Below are positions 1-64,000 of a stretch of DNA of 64,000 nucleotides, piece by piece. A program made the position numbers and the translations under genes. Below the pieces are notes generated by a model that did no database searches, had not been told where the DNA came from, and worked only from the letters and a program-made list of their open reading frames with translations. Location: NCBI GenBank assembly GCA_015039365.1, contig WION01000179.1:45490-109489 (forward strand). Reading direction: 5' to 3'. The stretch's first letter is position 1. Each line of letters begins with the position of its first letter. The DNA is from Amanita rubescens (taxonomy: Eukaryota > Basidiomycota > Agaricomycetes > Agaricales > Amanitaceae).

Positions 1-2
1 AA

Positions 3-1295
3 GAAGAAGAAACAGATCAAAAACCCGATCTATCTCTTGATTTTCTCAGTGACCTTTCAGTTGGAACGACACCAACACCTACCCAACAACCGACCAATCC
101 CGAATCAGGTCCTTCGAACCCTAAAGAAGAAAAGGACGAAGAAGACCCGTTTGACTCTGACAGAATCGAAGTAGACGAACCTAAACCCGATCCAACTCCA
201 CCACGCAGAGATCCATCACCCCCACCATCACCAAGAATGTCTGGAGGAAGTACAGACCCTATACCCAACCCACGAACCCCTAGTCTCATCGGAGATCTCC
301 CTGAATTTAAAGGGAAGCGAAAGGATGCCAATACGTTCATAGAAGATATCGAAATCTTCTTTGACATGAATCCTGAACGGATGAATACAGACCGTTTAAA
401 GATCCTTGCTGCCCTGAACAAGATCTCAGATGGAGCTAGACAGTGGAAAAAGAATAAATTAGCGGAATTACGAAAATCACGCGCTACCGTTGAAGGAGGC
501 GTCACAAGACCCGCTTTATTCGATGACTGGGAAGCATTCAAACTATCATTCTTGACAGATTGGGGAGAAGTTGATCCAAGCGGAAATGCATACACGAAAA
601 TTCTCAATCTACAGAACAGATCGTCCATAAAAGGAAAGAAACAGATGACCTTGCCTAATTACGTCAATCAGTTCAAGGAACAAATCACGAAAGCAGGAAT
701 CGAAGGAGAAGCAGCATTCCATATGTTCGGAAAAGGACTTACAGCACCCGAGTTCGAAAAAGCAATGCTCATGAACCCAAAAACATTGCAAGATTGGTAC
801 GACATTGCTATCAAACTCGACAACATCCGAACCCGTTCATATGCTTATTCCCCCCGATCTGGAAATGGTCATTCATCATCCTCTCATAACGACGAATCAT
901 GGGCTATGCAGATCGATCATAAATTTCTAGAACAAGAAGAAGACCCAGAACTAGAACTTATGATCAGATCTATGTCCAAAGAAGAAAGAGAACGCTACAT
1001 CAAAGACGGTTTATGTTTTATCTGCGGAATCAAAGGACACATGTCAGGGCAATGCCCGAAGAAGAAAAGAAACAAAGGGAAAGGCCGATTTAAAGGAGGA
1101 AGGAAAAGAGGATTCACGCCCAAACGTCACATTCGAGCCACATCAAATGATGGTGACGGAAATTGGGAAGAAGAAGAAGTCCAAGAGTCTAAACCAAATT
1201 ACACCAAGAACATCCGAGCGCTGATGAAAGGGATGTCAACCGACGAAAAGAATGATCTATTACTATCTCTTGCCGATGATAACGAGGATTTTTGA
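3..1295 (+). CDS. Ty3/gypsy Gag, 5'-truncated by window edge
   Basis: Structural Gag protein of an LTR retrotransposon, which forms the cytoplasmic particle that packages element RNA. The frame is open from the window edge, so the true start lies outside; the first internal ATG is at 237. The N-terminal part is acidic and Pro-rich. It is followed by a helical retrotransposon Gag core (about 290-850) and one CCHC zinc knuckle at about 1014-1055 (CFIC, GIKGH, MSGQC), then a basic tail. The stop at 1293-1295 lies just before the pol ATG at 1307, and the pol frame is already open at 1292, so pol could be made by reinitiation or a short frameshift. Confidence is high for the family. Whether it is active is unknown. 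Confidence 0.9.
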   Translation, partial: EEETDQKPDLSLDFLSDLSVGTTPTPTQQPTNPESGPSNPKEEKDEEDPFDSDRIEVDEPKPDPTPPRRDPSPPPSPRMSGGSTDPIPNPRTPSLIGDLPEFKGKRKDANTFIEDIEIFFDMNPERMNTDRLKILAALNKISDGARQWKKNKLAELRKSRATVEGGVTRPALFDDWEAFKLSFLTDWGEVDPSGNAYTKILNLQNRSSIKGKKQMTLPNYVNQFKEQITKAGIEGEAAFHMFGKGLTAPEFEKAMLMNPKTLQDWYDIAIKLDNIRTRSYAYSPRSGNGHSSSSHNDESWAMQIDHKFLEQEEDPELELMIRSMSKEERERYIKDGLCFICGIKGHMSGQCPKKKRNKGKGRFKGGRKRGFTPKRHIRATSNDGDGNWEEEEVQESKPNYTKNIRALMKGMSTDEKNDLLLSLADDNEDF

Positions 1296-1306
1296 CAGTG
1301 GGACTC

Positions 1307-4300
1307 ATGACAGTGGATGAAGTCTCAGACACACCAGATTCAACTCTCGATATATCTCATGTAACAGTACAATCTATTTCGAAACGAAGATTATCTGTCC
1401 CTATCAAAGTTGAAACTGAAAACAACACTGAAAACCTCGTTGCCCTTGTCGACTGCGGAGCCGAAGGGATATTTATCGACAAAAGGATAGCACACAAATG
1501 GAGAAAACGAAAAACTCTACGACCAATTAGAGTTTATAACGTCGATGGCACCATAAACAAAGAAGGAGAAATTGATGAACAATGTCTAATCACCTTCGAA
1601 ATGAACGGAAAACGCATGACTGAATGGTTTTACGTATCAGCAATAGGAAAACAAACGGTTATACTGGGGCTTCCTTGGTTAGAGAAGCATAACCCTGACG
1701 TAAATTGGAGAGAAAAGACTCTAGAGTTCCGAGACTCTGAACAGGACAAAATCAAGGCATCACTTCGGAGCATCTGTCAACAGATTGACAGAATAGCTAT
1801 GCCTGAATGGGAAGAAGATCTCGTCATCGGATATTTGATGTCACACAAAGGATCACAGACGACAGATCACAGATGGAACACGCATACATTTGAGGATATA
1901 GGAAGCTGGTCAGAAGACGAATATGACCAAGTAACTATCGCACGATATACGCCAGCTCAACAAATGGAACACAAATACCATCAAACAGAGGAGGTTTACA
2001 CGCTCCCTCCTGAATACTCGGCATGGAAAGATGTATTCGAGAAAAAAGCAAGTGAACGATTCCCGGAAAGCCGATCTTGGGATCACCAGATAGAACTTCG
2101 CGATGATTTCATACCAAAAAGAGGAAAAATCTATCCCTTATCTCCGAAACAGCAGAACACACTGGATGAATGGATCAAAGAACATGTTGAAAAAGGCTAC
2201 ATCAGACCATCGAAATCGCCGCAGGCATCACCTTTCTTCTTTGTAGAGAAGAAAGAAGCACAAAAACTACGACCCTGCCAAGACTATCGATATTTGAACG
2301 AATACACTAAACCAAACGCATATCCATTACCCCTTATCTCCGATCTTATGATTAAACTCAAAGATTCGGAATACTTTACGAAATTGGACATCCGTTGGGG
2401 ATATAATAACGTTCAAATCAAAGAATCTGACAGATGGAAAGCCGCCTTTATCACCAATCGAGGTTTATTTGAACCTAACGTCATGTTCTTTGGATTACGA
2501 AATTCACCAGCAACGTTCCAAGCTATGATGGACGATTATTTCAGGGATTTTACAGAAAAAGGATGGCTCGTCATCTACATGGATGACATGCTAATACACG
2601 CGCGCACTAAAGAAGAACTCGAGATTCGAACAAAACAAGTACTTGAACGATTACAGAAACACGATCTTTACCTCAAGCTTGAAAAGTGTAAATTCGCTGC
2701 CAAAGAAGTTGATTTTCTAGGCACCGTCATATCCAAAAATACAATAAAAATGGACCCGATCAAACTTGCCGGAATCAGGGACTGGCCAACCCCTTCTACC
2801 GTTAAACAAGTTAGATCCTTTTTAGGATTCGGAAATTACTATCGAAGGTTTATTTTCGGATTCGCCCATCTTGCACGACCCCTGCACGACCTAACAAAGA
2901 AAAACAAATTATGGACATGGACCGCAGAATGCCAAGTCGCATTTGATCTATTAAAAGAACGCTTCACATCCGCACCTGTCTTAATGATGCCCGACGTTAA
3001 CAAACCTTTCATTCTACAAACGGACGCATCAGACCGCGCTATCGGAGCAGTTCTTATGCAGAAAGATGACAATGGCGACTTACACCCATGCGGATACCTA
3101 TCCCACGCTTTAACACCGACTGAAACACGATGGCAAATCTACGACCGAGAGTTATTCGCCATTTACTACGCTCTTTACAACGAATGGAGATACCTGCTTG
3201 AAGGAGCAGAACACCCTGTCATTATTCATTGCGACCACAAGAACCTACTCTACTATCGAGAACCACAACGTCTTACAAACCGCCAAGCACGATGGTGGAA
3301 CGACTTGTCTCGATTTAATATTAAATTAACGCATGTTCCTGGAGCAAAACTAATAATAGCGGATGCTTTATCCCGCCGACCCGATCATATGACAAAAGAC
3401 GAACCAGAAGAGTTAATAACAATGCTCCCAAAAGAACTCTTCGTTCGCACGATCGCCGAAGATCTCCGTGACAGAGCAATAGAAATAACTGTCAAAGATG
3501 AATTCGCTCAATCAATCAAGAAATGCCTAAAAGAAAAAGGAACACCGCCCTTATGAACAGCCCTTTCTGATTGGACCCTCGACAACGAATTAATCCTATA
3601 CAAAGGGAAATCTTTTATCCCTCCTGACACCGATCTTCGCCGAGATATTATCAGAGATTTTCATGAATCACCAACAAGCGGACACCCCGGTTTCTTCAAA
3701 ACACTAGCCTTATTAAAGGAATATTACTGGTGGCCATTAATGTCTAAAATGGTTAAACAGTTTATTGACGGATGCACGGCATGTCAACAAATGAAATCAA
3801 ATACTCACCCTACCGCCGCACCCCTGATGCCAATCAAGTCTCACGCACACCGACCCTTTCAACAAATAACCATGGATTTCATAACCGACTTACCCATAAG
3901 TGACGGTTTCGATTCTATCTTTATCGTGGTCGATCAAGGACTTACAAAGGGAGTAATTCTCATGCCTTGTAATAAAACTATCACCGCCGACGAAACCGCC
4001 GACCTCTACATTCGGAATGTATTTAAAAATTTCGGTTTACCCGACATCATGATCTCCGATCGAGGACCACAGTTCGCATCACATGTCTTCAACGGCATAA
4101 TGGACTCATTAAAGATCAAACATAAAATGAGTACCGCCTTCCATCCACAAACTGATGGACAAACGGAGCGATATAACGCCGAATTAGAAGCTTATCTCCG
4201 AATATTCTGTGCCTATGAACCAGATACTTGGAACAAAATGATACCAATAGCACAATTCGCACATAATTCACGCACTCATGAAGCGTTGAAACAATCACCC

Positions 4301-4903
4301 TTTCAATTGATGTATGGAACATCCCCGGTTGCACTCCCCCTTGTCTCAAATAAGACAAATACACCAACCGCCGATAACCGCATCAACTCTCTGTTCCGCG
4401 CACGAGAAGAAGCACTCGCCGCACATGATCTAGCACGAGCTAAGATGATGGAAAGAACAACGAGAAAGACTAAACCATTCAAAGTCAATGACAAAGTATG
4501 GTTAGAATCTAGGAACCTGAAGATTCCTTATCAGAGCAGAAAGCTCGCACCTAAACGAGAAGGTCCCTTTTCCATCAAAGAAGTCTTAGGACCAGTGACA
4601 TATCGTCTCACGCTACCAAGACAATGGAAAATTCATAACGTATTCCACGCCGCCTTACTAACGCCGTTCAAAGAAACTTCCTTTCACGGAATAACAGAAA
4701 CAAGGCCCCCTCCCGATCTGATCGAAGGAGAAAAAGAATACGAAGTAGAAGCACTGCTTGCACATCGCAAGTTCAGAGGGAAATTACAATTCCTAGTAAA
4801 GTGGAAAGGCTATGACACCAGCGAAAACACATGGGAACCAGAAAATAACTTGACGCATATGGAAGACCTCCTTCTAGAATATAAAAGACGAAGGAAACTC
4901 TGA
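1307..4903 (+). pseudogene. Ty3/gypsy Pol (PR-RT-RNaseH-IN-chromodomain) with one TGA stop
   Basis: Polyprotein of a chromovirus. In order: aspartic protease (DCGA around 1450, where DSGA/DTGA is usual), reverse transcriptase with YMDD at about 2576, RNase H (TDAS at about 3020), integrase HHCC finger (about 3660-3800), DDE core (MDF..., SDRGPQF, TDGQTERYN, 3870-4180), and a C-terminal chromodomain (FLVKWKGY at about 4790). Stop TGA at 3554-3556 splits the ORF between RNase H and the integrase zinc finger. The same frame continues downstream to 4903, and the related element at 59932-61855 has an Arg codon (CGC) there. So either this is a nonsense mutation or, less likely, readthrough. I chose ATG 1307 because the apparent start at 1292 is TTG. 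Confidence 0.92.
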
Positions 4904-4928
4904 AACGTCATTCACATACCAAGTTATT

Positions 4929-6662
4929 ATGCAAAATGGAAACGACACCACCGACGCCGTTCAGCACTTCCCCTGGTCTGAATTCTACGCTGGAGAGAAC
5001 ACCGACACCCGACTCACCACTCTCACTGAACCCCACCGACCTCGACTCGTTCTTCATACCACCGACACCGACGAAGAAGACACTGACCCGAACGACTTCG
5101 TTGATGTTCCCTACAGATCTTCCGATCAGACCTCGTCTCAAACGATCCCGGTCACTCCCACCGAAACCCAGGAAACCCATCACGGAACATCAGAAACTCT
5201 GGCTGTACCTGGACGAATTACGGAAGATCGCAATAGCCGACCGATCCCACCTAGAAACGCTGAAGACATTAGCGTTACCTTACATAGAGAGACGGTATCT
5301 GCCGGTCACGCTTCGACTCAACCTCATAACGAATCTATTCGAGGCAACGACCAGAGTCACGGTACAGATGGGATTAACCGCGATATGGCTAGCTCCATCA
5401 TACGAACCACCCCCGATCTCTATCTCAGTTATCACGGAATTACTACTTACACCAAGGTTAGAGACCGCGTCACTCTGATCTGTAACGCCGCTAGATTACA
5501 AGTCGACGTCTTTGACCAAGAAAGGATAGCTCGAGTCTGGCGACTTCTCATGGACTTCCGAACCGCCACTACCCTTGCTGGTCAAGCCCGAGATCAGTAC
5601 AATTATCATTGTGCCGATTTAATCGAAACGTTTGTAAACGTTACGTCACTATACTGGGAAGACGTTCATCCGAAAGGAGGAAACCTGGATCAACTGGCGA
5701 TAGATCTATTACGACGACTTCTCACGGCTGACGTCGAGCGCTATATCATCCTTGCTATAGAAAGCATTGACGATCAAAGGTTTGGACTAAAAATACAGCC
5801 CCACGATCAGAATAACCGCATCGCTGTCAACCATTGGTTTCGCGCTACCGAAGCTACACCCGACCGACACCGAGCAACTAGATGCATTATGGAGACAGAT
5901 CGTAAATCGAGAGAAATCTGGTGCCTCACCGGAAAGATCCGAGACCTCTTGTCCAGTATCCAAGGAGACACAGAATGGACTACAGCCGAATTCGCAGATG
6001 GAGTTCCCCTGCATCAACTCACTAGCGACCACATTGCGCAGATCAATAATGCGATCAGCGATCTCGATCTTCATCGCCGAATCCGTACAACAGGCGATCT
6101 CATTGAGGAAGAACCGAAACGAGATAAGAAGGCTCCTCCTCCTCCTCGATCCGCATCACCCCCAACCACCACCGTTATTCGCCACGGAGTCTGGAATATT
6201 CCTGTCCCCACTACTCGACGACACGACACTCCGCCTGCTCGACGACCTACGACCCGCAGTATGACCAATGCCGCCAACCAACGCCCTCACCGTTACAACC
6301 GATGCATCCACTGCCAAGGTAAACATGCCTCTGAGGATCACCATCTTGCTACTGCAATTCCTCCTATGTCTACTCTACCTCCACGCGCTCCCACGCGCCG
6401 ACGCGATCCGACGCCCGGTCCTTCCACTAAGAAGAAAGGACGTTCTCGAACTACCACAGATGCCGCCAATACCTCCGCTTCCACTAGCCGCCGCCCTCAT
6501 CAGCCGAAGAAGAAGGGAAAGAAGAAGGCACACCACGCGTCACAGTGTCAGGCATGCGTCAATGGACGACAGTGCGACGGAGCCGACGACGACGCCTGCG
6601 ACCTTTACAGCGACTACGGCTATCAGCACGACGACGACGCCATGCACAACATGAACACCTGA
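4929..6662 (+). CDS. Ty3 element third ORF, 577 aa, unknown function
   Basis: Long ORF between the pol stop (4903) and the 3' LTR (6669), where vertebrate-type elements would carry env. I see no signal peptide or membrane segment, so it is not an obvious envelope gene. The N-terminal 150 residues are acidic and low-complexity. Residues about 155-390 form a helical domain containing RVWRLLMDF and ADVERY. The C-terminal part is basic, rich in Pro, Thr and Arg, and has a CIHCQGKH cluster and further Cys residues near the end. The second Ty3 element carries a clear homologue in the same place (58177-59931), sharing TEPxRPRLV, ADVER and an acidic terminus ending in HNxxT. Conservation in two diverged elements argues that it is a real element protein. 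Function unknown. Confidence 0.75.
   Translation: MQNGNDTTDAVQHFPWSEFYAGENTDTRLTTLTEPHRPRLVLHTTDTDEEDTDPNDFVDVPYRSSDQTSSQTIPVTPTETQETHHGTSETLAVPGRITEDRNSRPIPPRNAEDISVTLHRETVSAGHASTQPHNESIRGNDQSHGTDGINRDMASSIIRTTPDLYLSYHGITTYTKVRDRVTLICNAARLQVDVFDQERIARVWRLLMDFRTATTLAGQARDQYNYHCADLIETFVNVTSLYWEDVHPKGGNLDQLAIDLLRRLLTADVERYIILAIESIDDQRFGLKIQPHDQNNRIAVNHWFRATEATPDRHRATRCIMETDRKSREIWCLTGKIRDLLSSIQGDTEWTTAEFADGVPLHQLTSDHIAQINNAISDLDLHRRIRTTGDLIEEEPKRDKKAPPPPRSASPPTTTVIRHGVWNIPVPTTRRHDTPPARRPTTRSMTNAANQRPHRYNRCIHCQGKHASEDHHLATAIPPMSTLPPRAPTRRRDPTPGPSTKKKGRSRTTTDAANTSASTSRRPHQPKKKGKKKAHHASQCQACVNGRQCDGADDDACDLYSDYGYQHDDDAMHNMNT
4936..5478 (+). CDS. Overlapping +1-frame ORF inside the Ty3 third ORF, 180 aa
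   Basis: Second open frame, +1 relative to the 577-aa ORF, covering its low-complexity N-terminal third. Residues about 85-170 are more protein-like than the other frame: helix-forming and hydrophobic, with ITEHQKLWLY and LNLITNLFEATT. The other Ty3 element has an ORF in the same relative (+1) frame at 59178-59645 with a similar helical stretch (ITEDLMK, ATEAMITTQLALAVVESW). Either the region is dual-coding, or the true product joins this frame to the downstream 577-aa frame by frameshift or splicing. I cannot decide between these from sequence. Confidence 0.5.
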   Translation: METTPPTPFSTSPGLNSTLERTPTPDSPLSLNPTDLDSFFIPPTPTKKTLTRTTSLMFPTDLPIRPRLKRSRSLPPKPRKPITEHQKLWLYLDELRKIAIADRSHLETLKTLALPYIERRYLPVTLRLNLITNLFEATTRVTVQMGLTAIWLAPSYEPPPISISVITELLLTPRLETASL

Positions 6663-6668
6663 ACGGAT

Positions 6669-7156
6669 TGTTGTTGTGGTCAACAACGTAGGGGAGAGCT
6701 AGTGTTACAACACGGTACGGACTCCCGCATTATGCTTACATGATACGTCGGACATGTTTATTTCCTTTATGCATACCTTACTCGTCACTCCCCTTATGCT
6801 CGATTCATACGGACTAACTCGTTTACTTACTTATACCATTCCTTATTCCACATATGACGCCGTCCTTATACCTACGTTCGTACTTACCTTTATTCATTAA
6901 TTAGTACGTCTCTCTGTACTTACCAGTATAAGTACCTCATGTATTCTAGAGTCGAACCCTAAGTTCGACTTAGCTGTTTATTGTCGTCTGGCAATATAAC
7001 CGTACTCTCAAACTCATCTACCACAATCGTCCTCAGATCCTAAGTCAACGCCTTGACTTAGTATTGAACTTATAATCTTAACGTTTGACTTAAGACTTGT
7101 AATCGTGACTAGAGTTGCTGTTGCAACTTAGGTTGAGATTAACGAGTTCGTAACAT
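6669..7156 (+). repeat. 3' LTR of the first Ty3 element (outer end approximate)
   Basis: Starts TGTTGTTGTGG six bases after the third-ORF stop. The same start is found next to the third ORF of the second element (minus strand, 58161 downward), and similarity continues through a TTCGACTTAG motif. I place the end near the CGTAACA at about 7156 because LTRs end in CA. The 5' LTR is outside the window, so neither the outer end nor a target duplication can be proved. Confidence 0.6.
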
Positions 7157-7239
7157 ATTGGAGTTATTGGACTTTAATAGGAGTGAATAGGACTCATCCT
7201 ATGGGAGTTTAATAAGAGTTTAATCAGACTATGCATAAA

Positions 7240-7722
7240 TGACGAAGATACGCCCAGCAGCGCAGCGTCTAAGTGTTAAAGTGAATACTTACTTAGAGTG
7301 GAGTGTAGAGTGGTGGTGACGACCTCGAACGATAACTCACTATCCTATGGATATAGAATGTGGTGGTAAGAGGAGAAGGAAGGTTCTTATTTGTACCTAC
7401 ATACAGGTAGTCTTATATACTACTAGTATCCTAATAAGTACAATGTATAGTAAATAGAGGAAGAGCTGTGCATGACGTATGATATGACGTCTAGCGCAGC
7501 TATGACGCGTCTACCGCAGTAATGGGATGACGCAAGCGACTATAGGATATTCCAGTATCCTATGTATATGTACGTGTATATATGTATGTGAATACATATA
7601 CGCATGTATGTACATCTAATCTGTATATCCTAATCTATAGGATAAGATATGATGTATTTATCTTATATGAGATAAGATAAGATATACGTTATCTTATATG
7701 ATTAGATAAGATAACTTTAACA
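7240..7722 (-). repeat. 3' LTR of the Copia-type element
   Basis: 483 bp, near-identical to 14598-15080. On the minus strand it begins TGTTAAAG and ends CGTCA. It contains runs of GATAAGATA-type sequence and the CATGTATGTAC region. It lies just downstream (minus sense) of the polypurine tract. Confidence 0.95.
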
Positions 7723-7731
7723 CACCCCCTC
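7723..7731 (-). other. Polypurine tract of the Copia-type element
   Basis: Minus-strand GAGGGGGTG directly abuts the LTR start TGTTAAAG. This is the expected plus-strand DNA priming site. Confidence 0.75.
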
Positions 7732-10700
7732 GCTAAGTTATCCAGGAATATATGAAATATTTTATACGAGTCACCGGAATTGCAAGACTTATAAAGTCTT
7801 CACGGAAGATCTCTCGTTTTGTGTACAAGTACGGGGATCCAGACTATATGCTGCTTTCACCTTAATCCCTTGTATTATATATTTCTTTTTTAATATTCCT
7901 ATAATGCTTGTTGTATACATTATACAATATTTATCATTGTTTGATCCTAAAGGTATAGGATATGACTTTGTCGAAAAGCCAATACAATGACGTATATTGT
8001 TTGAATCGATTTATCAAAAATCGAGTTCCCTGTCATATTGATAATATCCATTATAAAAGCACCCCCAGGCTTCAAGCCTTACAAAGTGTGTGAAATCATA
8101 TTTTATCGAGAAGGGGCTTGTTCTACTGCCTTCGCTGTCTCTGATATGATTTATTACTTTGTTTGATAAAGGATAAGTATATATCCTTAAGTGCTAAATG
8201 AATATTTTTGGCAGGTAAACGATAACGTTTGACAACTTGCATAAATATCAAGCTATATAAATAGCGAGATGTATGACAATGATTCTTTGTGTGAAAAGAA
8301 TCCTCTGATGGATATGCGAGTGTGTATATGTCGCATTGTCAAGTAAAAAACTTGACGTGTCTTCCTAAATGAACTATTTAGACGAGTATAGTATCTCTAC
8401 AAGGGGAGCTTCCTCCCTTGCAAATACTCTCTGCTCATATGTGTAACGAGTGCAATAATTATTCCTTGTTTCTTTACAAGTTCAAATTATGTGCGCTGAC
8501 TCGTGTGTTCTCCTATTATATTTAAAGGCGTCCAACGCCTTATGTGGTGTAAAGGTGACTAGCACCTTAAATCGTAAAGGAGTATATATTCTCTTTGCAC
8601 AGCAATACGAGAATATGATGTGGCGTGTTCGCTTGATCGACAAGTTGCACGTGTGACAATTTTACTTGTAATAACAAGTGTAATTGTATGTGGTCTAATA
8701 TAATTGCTCGTCCTTGTAAAGACAAGTATGACGACAAGCAAGTTATGTTATAGACGGTTGCCCAGATAATTCTTATACATCATGGTTTACGTCTCTGTTA
8801 TATCGATATAAACTCCTTTTTAAATTTCGATAAAGAGTTCAACCATGTGTCTTAAAGAATATCTTCGTTATTCAGCAGATCGAAGTCCTTGGGTCTTTTA
8901 AAGGACTTATACTTTCAAAGTATTTGACCCGTCTGCTATTGAACAACAACTGTTCCCTTCTATAGATATGTGTGTATATCTTGTCTTTTGTAAATGATGA
9001 TAATCCGTCTGGTATGATGATTTGCATATTATTAAATCCTTTATAATCACTTTCGTAAAGGATTGTATTTGGTTGTGATTCCATATATCCCTATTTTGGT
9101 AGGAACGCACAACACCAGCGGGGAGACAAATCTCCTGATCTCGTAATAACGAGATGAACTTCATCATTATCCAATTCCTGAGCATGTATGACGATTATTA
9201 AATTCGAGCTTGTATGCGAGCAGTTGTCTCGCGTTGTACAAGTGTACTCGGTATTTCAATCGTGTAAGTGAATCCAGATACATTTTACTGGATGCTCATA
9301 CAGATGTGATTCCCTACTTGACTTATACGTGGTGGTCATCCACATTTGTAATATATCTTGGTAATCATTATAAAAGAGTTTTACCATATATGATCAGCAG
9401 TGAGAACTGCTATAAGTGTCCGGCGCATTTTATCTTAATATAAAGATAATTTGCTGGCAGTATTGTGTCTGCTGTGCCCGACGATCATTAATGATGTAAT
9501 CCTTTATTAGACACTGTGTACAAGATGTTTGATCTTGTTTTATATATATGCTATATTTATTGTACCTTGTGTATGGATACAAGATACGAATATGACTTTA
9601 AAGGTCTACACCCACAGGGATACGACCGTTGTCATGACAAGTTTTAATTGAGGATCCAAGAACGATCAACGTTCCGCATTCACTCATACTTGTATATTTG
9701 GGGATTTGCACAAGGCAGGCGCCACCCCATAATAGCATATTGAATCTATTTTTGATATAGATTCTTTTACGACGAAGAGGATATACTTGTATTAACGACA
9801 AGTATAATTATAAGTGTTTGTATATATGGACAAACACTTATATGATATCTCGTATGTACGAGATTTTGACCTCTAAGTCATTTAAGTGTCAATGACTATC
9901 TTTTTGGACGATATATATTCAACATGAACACGTCTACTGGGAAGGTATAACTGCGACGTTATCCGATATAGGTTTCCTTTTCAGTACAGCCTATATTAAT
10001 CCTTAAACAAGGATTATTCCTCTGTTACGTGTAGTCCGTTGGCAAGCAATGTCCTCTTAACTCTGTTAATTCTTGTTCTACCCTGGTTCTATTTGATCTT
10101 TATGCATTATCCAGATGCAATAAGATATAGAACTCAAACGGGGGAAGTCTCGTCGAATGATCTTGAATATCCTTTTTGATGTTCAACGTATAATGACAAC
10201 GTTAAACCGAAACTCATTATTTATAAAGATCCTCCTTATGAGTTGGCCGAAGCTCATTCATATACGGTATATTTTGGCAATGACAAAATGTCCTTGCTAA
10301 TACCGCCAGGAAGATCATAATGATATTTCGAAGTCATAGCAGTATTGGGTCTGCTGTGCCCCTGAATATCCCACAATATGTAAATATTGCTACCCATTCA
10401 AAGGTTGACCTGTACAAGTTTATATTCGTAGCAGTATTGGGTCTGCTGTATCCCCAAGTGATCCACAATATATCAATATTGCTAACCAACCTGAAAACCG
10501 TCAAAACTTGTGTAAGGAAATTCTCCATTGTTCGGATGAGACCAAGAACTAGAGTTAATTAAAGAGGGTGTTGGATTATACTCAAGGTGTTCCTATCTTT
10601 AGCTTTTGAGGGCCAAGATCTGTGCAAGGAACTAAATGTATTCCAATAATCCAATCGTAATATCGTAAAAACGATACTGAGAATCTGTATTTTGAAAGGA

Positions 10701-12422
10701 ACTGGCGCAAGATTGACATAATCTATTTCTTTTGTTTTTAAGCTACCATTAATTCTTATAAAGAAATACTGTTATATGTATGGAGAGGATATGTGAGGTT
10801 ATTTGCGATAAGCCATAAGACAAGCTTATTTGAGATATGCATTAACCTGGCATTCCATATAATACACGTTCCTGACTAGGATATTTGTCAGGAGTGTAAT
10901 GTCATATTGTAAAGACGAGACGCTTTCAAGACCGTATAAGTTTCAACGGCAAGGAGCCTTCTCTATACAATAGACGGGGATAAAACTCCAATACATATGT
11001 TTGTTCGTGTTCAGGCATCTGTATATTATCGAGGGAGCTTCCTCCTCTAATACAGTTGATGACCATTATTATGGGCCTATGTTAAATACGCAACCATAAT
11101 ATATATACAATATGGGCCTATATCTAATACGCATCCATGATTGTTTGTGTATACAAGTTATATCGAATACTTGTTTTGATTGGTCATATACAAGTCATAT
11201 TGTGTACTTGTTTAATTGCAATGATTCCCCCTCAATCAAGACAGGGATTCTTTATTGTGTTTCATAGCCTGATAGTATCATGACATGATCTATTTATCAC
11301 ATATAGATTGATGTGATATGAACAGTATTCTTATTTTTAACATGTGATGATTTATAAAAATCATTTTCATGTATTTAAAGAAATCAATGATTTCGTCAAT
11401 TTATCATCTTTATAAAAAGATGTAACCGTTCTTGTGTTTCACACAATACATTATCCAACATAACGACGTTGGTCAACGTATATGGTCATGGTACATGTAT
11501 TTCGCTCAAGGATGATCTGGTTCCTATAGATAATCATTTAGAATTATAATACACAATTCTTAAAGCTATAAGAATTATTTCGAGGTATTTTAATTACGTC
11601 TGTCCTGTTATTGGAAAACCTATTTTTAATATGAAAAGGGGATGAGCGCATAGCGCCGCCGTACAATTCAATTTATAGGTTGAGTACAGAAATACTCTGG
11701 ACGTTTATAGATGCTTGTAAAGACAAGCATAGAAGTCTATTCTTATACAAGTGATCGAAATTCCCTTGTATGCGACAGTATTTTGGCAATGATGATAAAT
11801 CCTTGCTAACGTCGTTAAAGAATGATGGTATTTATACCAAGAAATTTGTTATCTCCAACAGATAATGTTCAGCAGTTTGAAACTGCTATTGCGACTACAG
11901 TGTTATGAGACACTTTCAAAACCGTATAAGTTTCAACGGCAGGGAGCCTTCTCAAGTGTAGGAAACCATATTATGAGATGTTTTCAAAACTGTGTAAGTT
12001 TCAACGGCAAGGAACCTTTCTCAAAGGTAACACATTACTGTTATCTGCAAATAGATTATAGCCGTCTATAGGCTATAGACATTGGTTTGCATATGTGGAG
12101 AGCTTTTAAGGATATTGTTTTTATAGTGTAGACTTTATAGATATTTCTGAATGACGAAGATAATATGTGTTGATGCTTGTATATGATGACAAGCGTGATG
12201 ATCTTTCTTCAAGTGATCGAAATTCCCTTGAACGCAGTATATTCTGGCAATGATAATGATCCTTGCTTAATACCACCAGAAAGATTTGTATATAAGTAAT
12301 CGGGATTGCAAGGCATATGCCTACACGATTTCCTTATTTGAATATAAATTGTGTGACAAGTAATCGGATTTATAAGGAGTGATCCTTCACGATACTCTTG
12401 TGTTGATGACAATTTATATATA
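7732..12422 (-). other. Hairpin-rich non-coding interior of the Copia-type element
   Basis: AT-rich, with no ORF over about 90 codons on either strand. It is densely packed with perfect short stem-loops. Those I verified include 7784-7800, 7911-7927, 8281-8302, 8338-8356, 8883-8908, 9035-9064, 9138-9155, 9742-9764, 9783-9805, 9811-9840 (10-bp stem), 9847-9864, 9998-10015 and 11711-11730. Some hairpins recur as families: an AGCAGT..ACTGCT stem, a CTTGT..ACAAG stem, and a TTTCAACGGC motif at 10934, 11924 and 11992. It looks like a structured RNA domain rather than decayed coding sequence. Its function is unknown; packaging or dimerisation is an inference. Confidence 0.7.
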
Positions 12423-13571
12423 TTACATATATATCTTCCAGAAATTATCTAAGTCTATGCTATATTGTTCTTCTACCCATTGATCATAGCTATTCATAGC
12501 CATGGAATTTCCATAATGACGCTCGAAATCTTCATGAGCATCATAAAATTCCTCCTGGGAATTTGTTATTCTCGTATCGGACGAGTCTGTCAAAGACTCA
12601 TATGACAAAGGTGAAGGCGTGGAAACATTTGATTTACATGATTTAAATGAATCATGTGTGGAATCTGATTCCGGATCAGATTCGGGCTGTTGGACTAATA
12701 GTGGAGATCCTCCCCTGATGTAATCAGGCTTGCTACTATTTTTAAAGTCTTCCCAGCGCAAATGTGTAGGCTGTGGATGCGGTGAGCATCTGCAGCGGCT
12801 TTTTCCTTTGTTTGTTAAAGGGGCATTAGCTAAACAATGTTCCGTATGCAAGTTAGGGTCTTGCGTTGATGGAGATGATTGGTTTATAGCATGATGCCGT
12901 AACAACCATGCTGAACGAATTTCACTAGCAAGTTGCTGGACTCTGATTGGTCCAACTTGTGTGGCAGTGTTTCCTGAACGAACTGCCGTAGGACTAGAGT
13001 AATTCGTATTGATAGCGGTAACAGATGATGTAGCCGCTTCTTGGTTGATCCATTTTAATGGAACAGCCTTGATGGTCGTAAGTGCTTTATTTAGATGAGC
13101 AGCCGGGAATTGATGTCCCTGTGCTGCTATGTGTCTGTAACGAGTGATGATTTTATTTATAGATCAATCATGATCTATTTTGTCCAGTGATCCGTCAAGG
13201 ATTGCTGGTGAATCATCTTTGTAACGTTCTTGCAAGAACATCCATAGGAGTCTTGCATTGTAAACGTGTTGATAAAGCTCAAAGATTGTAAAGGACAATC
13301 TGAGCTTAATGGCGTGTAACGCCTTCTTGTTTTGTACAAGCTCATCAGCTTGTATGATGATTGCTGCCTTATTGGTGGCAGTGATCGGTGCAATTACTGC
13401 TTTGAGGTGAGCAGGGATTGCATTTGGAATAACGGGACACATGAATACCATCAGATTTGAGATCTGAAAGTATGCCGTTATTTGTCGTGCCCAGGCACGA
13501 TAATTGTTTCCTTGTAATTCGGTGACAAGGGAACATAAAGCGCTGTCTTCTTCTTTGGTAAAAGAAGACAT
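12423..13571 (-). pseudogene. Copia-type gag relic with one TGA
   Basis: Minus-strand frame of about 382 codons starting at 13571. The N-terminal part resembles Copia Gag (LQGNNYRAWARQITAYFQ around residue 20, then a helical core with LWMFLQERYK), which would form the virus-like particle. A TGA at 13164-13166 interrupts the frame, which stays open on both sides to 12423. The C-terminal part after the stop is Ser/Asp-rich and has no CCHC knuckle. No pol follows. It is either a decayed gag or a leftover kept for RNA packaging signals. Confidence 0.7.
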
Positions 13572-14585
13572 GACAAGAATGTTGATAAAGGTTTATATTT
13601 ATATAAAACCTTGTGGAAATGTCGGTGAACAAGATGCGTAGATCTTGTATTGGAATGGGTGAGTGAGAAATGTTATTTCTTGCTTCTTGATGATAGAACG
13701 ATTGATTGAGATGAAATCAATTGATCATTTGATGGATTATTTATAGATTCAATGATTTATATCTATTTAAGGATTTTATTAATGAAGGTGTCATTACATA
13801 AACGACAACAACTTCATAGGCGAGGGTGTCATAACGAATACGACAACAACCTTGCGTGCAGCGTTATGAGCTACTGCCAAGCATGATAATGCCTAGCACC
13901 AGGATCAATCCGAGGAACATGTACCAGACTTGTGTGCCTGACCTGTAAACGAGTATGACATGCATAAGGTCCGCGGACTGCAGTGCGCCTGCGGCAACTG
14001 CCTGGTCCCAAGAGGTACCAGTTGTCTTTGGAAAGTGAAAGGTGTCCGGTCCATAAACCATCCGTGACCACCTTTATAAGCACTCCCAGTAACAATATGA
14101 AAGTATACGTGGATGCCTTTTGAGCAGAGCCAACGGCTAATCTAAGGCGCTCTCTAGGAGTGGACGCCTAATAGTCTGCGTGTATGGTCCACAATGGGAC
14201 CCCAGCACGACCTTTATACTTTGTGAAAGTTACTATGGGCCATATGATCTACATACGGTAACTAAAGGCACTAAGGGCCTTATAATGGAATATCGTGCAT
14301 GAATACCCCAGTCACATCACGGAGGGCAAGTATAACTCCGTGGGGGTCAAGGTTGCCATGCCAGCCTTGAGAAACATAGGTGGTACCCTTATCCCTGGGT
14401 GCAAGGAGATCCCCCTAAAGCCCTAGGGTCCGGGCGCATGTCATAAGCTCGTATGTCAGGTACAAGGACTCAGTTAAATTGACGGTTGCCACTCAGGTCT
14501 CCGACCCGCACAATACTATACCTGTTCACACATCTTGCATGGTAACATGCCTGGAGGCGATGGTGATGCAAGCAATACCATGTCG
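13572..14585 (-). other. Leader between PBS and gag of the Copia-type element
   Basis: About 1 kb of non-coding leader, more GC-rich toward the LTR. No convincing ORF seen. The segment 13730-13860 is AT-rich and contains repeated ACGACAACAAC words. Confidence 0.5.
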
Positions 14586-14597
14586 GGGCCCATAACC
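14586..14597 (-). other. Primer binding site matching the anticodon region of initiator tRNA-Met
   Basis: Directly next to the 5' LTR end (minus sense) is GGTTATGGGCCC, which is complementary to the anticodon stem-loop of initiator tRNA-Met rather than to a tRNA 3' CCA end. Drosophila copia is known to use a half-molecule of this tRNA as primer with the same PBS core. This supports the Copia assignment and the minus orientation. Confidence 0.8.
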
Positions 14598-15080
14598 TGA
14601 CGAAGATACGCCCAGCAGCGCAGCGTCTAAGTGTTAAAGTGAATACTTACTTAGAGTGGAGTGTAGAGTGGCGGTGACGACCTCGAACGATAACTCACTA
14701 TCCTATGGATATAGAATGTGGTGGTAAGAGGAGAAGGAAGGTTCTTATTTGTACCTACATACAGGTAGTCTTATATACTACTAGTATCCTAATAAGTACA
14801 ATGTATAGTAAATAGAGGAAGAGCTGTGCATGACGTATGATATGACGTCTAGCGCAGCTATGACGCGTCTACCGCAGTAATGGGATGACGCAAGCGACTA
14901 TAGGATATTCCAGTATCCTATGTATATGTACGTGTATATATGTATGTGAATACATATACGCATGTATGTACATCTAATCTGTATATCCTAATCTATAGGA
15001 TAAGATATGATGTATTTATCTTATATGAGATAAGATAAGATATACGTTATCTTATATGATTAGATAAGATAACTTTAACA
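14598..15080 (-). repeat. 5' LTR of the Copia-type element
   Basis: 483 bp, near-identical to 7240-7722. It is followed on the plus side by the target duplicate ATAAA (15081-15085). Confidence 0.95.
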
Positions 15081-15085
15081 ATAAA

Positions 15086-18000
15086 TACAGTAGAAAGACA
15101 TGTAGTATTGCTATTTTGAGCTTGTTTGTATATATTTACATATATTTGAAAGTGGTAGGTGCTGTGGGCTCCACTTCTGATGTTTAAATACCTCTAGAAA
15201 CAGTGCTGAAAGCACCAAAACCCTCTTAAAAAATCTAAAAAAATGTTGAAAAATACCCAAAAATTATGTAGTGCTAATATTTGTATTTGTTTATATTTGT
15301 TTATATGTTTGGTGGAAAATGGACAATATTCAGCTTCTTTCACCACATTCCCGCTACGTAAGTAGTGGGTTCTAGACCAGCCAACCAGCCAGTGATCGAG
15401 GTCACGTGAGGTTCGTTACCGTCACGTCACCCTGCGGGATGCGATCGATCATTCCGCCGTTTAACCGCCAATCGAAAGGATGTAGCGGATAACGGGATAC
15501 CTCGCGGAACCGCCTGGAATAAAAAAAGGAGGACAGAACGTCAGGATTGAAATAGGTCAACTGTCGAACTGATCCGACACGTTGCACGGGAAACTAAAGG
15601 CAACATGATGGCGTTGTTGACCTGGACAGTCGTGTATACACGAGAGTGTTTGGAGCTGTTAGATCCCACAACAGCGATCCACGGAGAGCAGGAGGAGGGA
15701 AGGATAGCCGCGAGAGGGCGGCTGCGCGTGAGGTGAGCCATTCGTCCTTTTCTCTTTTTCTTTTCCTCGCTGCATCTGACTCACTAGATGATGTCTAAGT
15801 GCCACAGTAGTGCTGGTATCAGCCATCAGCCTAGTCATGCACAGGTGCAGAAGAAAGAAGTCAGATTGAGGCAGAGAGTGCGGGTCCCTGCACGATTCTT
15901 TCGACGCATCTCAGTTATCACTTTCCCCATGTCCAAAGCTTGGATCCCCAGTTCTGACCGACTGAGAAGGCAAGCTGTCGTCGAGAACACCGACAGCGGT
16001 GGCGAAAGAGAACGCTTGGACGGATCTATTTCTTACATCCTCGCCAAATTGGGTGTCCAACATCAGTACCCGGAACTTCAGTGCTGTCTCCCGTGAACTG
16101 GAACCAGATTTTGTCACCCTTCCCTATTGAATAGCCCATAGTAAGTTTCATTTTACTGCACGCTAGATCAACTTGAATGAGAGTCCAAGGTGAAGGTTAC
16201 GACTCGGAGTCGAACTCAACAGTTTACGATTCTGAGAAGATCAGGTGTGGTTGCGTACCTATCTGCGAAGAGGATGGAAGAGTAGGTGAGCAGTGTTTTT
16301 GACGCGTCGGCGATGCTTATCATCTTTATCCAGACATTGGACAGTTTTTGCGAGAAAGGAGTAAAGAGAACCTGGCCAAGGATGTCGGTTTGAAGAACCG
16401 GATGAACGATCAACAGCATTTTCGGAGACTCGTGAGTTGTATATCACTCTTGAACGTGACGGTGGTGAACATTTGCACTAATCCGAATGCCAGGTTATGT
16501 GCTATGCGCGTCAGTTCTGTCCCCGTCATACTATCATAAATTGACCCAAGAAACCCGACAATACCGAATGGGTGGGCACAATGTAGGACCGGTATGTCCT
16601 TTTTTCTTACTACGTTGCGTACTGATCGAGAGCATCGCATAGGTACGCTCTCAATGACGAGTAGCCGACGTCAGGAGCGCGGGATTAGCAGCAATAGAAG
16701 ACTCGGAAAGTCTTCTACGTGGTGGAGACAATGGAGAGTTTGTAGAACTCTCAGTGAGATCAATACTGGCGTTGAACAGTTCGACATATGGCCGGTCTCT
16801 TCCTCTCTTCTTTGAAGAGAGGACAAGATTTTACTGGCAAGCTCGATCGAATCCCGTCTGAGTTAGACTATAGCCTGCGACAGTTGATCAGGAAAGTGCA
16901 AATCTTCTGTATTGAATAGCTGACATCAAAGCTTTCGTCACGCGCGCGCCGGTAGTGGATCAACCAGCACGCGAGGAGGGTCACAACAGAATCAGTAGAG
17001 AACTTGGGTAAGTCATGGCTCGCCAGTCAAATTCCATACTCGACTGGCCAACAGGATTGGCCTGGAAGTCAGGTGGGAGAACGAGCGGCGTCAGGGCCGC
17101 TACAGTCTAAATTGAATGCATAAATCACAAATGGACCACTGTGGGTGATCACTAATGAGCACGAGTGATCATGATGCATGATGGCTCAATGATGCTCTGA
17201 TTAATGATGTTAACGTCTGTTCATCGTGGTCCACCAATGGTCACGACAGTTCACGATGAGATGATAAATAGATAAAATTTAGATCACGAGTGATCACCTC
17301 GGTTCACGATGTTTTACTAGTGATTTACAATGATCATGCATTATCACTCGTGTTCACTTGTTCACATTTAGGGTGGTGGCGAGTGATCACCATATTTGTC
17401 CAATTCCGAGTAGCAAACGCAAGACATGTTGGACGACGTGTACCGTATGACCGAAGAAAAGTATTGACGAAATCGCGTTTGTTTCTAGTTTTCTCTATGT
17501 AAAATAAAGTTTAAGCAAATTAAAAACGTAGCGGGACTTGCGGCACTAGTGCCGCTCTCGGCGATTATTTGTTAGGATGTTTGAGAATGGACATGTGTGA
17601 CAGGGGTGTGTGACATGTTTGTGACATGCCTCAAACAATCTGCAAAAAAATGCCTAAAAAATTGTGGCATCTCAAATGTGCAGGAATGAACATGCCAAAC
17701 AAGACTAAATTTCAAAAGTCTTAAAATATATGGAAAAATCAATGTGATTAGGCTGAGTCATACATATATCACAATGCTATGTGGAAGCCAGCATTAGCAG
17801 TGGCCACATTGCCATTGTCACATTTCCACTTGACACCTAAATTGTGAGAAAACTAGTACCTCTGGTAACACTGCTGGTATGTATATAGCCTATACTTGTG
17901 AACATGAGCCTCAGGTGCACTTTGAGATACATAGTTATTCCAAGGTTAAATGTAATGAGGCTGAGTCTTATGTGACCCAAGCCCTGCAAGATGTTTTAAC

Positions 18001-18771
18001 ACAACTTTAACACCACTGCAGTGGCAAGCACCACATGTCAAGGTGGACCATGCTGTGAGAAGCAAAGGAAACATGTGATGGCTCTGATCCTAGTCACATA
18101 ATCCTGGTTGTCCTTGAGTTGGATTTGCCACTTGGTGGCCCATAGTCTCCAAATTAGTTGTTTCTCTCATTTAACTGGGCATGTTTACTAAATTGTAGAC
18201 AATTGTTGAGAGGTGGAAGTTGACAATTACCATGTCAGCCACCATTAAAGAGTCACTGATCTGTTTATGGTATGGACTCCCAAATTATGCACACCTGATT
18301 GGTTGGACAGGCCCACTTATCTTTCTACTTACTCATTTTACTATATGTATGGTTGACTAATTCAGTGTGTCATTGTTCTCTTGATTATGGAGTTCAATAC
18401 ATATGTTTTTAGTGTGGATGTTTAGTAGGCTGGTTGTCATTATGCTGCTAACAACTACTCACCACCATGTGATCACCAGATAACCAACATAACCAACAAC
18501 TCGTCTCTGCTCCCAGTTCTGAGTCCTCCCCTAGTTGAAACTTGACTTCAATACATACATAGTAGCCACAAATCCTCATAACCACAACCTTCTCACATTT
18601 GTTCATGACCTCTGACAACTCTCTCTGCAATGTCATAGGTGATTGATGGCCACTGTTGCCAGCAACAACAGTGGCCACATTGTGGAAATTGATCATGACA
18701 CAACCACTGGATCTGATTCATACTAAGTGGCAATCTCTACACTGCAACTGCACATGGAGCCCACTTTTGGC
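15086..18771. other. Gene-poor stretch, no convincing gene
   Basis: Only short overlapping ORFs on both strands, none with a recognisable domain. The first 250 bases are AT-rich and resemble, in inverted orientation, the stretch near 20440-20620. From about 17140 to 17400 the palindrome TGATCA recurs within GTGATCAC/GAGTGATCA words. 17520-18771 is non-coding and resembles other interspersed repeats of this window in base use. I see no rRNA or tRNA. Confidence 0.4.
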
Positions 18772-18779
18772 ATGCAGGT

Positions 18780-20024
18780 TAGTGATTCAAGGTCCGGTCC
18801 GGTCCGGTTTTTTTTCCTTTTTTGGAAAGACCGAAACCAGACCGGTCTCAGGGTGTCCCTGATATCGAAAAGACCGGAACCGGACCGCTTAAGACCGCAA
18901 GACCGGTCTTAATTTAAAAAAAAGACCGGTTAAGACCGGTCCAGGACTGGTCCTGATCTGGACTGGTCTTGGACTGGTCTGGACCAGTCCTTACATTAGT
19001 TTCTATGTCCCTATGTCTCCCATACAACAATTTAAAACTACAAAACTTCATAAATATCAATATGTTCCTAACCCTCACCCTCTCACACCCTCTCACACCC
19101 AGCTGCACTCAGATGAGCCACATAAAACCATTTTTGATGATGCCAGGAGACTGCCAAACATTGCCAAAGAGATTGCCAAAGAGATCACCAAAGAGAGAAT
19201 GAAGCCCAGTGTTGCTGACCCTCACCCTCCCACTGCTCAGCTTGTCCCATTAGACCCCACTCCACCCCCTCACATCATCTCACACCCAGTTGCACTCCAG
19301 ATAAGCCACATTAAACCATTTTTGATGATGCCAGGAGACTGCCAAACATTGCCAAAGAGATTGCCAAAGAGATCACCAAAGAGAGAATGAAGCCCAGTGT
19401 TGCTGACCCTCACCCTCCCACTGCTCAGCTTGTCCCATTAGACCCCACTCCACCCCCTCACATCATCTCACACCCAGTTGCACTCCAGATAAGCCACATT
19501 AAACCATTTTTAATGATGCCAGGAGACTGCCAAACATTGCCAAAGAGATTGCCAAAGAGATCACCAAAGAGAGAATGAAGCCCAGTGTTGCTGACCCTCA
19601 CCCTCCCACTGTTCAACTATGTTCCATTGGATGTACTAGAGCATACCTAGATTAGTTAATTTCAGAATACCTTACCTGGAGTGTTGCAACAACAGATGAT
19701 TTCAAAATTCACATGTTATATATAACTTTTGACAAACTTTACTACTGTGAACTCAAATCTCAACCGTTTTTTATGTTTCAATACTCAAAAAAAAGCTAAA
19801 ATATAGGAGAACATGACTGTGTTGGTCACATGTGACAATTAGCGGTCTAGGACCGGTCTAGACCGGTCTTTTGCGGTTTTTTTGATTTTAAAAATTTAAA
19901 AAGACCGGAACTGGACTGCCCTTGGACCTCCTAAGACCTGAGACTGCAGTCCGGTCCAAATCGGTCCTGGTCCGGTCCAGTTCCGGTCTTTTTCGGTCCT
20001 GAGAGACTGGAAATAGAAACACTA
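18780..20024. mobile_element. Non-autonomous hAT-type element with 8-bp target duplication
   Basis: Bounded by short inverted ends TAGTGATTC (18780-18788) and GAAACACTA (20016-20024) and flanked by an exact 8-bp duplication ATGCAGGT (18772-18779 and 20025-20032), the signature size for hAT insertions. Both subterminal regions (about 18790-18990 and 19845-20000) are arrays of GGTCCGG, ACCGGT and AGACCGG words, a likely transposase-binding platform. The interior holds a 188-bp tandem repeat and no transposase. It must depend on an enzyme encoded elsewhere. Confidence 0.85.
19116..19610. repeat. 188-bp tandem repeat inside the hAT element, about 2.6 copies
   Basis: Copies begin at 19116, 19304 and 19492 (AGCCACAT start), so the period is 188 bp. 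Copies 2 and 3 are almost identical, and the third breaks off near 19610. Short ORFs across it are a by-product of the repeat: 188 is not a multiple of 3. Confidence 0.9.
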
Positions 20025-20032
20025 ATGCAGGT

Positions 20033-20760
20033 AGAGTTGATCATGTTGGCCTTGACCCATAGGTGACTACATCCACTACTGTTGACCTCTGAAGCAATTA
20101 CTCACTGTTGAACAAGTCACTGCAAGTGATTGACTTCTGCTACCATTGAACCATCAGCAACCTCAACTTCCTACAACAGACCAAACTACACTGACTATCA
20201 CATCACCAGAAATCCTTGACTGAATTGTGTTGCATTGTGGCTTTGCAAGTGGTCATGGCACATGGAATGGTGATGGTGACATAATTCTTGCATGTTGTTG
20301 ATGAAATGAGTTTTGGCATTTTTAATTATTTTTACTTGTCAATTCTCTCAGACTTGTCTGAAAAAATGTATTTTGCAAATATCTCAAGTTTGGCTTTATT
20401 TGGTCCCCAAATCCCTACATGCCCTAGATCACATGATTTTTCTGCATTTTTAAAGTATTTTTGAGATTTTATTGCAAGCATAAATAACACCAAACAATAC
20501 CAAACAACAATCCACAGCCCCTCCAAACTCATACCTTCAAAAAATGCTGTCAAATGATGCCCATATTGTTTATTTTGTGCAAACAAACATAAACAAATGC
20601 AAATATCTACTTTGGGAACATTTTTAGCATTTTTCAAAATCTTATCAGATTGTTATCAGAATCCTATAGGAATCAGGGATTCCTATAGGACTCTTATCAT
20701 ACTGGGGGGGGAGTGTAAAGTACTGAAAGTATGAGGGAAAGCGTCCTTTTACGGAGGTGA
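20033..20760. other. AT-rich non-coding stretch ending in a G8 purine run
   Basis: No gene seen. At 20650-20712 there is an inverted CCTATAGGAATC/GATTCCTATAGG pair, then GGGGGGGGAG followed by TGTAAAGTACTG. This looks like a polypurine tract abutting an LTR start, so the stretch may be the 3' end of another decayed LTR element. I found no matching second LTR in the window. Confidence 0.35.
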
Positions 20761-20895
20761 TGCCGGATGTGGATTCGTGTATGCACGAATGCCAATTTCA
20801 CCAAGATGGCATTAGTCGGCTTGCGGAGTATGCAGAGAAGGATTCTCGGCTACCCCATCGCGTAGGTCTCCTTTAACGTATTCGGCCCAGTATCA

Positions 20896-21213
20896 TTGAG
20901 AACTCATATAAATCGAAAGGAATGGGCCCCCTATGGATTGATACGTGCCCTCTGCACCAATCGGTGCAACAATTTCCCATTGGGCTTTTTCTCCCAATTT
21001 CGTCAGTATAATAAAGTCATGAATTTTGATAACCATGAAAGGTGCAGGGAAAATTGTGTGCCTCATTATGCAAAGATTCTTGAGAACGTACTACGCACGG
21101 AGGAGCTACAGGGCAAGGGGTCATGCATTGTTCAGAGAGATCATATAGAACCTCACATCATAAATGCCGGAAGTAATCTCGAACGACTTCAATGTAGTAA
21201 TGTAAACAATTAA
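20896..21213 (+). pseudogene. Degenerate copy A of the Cys-rich secreted protein family
   Basis: The frame carries KEWAPYG, then C..RCNN, C..NC..H..KI, LRTEEL and SCIVQ, which line up with REWPPGK, C..DC, C..NC..H..KI, SLRSK and GCIIQ of the gene at 22559-23256. I cannot see a signal peptide exon in front of it. It is probably a partial or decayed paralogue. Confidence 0.45.
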
Positions 21214-21379
21214 CCGACGACTCACGACTGACTGCCACTTGTTACTGCCACTTCCAACCGCTGTGCAAGCAGGCCTTACAACGCTCCTGATATCACGAGA
21301 TTGTCCTTCTCTACGTGCACTTGAACCAGCCCGCATCAATTTTTTTCCTCCTTACTTTTCCCTTCTCTAGTTTGCAAAG

Positions 21380-21520
21380 GATACCCTAATCCCTCGTGGG
21401 ATCTCGCTGAAGCCCTATCGATTTTTTTTGATTACCACGCTAATTGCAGGGACCGTATTTTGCCGAGATTTTTTGAAAACTTACGCATGGAGGAAGAGGC
21501 CAAAAGCTGGAGCGTTCGGA
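21380..21520 (+). pseudogene. Degenerate copy B of the same family (C-terminal fragment)
   Basis: A short frame reads YHANCRDRILPRFFENLRMEEEA, written here in parts: YHANC, RILPRFFENLR, MEEEA. It resembles the C..NC..H..KI..SLR segment of the gene at 22559-23256. No start, no upstream exon. Confidence 0.35.
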
Positions 21521-22558
21521 ATGGTTAAAGAACCTCCACAAAAGTCCCAAGCGCCTGTGACGGTTTGGTAAAAAGAAAGACAAGGGCGTTGATATTCGGA
21601 GGAGTAGAACCCAACTCTTACACTTGCGAGCATGTCGATTATATTACATCAGTGCGAAACTAAATGAATGGTAGTCGGGAAGTAAATTTGCACAGAGACT
21701 TGAACCCAGTCCAGGGTTGATTCTGCTTCGCTGATTGTACTCGAACGTGATATTCAAAATTTGACGAACTCACCGATTCCTCTCACATGGGTCCTCCAAG
21801 TCCCGGTCATGTTGGTATAGTAAGATTTCTCCTCGGTTGCTGTTACGTATACGGCCAACACTGGTCAACATCTCCGAGGAGTCCGACTGGCACTGCTGTG
21901 CGCGCACTAACCATCATGGTATCAATCGCATGTAATATGAATGGCGGAAGCAGCTTGGCTTCGAGGCCAATTTTTGACAAGGGTCATTGATTGGCGGCTC
22001 ATTCTATGTCGCATAAAGTAGCTGTGTAGCATTAGCTTGCCGACGTAACTGGAGGAACGAGGGTGGTAAACTCGATTTCGCAATATGCCGGTACCTACTA
22101 GCACAGCTTCCGCAATGTTCATGATCCGGCTTCAGGTGAGGCGCCTCTCTTCAGTCTATGACAAGACGCAAACGTAGCATATCGGAACTTACCCGCGGGA
22201 TCTTGGAAACTGGAAATCGTGGAAGTACATGTTGTGTCGACTTCAGCGAGATGAGTACACCAATTCATAACTCGCTTGACGATATTAAGTCGCCCCTCAC
22301 ACAAGCAACTTGCAGATGTCATGTATGTTGTTGGCGTGCGATGTCAATGTTGTAGCACAAATGGTTCCGCAGTCCATTGATCCGTTATATGCCTCAGCGT
22401 TGCCGGATGTCGAAACATTCTTGATGGACCCAGGCTTAGTGTGAAGCGATCATATTTTAGGCAGACGACCAGCAGCAAACGGCAGTGACCGTGTTAGTCA
22501 CCACTCCCGATATCCATCCAAGCAGGTCTTGCGATTCTTGCCAACGTTGCCAGATACC

Positions 22559-23256
22559 ATGCGGCTTTCTTCTACGTGCCCTTCTGGCGTTCACCTCGTC
22601 CTCCTCTTCGTTTGTTTCTTTTTCTCTATCTATACCACAGAAGGTGCGCTGGACTTTGCAACCGGTCGGGTCAAAATGAGTATCCTGAGGCGTCGAATAA
22701 CTCAAGCTGAAGTAAGTATCTCTCAGTGTTGATATAGCCCAAGACGACGACCTCTGACTGGGGATGAAAGATAGCTTCTTTCTCCTATGAGCTCTGCTTT
22801 GATCGTTGCACGAATCCTAATTGTGGGGGTATAATGTGGCATAGTAGAGAGTGGCCCCCTGGCAAGGACTGGAAAGGTGAAGCAAAGTGTATGGGCGATT
22901 GCGAAAACCCAATCACGGAGCTCGTAACTAGGGCGGCGCAGGAGGCCACGCAGGGTATGCCTGATGACGTGAGTGTGAATGTCATCTTTCTCAACGTGCT
23001 GGATCTCATTCAGAACAAGAAATGGAAACCAGATGAATTCTTCAACATTATATGCGAATATCGTTGCAATCATTGCGATTTTGGGGGCGTCGAATGGCAT
23101 GATGGCAGCGTCAAATTCCAGCCCTACGAGTATGATCAGCCTGAGATTCTACCTACTTACCATTCTCAGTGCAAAACGAATTGCAAGGTCCATTTTGGAA
23201 AGATTTTTCAAAGCTTACGCAGCAAACGCAAGGGATTGGGATGCATTATTCAATAG
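22559..23256 (+). CDS. Putative small secreted Cys-rich protein (two exons)
   Basis: Exon 1 22559-22711 and exon 2 22792-23256, phase 0, intron of 80 nt (GTAAGT..GAG). The N-terminus is a good secretory signal: MRLSST, then a hydrophobic core VLLFVCFFFSIY and a likely cleavage near TEGA. The mature part has about ten Cys in pairs (CFDRC, NPNC, KCMGDC, YRCNHC, QCKTNC), then HFGKIFQSLRSK and a stop after GCIIQ. The related copy at 20896 continues beyond this point, so the TAG may be a late truncation. Nearby fragments at 20896, 21380 and 23531 show local duplication and decay. I do not recognise the family. An extracellular or effector-like role is inference. Splice sites and start are moderately certain. 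Confidence 0.45.
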
Positions 23257-23530
23257 AGAGGATATACAGAGCCCAACTTTCAAGTTACTGACGAGCCTTT
23301 ACTCAAGTATGATAATAATGTTAGATGACCTCTATGTTGATGAGCCAGTAACTCGATTTAGAACCTACGTACAGCATAACCAGGTGATAGGGGTGGCAAT
23401 AAGAAGCGAGGGTTCATCATGATATTCGATACAAATTAGGTCAGTCAACCTGGAGCAACAGCGGTGCCGGCCACCACCTCCATCAATCAAAGTTAGCCTC
23501 GCCAACGCCATAGATACCATGCGACTTTCC

Positions 23531-23581
23531 TCTATTTTGGCACCGCTATCGCAGGGACTCGCCCGCTAATTCCGACTCCAT
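23531..23581 (+). pseudogene. Start-exon relic of the Cys-rich secreted protein family
   Basis: ACCATGCGACTTTCCTCTAT with its upstream sequence matches the start region of the gene at 22559 (CCATGCGGCTTTCTTCTA), but the frame stops after about 16 codons. It marks a further decayed copy. Confidence 0.4.
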
Positions 23582-25641
23582 GTAACCCGCAAGTCCGCCA
23601 GAGCTCTTGATCCCTCGTATAACTAAAAGCGGGGTGAATAGCAAGTTGAATTGGAAAACTTATCTTTCACCATTGGGTTATACTGACCAAGGCACAAATA
23701 CCCATTTCGAGGATATGTAATGGGTTTATGTCATAGCCGTGTACAACACACTACGAAGATAGGAGCCATCGCGCCCAATTCGAATCGCGTAATTCCACCG
23801 CCACTTTGCGTTGATTCCGTTCACGAGTTAGCTGGAGCCACGTCCATGTAATGAATAATGAATTGACGGGTAGTCTAAATACTTGAGCTCTGGTAACATT
23901 AATACGATCGGTTACAAGTTAGGAAATTGGCGTACTCACCATAAGTCTCGATTGCCCACATCCAGCTTGTACAAGATATTGGGTGCATGGCCATATGCGA
24001 TGTACTCGTACCCATGAGCAGTCATCAGGGCATGGAACGGCACATATCCTTGCATGGAAATCCATCAACTTCAAATTGACGCGTCAGCAACTTTCATAGC
24101 AGCAGGTCTATTTCTTACCGCTCTGCCCGAAAAAAAACCATTTTAACGGCGCATCAGAAGTATGCTGATGATCTCGACATTCATACTATCCCTATCCGAT
24201 CGAGTCTCGCTCGCGTCGAGATTCGGAACCGTTTGCGTCTAACAACAACGTAAATAGTCTCTTAAACGCCGCATTGAATGACCCTGCCAAGTCAAAGGTG
24301 AACATTCGAGGCAAAATGACATACTGCACGTCCTGTAAATGGTTTAGTATGAGAAAGGATTTCGGCGACGAGCGACTTGTCGGGATCCGTTCACTGCGGA
24401 GTACGGAAGCCGAGAAGGACACGGTTGAATAAAGGACACAGTTGCCATTTTTGGAATGGTGTTAGGGGTCATTGGAACCGCGTGACCGAAATGTGTTATA
24501 TACTTCATTTCTGAGTCGGGGTGGCAGTGCCTATTCTTCATAGAGTAAATCGGGGGGTCCCAATTGAGTCTGGTACCGGTAACGAGCTTGGTGACGCTCC
24601 GAGTTGGCCAGCCCCAATACAAGATGTATTACCAGCCGCAACGATGCCGGCGTCACTATCGGAGCTGCTTTTCCATATTAGGGCGGGGAACCCTTTCCAT
24701 ACCTTTTTACTACCTTTTCCGCTCCCCTTCGTATTTCTGCTGCCTTATTATATTGCTATGTAAATAAATAAGTAGAATAACAACTATGACCCTCACGCGA
24801 TTGCGACTGTGGAAGAAAGCAAGCGCGTCGTTGGACTTACCACGGCGGCGCGCTTCTTACCAAATATAGAAGGTGCCCGTTATAGAAGTCATAGAGCGGG
24901 TGTACCCATAAAGATCGGTTCGTCCATTTATTCTTTATATTGCTTACTTCCGCTACTGTACAGTTCCTCTTTTTATGTGGCTTAGAGTACACAGACACCT
25001 CAGTCGTTCTCGTGCATCGACTGAGGTGAGTAGATTACATCCCCACTCTGTTTTTACCTAATCTGACTACCTGTAGTATATTTAAAGTTCCTACAACGAG
25101 CTATCCCGCGAGCGCAAGAAACTTGTCTCAACAGTCACCACGGCCATTGATTGGGTGGAAAGCTGCCCCAAAAGGGAAAGCGGCATTTCAAGCGCGGCCA
25201 TCACACTATGAGCAGGGCACGTACGTCGAAATTTCGACGCGCAGAGGTCACGTGACTTGCCAACCCCAGCTGGCAACGGGCGGCAGGCACCAGCACCTGT
25301 GAAAAATTACGTATATACATTGTGACGTGACTACGCAAGGACCCCATCCCTTGAAACACAGGGTTTTCTAATTTTTTTCAACCGTGTCCTTCTCGGCTTC
25401 CGTAGCGGAGCCAAATAAAGTCTGTGAAGCTGTGTTAGATATGTTTGGTTAGTTACGGCCGCAGCGAGATATAATTGAGAATATGAACGAAGTCAGATAT
25501 ATGTTACTTGGGACCAGGACCTCGTAGAGTAGTAATAATATTAAACTTGAACGTTTGAACTTGAATGTAAATGACAGGAGCTTGAATGCCACGTGGGAGA
25601 ATTAGCACAGCGGAGGCTGCGGTCGACCGCTTCCAACTGAA
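23582..25641. other. No convincing gene
   Basis: Only short frames under 110 codons without domain signatures. No repeat structure or RNA gene recognised. Confidence 0.4.
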
Positions 25642-26894
25642 ATGTCCTCTGCTGGTCTTTCTAGACGGCGCGTCACAAATACCTCTTCTTCTCTCCGTGA
25701 CGACGAACAAACTCCTCCTTCACGCAATGGAAGCTTCCACAAAAACTCACCGCCCACAAACCACTCCGTACCGACCCACGCCGGCTCCGCATTCGAAGGC
25801 GGTAGCAGAATCGCGTTCGACCCCCGAGACCTTACCCAAGATGCATCAGAGGAGGCAAAAGTGGGAGGAAAGATGCCTAAGCTCACTATCATGGAGGAGG
25901 TTTTACTCATAGGCATCAAGGACAAACAGGTGCGGCCTATCGCTTAACCCGACGCTCTGCGTGTCTTAACCAGAGAAATAGGGATATCTTTCATTCTGGA
26001 ATGATAATATATCTTATGCTTTACGAGGCTGTATACTGATAGAACTTGCTCTGAGGCGACGCATTGCGCTCGTGCGCGATCCGAATCGGCGGCGGACACC
26101 CTTGGCCGACCGGACGGTGGAGGTGGTAGATGATCGACAGACAGGAGAAACGATACTGGATGAAGCGTTGCGAATGATGAAAGGGCAAGAACATGACAAG
26201 CTCAGCATTAACAGTTGGATTGATCTTCTAAGCGGTGAGTCTTCCCTACTCGACCATCCTACAACTCACTATTTTGTATACAGGAGAAACATGGAATGTC
26301 ATGAAAATTGGATACCAACTAAAACAAGTTCGAGAACGACTCGCAAAAGGCCTAGTTGATAAAGGCGTGCTCCGGACAGAGAAACGCAATTTTCTCCTGT
26401 TTGATATGGCTACACATCCTGTTGCAGATGTACGGACGAAGGAGGCCATTATCAACCGAATTGTCAGCCTTCTTACATCAACAACGTCAGCTATACCACC
26501 CTCTGCGTTGAATAAGGAGGGCATTCAATGCAGAGTTGCAAGAGCAGTCTGTCTAGTCTGTGCCGGGTACACGGCCAACGTGTTGGATAACGCCTTTGGC
26601 CGGCTAGGGTACGAAGAACGGGAAGCAGCCTTCGCGAGAGCGGACGAGATTCTTGCCGAATTCTCGTGCTGGCCTTTGGGCGGTGGCGACGCCCCCAACT
26701 CGTCAACAGCAAGGCGGAGACAGGCGTTGGCAGCCGGTCGTATCGCTTCAGGAGGCGAACCGACTGGGCGTGAATCGGTGCTAGGTCTTATCGCGGAGGT
26801 GCGGAAGGAGACTACGGATGGTGATGACGATGTTGGGTTTGAGCTGATAGCCGGTGTGCTTGAGGTGCTTTCAAAACTCGATTCTTTGCTTTGA
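25642..26894 (+). CDS. VPS74: Golgi phosphoprotein 3 / Vps74 (GPP34 family)
   Basis: PtdIns4P-binding peripheral Golgi protein that sorts glycosyltransferases into COPI retrograde vesicles. Three exons: 25642-25929, 25982-26234, 26284-26894 (383 aa). The GPP34 domain starts with [10 protein letters not shown] and continues with [73 protein letters not shown] and ANVLDN, all typical of Vps74. The N-terminal 85 residues are Ser/Pro-rich and disordered, as in other fungi. The C-terminus has an extra GGGDAP-containing insert and a longer tail than yeast Vps74. All exon joins keep frame and fall inside conserved blocks, so the model is secure. Confidence 0.95.
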
Positions 26895-27567
26895 TAACCC
26901 CTGCATTACATATCGACCCTTGATATTCCACTGTTTCTCAGGTCAATGACACTTATAAACATCCGAGCCTATCGTGCGCACAAATATAGTAATATTACGG
27001 CTTACGAACAAAAATAATCAGGGTCCGAGCACTACAGAATCATTTACTTCCCATCTCCAAATGTGCTCCATATTCTTTGTACTTTTCCTTTCTAGCACGC
27101 AATCAGTCTTAGTCTTAGTCTGAAACTCAAAACAACAGAACATTCAATGTCATTCACATTATATTCGGGGAGTGCTTACTCGGGCTAACATTGCCAATTC
27201 AAGTTCCACCATCGAATCAGGGCGACCAGATTCCGTTGACGACGTGTCTTCTCTTTTCACATAACATTTCTAATATTTTGATAATCTCCATTCTTCCGCC
27301 TCGTTCCTCTTTTCAACGTTCATACTCGCTTCCTCGACCGCAAACTATCCAACAATCGTAAGTCTTGCTCTTATGTAAACAACCTCTTTCCCTGGCCGAC
27401 GAGGGTTCGAGGCTTGGCTTCTGATAGTGATATTGATGCTCGTTACCGTTGCCTTGGGCTATGAGCTGACGCCGTATTCCACTCATTCAGGTTTAAATAA
27501 CATCTCTTGTATCATCATTACACACGTCCCCCTCGGCGCCTGGGCCTAGCAAGCGTTTCCGGACAAA

Positions 27568-29557
27568 ATGGGCATCTTCTCAGACGTCGACCCTTTGAGT
27601 GTGCTCATGTTACCGCCTCCCCACGAGACGATAGAGCAAAAGCTGGCTCGAGAGCAGAAAGAAACTGAAGCGAAGAAGATCAGTGACTTGATTGACGAGG
27701 AACTCAAACGGGAACGAGCGGCTCTCAAAAAGAAGCAGATAGTGAGAGTACTGTTGCTCGGTCAAGCCGAGAGTGGTGCGTGACTGCCGCAGTCCCTTGA
27801 CGATTATCGCCATATCAATTTTTTTTCTCACAGGAAAATCGACAACTCTGAAAAGTAAGCAAGCGTTTTGGCTCTTTTGATCGTATCACAAGGAATGACG
27901 CTTTACTGCAAGACATACGAGTAAAGTATGCCCATCAAGAATGGACTCAAGAACGTGCGGCGTGGCGTTCGGTCATTCACCTCAACCTTATCCGATCTGT
28001 GCTAATTATCGTCGATACGGTCCAAGCGGAGCTGGACAACGATCGTGTATCTCTAAGAGAGTCAAAGAAGGATCCCGACGCGCCCTCAGCTGCGCAGAGT
28101 TCTGTTCAACTTTCCGAAACCATTCGCATGCTCCTCCTGAGACTGGGGCCGCTGCGCACGGTTGAAACGGAGTTGAAATTACGTCTTGGCGCGGCTTCGG
28201 AAGAGGTTCGAGAAGAGAATATCATCAACCTCTATGCAACGCCTTTCGATCTTCCGACTACCCATCGCAAGGAGTTTGTCGTACGGAAATGGAACGACAT
28301 CTTGAAAACTGTTACAAAACCTGCACCTAATGAAGGACGACGTCTCCCGGATATAGCTGCAGCCCGGCCAGACCAGCCAACGGAAATTATAGCAAGTTTC
28401 CGGGGAGATATGAAATCGTTGTGGGGGGACGAGTCAGTCAGAGCGTTACTGCGGAAGAAAAGGGTGTATTTGGAGCACACGGCCGGATTGTACGTGGATG
28501 GGCTCATACCGAAATATCACTCTCTCACCGTTATGACAGTTTCCTTCCTGATCTCGATCGGATAGCTACGCGGGAATATGAACCCACAGATGATGATATT
28601 CTTCGGGCCCGTCTTCGGACGGTCGGGGTTCAAGAGTACAAGATACACATGGGGAGTGGTTCAAGTCGTAATTCAACCTATGCCTTTGCGATAAATCTGT
28701 ACTGACATATCCCTTACAGTGACTACGTCACGGGATTGGTGTTTCTATGATGTTGGTGGCGCCAGAACGGTTGTACGTTATCACGTCTTTCCTTGCCGAT
28801 CACCGAGTGACGACTATACTTAGAGAAATGCTTGGTTACCCTTTTTCGACACCGTGAACGCCATCATATTTCGTAAGCGTTCGCTCTCTTTTCTTGGATC
28901 GTCCTAAATGTCGTCTTTTCACAGTTGCTCGTGAGCTCCTTATTTCGGAATCCGCTTTATTATAGTTCTTGACATCTTTCCCTAGCCGTTTCAGCGTTTG
29001 ACGAGCAGCTGTCAGAGGACGTCAAGGTCAACCGTCTAGAAGACTCTTTACTTCTGTGGAAGGCGATTTGCGAGTCAAAATTGCTCACAAAAGCAACATT
29101 GATCCTCTTCCTGAACAAATGCGATATACTCAAACAAAAGATACAGAACGGGGCACAGCTTTCCATGTACCTCTCCGGTTACGGAGATAAGCCAAACGAC
29201 GCAGCAACGTTTATCAAATGTGCGACATGATTCACTTCTGACAAGTCGTCAAGATACTTACATTACATATTAGACCTGAAACGTAAATTCAATGATGCCA
29301 TGAAGAGCTCGCCTAACCCGCAGAGAACTGGCTACTTTTATCCCACATCTGTCATTGTGCGCGTTCTGTTAAACTCGTGAATGCGGGAAGAAGCTGAATC
29401 GTTCGTTATACACAGGACATGAAGGCAACCGCCTCGACGTTAGTTGCTGGTACGTCGCACTTTTTTTCGTTGTAATTGCTTATCGACTGACCATATATAT
29501 ACAGTTAAAGACGGAATTCTTCGGGAACATCTTAGAGATGCAGAGATGGTTTTATGA
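27568..29557 (+). CDS. Divergent heterotrimeric G protein alpha subunit, 11 exons
   Basis: Signal-transducing GTPase at the plasma membrane. Exons: 27568-27775, 27834-27854, 27913-28489, 28540-28658, 28720-28772, 28824-28872, 28925-28930 (6 nt), 28986-29219, 29274-29356, 29417-29450, 29505-29557 (478 aa). P-loop GQAESGKST spans exons 1-2. Switch I region is RARLRTVGV. Switch II reads DVGGAR, so the Gln that activates water for GTP hydrolysis (DVGGQ in canonical subunits) is Ala. NKCD (base specificity) is in exon 8. The TCAT-like loop reads TAST. The N-terminus lacks the usual MGxxxS myristoylation context (MGIFSD). Length exceeds the usual 350 aa because of a long helical-domain insert (about 95-260). 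The missing Gln suggests slow hydrolysis or unusual regulation. The gene model is well supported by conserved blocks across each join. Confidence 0.9.
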
Positions 29558-30479
29558 TAATCACTTAGAGCACATATACCCTTCATTCTGAAAGTTAACT
29601 ATATATTGCTCTCGTAGCAGCAGGAGGCATGTCTTGTAATTGATACATAAGGACTGAGGAATTAATTAGCATTCAATCTGGCACCGAATGTCAATATATC
29701 CGCTTGAGAATGAGGATCGATCAGGGTTGGGGACTTTTTATCATTGTTTGCTGCTACCGTAATATAGTGGCCAACAGGAGCTAAGAGAAGCATCGGAATG
29801 GATCAAGGTCCGGAAGATGAGTACTAAGTAGGGTTACGCCAGAAATGTATATTTTTGCGTGGACTACTCGATGAGCGTGGACAGAAACTTGAAGGAAAAG
29901 TTGTCAGAAGAACGCCGTAGGTAGGCATACGCAACGAGTTGATGAGAGGGTAGTAGTGCTGCGTGAAGGATTGTATGCGTTCTATAGTGCTCCACGTCAG
30001 TTCCCGTCTAAAAGAGATCTCAAATAATGAATGTACCTCAGCGAGTTCAATCCATCTCCCCAATGCTTTGCCAAACTTGAAGCCATCTGTTACTTCGAGG
30101 ATCCCTTCACAGAAGGAGATGCCACCACCGTCCGACCGGTTTGACGACCACCCGCCCGTTCTTCAAGTTCTCCAGAAAGGTAGCATCCGCGTTGGGCAAT
30201 GCAAACACGATTTAACACTGACTCTAGGTCGAGTGTCAGGGAGGAAAACAGAATACCGCGCAGACTCCTCCTCTTTTTCGCCCTTGAATAGAGGGGAGTT
30301 CGACCGGGTGAGGTTTCTGAAACTTCTCCGCTGCCTTGTACCCTTCCCTTTACTCAGCATAGAAAGCCCAGAAGTTCAAGACTCTGGCACGATGAACCAT
30401 CTCCACCTGGGGGATAAACGTCGTCGTATAGCTCCGAGAGGATGAAGGCTTTGAGGCGAGGACGCAGACGTTAAAGATG
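29558..30479. other. Intergenic, no clear gene
   Basis: Short frames at 29963-30445 have no recognisable domain and overlap others on the opposite strand. Nothing else seen. Confidence 0.35.
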
Positions 30480-30720
30480 GAAGCTGAAGAGAGGCATCCC
30501 GGTAGAGAGCGAGTAGCTGAGCTCGAGAAGACTGGGAGCCGTCGACTTTCGCTTGGTCTGGCTCGTTCCCTGTTTTCGCTTTCTTCGTTTGCCTGTTTTT
30601 TTAAAAGTCTTCACGTAGTGCGGTGCGATACAGGCGAAGGCGGTTACATCTCGAAGAGCGTCAGCTAACGAACGCGCATACAGCAAGTAAATACGTACTT
30701 GTCTGCGTACTACGACTCCA
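30480..30720 (-). pseudogene. Relic of the tRNA ligase TRL1 kinase-CPD junction
   Basis: Minus-strand sequence matches the TRL1 region 47500-47670: GCAGACAAGTACGTA (exon-intron junction), the intron, then CACCGCAC, ACGTGAAGA, a run of A with ACAGGCAAACGAAGAAA and GCAGGGAACGA-like blocks. Retention of intron sequence means a genomic rather than reverse-transcribed duplicate. It is heavily mutated and has no usable frame. Confidence 0.65.
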
Positions 30721-30800
30721 ACAGTCAGAGCCACGAGCGACGGAAACAGCGGGCCTTACGTGTTCACGTTCAACGAGCTTCTCAGGGCCACGTTCCTATG

Positions 30801-32447
30801 TTCAATATTTCAATGATTGACACGGACGACTGCGGGACTGAAGCCACCATTGAACGTGACCCTTTCTGTGACATCATGAGTATGCCAGTACCAGTAGTGC
30901 CACTGAGTGTAGCACTTCTTCATTTTCATGGTCTGATAACTCACAATAGACTTGGAGGTTCTTCAGACACTAGTGCTATCGCAGCATGGCAGTCCGCGCC
31001 CATGGATATTATTCAAGAAATTTTCAAGTATTTCTCATGCCCGTTGCACATATTCACCAACGGTCATTCTATCGACTTTCCGTGGTGTCTGGGTCACATC
31101 TGCTCTGCGTGGCGGACAGTGTTTCGATCGATGAGTACCGAATTCTGGAGCACGTTCCACCTATTCAAGGACTGGAAATTATATGACACATCAGTTAATG
31201 ATATCGTTGCTATGGCCAAGGTTTTCCTGGAGTGTAATCGAGGGCAACTGTTTTCTTTCAACATACAGGTTGCGTTCGAAACGGATATTCTCCAGGTGTT
31301 TATCCCAGAATCGGCGCGATGGTTGGACGTCTCAATCTCGGCTCTCCAAGAATGGGGCGGTTCAATTCTCTCCCCTGTAAAGGACCGTCTTCCTCACCTG
31401 CGTTCCCTTGAGCTGAAGGTTTGGCGCACAAGTCCTCCAAATTCGCAAAACTTTTTGGACCAGGACTGTTTCAAGATCGTGCCCAATTTGACGTATGTCA
31501 AGTCGAATGCTGTCCGGGAATGGCACTTTGACTGGTCAAATCTAACCACCCTCGTGCTCACGGGCGCTCTCGAGCCCTGGTTTCTCGAAATTATCCCCAC
31601 ATTGCGCAATTTGGAGAAGTTGGTTATACCCGTACTTAAAGGAACTTTAGAGGATTATAACAAATTGACGATCTTAACGTTTCCGCGTCTAAGAGTTTTG
31701 CGAACTCTGGAGCCTATGATCTTATCGGTTCTCTGATGTCCTTCACTTGGGCAGCTATATATAGATGATAGCATGTCGCTCTTTGGATTGGAACCAATGG
31801 GCACGTCGTTCTTGGACAGATCAAAGTGCACCCTCCAAAACCTGTACATCGGGCACTCTGACCCAACCGGTGCTTTCCCCGCAATCTTGAAGCGCTCACC
31901 AGATATCAAATCCTTAACTATGCGTATTTCCGGTCGTGGTCCTCACCGCTATCACCTCCACTACGAGCATCTGACATGTCGCCCCAATATCCAATCGCTC
32001 GTACCCCGACTTAAGTCATTGACGATGTTTTCCCCTGATGACTCGATTGACGACATCGAGGAGTTCACGGCCGTGCTAGCATCCCGCACTGTCGAACGGC
32101 TCCCTTTCGTTGAGCAGCTACAGCAAGTAATCGTAGTCTTTGACAGCCGTACACCGCTGCCGCATGTATTCCAGCAAATATCTGAAAAATATGGTGTCTA
32201 CTTCAACTTCGTGCATTATGATTGTTGGCACATCGAAGGCGATGATATCAGCTGGGACTTGGAAGATGACAATATCAAGTGGTCAAGTAGGTTTCCTCGT
32301 GAAAACCTTTTCCGTACAACACTAAATAATAAATTACAGGGAATCGCCGATGTTGAGTGGATGACGTCCGTGTTGGATAACTCTATGGATTACAATTTTT
32401 TCATTCGTAGTGGTATATTGGAATTACAGGACAGCTCAGGCTTGTAA
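30801..32447 (+). pseudogene. F-box protein, disrupted
   Basis: F-box proteins recruit substrates to SCF ubiquitin ligases. The F-box begins at about 31003 (MDIIQEIFKYF, later CLGHICSAWR), followed by leucine-rich segments (LPHLRSLELKVW, LTTLVLTGALE, LEKLVIPVL, FPRLRVLRTLE). At about 31710-31760 the frame is broken by two compensating shifts that create a TGA (31734-31736). The same frame resumes (YIDDSMSLFG) and runs to 32447. The start is uncertain: the frame is open upstream to 30699, but that part lies in the TRL1 relic, so I start at the ATG at 30801. It is likely a recent pseudogene, unless an unrecognised intron removes the break. Confidence 0.6.
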
Positions 32448-35400
32448 AATATGACGTAAAATATCATGCCTTGGATCGATGCGAGCCTCATGTTCACCAG
32501 TGCCAGCCGTGCAACCGACGGCTTACCTCCAACGCCTGCTCTCTCCCTCGTGTTCACCCAACGGATCTTCATCCACCGGGTTGCATCTCCGTAACCATGT
32601 AAGCTCCGCCACAGCTCCCGCTGTCCTAGCAGTCAATGATGAAGAGGAAGAAGCCGATAGGTACAAGCAACCCAAAGGCGGCGTGACCTGTCCGCTATCT
32701 GTACTCTTCTTTCCCTTCTTTCCCAGAGCGAACCCGACTACAAACGCGTTACCGCTGAACGAAGGTAGTTTTTCCAGCTTCGGATTGAAACCGACAGGTC
32801 TACCTTCTGGGTGCGCACGGAGCATGTCGTCTGGGTGGGCACCGTCGTTAGCCGGGGCGCGGTGAAGGAGGATGAAGAACCCTTGACGCCAATAGACTCA
32901 GCACAGTGGAGGAAGTCATCTGGATTGCTGCTTATGCTGCTGGTGACAGCGCTTGAAGCGTTGGGAGAGGACCTGCTGAGGGTAGGAGCAGGAGTAGCAG
33001 CCTGACGTTCTGCGCATACACAGAACATATCATTGGGGAATAGTGGGTGGGTTCTGGTATAGGTATTCGTCGGGCTGTTATTCCTCGATTTGGACCATGG
33101 AAAAAGATCGGTAGGCCGGGCTGAAGAGGTTGGTGGTAGAGGTACGTGATCCGGTACGCATCACTGAGGTAGTGAATTAGATGTCATCCGTTAGAAGGAA
33201 TGAACGACTCACTAGATAGAGCAGCGAGAACCTGAGAGTGAGAGGACCAGCAATTTGTCGTGGACTAAGGCTGAGTCCTGACGTCAACTTCGTCTGAGTT
33301 TTCTTTTACTCTTTCCTTGTGACTGTACACGACAGGAAAAGAAGGGACAGGCGGTGGATAAACAGAATGGAATGAACAGGAAGTGACGTCAGTAGGTGAC
33401 AGTGATAGGGACGTTTTGCCAGCCTCGCTGAAGCGAGTTGATCATCTGGCCTAGAATAGGCGTGATAAAGCTAGCGATCGCGACCTGAGCGCGTCTTGCG
33501 TGTGTAGGAGCGGAATGGACGTGCCCAGCTTGAGGATTCTCATACGCATGGCACCTACACCGCCTTGCCTAAGATTCCGGGCCGGGGGTACCAACGTTGC
33601 TGACTCAATGGAGAAATTATCCAAATATGTTGTCAATGGGCCTGCCAAGATGATCAATCTGGTTCCTAGGCGTCAGTCAACTGATCATTGGTCCTGCGCG
33701 CTCTTGACGCACCCCGGTCCCCGTGCCATACAGTACACATCCTCAGGCGAGGAGACTCTTACGCCGACGAGATTGCGACTGTGTAGAGTCTGAGTAGGTG
33801 CCTTATGGTCGGCCTACTGCCCCCCCTGGTAGTAGGCGTCTAGCGAAGAAACGACCTCACTTGCCTACCAAAGGTAGCCCCTTTTCGTCTATCGGGGTTC
33901 CTATTCCTGATCCAGACGAGGCAGAGAAGCTGGGATGCCGAATGGAATATCAACGGTGCCGAAAAACGTACCACAGCGTTGAGGAATCTTCAGTTGCTAA
34001 TTTTTCATTTTCTTGGTTATGACCCAATCACTGCATATTTTCGTACAGCTGGCTCCATTCCTCCATCATCTATTGCAATCTGTACCGTACTGCGTGTTTT
34101 TAGCACATGCACAGCACCACATCCGTAGTTGGAAATATACAGCCATGCGACCTATTTCGTCGCGCGCTGGTCCTATGCCCACCATCCCTGGGCTAAGTGT
34201 GCGTTTTGAGTTGAATATCCTTAGTGATGCCAAGACGCAGTCAACGTCATCATTGCCGGATGTGCGCGCAACGATGGTGCGATGCGAGGGATGCATGGCC
34301 CAGCCTTGGGATCGAATGGCCAGTGATAGCCATATGCATAATCACGAGGACCATCCTGATCACTATCACATATAAGCGCTCTTGATCGGTACCAGTCTTT
34401 ACATTGACAGGTGACGAAGGATACTGTGATAGCAGTGCAATAGATTTCAACACTTTGCCTTATCGGTGTTGCCAGCGTCGCTCGACAGCAACATCGAGAT
34501 ATCATACACATTTGCAAAAACTAGCCGAGTTAGAGACGTGAATGGCGTGGAAAAGCTATCGTGGACGATTTGTGTGCTAGGACGCGGCCCATACAAGACT
34601 GCTGCCGCGCAGTGAAACCTGTAATATGGCTTCTTGTCTCCAAGAAAAGGTTCATACAGCCATGAACGTACGAATGGTCTCGGAACTTGAATCCCGGGCT
34701 ATGTCAAGACTCGGTAAAATTAGATTTTCATCGCGAATCTCCAAATAACTTGGATATCCTGACGTTTGTCGATAGGCTGTAATCTGGACTTATCGAATCG
34801 GGAGATGGCACTGATGTGGAGTTTATAAAGGTTGAGATCGCATTTGGGTGGTGGATGGGCGCCGGGCGTGGATCAAGGGTGTTGGCAGCCTGGATGAAGA
34901 TCTGAGGCCGGCGGAAGGGGATCAGTCAAAGGTATATACAGAAAGGGATGCACGCACCTTCGTAGGTGCTGGATCCTTCTGTCTGTCTCTGTCGTTTTCA
35001 CCCTTACGCCACGGTATACTAGCCTGAACGACCAGCATATCTCATCATTTGCCTGGTCAATGGTGGGACGCATGATCTCTCGCTTAGCCTTGTCTGCCGC
35101 ATATTGCCAGATGTTGACGATCTGGCACCAGTCGCGATGAATTGGCGGATCGGACGCGGACAGAAGCATGATGGTGGTTGGACAGCGTGGTCAATTTGTA
35201 GCCCAGTGTGGAAGCAGATCAGCGAACCTTCGTAAGGGAGCGCCCGTCCTTATTGTTGTATCACAGGCCTGAGAATCCGCAGTTTCGAGCAAGAGCTAGA
35301 ATGGAAGGAAGACGGTGTGAGGCGCCAGTGAGATGCCGGGACCGGGAGAAGTTATCCAAATATGTATAACTCCACCCCTGGTTCCTGGTGACTGGGGGTC

Positions 35401-35818
35401 AGTACAGCCTTATGGTCCTGCACGCTCTCGGCTCTTTGACTAGACGCACCATTCGATTTCGATAGTTCTGCGTGCTCTCGACCCTTTGCACGGATTTTGC
35501 TCGTACCCGCCGTGCGCGCTGTGCCACACAGTACGCTCGCATCTTAGCTGTATCGTGTGCGCTCTCAAGTCAGGTTGACCAAATCTAACTAGCCGTCGCT
35601 TGTCGCACGGTTATCTGTCGCACCACCATCTCTTTGATCTCGACTCGCGCAATTTCATATACCAGGTCAGGACCACATCCGAGTCATTGAACTTCGAGTC
35701 AGGGCCCGGCCGTGCTGACCTCTTAATCCAGGCCCAGTTCGGGATTCCTTACCTCTGTCAAGTCCTACACACAGCTTCAAGTTCTTGATTCACAGACCCA
35801 TCTAACACAACATCAATT
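32448..35818. other. No convincing gene
   Basis: Many short frames on both strands without domain signatures (largest at 32479-32865, 34013-34375, and 34873-35169 minus). Two segments, about 33610-33740 and 35340-35545, look like diverged copies of each other (GTTATCCAAATATGT, CTGGTTCCT, TGGTCCTGC, GCACGCTCT words). Nothing else recognised. Confidence 0.35.
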
Positions 35819-35821
35819 ATG

Positions 35822-38800
35822 ATGGCAACTGCAACTTCTAGTGCGGGTAGGCCAATTTATGTTTCTCAGCATGGCTGATCCTTGACATATACCATCAGAT
35901 GTGGATGAGACATATGTTCAAATGCTCAGGGAGCACTATCTATGCCCACACTTTCGCATTCTTGTCATGGGGAGGGCTAATGCAGGCAAGACAACTATCC
36001 TTGAGAAGGTTTGTGGTGTAGCAAGGGGGACAAGGCCCATCATATATTATGGTAGTAAGTTGGTCTGAGTTTTGTGCTTCCTTTGGCTGTTGAGCTTCTT
36101 GCAGGTAATCAGCTTGGACAACAGATTCAAATCATGCCATCACTTGAGGTGACTCAGACCAATGTGTAGATGTACCCATTTACATGCAGTGATAACAGAG
36201 AGGCAAACATGATATTGAGCATCAAATTACATACCCTGGAAGTAACTTTATCTTCCATGACTCTCTGGGTTTTGAATCTGGTTCAACTGAGGAATTGGGG
36301 ATTACTTGGAAGTTCATTGAAAAGAAGTCTGCAGAAACTGAGCTGAAAAACCAGCTGCATGCAATTTGGTATCTTGCTTTATCCCATTACAATACTGGCT
36401 GACCTGCCTCTAGGTACTGTATACCCATGGATGACCCTCGTCCCATTCTACCTGCTGAACTTGAATTCTTCAATAAAGGGACAGGCAGAGGCAAGTCCTA
36501 ATGAATTCATATCTCATCTTGTTGCACTTGCTGGATTAACTATTGTACCTCCTTTCCATTGGCAAACTTCCCACAAATCTACTAGTACTGACTAGTAAAT
36601 ATTTCCTTTATAGTTCCTTTGGTGGTTATATTCACCAAATTTGATGGTCAAATAGCAAGTGCATTTGTCAACTTGACTGATACAAACTTGAATGATGAAG
36701 ATAAGTGGGAGAGAGCCAGGAACATTGCTGAAATCACTTTTCAGCAAGTTTATCTTCCTAAAGTTTTGGAAGTGAACTATCCTCCCAAGGCATTTGTGCG
36801 GTTTGAAGGTGAGAATGATGAGTATTTCTTCTTGAAAATGGGAGTGATGTTCTTTTATAGATCTGGATTTACCAGAGAATGATTGTGCTGAATTGACTCA
36901 GACAACTGCTGATGTCATAGATAGTGATAGCATGCACCAGCTGTTTATTTCAACACAGATGAATAATCTTGACCTTTGTGTTAAATCTGCACTTCGGTGA
37001 GGGTCAAATTCACAATGTCACTTACTAACATTGACAATGTTCAGACATGTTCTGAAACATCAACATTTGACATGGGATCATGTCATCATCATAGTTTTTT
37101 CAAAATTTCCACATTTCTGGGTATGCATTTTGGTCAAACTGCACATTAGTATAGGAAAAGTTATAATGTCAATAGGTTGACAGGGAGGTAGGTGGCCTTC
37201 ATATGGAATGACAAAGACTTGCAAAAAGTTCATCAGGAGGTAAGTAACACTCCACTGCCTTCAAATGAAAAAAAAAAAACCAGTCATACCTCAGATGTCT
37301 AATCAACAACTAAGTGAAACAGAGGTTAGTTGTCACCATATTCTTGCTGGCAGGATCTGATGACATTAATATCAGTGGGTGAGTGGCATTGAACTGGCAT
37401 AGATCTGATATATTTTCTCATGACAACAGTTTGTGAGCAATGTGTCCTTTCACCATCAGCAGTCTTATCTCCAATACTCTACAGGAAGTGAGTGACATGA
37501 CCCAATTTTGATTTTTGGTAAATGAACCTATGGTGACCAACAGCAAGTAAGTTACTCCATCTTTATAAGCAGACTTGTCAATCCTTCATGGACAGGGAGT
37601 GAGTAACACAACACTGCCTCACACCACATCTGACCTGCTTAAAGAAAGTAAGCAACATTGATGTTGCCCAAGTTCTAGTGACATAATTCAATGAACAATA
37701 GAAAGTTGGGTGACTTACTGTTATTTGAAATCAATGCTCAGCAAACTTCATTGTATTAATAACAGGAAGTAAGTGACATTTCCCTCTGTCTGATTATAAA
37801 CATTACATCTTGTCCCAAAACAACAGACAGTAAATATCAATATCTCCCCCTCCCAATTTCTCTTGACAAGCTATTGCAACACAAACAGGATGTATGTGAT
37901 ACTTTTGTGAGATTTGAATTCATCATATGAAATACTATGGCAAAAGAGAGTCAGTGCCATTGTTTTCTGTATTCCCAACTCATTATGCTAATTTAATTCT
38001 TAAAGGAAGTGAGTGTTGCTAGCTGCTCTGCTGCAAGACACTCTGGAGACATTCTCATGTTCTACAGATTGTGAGTGATATTGTGAGTACTAAGCAGTGA
38101 AATCACATCTTTTCCTATAGAAGGTCGGTGTCATGCCAGCTTGTCTCAAAGATGATCTTTTCAAAAAATTTCCTGTGACCTACAGTATGTGAGTAACATT
38201 GCAAATATTTCTAGAAAACTACTCTAAGTATTTTTCCCTATTCCTGACAGGATGTGAGTGACAACATTGAAGATTTTTGTGGATGCAGTCTAATCACATC
38301 TTTTCTATGATCAACAGGGAGTGAGTGAAATTGTATACTTTGTCAAAGACAATCTCATCACATCTTTTCCTACTATGACCAACAGGGAGTGAGTGCTATT
38401 GTACATTTTGTGAAAGGCAGTACATATCATCACATCTTTTCCTATGGCCAACAGGGGGTGAGTTGTATTGCACATTTTATGAAAAGCAGTCATCACATCA
38501 GACCAACAGGGAGTGAGTGACATTGCATACTATGTGAAAGGCAGTCTCATCACATCTTTTCCTATGACCAGCAGTTTGTGAGTGGCATTGGGCATCTTAT
38601 GAAAGGCAATGGGCTCATCACATCCTTTCCTACCAACTTGGAGGTTGTGAGTAATATTGCACATTTGTGTGAAAGGCAGACTCTTTTCCTATGATCAACA
38701 GCGAGTCAGTGACATTGCACAGTTTGTGAAAGCCAGTCTCATCAGATCTTTTCCTATTACCAACAGGGAGTGAGTGACATTGCACATTTTGTGAAAGGTA

Positions 38801-40168
38801 GACCCATCACATCTTTTCCTGTGACCAACAGTTTGTGAGTGACATTGCACATTTTGTGAAAGCCAGTTTCATGACACCTTTCAATTCCTATGACCAACAG
38901 CGAGTCAGTGACATTCAATGTACATTGTGTGATAGCCAGTCTCATCAAACTTTTTCCTATGACCAATAGCTTGTGAGTGACCAGCACATTTGTGAAAGCC
39001 AGTCTCATCACATTTTTCCTATGACCAACAGGGAGTGAGTGACATTGCACATTATATGAAAGGCAGTCTCATGACCATGTCATCTTTTCCTATGACCAAC
39101 AGCTTGTGAGTGACATTGCACATTTTGTGAAAAGTGGACTCATCACATCTTTTCCTATCACTGACAGGAAGTGAGTGATGTTGCACATTTTGTGAAAGGG
39201 AGTCCCATCACAGCTTTTCCTATGACCAACAGGAAGTGAGTGATGTTGCACATTTTGTGAAAGGGAGTCCCATCACATCTTACATACATATATCAGAAAG
39301 TGAGCATATTGCCATATCTTTTCCATGTCTTCCTTTTACATTATTATCATCATAGATTGTAAGATTTCACTTCAGCCCACCCACTTCCACCTCATGTGAT
39401 AATTTTGTTGTCATTTATATTACTTCTAGGTAAGTGATGGTGGTTAATGAGGCATTGATTTTCACATTAGTTTGCATGCTAGTGTGTAGGTTTGATGATA
39501 CATTGGGTGTTTTACTGTCACACTAATCTCACACTAACTAGGATGAACTTTTCTCCATGTTTGGAGACAGGAAACGGCACTTTGCCATCATGGTATTTGA
39601 TCTTTCCTTTCTGAATGATATGCAACTGATACCATTGCAACAAGCCTACTGGTTGCCAGATCTTAGTTTGTAAATTATTCCTTTTCATTTACTGTATTTA
39701 TGCTCAAACTTTGAAGCAATTATTGTCATTGCCAAGCTATCCTTTTGGATCAACAGAGCATTTCTGCCATCTGTTACACAAGCCTTGTATCAATACCAGC
39801 AAAACTGCTATGCTCAGAAGCTGAAGACTGAAATTACTGCCGAATTTCTGCACCCTGGTTATCAAGATATGGTCACATTACTCTATAGGCAGGTGACTCA
39901 CATTGATGGTAGGTTCTTTGTATAGTCATGCATTACTTATGAACAATTTATGGCAGGGTGAAACACCTGGCATTGGATATTCAGGTGATTTATTGGCTGC
40001 ATTGCATTTGCATTGAGATCATATTTATCTGTACACAGATCACTTCTCATATGCCTCTCTTTTGTTATTCATGCATCTGGCTCAATTTTTCTTTTTAATG
40101 TAAACATACATATACATATGTCATTGTTGGGAATACATTTGGCAGGGACACAGGTTGGATGCAAGTAA
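35822..40168 (+). CDS. P-loop GTPase with 35 single-codon exons (49-exon model)
   Basis: GTP-binding protein of a family common in basidiomycetes, function unknown. Exons 1-10: 35822-35846, 35899-36051, 36105-36148, 36199-36368, 36414-36490, 36614-36808, 36861-36996, 37045-37120, 37192-37239, 37295-37324. Next come 33 exons of exactly 3 nt (37376-39358), then 39483-39485, 39542-39592, 39667-39669, 39737-39892, 39957-39984, 40146-40168. The total is 1317 nt in frame. G1 is GRANAGKT, G3 is HDSLGFE and G4 is FTKFD; RGKHDIEHQI, ELKNQLHAIW and YCIPMDDPRP are family hallmarks. The intron after exon 5 has a GC donor (36491). Exons 1-8 are secure because every join falls in a conserved block. Exons 9-10 and the last two are less sure. 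The ATG at 35819 is an in-frame alternative start. The micro-exons rest on unbroken AG-NNN-GT spacing and phase 0; transcripts have not been seen. Confidence 0.75.
37376..39358 (+). other. Array of 33 consecutive 3-nt micro-exons and their introns
   Basis: First base and codon of each: 37376 TGG, 37430 TTT, 37485 GAA, 37544 CAA, 37596 GGA, 37645 AAA, 37702 AAA, 37766 GAA, 37827 ACA, 37889 GAT, 37947 AGA, 38006 GAA, 38068 ATT, 38121 AAG, 38186 TAT, 38251 GAT, 38318 GGA, 38386 GGA, 38455 GGG, 38510 GGA, 38575 TTT, 38644 GTT, 38702 CGA, 38767 GGA, 38832 TTT, 38901 CGA, 38970 CTT, 39032 GGA, 39103 CTT, 39168 GAA, 39233 GAA, 39297 AAA, 39356 ATT. Each follows AG and precedes GT. Introns are 46-68 nt. 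Donors are mostly GTGAGT or GTAAGT, acceptors mostly CAACAG-like after a pyrimidine stretch. No codon is a stop. Two further 3-nt exons, TGT 39483 and TTT 39667, lie downstream. Confidence 0.8.
38254..39296 (+). repeat. Homogeneous part of the micro-exon array (unit about 55-71 bp)
   Basis: Sixteen units in which the intron is strongly conserved: GTGAGTGACATTGCACATTT, then TGTGAAAGGCAGTC, CATCACATCTTTTCCTATGA and CCAACAG. The 3-nt exon varies between units (GGA, TTT, CGA, CTT, GAA). The upstream units 37376-38250 keep the spacing but not the sequence. Confidence 0.9.
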
Positions 40169-40976
40169 AAGAATGGCAGCTACATAATTATGAGCCATTA
40201 ATGGAAATTGTAGGAGTCCATAGTAATAGTAGCTGCTGGCATCCGAGTCCTGATTTGTGCAGATGCTGTGCCTGTTGCATTAAGTCAAAGTCCATTGGAA
40301 AACCTCTCAGCCCTTGTCACCTGCCCTCTCTGGACTTCCCACCATCCTTGCCTAACATTTCCTCAGATGTTTGCATGTGCCAATGAAACAAGCTCCAAAT
40401 CTTGATACATCAGTAGGATGTACTGTATGTATAGTATTTTGAAATATTCTTCTTGACCTATGTACATGTGTCTGGTCAGGATTGCCTCTGCTGTACTATG
40501 AATGCAAGTTGAGTTAGATTTGAAGGACAGTTATGCTCCCTACACACTTCACTTCTTGGTGACACTTACATTTGATGACAAGTCATCTGCCTGGACATGT
40601 ATCTTAACATTAATACTTACTGTGCTAGGGCAGGAAGTGGGCCACCTAAGCAAGGCTGGTGATTGTTTTCAGTAGATCAAAGCTTTTATAAGATCTAATG
40701 GGCTAGGATCGCAGACAAGTATCCTAGGAGGATGGCATATTGTAGGCGTGATTTTAGAGAATGTTGTTGTTGCGGTACGAATATTTTCGCACGGCGGCTA
40801 CCAAAACGGGAAAGTCGGTGATCTGGGCCATGCGTGAGAACCATCCCTGTTGGCCGCCGCCCCAACTTTGCCGTGCTAATCTGAACGATCTAGAGCAGCT
40901 TTGCGCTTCAAATTTTGGATTCACATTAAGAGGTGTGTGATCTACTGTTAACTTAAACTTTTGTTGTATCTGACCA

Positions 40977-43540
40977 TCATTTGCGCCTAGGATTTCGACG
41001 TCTTGGAGGATCTACCCGGGTCTCAATCTCAGTGGACTGCACCATCAATCGCGCCTCAAGACTTCTGCTCTCTGCCTCTAAATCATCCTCCAAGACCCTG
41101 GGTACAAAATTAATGCGAGACTTGGGACTTGCAGCTTGTTCTCGTGTGTCCTCTTGCAAAACTTCAGGCTCATTCTGACATCCAACTTCGGCATCTACAA
41201 TATGTGAAATCTCAGCTCCTCCATCATCTCCAGTCTCAAGCGGAGGTGAGCGCATATGTGGGAGTGGTCGTGGGCGTGGGCGAGGTTGTGTACGTTGACT
41301 TCTTTCCTGCTCGGCACCAGCCTCCTCACACCATCCTTGAATCACCCGAACAGGACGTTGTCGGCGTGATCTGGGGATAAGAACCTCTGCGTCACTCTCA
41401 GAATCGGAGTCAGAGCTGGTTTCTGACGACTCAGGTGTCCCCGATGACTCCCGGCCCCGATCTGAATCATCTATTTGCGTGCTGGCACCGCCCACCATGT
41501 CTGCGCCTCTGCCTCTCGTGCTCCTCCCTCTGCCTCTGCCTCCACCTCTGCCTCCACCTCTATTACCTCTAACACGACCACGAGCCCTTGCTGCCTTTTC
41601 TGCAGCCACAGCCGCCTTCTTTGCCTCACGCTCAGCCTTCTTTGACGCGCGCTCGGCCACCTGCTTCGCTTTCTCAATCTGCTTGTGATAGTCAAGAATG
41701 CTCTTCTTTAGGACTTTGAATCGTGGTGCCGCCTCTTTAAACACATCTTTCATCCGACTCTCCCAGTCCTGTCGAGCAAGTAAATCCAGGTTTTCAGCAG
41801 CTGTCATATGTCGTGCCTGTCCTGAGCTTCGTTTGTTCTTCTGGGCTTTTCGCTTTTCCTTTTCGAATGCTCACTTTCTCAGTCTCTCATTCTCCAGGTC
41901 CATAAGCTTCATCTGTGCATAATCCTCCTCCAGAGCAATACCTGCTTGGACAATAATGTCTCGCAGCATCATATTCTCGGCCCTAAGTGATTGCCGAGAC
42001 GCAGTACCTGGAAGCGGAGGTGGAACTTCAATGTGATATCGTTCCATTGGCTCCTCGTCGTCGTCTGATGATTCTTCAACAGGTGTTGTCTCATACATTA
42101 CAGCATCGTGTTGAAGTGTAGCTGTTGCTGCTGCTGATGGAGTTGGGGTTGGGGTTGGAGTTGGGTTGGGCGTTGGCGCTAGGATAGAAGGGAGACGTGC
42201 AGGAAGGGGCTGCGAAGCCTGTGTAGTTGTAGTCTTTGATGGCTCAAAGGCTGAAAGAGGGATTGCATGACGATCCAATGGCCAAATTCCTGTTTTTCGG
42301 AAGGCCAATTGAATAGTTGTAGTCTTCAATGCATTAATACGTGCGGCATGGTAATAAACTAATAGATTATCTTTTCTGATTGCGATAAGAGATTGGGATG
42401 CAAGTGTCACCTCTCGCTTCCATGACTGTGCGAGAGGCCCGAAAGCACCAACATCACATGGCTGAAGGGCATGCGTTGTGTGCGAGGGAAGACATATGAT
42501 AATTATCTTGTTATCTGCAGCATACTTGCAGAATGTGAATGTGCAGTGCGAGTTATGGCCATCCAAGATCAACAGGCGATACTGTCCCACAGCGGCCTTG
42601 TCTCGTGTTGCAGGATCGAAATCATTCCGAAGCCATGCAGCGCCCAGCTCTTGGTCAGTCCAGCCATTCGGAGAGATGGATATGCTGTTCAAATTGGTAA
42701 GATTGATCATCCGTACTTCAATATGATTAATGATGCAAACCTCGCATTACAGGGATTGTTACGACCCCACTCTGAGTTTCGTCTCTGACCCTGGAATATC
42801 ACAGAAGGGTGAAGAACAGATCCATCAGCACAGATGGTCTCAATAACTGTGACGAGCTCCCTGTTTCCATCTTCAATTGAATAAACAGTTTGTTGATTGC
42901 GATCGATCATGGCAGTGATTCTCGCACCAATCCCAAGTTGAAGACCCTTTTCATCCATATTATATAGATTCTCAGGTAGAATATTAAATTCCTTCATTAC
43001 ATCAGTGAGCATATCAAAGAACTCATTGACGGCAAATTGATTCAGCGCTTTTGCACGTGCTTTCTCCAAGCCTGTCGTCCTCTTCATCTTTAAACTGGGA
43101 TGACGCTTGCAGAAGCGTTTTGGCCATGATTTCCCGGTCTGCTTGCCAGAAATTGCATCGGCGCACTGTGTGACAGAAGCGTATGTCATAGGTATACCAC
43201 GACGGCCTTGAATTTTAACCCATTTGGCTAAGATCTCCTCCTGGGCTTCAGTGAGGAGTTGTTCACCAACATGTGCCTCGCAACAGCTCTTCCCTCCTAG
43301 AAAATCACTTAGCAACACGAAATCACCATACACAATGCCACACATACCTTGCAAACGGCGGCCAAGGGAAGATCTTGGAATACTAAAATCCCGTTCTGCT
43401 TGACGTGCAGAGTAGTGTGGGTTGCCATTGGGTTTTGTACCTGAGTTCTGAATCATAGCTACAGCCAGTTGGATGCGTTCCTCTCGTGGGTGAGTAAGAA
43501 TATCGTCAGGAATTGAGATATCTGGCCTTAAAGGTGGCAT
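40977..43540 (-). pseudogene. pogo/Fot-like DDE transposase with one TGA
   Basis: Cut-and-paste transposase. Three exons on the minus strand: 43540-43348, 43296-42741, 42684-40977. In order: a psq-type helix-turn-helix (YSARQAERDFSIPRSSLGRRL), a CENPB/Tc5-type DNA-binding domain (GKSWPKRFCKRHPSL), then a DDE domain with YNMDEKG (first D), LLILDGHNSH (second D) and ALQPCDVGAFGPL (third D). The C-terminus is a (PT)n linker, a coiled coil and an RG-rich basic region. The first intron (51 nt) is in frame and stop-free. A single TGA at 41871-41873 truncates the tail after ENERLRK, and the frame continues to 40977. I could not identify terminal inverted repeats with confidence. Confidence 0.85.
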
Positions 43541-44480
43541 TTTGGATGGTATGGCTTAAGTTTAGTGTGGGCTGGGATTGCGACTGGGCATCGCTCACTC
43601 GTGACTTAAATACAGTACCACAGAGTTGGAAACGGTTAAAGCATTGATATATTGGCACAGTCTAGGTACGGGACATAAGGTGGGCAGGTGGATAAATATC
43701 GGCATTGGTGCAATGTTCTGCAGGTAGGATAACATCAGGATGGCTCAAACAATTAAAAAGAGCCCTAATCCACGCACCTGCAGTGAGACGTCGACATCCC
43801 TGCACCTCCAATTCCCATAACGATTTCCATCAGCTAACATGCTGAAAAAGCGCATACAAGTGTAACGGAGTCCACAAAGGCATGAATAAATTTGCTAAAA
43901 ATATAATCACTGCTGTTCACGAAACATTGAGTTAATATGAAGATAATTACCAAAGGTCATAAACGCACCTCATTATCTGAAGCCGACATGCGTCAATCAA
44001 GGGAGCCCATCCAAAATGAAAAACAAGGCAGGCCACGACAATTGGATGAGGAAAACCGGCCAGTAGGCGTGGAATTATACAGAAGGGATGATTGGAGGGA
44101 AGCGAATGGGTGAGACAATTGTAGATACGAAGGTTTGGAAAGATTCGGTTTAGAATTGCGTCATCAGGGCAGCGGCTGCCGGATTTGGTAATGCCATTGA
44201 TCTTACCAAATTAGGCAAATTCTCGCTTCGGCAACATTAACCGGCCTATTACTCAGCAAGGAATCGCTGCAACCGTCCAAGGAGCTGTTCAAGGCAACAC
44301 TCGATATAGTTCTTGTCATTCATCCCAACACAACAGGTTTTGGTACTCTACGGGGCTCATAAATTACAGAGTGGCCTGCTACACAGGGTGGCCCACTTCC
44401 TGACCCAGCACAGTATTGAACATACAAAATTATTACTATTTTATGTTAGTACAGGATCCATGACAGGGTGCCAACTTGTT
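43541..44480. other. Flank of the transposase, no gene seen
   Basis: Short frames only. It may contain the right end of the pogo-like element, but I found no clear TIR match with 40680-40960. Confidence 0.35.
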
Positions 44481-44483
44481 AAT

Positions 44484-44750
44484 GCTAGATACATGAGTGT
44501 CAATGCATCTCAAGATGAACAACCACTAAACCCACTTCCCACTTATCCTTGCCTTGACTGTAATTCTATTAGGACCCAGATCCAGCACCCTTGGTGCCTT
44601 GTTCTTCTCCCCCTTCCTCCGACCCATGACGAGCACCTTTGCCTCAAGAGGCACAATCCCTACATCCTTCATTCCAACTGTAATGTGTAACCGCTCCCAT
44701 TCCTCATCCAACTCCTTCACAAACTTTTTCACAAGCTTATATGATTGCTC
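44484..44750 (-). pseudogene. Duplicated 3' end of TRL1
   Basis: Near-copy of 46480-46740. The frame on the minus strand (44732-44526) carries the second HxT motif of the phosphodiesterase domain (RLHITVG) and the C-terminal strand GITVKAR-type block to the same stop. Gaps relative to the intact gene include loss of a few codons upstream of WERLHIT. No upstream domains are present, so it is non-functional by itself. Confidence 0.85.
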
Positions 44751-44884
44751 TCCAGGTGCTCAAATGTTGATGTTCAGGTGACGTTATTCAAGTCTTCTGC
44801 TACACTCCGATGAACTTGGCAAAATAAGAAATAACTTGATGCTAACCTAAACTTGATACTGTACAATCGTGCTGATGTTGTAGA

Positions 44885-46258
44885 TTAATCTTTTGCAGAA
44901 TCAAGCCATGTTCGGACTTTCTCCCGAGTCTTTTCTGCCTTCATTGCACGTGCTTGGCGCTGACCCTGCCTTGCATTGTACGTCCATAACCCCAAGATAA
45001 TGTCAGCAATGTCAGGGGTCTGAGAGTCCGCAGCCTTGGTGTTGCTCGCTTGCTTCTTTTTCTGCTCTTGCCTGACAGCCCGCGCAACACGATCAAGCAT
45101 CTCCTGGCGACGTTTCTGATCAACGCCCGATACATCATCTGGCTCCCCGTCATAGTAAATATGCCTGGTGCGTTGTCGGGCCAAGTTCACAAATTGAGGC
45201 ACCCCCCAGGTGTTGAGGGCAGCACAACCATAGGCGATGTCGAAGAGAAGAGGTGGTGGCCAATCATCATGGTCCACACGTTGCCTCGCATCCGAGTTGT
45301 GAGGTGCCACGTACGTGGTGACAACATCAGGGGCATTGAAGTGCTGAAACGTGAGGCGACTGACTGCGAGCGATGGATTGAAGCCTATGGGTTGCATGAC
45401 TCGGGCCACGTCGGTGACAGACATCGCGAAATTGGGGGTCTACTACGAATTAGTTCAACCACATGGAAGACAAAAACTAACTTGCAAAAAAGCGACCATA
45501 GAGGCCCCAAATGGCCTGTGTAGCTGTACGGAAAGCAGGATTCCGTTACGTGGATTGTTGATGTCATCCAAGGGTGGATCCAAAACTTCATTCCTATGAT
45601 CGGCGAGACCAGTAATGTACTGGGCCTGGAATGAGAACTGGGAGTGATTCAAATATTCAGAACACACCTGGCTTCCCTTTGCGTGAGGAATGATATGACA
45701 CGCTCGAAAGTTTGATGTCGCACCAGTCATCAGACAGGTTCCGTCGCGATCAGTCACCCTCTGTGCGAAATCGGCCTGGCGAGTGGAGATAGCTGATGAA
45801 TATGAAGTCCTGTCGTCCATCAAATCAGGGTCAAGCAGAAACGGATCTGACATTGAATGAGCATTGAGGGGTCCTTGGACGCCGAAATATGACTTGCCTT
45901 GTGAGTCGGGTATATAGTAATAAACACCAGCCTGTATATCAACCTCAGGATACTGGACCACTGCCAGGCCAGCGGCGGACCGGGAGATGTGGCCTTTGGT
46001 GCCATAGACCGTAAACCCGACATACCGCAACCACCTAAGAGGGTGCAATGAGAAGCGCTGACACGTCTCAACAGGAATGGATAGCGCAGGCTGGTATTCA
46101 CCATCGATTTGCATCTGAAGCTCAACGATGGCGGCCATGTTGGATGTTGAAATGTGGGTGACAAGTCTGCGTCCGTGCGTCATCCATCTCACGTGCTTCT
46201 CCAATACGAAATAGATCTGCGAGAAGAGGGCGTGTTTGATTTCGAGTATTTTATGCAA
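44885..46258 (-). CDS. HNH endonuclease-domain protein
   Basis: Two exons on the minus strand, 46258-45482 and 45439-44885, joined in phase 0 across a 42-nt intron. The HNH region reads CLMTGA, ACHIIPHAKGS (first His), then NEVLDPPLDDINNPRNG in parts (DDINNPRNGILL: central Asn) and LHRPFG (last His), typical of the large fungal HNH family. The N-terminal 150 residues resemble the variable partner region of these proteins. The C-terminal part is basic and coiled (ARAVRQEQKKK). The start may instead be the ATG at 46139 (MAAIVEL). The gene lies between intact TRL1 and a duplicated TRL1 3' end, both on the same strand. Cellular role unknown. Confidence 0.8.
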
Positions 46259-46500
46259 AATTGTATGCGCCTTTCTGGTCGACGCAACGCTGACCCTGCT
46301 TTAGTCTAGACTTTCCCAAGCGGAGCTTAGAGAGCTTTTCGACAAGTACGCGCCTGGAGTTGTTCCGAAGTTTCCCGAGACCACGGCGATACGCGAGACA
46401 CCCAAGCAGCGCACGGCAATTCACGAGACATAAAAGACTGCCGGCGTTACTGAGTGTATTAAAATGCTAGGAATACACGAGTGTCAATGATGAACAACCA

Positions 46501-49145
46501 CTAAGACCACATCCCACTTATCCTCGCCTTGACTGTAATTCCATTAGGACCCAAGTCCAGCACCTTCAGCGCCTCATTCTTCTCCCCCTTCCTCCAACCC
46601 ATGACGAGCACCTTTGCCTCAAGAGGCACAATCCCCGCATCCTTCGTTCCAACTGTAATGTGTAACCGCTCCCGTTCCTCGTCTGGCAACTCCTTCACAA
46701 ACTCCTTCGCAAGCTTATATGCTCGCCCGTCTTCTCCATCCTGTTTGCCGTCGAGTTCAAACGGAATGACGCCATCCACAGTAAGCGCCATAACCCTCCC
46801 ATCCCACACGACATTCATCACTCTCAAACCAAACATCGCACCCGCATTCTCGTTCACGAGCTTCTCACATCTCTCCCACAACAATTGAGAAACCGGCAAC
46901 TCTTTACGGTGTACGATCGTCACGTGAGGTTTAAACGCCAACCGGCCCTTCTTCAAATGCGCCCAAAACTCGTCATTGGACGACGCAAACACGGGCTCCA
47001 ACATCGTCTCTAGATCGATATCCGGTAAAAAGGCGTAATACCGCGCTGTGGTGCCAGTAGACCGTGGCTCAACGGGGGGAGGATCAGGCTTCTTAGCCTT
47101 CTCCGCAACCTTGTAAGCCTTGACTTTCTCGATCCCCTCCTTCACCTTTTCCTCGCTTGGCATAGTCAGACCAAGCTCTTTTACGATACCGTTTACGGCA
47201 CGACGCACGCTTTCTTCCAACCCTTCGCTTATAGGCATGTCGATGATCGCGTCTACTTCTGAAGGGAGGAGATCCTCCGACTCTCTTATGAATCTCCAAA
47301 TCACGTCTTCGTATAGGTTGGAAGAGAGAGAGGGAGAGGGAGAGGGGGGACGCGCTTGTGGGGGTGCGCGGAGGGTTTGGTGGTTAGTCCCTCGTGAACG
47401 GACGCGTTCAGCGCATGTGGTGAAGATCGTAGCGGGGGGTTGGGAGGAGGAATCCCAGTGAAGAGCAAGGAGCCTAGCTCGGGAGGTATCCTCGTCAGCC
47501 GGATCTGGGTCGTTCCCTGCTTTGGAGGCTTTTTTCTTTTGTTTTTTGAATAGGTTGAAAGATTCTTCGCGTAGAACGGTGCGGTGTTGGCGGAGGTGGT
47601 TGTTTCTTTGCAGAGAGAGTTAGAGTTTTAGCTAAAAGAGTACGCATATAGTACGTACTTGTCTGCAATGACGACATCATGAGACTTTAACAACTCCATC
47701 ACGTTTCTGACAAAGGCGGGACCGGCTTTTTTGGCGCGAACGTCGTCACTTTGAGTGTGTCCAAATTTGAAGATGTGAGCGAGGGCGACTGAGACGGCGG
47801 TTTTTCCGCACCCGGGAATAGCAATTGGAACAATGATCGTTTTCGTGAACCGAGGCTGGGGTTGTTGTTGTTCGACTTTTGGTTCCTCAGTTACTTTCTT
47901 CCCGTCGTTCGATGCCAGCCACACCAAAAACATCTCCCTCGTCTTGATAATCCCCTTGTTATGCTGATACTGCTCAAACGCTTTCGGATTCTGTTTAATT
48001 TCCTTGATAACCCAATCCACATAAACTTTCGTCTCTGGCCGAACCATCTTTGACCTTGACAATTTACTCGGATTCATAGTCCCGTTTTTCGCATTCATGG
48101 TTAGGAGGGATTTTGTTACTTCCCTCCAATCGCGGTACATGAGGTAGGGTTCGTCGAATTTGATTTTAAAGAAAAAGGTTGAGCCGGGGGTATAAGGTAA
48201 CATGCCCGCCGTGGCTTTATCGGCACGGGAGGCGGATGCGGGAGGTTCCGTGATATGGGTACGGACGACGAATCCTTCTAGTGGTTCGCCTTCCCAAGTT
48301 CCGGTCTTGCGGATATCGTCTGTGAATGAGCGGACTTTTGAGATCGAGTCCAGCGTGATGTATTTTGTCTTGATGAATCCCCATTCGTCGGCAAAAGCAT
48401 CTACGGCCTCTGGAGGGAGGGTATAGAATTCTTTTGTGCAGGTGTTGATGCCGTGGAGGTATAACCCTGTTTTGCCTGGTGGGTATGGAAGGACGTGTTC
48501 TTCGAACGAGTCATCGCAGAGCTATAGGGGTTAAGGATGAGTTGGAAAGAACAAAACACGACGATGACGCGTACCTCGGCAACTGCGGTCCAGTTGTTAT
48601 CCCATAAATGCTTTGCGAGATCTGCCTCTGTCTTTTCTTTTTGTTCCAGATAGCGTTTCAGCCAGACATCACCAACCAGAGCGTGAGCTTGGCTTTGTCC
48701 TGTGACTGGACCAAGGGAATGTTTTGAAGTAACGACAAGCTTTGATGAAGAGAGTGCAGCGATAAAGATAATGCATCCATTTGATTTGAGAGAGAGAATG
48801 TAAGGAGAGCGAGTATGAGACTCGAGAAAAGACCACTAAAAGTAGAGTGAGAGTTGAAGGATGAATAGTAACGAAATTACTGACCTCAGTCCAAGGAACT
48901 TCTCCGATATTGAAAAACTTGTCGTATCCACGTACGACGATACGGTCATCGATGGTAAAAAGACCACGAGCGTAAGTTGGAAAAGGAGAAGGAATATCGT
49001 AATATTTGAATTCGTTCATCTTCCAACTACGAACTAGAGTTGTTGGTTCTGCTGGTGCTGGATAAACTGCAGATTTTACGAGTTTTGGAGAGCATTTTTC
49101 GAGTGCGACGAGAGCCTCGATGAGTTGAGAGTCAGAACGAGACAT
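46501..49145 (-). CDS. TRL1: Fungal tRNA ligase (ligase-kinase-CPDase)
   Basis: Joins tRNA exon halves after intron removal and, in the unfolded protein response, HAC1-type mRNA. Minus-strand exons: 49145-48885, 48835-48575, 48521-47659, 47605-46501 (introns 49, 53 and 53 nt). Ligase active site is LKSNG (about 48790, Lys adenylated), with GYDKFFNIGE before it and EGFVVRTHI after. The polynucleotide kinase P-loop is GCGKT (about 47810), with QSDDV following. The cyclic phosphodiesterase domain has two HxT motifs, KPHVTIVHRKELP and LHITVGT. The start MSRSDS at 49145 is preferred over the upstream in-frame Met, which would overlap the divergent ATG18 start. Two partial copies of this gene lie at 30480-30720 and 44484-44750. 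Confidence 0.95.
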
Positions 49146-49179
49146 GAACCGGTGAGTCAAGCTAACTCCGACCCTCATC
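49146..49179. promoter_or_regulatory. 34-bp gap between divergent TRL1 and ATG18 start codons
   Basis: The two predicted ATGs face away from each other 34 bp apart, or 46 bp if ATG18 starts at 49192. There is no room for a conventional promoter plus two leaders. Transcripts must overlap, or one gene must start further inside. Confidence 0.6.
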
Positions 49180-50750
49180 ATGGTCAACGACATGCTCTTT
49201 GCAAACTTCAATCAAGATTTTTCGTACGTTTATAACTCTCAAACAAATATAATTCTAATAACTTTTAAGATGTATTTCAATTGGTACTCGCAAGGGATAT
49301 ACCATCATCAATTGTGACCCATTTGGTAGAGTCACTTCAACTACCGATGGTGCACGCGGAATCGTAGAAATGCTCTTTACAACTTCACTTTTGGCTCTCG
49401 TAGGCGCTCCAGATCAACCTCAATCAAGTCCAAGGAAGCTTCAGATCGTCAATACCAAGGTGAGCCATCCAAATCCTACTAGTTTACATTACACTCATTG
49501 GCAGCAAGCGCAAATCCGTCATCTGCGAGCTACTCTTTCCTTCATCTATTCTCTCTGTCAAGATGAACAGGAAGACTCTAGTTATCGTGTTGGAAACCGA
49601 AATTTATACATATGACATTTCCAACATGCGTCTTCTTCACGTTATCGAAACTCCCCCAAATCCTGACGGTGAGCGTCCTCTACCTGACTTTCTGACTCGT
49701 TCTCATCGTACTTTTAGCTGTTTGCGCTCTATCACCGTCTGCCGACAACTCTTATCTTGTTTACCCCTCCCCCGTTCCCTCACCATCTACTTCCCTCTCC
49801 GCAACATCCTCGGCACCAACACCCCCATCTACCTCACCACCCCAGAACGGCGACGTCCACATCTTCTCAACCCGCTCCTTAACCGTCGTCAACGCCATCC
49901 AAGCGCACAAAACGCCTTTATCCTTCCTTTCCATCAACTCAACAGGCACCCTTCTCGCCACAGCCTCGGAAAAAGGCACCGTCATCCGCGTATGGAACAT
50001 ACCCAGTGCAGAGAAACTATACCAATTCAGACGGGGGACGAGGGAAGCAGTGATATATTCTATGAATTTCAACCCCATGTCGACGCTATTAGCGGTTAGC
50101 TCGGCACATGATACGGTCCACATATTCAAGCTGGGAGTGAATAAAGGAAGCGGGCCATCCTCGTCGTCGTCGGGTTCTGGAGCGACGAGTCCGCCGGATT
50201 CGGTGGATAGTCGGGAAGAGTATGAGGGTGGGTACGAGGCAATGTTGGAAAAGGAAAAGAAGAAGACGAGCGTATCGTAAGTGGCAGTGAGCGCGCGTAA
50301 CGAATTTTGGGTAATTGACGAGTTGTTATAGATCGATTTTGAGGAGAAAGTCGTTGCAAATGACCAAGACACTCGGGCATTCGGTGGGGGAGTATTTACC
50401 GCCCACGTTGACGGAGATGTGGGAGCCCGTACGAGATTTCGCATACTTGAGGTTACCAACCAGCGGGACGCGAAGCATCGTCGCGCTAAGCCCGTATGTT
50501 TCAATCTTTCACAACATTTCTCCAACTCACGGCTCTTTAGAACCATGCCTCAGGTGATGGTTATTTCATCTGAAGGATACTTTTATCTATATAACATCGA
50601 TCTCGACAACGGCGGTGAATGCGCCCTCGTCAAGCAGTACAAGTGGGTACCTTACTCCGATTATCATCACGCAATCTAACCTCTCCCTCTAGTCTTCTTG
50701 ATTCCACTGATGATAGTAATGGTACGTCGAGCAGACGAGTTGGAGATTAG
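49180..50750 (+). CDS. ATG18: PROPPIN autophagy protein Atg18
   Basis: WD40 seven-bladed beta-propeller that binds PtdIns3P and PtdIns(3,5)P2 at autophagosome and vacuole membranes. Seven exons: 49180-49223, 49270-49459, 49509-49668, 49718-50276, 50332-50493, 50541-50642, 50693-50750 (424 aa). It begins with FANFNQDFS and continues with [20 protein letters not shown]. The blade with [15 protein letters not shown] and [13 protein letters not shown] follows. The lipid-binding motif is FRRGT (about 50027). Later blades read [11 protein letters not shown] and [21 protein letters not shown]. An Ser/Gly-rich loop with SSSSGSGA sits in the usual membrane-contact loop position. Every join is supported by conserved sequence. 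ATG 49192 is an alternative start. Confidence 0.95.
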
Positions 50751-50821
50751 TTCGAGTTGTATTACTAGTAGCAATAATATATTAGTTTCCTAAATAAGTA
50801 ACTCTCCCTTTTACCGTCATC

Positions 50822-53055
50822 ATGGACGACGAAAGCGCTGAAATTGAGTTGGTGAGCAATCATATCCGCGTACTAGACATCTTCTGAAAGTACCGCCCAC
50901 AGCTCGAACAGAACATTAACAAAACTCACCAAATCTCACGACGAATGATATGTACGACAATTTCTTGTTTTCACCCGACGCTGAACGGATCAGCCAGCCG
51001 TTCTCGATAGCTTTGATACCCGACTGGCAAAACTTGAAAAATCCATTCTGCCACTGTATACCTCGGCTCAGGTACTCACTCGTCGAACTCAGAGTACGTG
51101 GCGTGACTCTGTCCCTCTATCGGAACAACCGCTGACGCTTCATCAGATATTGACAAGACCCTATTGAAAATCGACGAAGTAGGAAGCCAAAACGAAGATC
51201 TAGACGCAGAAGAAGCCCTAATCTTACGCGGGTGAGTCTCCACCATCCCCTCTTCATCCCGTTATCTCACTAGCCCTCCAGACCCCAACCAGGCCAGCTC
51301 GACACGTACAAATCCGCCATCGAACGTCTCAACGCTCTCATCACCTTCAAATCCCCATCATCAGACCATCACGACGCCCCCGCCCGCCTCGTCGAAACCG
51401 GCGCCAAGAAGCTAACACTTCTTTACACCAAACTCGTCGCGGAAGGCTCCTCTGGGTCTCCCCCAGGAGGAACATCCATCGAATTCACCATCTTGCCCTT
51501 CCCCGCTGATCTCCTCGCCTCTCTACGTCCTCTAGTCTCGTTTTTGAGGACCTTGCCTTTACCGGCAACTCACCCAACCCACCCCGCCGCTCAAGGGATC
51601 CGCTCCGTCCTCGTCGACGCCCAAAAAGGGTACGCAGACATGCGCGGAGCGTGGTCCAAAAAATGTCTATCACCCCTCGCCAAAAACGTCGTAGACGAGG
51701 CCACCTCTTACAACGAAGGAGGGGGCAGCTACGAAATCGGCAGCTCCACGACAAAAGCGAGAAGAGACGGTGTCGAAGCGGGCAAGTCGTTTGGGAAATG
51801 GGTCGAGTTGGTCTTGACCGTTGCCGAGGACGAATATAACCTCCTTTGCGATTTGGCTCCATTGACGTCAGGACAATTGGTCGCACAAGCTTACGGGGCG
51901 TTGCTCTCGCCGATTTTGGGACTCTTTGGGACGACGCTGGGGTCGTTGATTGGACTTATCAAACGATCGTTGCATAAACACACTTTTTTGGCTTTATCGA
52001 CGTACGAGGCCCTCCTCAAGCTATTACCGAGATGGGAGAGTCTCCTCAATCTACGTGAAGGAGGAGGGGGGAGCAACGAAGTCAAGGAAGGTCTAAACTC
52101 GTTGAGGGCGGTCTGCCTTCGGAGCTTCCCGGAACTTATCGCGGATATCAAATCGGGCGCAACGTCAAAGAACAATGCCGGTTTGGCAGAATATACGGGA
52201 GCCGTGACGGATTTCACGCAATCAACGGTGACCTACCTCTCCAAACTCCCCATCGTCAAAGGTGCCGTAGGATCCGCCCTCCTTTCTCTCGGAGACGGAA
52301 ATTGGAAAATGGGAGAAGGCGTGCAAGTCGGAAAAGGTTCCAAATTACCGCTAGGCGGGGAAGGAGGAGATGCCGAACAAACCATTCTGGAACATTACAT
52401 TCACGACGTGATCACTACGACCATCGCTTCTATCACGGCGCTTTCGAAAGCTTCTAGGAGACCGCCTGTAGCGGGGACTTTTTTGATCAACAACATTCAT
52501 TACCTCAACGCCCATCTTTTGCAATCGCCTTCTGACCCGAGTTTACCTGGGATGATGGCCAAACCGACTCAGGATCTCCTCGCGCGCAATCAACGTACGG
52601 CGAAAGCGGGATATTTTGATTCAAATTTCGGGCCTTTGATGCAAGCCTTGTCGGATGACCCAAAGGAGGGACGAACGGCTGGGAAAGAGCGTTTTACGAG
52701 GTTTTATGACTTGTTGGAGGAGGTTTTGGAACGACATCGCGTTGTGCGGGTTTTGGATATGGATGAGTTGTCTGAGCTTGGGAGAGAGGGTATCGCAGAG
52801 GAAGCGTGCAAATTGGTCGTACCCGCTTTTAGAAGATTCGTGCAACGGATGAAGGATCGCGAGTTTAGTAAGAGTAAGTTGCGTGGTTTTTTTATCCCGG
52901 GATTCATTGACTAAAACATCTCCTTTTAGATCCTCAGAAATGTACGTGTATCATTGATTGGACCAAGAAAATACTCTTATATATATGCATAACTACTAGA
53001 TATCAAAATGTCGCCGGACGAAGTAGAATCACAATTAAAGAGTATATTTAATTAA
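50822..53055 (+). CDS. EXO70: Exocyst subunit Exo70
   Basis: Tethers secretory vesicles to the plasma membrane by binding PtdIns(4,5)P2 and Rho GTPases. Seven exons: 50822-50851, 50903-50951, 50998-51093, 51147-51231, 51282-52873, 52930-52941 (12 nt), 53000-53055. It begins MDDESAEIEL, then NKTHQISRRM, FDTRLAKLEKSILPLY, LLKIDEV and ARLVETGAKKL, all typical. The C-terminal half is the Exo70 helical-bundle domain (FLINNIHYL). It ends with YIKMSPDEVESQLKSIFN (shown in parts: SPDEVE, LKSIF). Without the last two introns the ORF would stop at 52914 and lose the conserved tail, so I favour splicing. Its stop overlaps the stop of the convergent F-box gene. Confidence 0.93.
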
Positions 53056-54950
53056 ATATAACCTTGCACGAACTTGATTGCGTTTTCTTCATCCACGACA
53101 ACGCCAACCCAAGGCAATTCTTCATCAAGCCTTTTCCACATGTAATCTTTAACAAATTGCACTTTACGAAGTTTTTTACAATGTTTCCTCCACGCCGCGA
53201 GGTATCCGAGGACTTCTCGCGTGGGACCGGCTTGCGGGCCCAACGTCGACTCGGTTCCAAACCGGGGTGGTAAGACGGGATTTCCGGGAGGAGATTTATA
53301 TGACGTCGGAGCGAGCTGGGAAGGTTGAGAGAGGAAAGCGTGGAGGCCCGCGTGGGCGTGGTGGTGCTGTTGTTGTTGTGCCTGGAGGAGGGCGTTGGCT
53401 GGAGCGGCGACAGGACCCGCCGCAGCACCGACGTACACGAACCTTCTGGTGTGTAACGTCGGCATGGGGCGCGTCAACTTGTGAGAGATATGTAAGATCG
53501 GTGAAGGGGGGAAAGCGAGATCTTCAAAATTGGTAGAGGTAGGTTGGTTGCCGTATGCGGCGATAAAGTGGGGCCGTGACGTTGACGTCGGTGGAGGAGA
53601 AGATTTGGGAGATGAAGGAGGTGGGAAGGCATAGCTGTAGAGAGGATTGTAGAGTTGGAACGTGTGTAGGTCCGGTAGTTTGAGAAGGAACCTCGCTCCG
53701 AGGCTTAGTATGCTATACTGCAGGGAGAGTTGAGTACAAAAACTCAAATCCCTTGAATTAACGTGGTGACGTACCTCGCTCGGATGCCCTTCGTCGTACA
53801 AAATCTTGAGCTTTCTCAACTTTGGAAAGAAATCCGTCGTCGGATACATAATCTCCTCGTCCCACTTTCTTAGCGGTAGACTCAACGACTCTAATCCCGG
53901 CGCGACTTCTTTCAAATCCGGCAGAACCGTAATGACATCAATGGACTTTTTATCGTCATCCCGAAACTCGATGTGAGTCAGGTTGCGATAGGTTGCAATG
54001 TCGAGGATGGAGGTGTGCGGACCAGAGTAAATGGAGAGGTGAGGTAGGGCGTGAGGGTGGAGGGAGCAAAACGGAAGTCGGTTGGCGACGGAGAGACGTT
54101 CTATGGTGGGGACGGTATTGAGGAAGACGATGAGAGGGTCGACAAGCCTGGTACGGGCTGTGTTGAGGTCTGCAGGCCAAGCGTACTGGGCCGGCATACG
54201 GACGGAGAGATCTGTGATGGGGGGTAAGACACCCCTGGCTAGATTGTTGAAATAAGATGCGGATTCGTGACTCCAGTCAATGTGGAGGACGCGGATGGTG
54301 GGGATGGTTGCGAGGCGAAGAGCGTAGCGGACGCTGGGCGCGAAATGGTCAAGTTCATTCCTGACATTCCACAAGGCTAATCTCTTGATTGGAGAGGTAG
54401 GGAGGACGTCCAGAGCATTGAGGTCCTTTGATTTGACAGGAAGGAAGCAGTCGTAAAAAAAGAGATTTTCGAGGAGGGGAAAGTTTTTGATTATCGAGTA
54501 AACTTGAGGTGGGAGGTTAGCATTGTGAAAGACGAGTTCTGTTAGGAGAGAAAACCGAGAGACATGATTTGCGATTCTGGTGTAGAGTGCAATTGAAGCG
54601 AAGAATTGAGGAGGACGTGGGTCATCTGGGTCGTTGGCTGCTGGATGAGCCGAGTCGACGTTACCGTCTGGGTCGACTAGTGCTATAGATGGGTCATACC
54701 GAGAGAAAGCAGTTTCACTGAGGTAAGAAATTGAGAGTACGAGTGATTCTGGTACGAGTGCGAGCGCGTCGTTCCAATAACCGATATTAGCCAAGAATTG
54801 TTTTGGTTCCCTGTAAATTATATCTCGATACAACGACCGTAATGCAATAGAATGAAATTCTCTGCAAACAAGCGCTGCTCGAAGAAGGTCTGATGGTTTT
54901 AAAATCCTTGAAAAGACGTGGCCCCAAATTTCAGCTGGAAGTTCTGACAT
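53052..54950 (-). CDS. F-box / leucine-rich protein
   Basis: Putative SCF substrate receptor. Starts at 54950 with an F-box (SELPAEIWGHVFSRI, LLRAALVCREFHSIA), then leucine-rich repeat-like segments through about residue 400, then a Ser/Pro/His-rich stretch and a conserved-looking end (WVGVVVDEENAIKF). The frame is open throughout (632 aa), but 53718-53774 (57 nt, GTACGT..CTGCAG) has perfect splice ends, is a multiple of 3 and interrupts a leucine-rich block; I think it is an intron, giving 613 aa. Its TAA (53052-53054) overlaps the EXO70 TAA (53053-53055) on the other strand. Confidence 0.8.
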   Translation of the reverse strand: MSELPAEIWGHVFSRILKPSDLLRAALVCREFHSIALRSLYRDIIYREPKQFLANIGYWNDALALVPESLVLSISYLSETAFSRYDPSIALVDPDGNVDSAHPAANDPDDPRPPQFFASIALYTRIANHVSRFSLLTELVFHNANLPPQVYSIIKNFPLLENLFFYDCFLPVKSKDLNALDVLPTSPIKRLALWNVRNELDHFAPSVRYALRLATIPTIRVLHIDWSHESASYFNNLARGVLPPITDLSVRMPAQYAWPADLNTARTRLVDPLIVFLNTVPTIERLSVANRLPFCSLHPHALPHLSIYSGPHTSILDIATYRNLTHIEFRDDDKKSIDVITVLPDLKEVAPGLESLSLPLRKWDEEIMYPTTDFFPKLRKLKILYDEGHPSEVRHHVNSRDLSFCTQLSLQYSILSLGARFLLKLPDLHTFQLYNPLYSYAFPPPSSPKSSPPPTSTSRPHFIAAYGNQPTSTNFEDLAFPPSPILHISHKLTRPMPTLHTRRFVYVGAAAGPVAAPANALLQAQQQQHHHAHAGLHAFLSQPSQLAPTSYKSPPGNPVLPPRFGTESTLGPQAGPTREVLGYLAAWRKHCKKLRKVQFVKDYMWKRLDEELPWVGVVVDEENAIKFVQGYI

Positions 54951-54986
54951 CGTCGTCGTCGTCGTGGGAGAAGTTACTAAGTAAAA
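54951..54986. promoter_or_regulatory. 36-bp gap between divergent F-box and NF-YB start codons
   Basis: A (GTC)n-containing spacer separates two outward-facing ATGs. As at 49146-49179, leaders and promoter elements must lie within the neighbouring coding sequence or overlap. Confidence 0.6.
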
Positions 54987-55470
54987 ATGGCTTCAGACGC
55001 TTCCACTCCAGTACAAGCAAATGAAAGTCCAGAACCTGCTCCCATCACTGACCAAGAGGTCGGTGAATATAGAGAACAAGATCGTTTTTTACCTGTTAGT
55101 TCTCAAGTTATTCGACTTTTAGTACTAGCTCACTTCCCACTAGATCGCTAATGTCTCTCGTATCATGAAATCTTCCGTACCCCCTACCGCAAAAATCGCA
55201 AAGGACGCAAAAGAATGCGTCCAAGAATGTGTATCCGAATTCATATCCTTTATCACTTCAGAAGCAGCAGAGAAATGTCAACTCGAAAAACGAAAGACCA
55301 TCGGCGGAGAGGACATTCTCTACGCCATGGCAACCCTCGGTTTTGATAATTACTCAGAAACCCTTAAAATTCATCTCGCAAAACTTAGACAACACCAGAG
55401 CACCACCACCGCCGCTCAAGCGGCAACGCTCTCCACGAGGGAACTACCTCAGCGGGATATGGACGATTAG
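54987..55470 (+). CDS. HAP3: CCAAT-binding factor subunit NF-YB / Hap3
   Basis: Histone-fold subunit of the CCAAT-binding complex, which pairs with NF-YC/Hap5 and recruits Hap2. Two exons, 54987-55094 and 55144-55470, phase 0, intron 49 nt. The core reads [17 protein letters not shown], then [52 protein letters not shown] in parts and LAKLRQ, which is the standard NF-YB domain. The short Gln/Thr tail ends at DMDD. Length about 144 aa, normal for fungi. Confidence 0.96.
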
Positions 55471-55507
55471 TTATATATTTTGTTATGTAGCCAATCAAAC
55501 TTGTCTC

Positions 55508-56136
55508 ATGTCCACCACCACGAACAAAAAACTCCCTCCTTGGGCACCATTTGCCTTTATCGCAGGTGCATCCGCTGCGCTTATCGTCCCTCTGTTCTGG
55601 TTGCGAAGGCAACGTGGCCGTGCACTAGCTCATCAAACTCAGACGACTCTCGCTCCCACTGCCCTCTCTGCTGTCCACTTTGCTCGCGGCTTGCGCGCGC
55701 CTACTACATCTGCATCCTCTCCAGCCCCGGAACCTACAGAATCTTCATCTGAACATCCATCCCTGTTCACCGCCCTCTCTCACGCCGACACGTCAACGGC
55801 TCTTTTCGCCGCAAAAGCCTTTGGAATCGCAACGCTCCTCGTTGCTTTGGGCGGGGTTGGGATAACGTGGACTGTAAAAACAACGATGGGCGTTGATAAC
55901 GTGCGTAACACTCGTTTTCTTTTGTCAATTTTACCAACTCTATACTTTAGATGCACGATTTTGGTTGTCTCGCAAAACAGCTGGTCCAAACTCACCTACC
56001 CAGCCTCTCCGAAAACCTTTACCGGATACCTGAAACCCCGGACGAGCACATATCTGATCCGGAATTAGAAAATTTGGTAAAACAATTAGATAATGAATTA
56101 ATACAAGAAAATAAACTAAGAAATAAATTTAATTAA
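55508..56136 (+). CDS. TMEM242-like two-pass membrane protein
   Basis: Two exons, 55508-55900 and 55951-56136 (192 aa), phase 0, intron 50 nt. Two predicted membrane segments: PFAFIAGASAALIVPLFWL near the N-terminus and AFGIATLLVALGGVGITW around residue 110. These are followed by the family-like GV..MHDF block (TMEM242 proteins read GV.SMNDF at this point) and an acidic coiled tail. In animals TMEM242 helps assemble the mitochondrial ATP synthase c-ring; applying that here is inference. It starts 37 bp after NF-YB. Assignment is from motif spacing only. Confidence 0.7.
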
Positions 56137-56284
56137 ATATCATATAGTGTAAAATAATGAAAATAACAATACTTTCAAAAATAATAATTGCAGGGAAATT
56201 TTGGGAATAAACTAGCAGTTAACCTGTGCTCTGCACGGTCATCATATTTGGCAATGTGATTGTCTGGACTCTGCTAGGGATTGG

Positions 56285-56440
56285 CTTGGGTGAACCCCTG
56301 GGTATCCAGATGCATACCCACACCCACACCCTGTGACATACCCATACCCTCACTCTGTATGGGTTTGGATCAGGGTACATGGCAAGCTGACCCATACCCA
56401 CACCCACTTCCATACCCACACCCACACCCTTATGGGTTAG
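56285..56440. repeat. Low-complexity CCCACAC / CATACCC repeat
   Basis: Irregular runs of TACCCACACCC and CCCATACCC, with the complement TATGGGTTTGG inside. It is not a canonical telomere unit. No gene seen in 56137-56680. Confidence 0.7.
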
Positions 56441-56679
56441 GCCCCTTGATGAAGGTAATGATATGTGTAATACAAGTTAATTAAAATTTTAAATGAAAAA
56501 GAAAAGAAAAAACTAGTAATTGAAACTAAGGTGAGTACCACCTTCCCTTTTGGCCTTTCCTTTGAAGCAAACAGGACCAGGAGTCTCCTTCCCCTCCATT
56601 CCTTTCTGACCCCTCTGTCCCTTTCCTTTGCTGGCTGACAGAGAACATCAGGATTTCGGCAGGGGCCTGCTATAACTAG

Positions 56680-57130
56680 ATAGTTCTTATCAACAATTTC
56701 CACGCTGCAATTAGCAGATAAGACATTATCAGGGTTTATCTACTTATCAAAGAGTTGTAACAAAGGATCAGGCAATGGTATAATACCTGTCATTCTTGTA
56801 GGATGTGATCAATAAATTTCTGTCTGCAGCTGCTGTATAAGACATTATTAGGGCTTACAACCCATTTATCTGAATTTTATTGGAAGGTCTTGACCTGATA
56901 CCTGTCTGATACATGTATTGAAATTCTTGCAGGAAGTAATCCATAATTCCTAGTCTGCCACTGCTGCATATAATATTATCAGGGATTATCACCCTCTAAT
57001 CAGAATTGCATTGAACTGATACATTCCATGACACTCTTTCAGAAGGTGATCAACAATCCCCACTCTGTGACCAGGGTGTCAGACATTACTAGGTCTTACC
57101 ACTTGCTTACTTTCTCAATTGTCTCAGAGG
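56680..57130 (+). repeat. Diverged tandem repeat of about 80-130 bp with splice-like spacing
   Basis: Units share a core of GATCAA.AAT, CTGC.GCTG, AGACATTA..AGGG and a Pyr-rich CTTG.AGG end. At the unit joins I read AG-ATA-GT (56680), AG-GAT-GT (56802), AG-GAA-GT (56933), AG-AAG-GT (57043) and AG-AGG-AT (57128). No coding exons could be attached. Confidence 0.5.
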
Positions 57131-57660
57131 ATGACCTACTGATACATTCAGGTACTCAGGATTGAGCTCAGATATCATTAGTATTGATACTATGTGAAAT
57201 GGTACTAACATGATTGTCTCTAAGTATATATGTATTATGAAAAGAGTGAGAAAATCCTTCCTAGTAGCAATGAGTTTGCTAATCTGATCATTCAGTTAGA
57301 ATGTGATGGAACTTCAACACTGATCGTCCAAAGTCGCAGATAAGACTAATGAGGACCACTTACACACATGTGGTCCCTGGTTAATTTGGATGGGTTGCTC
57401 CCCCAAGGAGTTGGTGGCACTTGTACTAAGAGACAATGAAGTTGATGCTTGAATAGACCCAAACGACGGTATTGGATGTCACAGGATGAGCTGTATGATG
57501 TCACTTGAGCCTCATCTTGAGCAGATCTCTGAGACCATCCGCCATCCCCAACAGGCTTGCTCTTTGCTTCTTGTTTCCCACTACTGAAGAAGGCAGTCTA
57601 GACACTGCCTGTTATGATCACATCAATCTCCACCTACAATGTGTCCACGCTATGAGCGCT
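57131..57660. other. No gene seen
   Basis: Non-coding, interspersed-repeat-like sequence between the tandem repeat and the LTR of the second Ty3 element. Confidence 0.35.
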
Positions 57661-58161
57661 TGACAAAGTAGACTAAGTCCAACGGACAAGTCAAACAATA
57701 GGTGAACGAATAAGCTAAGTGATAAGACGACTAGAAGAAGTCTTATCCTTGAGAGTGATAATGAACGGAGTAGAAACAATGTTCTTTAGGCGAGATGAGA
57801 TGTGATATTGACAAAGACAAACTAAGTCGAACTTAAGGTTCGACATTACAGTACATCGGTTTATATACATGTACAGAAACACAGCCGTATCGTAAACAGA
57901 ACAAAGGCGATAGCAAGTATAGGTAAAACAGGAGGCATAGGGGATGGTACGCGTATGAACAAGGGACTGGGCATAGGGTAAACAGAATGGGGATTGATAA
58001 GGGAATGAGGTAGTCCGTTTGATGAACATAATGGGGATGTGACGAAGGGGTAGGCATATACGAAAAAGTAAGCATGTCCGACGTGTCATGTAATCATAAT
58101 GTAGGAGTCCATACCATGTTTGTAACACTAGCTCTCCTCTACGTTGTTGACCACAACAACA
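57661..58161 (-). repeat. 3' LTR of the second Ty3 element (outer end approximate)
   Basis: Minus strand starts TGTTGTTGTGG at 58161, 16 bases after the third-ORF stop, and resembles 6669-7156 (GGAGAGCTAGTGTTACAA, ACGTCGGACATG, TTCGACTTAG). The outer end is a guess at the TGACAAAG near 57661. Confidence 0.55.
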
Positions 58162-58176
58162 ATATGTGGATATCCT

Positions 58177-59931
58177 CTAGGTGTCGAGGTTGTGGCGGGC
58201 GTCTTCATCATCGTAAGGATGATAGCCGGCTGAGTTGTCGATGAAGACGGCGAAGTCATTCGTCTTGGTTCCATCCTCCTGCATTCCAGTCGGTGGGTGT
58301 GTCTGTGTACGTTTGGACGAGTTCTTCGTTGTTGGCCTCAAGCGAGTTGAGGAGTTTGTGGAGAACCTTGAGGCGTCGGTTCTCTTCTTTGAGGAGCTTG
58401 ATGATGCGCTCCTTGGATTCGTCGTCGGGACGAGGGACCGTTGGTGGTAAGGATGTGGCGGCGAAAAGCCGGACGTGGGACTGGTAGTGGAGGAAATCCG
58501 AGATTTCCTGGTGAATGCGGGCGAGACGTTCTCGACCGTCGAAGGCACTGATGCTGAAGGCGGTGGGGGTGGACGCCGATGCGGCGTTGGAGACGGTGGG
58601 GATCTGTTGGGTCTGTTCTGCGTTCCCTTCCATAATTGATAAAGGTTGTGTTGGGGAATGAGCGAGCGTCCGAGGTTCTTAAATCTTTCAGCGGTCTGGG
58701 CGACAGGTGTAGAAGGTATAAGATTCTGATGGAGATCTAATTCCATCATGACGTGGGCAACTTCTTCGTAAGCGTTGTGAGAGAGTTGCTGCGGTTTAGC
58801 TCCTTTGGTAAACAGATCTTCTGTCCATGCGGTAGTCCGTCTAGAGGATTCGGCGATCTCCTTGATTCGATCTGCTAGATCTGCTAAGGCGATTGCTCCA
58901 ATCTCGGTTCGGTTCATAAGTTCCAAGATATGCTGTGCATCTGGTACGATCTTATGAGAGTCAAAGCTGTGGTGAATGGCAACGAGATCATTGGGGTCGT
59001 CATTAAGAATGAATGGAGGGTGTATTTCATTCCTGACGTCTAAGATGGCTTGTTCGTAGAAGCGTTCTACGTCAGCGGCGAGGATTCGGCGTAAGAGGTT
59101 GATTCCGAATTGGTGGATGGTGCATCCATGGGAGAGTTTGGTGTACTGTTCCATACGATCTAAGTTGGTCCAGATTTCTATAAGATCTGCGCAGTGGTAG
59201 TTGTATCATTCTCGAGCGTTGACGATGATTGCCTTGGCGAGTCTTGCGTCTGAAAGAATGCGCCAGAGTCTGGTAAGTCGTTCCAGTTCCTGAGAATTGA
59301 TTGGCAGGCCGGAAAGTCTTTTAATGTCGTCAATAGTCTTTCGCATAAGAGCTGAGCTGTTATAGTCTGTGAATGTCGTAAAGATCGTCTGAGGTTCAGG
59401 GGGAGTGATGTCTGCCATGATTCAACAACTGCTAGGGCTAGTTGGGTTGTTATCATCGCTTCTGTTGCGAAGATCGCCAGTTGATTCCTTGTCGAATTCG
59501 GCAAAAGAGTCGGGGTTGTGATATACCTTTCGCATGTTATCAAGTATTTTCCTAGTTCTCCTTGTATCTTCATCAAGTCCTCCGTTATCTTGATCTTCTG
59601 TGGTATCGTGAAGACTCGTAGTTCGGCTTGTTCTGGGTGAATCATCAGATCGATTCTCTTTGTCAGAATCTGAAGCGCTGTGATAAGGAACGAGACGTGG
59701 CCTATTGGGTTCGGTGATCACTGTCTTTCCGCTAGCATCCGGATTGTTGGATGTATTGGGGGATTCGGCGGTGGTGGTAGTGTCGTCGTCGTTGTCTGGG
59801 TAAAGACTGAGTATATCGGCGGTTCCGGTGATGGTGCTCTCGTCGTTGTTGGCGAGATCGTGGGTGAGGTTCTTGTTGATTCCATGATTCATAGGTAGTT
59901 TCTGGGCGTTGTAGGTGTAATCTTTGCTCAT
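58177..59931 (-). pseudogene. Third ORF of the second Ty3 element, with two TGA stops
   Basis: Same position and frame logic as 4929-6662. Its ATG (59931) directly follows the pol stop (59932-59934). Shared features are TEPNRPRLV, a helical domain with LTRLWRILSDARL, AADVERFYEQAI and a terminus ending HNLDT. TGA codons at 59422-59424 and 59206-59208 break an otherwise continuous frame. The C-terminal low-complexity part differs from the first element and lacks its Cys clusters. Function unknown. Confidence 0.75.
59178..59645 (-). CDS. Overlapping +1-frame ORF in the third ORF of the second Ty3 element
   Basis: 155-aa open frame, +1 relative to the third ORF, matching the relation seen at 4936-5478. 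It has the same kind of hydrophobic helical stretch (ATEAMITTQLALAVVESW) and spans the first in-frame TGA of the main frame. Confidence 0.45.
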   Translation of the reverse strand: MIHPEQAELRVFTIPQKIKITEDLMKIQGELGKYLITCERYITTPTLLPNSTRNQLAIFATEAMITTQLALAVVESWQTSLPLNLRRSLRHSQTITAQLLCERLLTTLKDFPACQSILRNWNDLPDSGAFFQTQDSPRQSSSTLENDTTTTAQIL

Positions 59932-61855
59932 TCAGAGTTTCCTACGTTTCTTATATTCGTCAAGGATATCCTCGGTGTTTGACAAGTTCCTTTGGGGTTC
60001 CCAAGTGTTTTCACTTGTATCATAGCCTTTCCATTTGACGAGAAACTGTAATTGACGTCTGATCTTTCAGTGTGCGAGAATAGCTTCTATTTCGTATTCT
60101 TCTGATCCTTCTATCAGATCGGGTGGTGGACGTGTGTCGTTAGGTCCATGGAATTCTGTTTCTTTGAATGGTGACAGTAGACATGCGTGGAAAACGCTGT
60201 GTATCTTCCATTGTTTCGGTAAGTCTAATTGATAGGTGACAGGTCCTAAGACTTTCTTTATCTTGAAGGGTCCTTCTCGTTTAGGTGCGAGTTTACGTGA
60301 TTGATAAGGAATGCGTAGGTTCTTTGAATCTAGCCAAACCTTTTCTCCTTCTTTGAACGGTTTAGAGTGTTTCATCGTTCGTTGTGCCATTTTGAGACGT
60401 GCAAGGTCGTGTGCTGCCAGAGCTTCTTCTCTTGCTTTGATCAGGAGTCTGATGCGTTCGTCTGCTACAGGGGTAGCTGACTGTTCTGTAACCTGGGGTA
60501 GTGCCACAGGGTTAGATCCATACATGAGATAGAACGGTGATTGTTTCAGTTCTTCATGCGTTCTAGAATTATGAGCAAATTGTGCGATAGGAAGTATCTT
60601 GTTCCATTTGTCTGGTTCCGAATAGGCGCAGAATATGCGGAGATATACTTCAAGTACAGCGTTATAGCGTTCCGTTTGTCCATCTGTTTGAGGGTGAAAG
60701 GCGGTGCTCATTTTATGTTTGATCTGAAGTGCGCTGGTTATCCCTTTGAAGACTTTTGCTGCGAATTGCGGTCCTCTGTCAGATATCATGATGTCTGGTA
60801 ATCCGAAGTTCTTGAAAACTTCCTTGATGTAGAGGTCGACGGTTTCGGCTGATGTAATAGTTTTATTACAGGGACATAGAATTACTCCCTTTGAAAGTCC
60901 TTGGTCGACCACGACAAAGATAGAATCAAAACCGTCACTAGGTGGTAGATCGGTGATGAAATCCATAGTAATCTGTTGAAATGGTCGGTGTGCATGGGAT
61001 TTAATCGGCATTAGGGGTGCGGCGGTGGGGTGTGTATTAGGTTTCATCTGTTGACAGATAAGACATCCGTCGATAAAACTTTTGACAAGTGTTGTCATTC
61101 TAGGCCACCAGTAATGTTCCCTTAGTAGGCTAAGTGTTTTGAAGAATCCAGGGTGTCCTGCACTCGGTGCTTCATGATATTCTTTAATAATAGATTGGCG
61201 AAGATCGGAGTCCATTGGAACATATGCTTTGTTTTTAAATAGGATGATTCCGTTGTCTTCGGTCCAATCGGTGATTGCTGTGCGGAGGGGCGCTGTTCCT
61301 TTCTCCTTTAAGCATCTTCTAATGGTTTCAGCAAACTCGTCGGTTTGAGTTGCATTCTTTACTTGATCTTGGAGATCTTCGGCGATGACTTGAATGAATA
61401 ATGAGTCAGGGAGCATTGTGACTGTTTTGTCATCTTCTTCTCCGTTAGTGTGATCAGGTCGGCGGGATAAGGCGTCCGCTTGAGTTAATTTTGCTCCGGG
61501 TACATGAATTAGTTGGTAATTATATCTTGAGAGATTATTCCACCATCTTGCTTGTCTAGCTGTGAGATGTTGTGGTGTGCGGTAATAGGTTAAGTTTTTG
61601 TGATCGCAGTGTATAGTGAGTGTGTGTTCTGCTCCAAGCAGTAGGTACTTCCATTCGTCGAGGGCGTAAATTATGGCAAAGAGTTCTCTGTCGTAGATTT
61701 GCCAGTTTCGTTCAGTAGGCGTAAGTGCGTGTGAGAGATATCCACAAGGGTGTAGGTCTCCGTTTTCATCTTTCTGCATTAAGGCGGCTCCAACAGCCCA
61801 TTTAGATGTGTCCGTTTCAAGTATGAAGCCCAGTGAGAAATCCCCCGGGTGAAAT
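59932..61855 (-). pseudogene. Second Ty3/gypsy Pol, RNase H to chromodomain, broken
   Basis: Minus-strand frame from within RNase H (FILETD at about 61825), through CDHKNLTYY, the integrase HHCC finger, DDE core (MDFITDL, SDRGPQF, TDGQTERYN), to EAILAH, where TGA at 60067-60069 interrupts the chromodomain. The same frame continues with [17 protein letters not shown] to the stop at 59932-59934. Gag, protease and RT are absent: the frame is lost at about 61855, where a Tnp2 transposon begins. The missing half probably lies beyond the window. Confidence 0.88.
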
Positions 61856-61861
61856 CTGTTA

Positions 61862-64000
61862 CGCCCGGAGCCGACTTGTCACGCACTGCCCAAATCTGGC
61901 ATGTGCTCGATATTCTGCTCACATCTGCTTGCCTCTGCCACATACCGTCCACATGCGTAGCTAATTGCTTCTGTAATTGTAGCTACGAAATCAAAATTGC
62001 TTTGAAACGTCGCCCATCACAAAATTGCTAAGTCCCTTGACTCACAAAATCCATAACTCACATGAAAGAGCTTACTCGCCGTGACGATGGCAAAATACTC
62101 TGTGAATGCCGCAAATGCTATCAAATCTGTCGAGACGGTGTTTACCTCATACCAAGAACGTACCGAAACCACAAGAAATATCGTGATTTGGACCCAGACG
62201 AGGAGGAGGTAGAGCACTGTGATGCTCGCGCTGCGTTCTTTAAGACATATGGACAACCGAACGCGTCCTCTGCATCATCTAGCTCAAGTCAGACGCATAC
62301 CAGACAAAGAAAGAAAAAGCCGAAGGTACGTCGCGTTGTATCCTAACCATAGCTCTAAACAACTTAAACATATGCAGAAAACCACTGTCCCACCCCTTCC
62401 CCTCGACGAAGATATCATGGATGAAGATCCCCCCAATCCCTTTATGGACGATGCGCCGATGCAGGAGGATGCACCGACTCAAGGGGACGCATCTGTGGGC
62501 AGGGCGCGCGATCAGGAGGAAGCGATTGATCCATCTCCTGCGCGCGGAACTTGTGACGAATCAGACGAGGAGGACCCCGAGGATAGTGAGGACGAGGAGG
62601 GTGCGCCTGGACCTGTGCCCGAGTTCGAGCAGCCTCAGCTAGAGGAAGAACCGGAGGACAAAGACGAAGGACACGATAGCACTGATATCCCCCTCGATTT
62701 AAATGACCTGTTGCCCCAGCCAACCCTCCCAAGGCTCGTCCTCACAAAAGACATGATTGATGATGTCAAGGCTGCGCGTTTGGAGGACGATCTCAATGAA
62801 GAAATGTTGGAAAGGCTGCGGAACCCTCCCAAGGAGCCGGAGAGTCTTTCCCCGGACATTCTGTTTTCAATGGCCTTATTCAACAATCTCGTTGGTGGCT
62901 CTCAGCAGATGTATCACGATGCTTGCCAAACGATCAAACACTTCACAGGACGCACGCTTGAGTCATACCACAAGGTAAAGACAAAGGTTGAAAATATGAC
63001 TCGCATAGCTCAGCTACAAACCGATATGTGCGTTAGGAGTTGTGTAGCTTTTACAGGTCCTTTCAAAGGGTTGGATAAATGTCCAGAATGTAATGAGGAT
63101 CGTTACCAAAAGAACAAGAAGTCCGGGAAACTCCAGCCTCGACAACAATTCTACACCATCCCGTTAGGCCCACAACTGCAAGCTATGTGGCGTACGCCTG
63201 AGGGTGCTGATCGCATGAGGTACCGTAATCGCAAGACGGATGAAATTATTCAAAAAATCTTGAAGGAACACAAGATTTCCAGCTTCGAAGATATTTTTGA
63301 TGGCTTCGAGTACATCAATGCTTGCCGTGATAACAAGATCCACCCGGATGACGTCTTCGTCAAATTGTCCATCAATGCCGCACAGCTCTATCGCGATAAA
63401 GCGTCTGATACTTGGTTTGGGATATGGGTGGTACTGAATCTAAGTCCTGACTTGCGCTATAAGAAGAACTACGTCCTACCCGCATTTTTCGTTCCTGGGC
63501 CCAACAAACCTGAAAACATGGATTCCTTTCTCCTACCATCCCTCAGACATGTCTCGGCACTGCAAAAAGAAGGACTTCAGGTTTACGATGGTCGTCTTGG
63601 GCGCCTGATCATGTCACGACCCTTTTTTGGCTTCGGAACAGCTGACACTCTTGCTCTCCCGCTCCTTAGTGGCTTAGTCGGACATAATGGGCACAACGGC
63701 TGCAGGCTAAGCTGTGGGATGCCAGGTCGGCACCCCCCTGGCAAACCTACATATTACCCTGTGGTATTGCAACCAAACAACTACACGATCACAAAATGCA
63801 ATCACGCCGATTATGATTTATCAGAACTGAGACCTCCCGACGCCATGAAATACCAACAAGACCTCAGAAAAGTCCTTATATCACCTAATGAAACAAGGTA
63901 CAAGCGTAACCGACTCCTGACAGGGATATGTCAGCTGAGCATTTGCCTCGGCCTCCAACCAAAGTCAATGTTTCCTGTACCACGGTGCTTCACGCTCGAC
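61862..64000 (+). mobile_element. CACTA-type (Tnp2) transposon, left part
   Basis: Ty3 pol homology ends at about 61855 and unrelated sequence starts (TTACGCCCGGAGCCGAC). 200 bp later a Tnp2 transposase gene begins in the plus direction. The right end is outside the window. I could not confirm a TIR, so the left boundary is approximate. Confidence 0.6.
62062..64000 (+). CDS. Tnp2-family (En/Spm, CACTA) transposase, C-terminally cut by window edge
   Basis: Cut-and-paste transposase. Exons 62062-62325 and 62378 to beyond 64000, intron 52 nt, phase 0. It starts MKELTRRDDG with a CECRKC zinc-binding motif, then a long acidic linker. The Tnp2 domain begins with CPECNEDRYQ and continues with FYTIPLGPQLQAMWR, AAQLYRDKASDTWFGIWVVLNLSP in parts (LYRDKASDTWF, IWVVLNLSP), FVPGPNKPENMDSFL, LVGHNGHNGCRLSC and GRHPPGKP. 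These are typical of basidiomycete Tnp2 proteins of about 1000 aa. No stop in the visible part, so the element may be intact. Confidence 0.88.

Follow-up and report, generated by a model that had tools for sequence, protein, structure and literature searches.

Predicted arrays of one-codon exons separated by copies of a common intron in a GTPase gene family of Amanita rubescens

Introduction

Runs of tiny exons have been described in the schistosome micro-exon genes (MEG), in which exon lengths are mostly multiples of 3, the encoded proteins are variable and the genes are hard to annotate; these genes have 10-20 exons, which measure 6-81 bp (3-81 in the abstract) and are mostly 15 bp long, together with introns of 0.1-5 kb and secreted proteins as products (PMC10526429). 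Isolated micro-exons of this size can also be spliced, in fungi (a 1-nt exon in Fusarium CYP621A; PMC12940212) and in flies (a 3-bp exon of homothorax; PMC7392893). Repeats homogenised within and between loci are described for the Podospora hnwd/NWD family of NTPases, whose repeats are translated WD40 units in which a few codons per unit are hypervariable and 4 codons are selected (PMC1805685, PMC2873952), and fungal introner-like elements are described as providing many near-identical introns per genome (PMC4457414). No described counterpart of an array of one-codon exons was found in the literature searched (one open-access library), and the text of PMC9860276 mentions neither Amanita, basidiomyc nor microexon.

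Here, we analyse a stretch of 64,000 nucleotides from Amanita rubescens (the window), in which an earlier note had reported 33 consecutive exons of one codon each within a GTPase gene, together with the related arrays of the same genome.

Results

A GTPase gene with an internal array

The complete gene model consists of 48 exons between positions 35819 and 39961 of the + strand, and the array sits inside it. The first eight exons (35819-37120) form the GTPase core, which is supported by the deposited protein P0001: 35819-35846, 35899-36054, 36105-36148, 36199-36368, 36414-36490 (GC donor), 36614-36808, 36861-36996 and 37045-37120. The same protein backs the donor after 36054 (not 36051), and it ends before the array. 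By sequence, the product is a GTPase with the P-loop GRANAGKTT, and its core ends in ...SKFPHFW in phase 0. Pfam scans of the window core, P0046, P0041 and P0037 returned sub-threshold families only, none reaching the cut-off, and neither NACHT nor WD40 is among the families listed up to an E of 1. Identity to TRAFAC/dynamin-superfamily GTPases (IRG, septins) is 11-12%, and the EngB and septin rows lie within ~2.5 Z units; the GTPase is therefore placed in no subfamily. A search of phage records gave no match.

Three exons lie between the core and the array. A 12-nt exon encoding VDRE (37176-37187) has the counterparts VDRA in P0002 and VGRD in P0037. It is followed by the 3-nt exon GAG (E, 37237-37239), which is V in P0002 and E in P0037 at the equivalent place and GTG (V) in several paralogs, and by a 30-nt exon encoding MSNQQLSETE (37295-37324), which corresponds to MANKQLSEAQ in P0037 and to TNEQLSETK, one residue shorter, in P0002. 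The last of them bears out the exon end at 37324 given by the earlier note. As 37237-37239 adds one more 3-nt exon to the 33 array units, the model has 34 exons of this length.

The array opens with 16 single-codon exons (WFEQGKKETDREIKYD, 37376-38253; codons TGG TTT GAA CAA GGA AAA AAA GAA ACA GAT AGA GAA ATT AAG TAT GAT) with 15 decayed introns of 46-62 nt. In the next 15 exons (38254-39235; codons GGA GGA GGG GGA TTT GTT CGA GGA TTT CGA CTT GGA CTT GAA GAA), the intervening sequences are recognisable copies, 52-68 nt each, of a master intron of 62 nt. The array closes with AAA (K, 39297-39299), in its conserved last part, and ATT (I, 39356-39358), which is AAT in some paralogs. The C-terminal domain begins with a 51-nt exon (DELFSMFGDRKRHFAIM, 39542-39592) that resembles PELFSVFGEHSTFFSA of P0046, and continues with a 10-nt exon, (A/G)TCTTAGTTT (39660-39669), conserved among paralogs, and with the helical-domain exon SFLPSVTQALYQYQQ...VTHID (39759-39908), which is like the C-terminus of P0046 and P0049 and whose acceptor must be the second AG of CAGAG. 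The final exon (39957-39961) supplies G and the stop TGA. A TGT exon that had been supposed near 39483 is superfluous, because 39359-39541 reads as a single 183-nt intron and the gene resumes at 39542-39592.

The chain of AG-NNN-GT units was reproduced, with 33 consecutive units in phase 0 between 37376 and 39358, introns of 46-68 nt and no stop. When the longest chain was computed for each exon length k from 0 to 9 under the same spacing rule, k=3 gave 33 units and k=7 gave 22, which correspond to the second GT within GTGAGT, and all others gave at most 4. The sequence AGNNNGTNAGT occurs 26 times in the window, always on the + strand (26/26) and between 37235 and 39241, versus 7.1 occurrences expected and a maximum of 16 among 100 shuffles. 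A 65-nt tandem repeat was detected by TRF in the distal half of the array. The upstream introns had been described as sharing no obvious similarity beyond splice signals, a view that we do not retain: majority consensus introns for units 1-15, derived from the paralogs, score higher against the master intron than shuffled sequence does (13 of 15 at z 3.2 to 16; units 4 and 5 at 1.7 and 1.4). The window's own introns of these units score lower, with z under 2 in 4 of 15, and the 11 introns upstream of the array range from z -1.4 to 2.4. On these alignments, the upstream array units are old decayed copies of the master intron.

The array peptide in homologous contigs

Intron-free contigs of relatives (JGI), which are likely cDNA, encode WFEKGKKESDREIEYDGG, and the window exons spell WFEQGKKETDREIKYDGG codon by codon. 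P0002 (contig of 1446 nt) has a 386-aa ORF, unbroken at the intron sites of the core, and equals the one-codon exons of the window at 15 of 18 residues (at most 10 in 100,000 shuffles); for P0037 (contig of 1903 nt), 12 of 18 are equal (at most 8 in 100,000 shuffles). The residues compared are those of the 16 codons of 37376-38253 and the next two. The earlier note had pointed to orthologues as the place to find an aligned peptide of similar length; a matching peptide is indeed present in both contigs, but the reliable match spans 16-18 codons, and later residues fall short of the C-terminal domain. Three full-length contigs (P0041, P0046 and P0049), in which gene structure is not visible, have a variable insert at the array site, and a structure model of P0046 shows disorder at 294-357, covering this site, between two confident domains. 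Of two protein searches with the C-terminal part alone, one gave no match and the other P0046 and P0049 only.

Arrays across the genome

About 40 array clusters were listed in the genome, and 31 loci were read. Arrays span 33 to >80 units, and their introns are mostly 45-71 nt and belong to one sequence family; the numbers of units per array and the codon diversity values rest on a forced 3-nt chain, which misregisters at 2-, 4- and 6-nt exons and at AGTGAGT, and the arrays quoted below for diversity (L012, L016 and L022) have no chain slips when exon length is left free. In each of the 23 distinct arrays the consensus is the same master intron with 0-2 differences. Individual copies are near identical only in young arrays, seven of which have 62-nt introns that are on average <1% from one master. 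The introns of divergent arrays are star-like, with few shared variants, a pattern that fits bursts better than slow stepwise duplication. There are 791 near-copies of the master intron genome-wide; the ~100 places listed in one near-copy search and ~150 of 410 in another are all array contigs or contig ends, and in the fetched flanks the 8 matches beyond the main arrays all belong to a small second array of L025. A contiguous array peptide searched in its own genome gave no match, an uninformative result.

Exon length, reading frame and stops

The 31 loci, among them near-copies, and a further piece of 446 bases were scanned for introns by intron ends only, with exon length free. Among 1092 exons between recognisable master-intron copies, a class that covers 12 of the 33 in the window, 1052 are 3 nt and 17 are 6 nt (1069/1092 in total). 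The 23 frame-breaking exons belong to L023 (17), L014 (4), L017 (1) and L026 (1), and the frame is broken in 4 of 32 pieces. For the 23 distinct arrays (805 exons), the corresponding numbers are 772, 11 and 22. Their codons include 1 stop in 794, a count that omits exons other than 3 or 6 nt (22 in these arrays) and units with an unrecognisable splice site or flanking intron, and 477 of the 794 are one substitution from a stop. CAA occurs 120 times versus 1 TGA (nominal p=9e-35), and these two codons arise strand-symmetrically from CGA by CpG transition. In the older units 1-15 of 20 paralogs, the one TGA in 300 is a register artefact, the true exon being GAA. The false stops of the forced chain (21 TGA in one count and 6 in 'intact' arrays in another) were likewise misregister, mostly shown case by case, and these counts were replaced. 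The projected GTPase cores are open in 20 of 24 cases, with a median pairwise dN/dS of 0.47 (268 of 276 pairs), which points to retained function. L014 and L023 carry frame-breaking exons despite open projected cores.

Such values are not those of satellite or minisatellite drift that ignores frame or stops. The selection on single-codon exons proposed by the earlier note is supported by the 31 array loci, the single stop in 794 codons, frame loss in 4 of 32 pieces and the peptide-bearing contigs. Its opposition of selection to passive satellite spread stands for selection but not for amplification, since satellite-like growth is also at work: the array introns are one family, decayed at the 5' side and younger at the 3' side. 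Given the exon lengths, the near absence of stops and the peptide in intron-free contigs, it is very likely that splicing joins the array codons and that they are translated.

Hypervariable codons beside homogeneous introns

Diversity is 0.00 for introns versus 0.39/0.56/0.51 for the three codon sites in L012, 0.01-0.02 versus 0.62/0.71/0.56 in L016 and 0.01-0.05 versus 0.69/0.67/0.58 in L022. At the first two codon bases it reaches 0.39-0.76 in 19 of 20 arrays, and in young arrays identity gives way to variability precisely at the splice sites. This intron homogenisation against codon hypervariability is a more striking feature than the number 33.

An internal duplication of L022 differs at 11/54 codon bases versus 3/1119 intron bases; L016 and L018 differ at 4/111 versus 2/2258, and L016 and L017 at 9/108 versus 3/2258. 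Two young pairs are without codon change, L020/L022 (0/207 codon versus 1/4219 intron bases) and L021/L022 (0/135 versus 7/2730). L014, L015, L016 and L019 are 1.2-1.8% apart upstream, and no pair of them is among the 12 best of 253 codon-string comparisons; one pair among these 12 listed, L023-L028, is clearly above its shuffles (13 versus 7.2). Where introns have diverged, codons change no faster (window/L010, 0/51 codon versus 12/990 intron bases; L030/L031, 8/195 versus 168/4377). The first 15 codons are only slightly more conserved than their introns (0.12/0.12/0.05 versus 0.16), and their third base is the least variable, not the most. We rejected codon hypermutation, since in old arrays the codons have changed no more than the introns. 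Nor does a simple duplication of a 3-nt target upon every insertion explain most of the pattern, since neighbouring codons are identical in 143 of 791 pairs, only a mild excess over the 110.6 expected (z 3.9).

In a toy model, intron homogeneity together with codon diversity needs the loss of ~99% or more of the codon-overwriting conversions, and codon diversity is 0.00 without selection. The selection that this model requires is extreme. The array codons are 97% A/T-ending (CGA, GGA and CAA dominant), versus 63% in nine GTPase cores, where CGA makes up 9 of 101 Arg codons; this usage disfavours introner insertion into a normal exon.

Discussion

The A. rubescens arrays combine an exon chain, an open frame, a master intron common to arrays on many contigs and, next to identical introns, hypervariable codons. 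The window array is probably spliced, as predicted, as 33 separate one-codon exons, and such arrays would generate hypervariability through recombination of their introns, with splicing removing the repeats. They are likely generators of variety because the introns of young arrays are nearly identical and their codons wildly different. We infer inclusion of every exon in the mRNA, recombination as the shuffler and diversifying selection. Near-identical introns would offer homology for recombination, by unequal crossing-over and short-tract gene conversion, that shuffles the codons; diversifying selection, as suggested by the diversity contrasts and the toy simulation, would hold the codons different and stop-free; and splicing would strip out every repeat, so that the variable residues alone remain. 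Since every exon is a complete phase-0 codon, the frame would survive the gain, loss, exchange or skipping of units; a retained 62-nt intron, by contrast, would shift the frame. The product would have a predicted disordered loop of ~35-90 residues between the GTPase domain and the C-terminal helical domain, plausibly a putative recognition surface. Arrays that no longer recombine would freeze and their introns would drift apart, as with the window's copy. More tentatively, though as a real possibility, introns rather than protein domains may be the recombining repeat by which the mushroom rewrites a receptor-like loop residue by residue, with the frame intact and the repeats spliced out. As all donors and acceptors are equal, units could also be skipped at random, and one allele might then yield a family of peptides.

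It is very improbable that splicing instead excises the whole array as a single long intron, in one step or recursively, and that the AG-NNN-GT spacing is a by-product of a minisatellite with splice-like motifs. The 65-nt tandem repeat of the distal half, the possibility of skipping any unit without frameshift and the end of P0001 before the array would suit such removal, but without translation one would hardly expect a single stop in 794 codons and frame loss in only 4 of 32 pieces, the array peptide is present in P0002 and P0037, and three full-length homologs have a variable peptide at the array site. We give as little credence to a neutral runaway, in which the array grows since an added intron and codon are harmless, only stops and frameshifts are purged and codon diversity brings no benefit. 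Although a disordered loop may tolerate an extra residue at almost no cost and arrays vary from 33 to >80 units, neutral codons should be no less homogeneous than the introns to which they are linked, and the toy model without selection yields a codon diversity of 0.00 versus the 0.39-0.76 observed in 19 of 20 arrays.

A single master intron whose copies are star-like in arrays of unequal age, the intron identity that extends right to the codon edges and the variable insert of relatives at the array site are in line with an introner-like invasion, in which copies of a mobile intron split an older, undivided exon at its codon boundaries and the old codons stayed different. However, we know of no cause for insertion at every codon boundary and in phase 0 only. 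This origin is further disfavoured by the A/T-ending codons (97% versus 63% in nine cores), by fetched flanks with only 8 copies outside the main arrays, all in L025's second small array, by genome matches that, among those listed, lie in array contigs or at contig ends, and by the segment duplication in L022, which moved codons and introns together; we consider it unlikely. A comparably low probability applies to RNA-mediated homogenisation of the introns alone, where reverse splicing or cDNA-templated repair would impose the master intron on untouched exons, and codon diversity would be old and without strong diversifying selection. The boundary exactly at the splice sites is consistent with such a process, as is the selective loss of 99% or more required by the DNA conversion model, but to our knowledge no codon-preserving intron replacement of this kind exists in fungi. 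Moreover, codons are not simply preserved, because no clear similarity links the codon strings of paralogs as close as 1.2-1.8%, and the near-identical L016, L017 and L018 differ by codon replacements.

If one-codon exons are indeed shuffled through their introns, then introns take a direct part in making protein diversity, and the spliceosome reaches a new extreme, with 34 three-nucleotide exons in the window gene and >80 in paralogs. This would account for the deposited gene model ending short. Two questions would become testable as well: how accurate splicing is when many equivalent sites follow one another, and whether the hypervariability that repeats drive in fungal NTPase families is confined to repeats that are translated.

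Among known systems, the Amanita arrays are like the schistosome MEG in having many short exons in a row with lengths mostly in multiples of 3 (the window has 33, and across all pieces 1069 of 1092 exons measure 3 or 6 nt). They differ from them in comprising 33 to >80 exons of 3 nt inside a GTPase, and the introns of the window array are 46-68 nt rather than 0.1-5 kb. The 1-nt and 3-nt micro-exons are single isolated exons, one per gene, whereas Amanita has dozens in a row. With fungal introner-like elements they have in common a large number of near-identical introns per genome, but the Amanita copies, among those listed, lie head-to-tail, in one gene family, with 3-nt spacing. As in hnwd/NWD, likewise an NTPase family, repeats are near-identical within and between loci (master intron consensus of 23 arrays) and few codons per unit are hypervariable, the young Amanita arrays varying in a single codon and not in its flanks. 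In contrast to hnwd/NWD, NACHT and WD40 are absent from the Pfam listing (E up to 1), and the repeat body in Amanita is an intron that splicing would remove, leaving one codon per unit.

Gene model and extent of the array family

The window occupies C89:45490-109489 of a 75.7-Mb genome in 786 contigs, and its GTPase gene can be modelled as an unbroken frame from the ATG at 35819 to the TGA at 39961. It comprises 48 exons, of which 34 are 3 nt long. In this model, every array exon (37376-39358) is in phase 0, as had been proposed from inspection of the DNA. The hypothetical protein F5887DRAFT_1064752 of Amanita rubescens (P0001, 269 residues) is identical to the predicted core (35819-37120) except for one serine, and places the exon 2 donor at 36054, 3 bases downstream of the one initially chosen, giving a protein of 413 residues. 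By this comparison, the deposited gene model ends upstream of the array. The array reads TGG TTT GAA CAA GGA AAA AAA GAA ACA GAT AGA GAA ATT AAG TAT GAT, followed by 15 codons from GGA to GAA, and then AAA and ATT. The fifth intron (36491-36613) has a GC donor (GCAAGT). The intron at 39359-39541 is 183 nt long here versus 74-77 nt in several paralogs; the AGGTAAGT and AG-TGT-GT sites within it may be what is left of more microexons.

The distal half of the array, used as a genome query, gave at least 191 matches, and those listed sort into about 40 clusters according to our own grouping. We retrieved 20, 6 and 4 loci, making 31 with the window, and an extra piece of 446 bases at a contig end brought the set to 32 pieces. 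When a chain imposing 3-nt exons was used, the arrays contained 33 to 88 single codons; L026, whose upstream anchor could not be located, gave 25. The majority begin with WFEQGKKETDREIKY or similar. L009 equals the window across the compared array stretch, and several other loci are also near-identical copies; 23 distinct arrays were obtained by leaving out eight near-copies (L009, L010, L011, L017, L018, L020, L021 and L030) and the short piece L039. In one locus, the main array is followed after about 1.5 kb by a second short series of copies of the 62-nt consensus intron, hereafter the master intron (L025:6853-7311). At C12 (end), C650 and C88 (start), a few bases at most separate the contig edge from a master-intron copy. 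This indicates that arrays interrupt the assembly, and more of them probably exist.

Conservation of the frame

Introns were located by their 5' and 3' ends alone, exon length being the distance left between them; the count takes in exons that have a recognisable intron copy on either side, which in the window holds for 12 of 33. Across the 32 pieces, 1052 of 1092 exons were 3 nt long, 17 were 6 nt long, i.e. two codons such as CAATCT, and 23 were neither (17 in L023, 4 in L014, 1 in L017 and 1, an unclear case, in L026). The 23 distinct arrays (n = 805) gave 772, 11 and 22, respectively. Exons of 2, 4, 1 and 0 nt make up 4 of 49 in L014 and 17 of 48 in L023, which are likely decaying copies that provide a natural control for frame selection. 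In L030 and L031, the 6-nt exons CAATCT, CAATAT and AAATCT are repeatedly present, as if by precise intron loss or codon gain; judged by eye, the translated strings of these two loci resemble coiled-coil.

The distinct arrays contain a single stop among 794 codons, a TGA in L028. L011, a near-copy outside this set with a frameshifted projected core, carries one TGA at the position of the window's CGA. In 20 paralogs, the older units (1-15) gave one TGA in 300 codons (L022), which was rejected since the actual exon is GAA, with GTGAGT next. The most stringent control comes from the arrays themselves. CGA contains a CpG, whose two transitions, equally likely by strand symmetry, lead to TGA or CAA. 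Within the arrays, TGA was found once versus 120 CAA, a contrast whose p value is nominal, as CAA has other origins and duplicated codons are non-independent.

A common intron and the age of the units

The consensus of the 62-nt intron is equal within two bases across all 23 distinct arrays, even where individual copies carry 3-7 changes; in seven arrays (L012-L016, L019 and L022), the mean is 0.0-0.5 changes per copy. Genome-wide, 791 near-copies (≤3 mismatches) were detected, 640 of them inside the 31 loci, and none with the reversed control. Derived variants are seldom shared among copies (Jaccard 0.05-0.11 within arrays and 0.015 between). The earlier note had seen no obvious similarity among the upstream introns beyond splice signals; however, 13 of the 15 consensus introns of units 1-15 still resemble the master, and the 5' units are the oldest of the array. 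L014, L015, L016 and L019 are only 1.2-1.8% apart across 1.4 kb upstream, but none of their pairs is in the best 12 of 253 codon-string alignments scored against shuffles. Codon strings thus seem to turn over quickly.

Variable codons between uniform introns

In L012, the 22 introns following codons 17 to 38 differ by one base in all, whereas the codons amid them include CGA, CAA, GGA, GTT, TTT and CCT. Per-site diversity was 0.00 in introns versus 0.39/0.56/0.51 at the three codon bases in L012, 0.01-0.02 versus 0.62/0.71/0.56 in L016, and 0.01-0.05 versus 0.69/0.67/0.58 in L022. Over the 20 arrays tested, it ranged from 0.00 to 0.42 in introns and from 0.16 to 0.59 at the third codon base; bases 1-2 ranged from 0.39 to 0.76, apart from 0.14 at base 1 in L014. 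Of array codons, 97% end in A or T, versus 63% in nine cores; NAG codons would create a second acceptor, which may account for part of the missing G.

An internal tandem duplication in L022 shows changes at 11/54 codon bases versus 3/1119 intron bases. Differences amount to 4/111 codon and 2/2258 intron bases between L016 and L018, 9/108 and 3/2258 between L016 and L017, and 35/69 and 3/1363 between L012 and L013, unlike arrays in which the pairing of units is uncertain. No codon change was found between L020 and L022 (0/207, with 1/4219 intron bases) or between L021 and L022 (0/135, with 7/2730).

Homologous peptides and predicted structure of the protein

Some homologs are proteins on short JGI contigs. 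P0002 (386 aa, 1446-nt contig) runs without a break across the sites of the core's introns and goes on with VDRAVTNEQLSETK-WFEKGKKESDREIEYDGG, and P0037 (1903-nt contig) reads VGRDEMANKQLSEAQ-WFEHGKKDTDKQIVYDGERLLQRNYEHQYQNLLLLPLQ, where the window's exons spell VDRE-E-MSNQQLSETE-W-F-E-Q-G-K-K-E-T-D-R-E-I-K-Y-D-G-G. The aligned peptide anticipated in homologs is thus present for part of the array, with 15/18 (P0002) and 12/18 (P0037) identical array residues, whereas the whole array is known in neither. The 12-nt, 3-nt and 30-nt exons preceding the array also match both, P0002 being one residue shorter. Beyond DGG, P0002 has an unlike tail, possibly frame-shifted, and P0037 stops short of the C-terminal domain. 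As both contigs are intron-free, we infer that they are cDNA. Splicing and translation of the array codons are strongly supported. P0041, P0046 and P0049 are full length, with dissimilar inserts of about 20-45 residues at the array site; P0046 and P0049 are 89% identical overall and close apart from the insert. Three deposited A. rubescens homologs (P0003, P0005 and P0013) and P0092 of A. muscaria end 8-17 residues past FPHFW/FPHCW, the expected start of the array, and among the matches listed, homologs from A. brunnescens, A. polypyramis and A. muscaria have 225-350 aa. Such short proteins suggest that arrays in other Amanita species may be cut off likewise.

Projected cores are open in 20 of 24 cases; L011, L025 and L029 are apparently frameshifted and L027 has four stops, to which projection error may contribute. 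Their median pairwise dN/dS is 0.47. Pfam gave GTPase matches to the core below threshold only, and structure matches were headed by IRG-type GTPases with EngB and septin rows close behind, so that the models allow a GTPase fold to be claimed and nothing narrower. In the best folding model of P0046 (mean pLDDT 78), the G domain for the most part and the C-terminal helical bundle are confident. Residues 294-357, with pLDDT below 50, span the insert, and the array loop is thus predicted to be disordered.

Possible origin of the codon diversity

The sequence settles four points: the existence of the array, its reading frame, its recurrence in the genome, and how differently introns and codons vary. 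Codons changing faster than introns were not found in pairs with diverged introns: 0/51 codon versus 12/990 intron bases (window/L010), 1/51 versus 25/986 (window/L011) and 8/195 versus 168/4377 (L030/L031), the exception being L037/L038 (36/63 versus 150/1291), whose pairing of units is uncertain. This makes a fast codon mutator unlikely, and recombination between identical units would be the natural shuffler. Conversion making introns uniform would be expected to make codons uniform too. A toy simulation, run once for each setting, kept codons diverse only when ∼99% or more of the codon-overwriting conversions were lost. This implies either very strong selection for diverse codons or homogenisation that respects splice boundaries. 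The latter, which would indicate an RNA-templated process, could leave codons intact between uniform introns, and is the less favoured.

We favour selection for codon diversity by analogy with a known system; such selection, shuffling by recombination and a role in recognition are inferred. In the passages of PMC1805685 and PMC2873952 that describe the NWD family of Podospora, WD40 units are swapped both inside a locus and from one locus to another, with diversifying selection acting on four codons of each unit.
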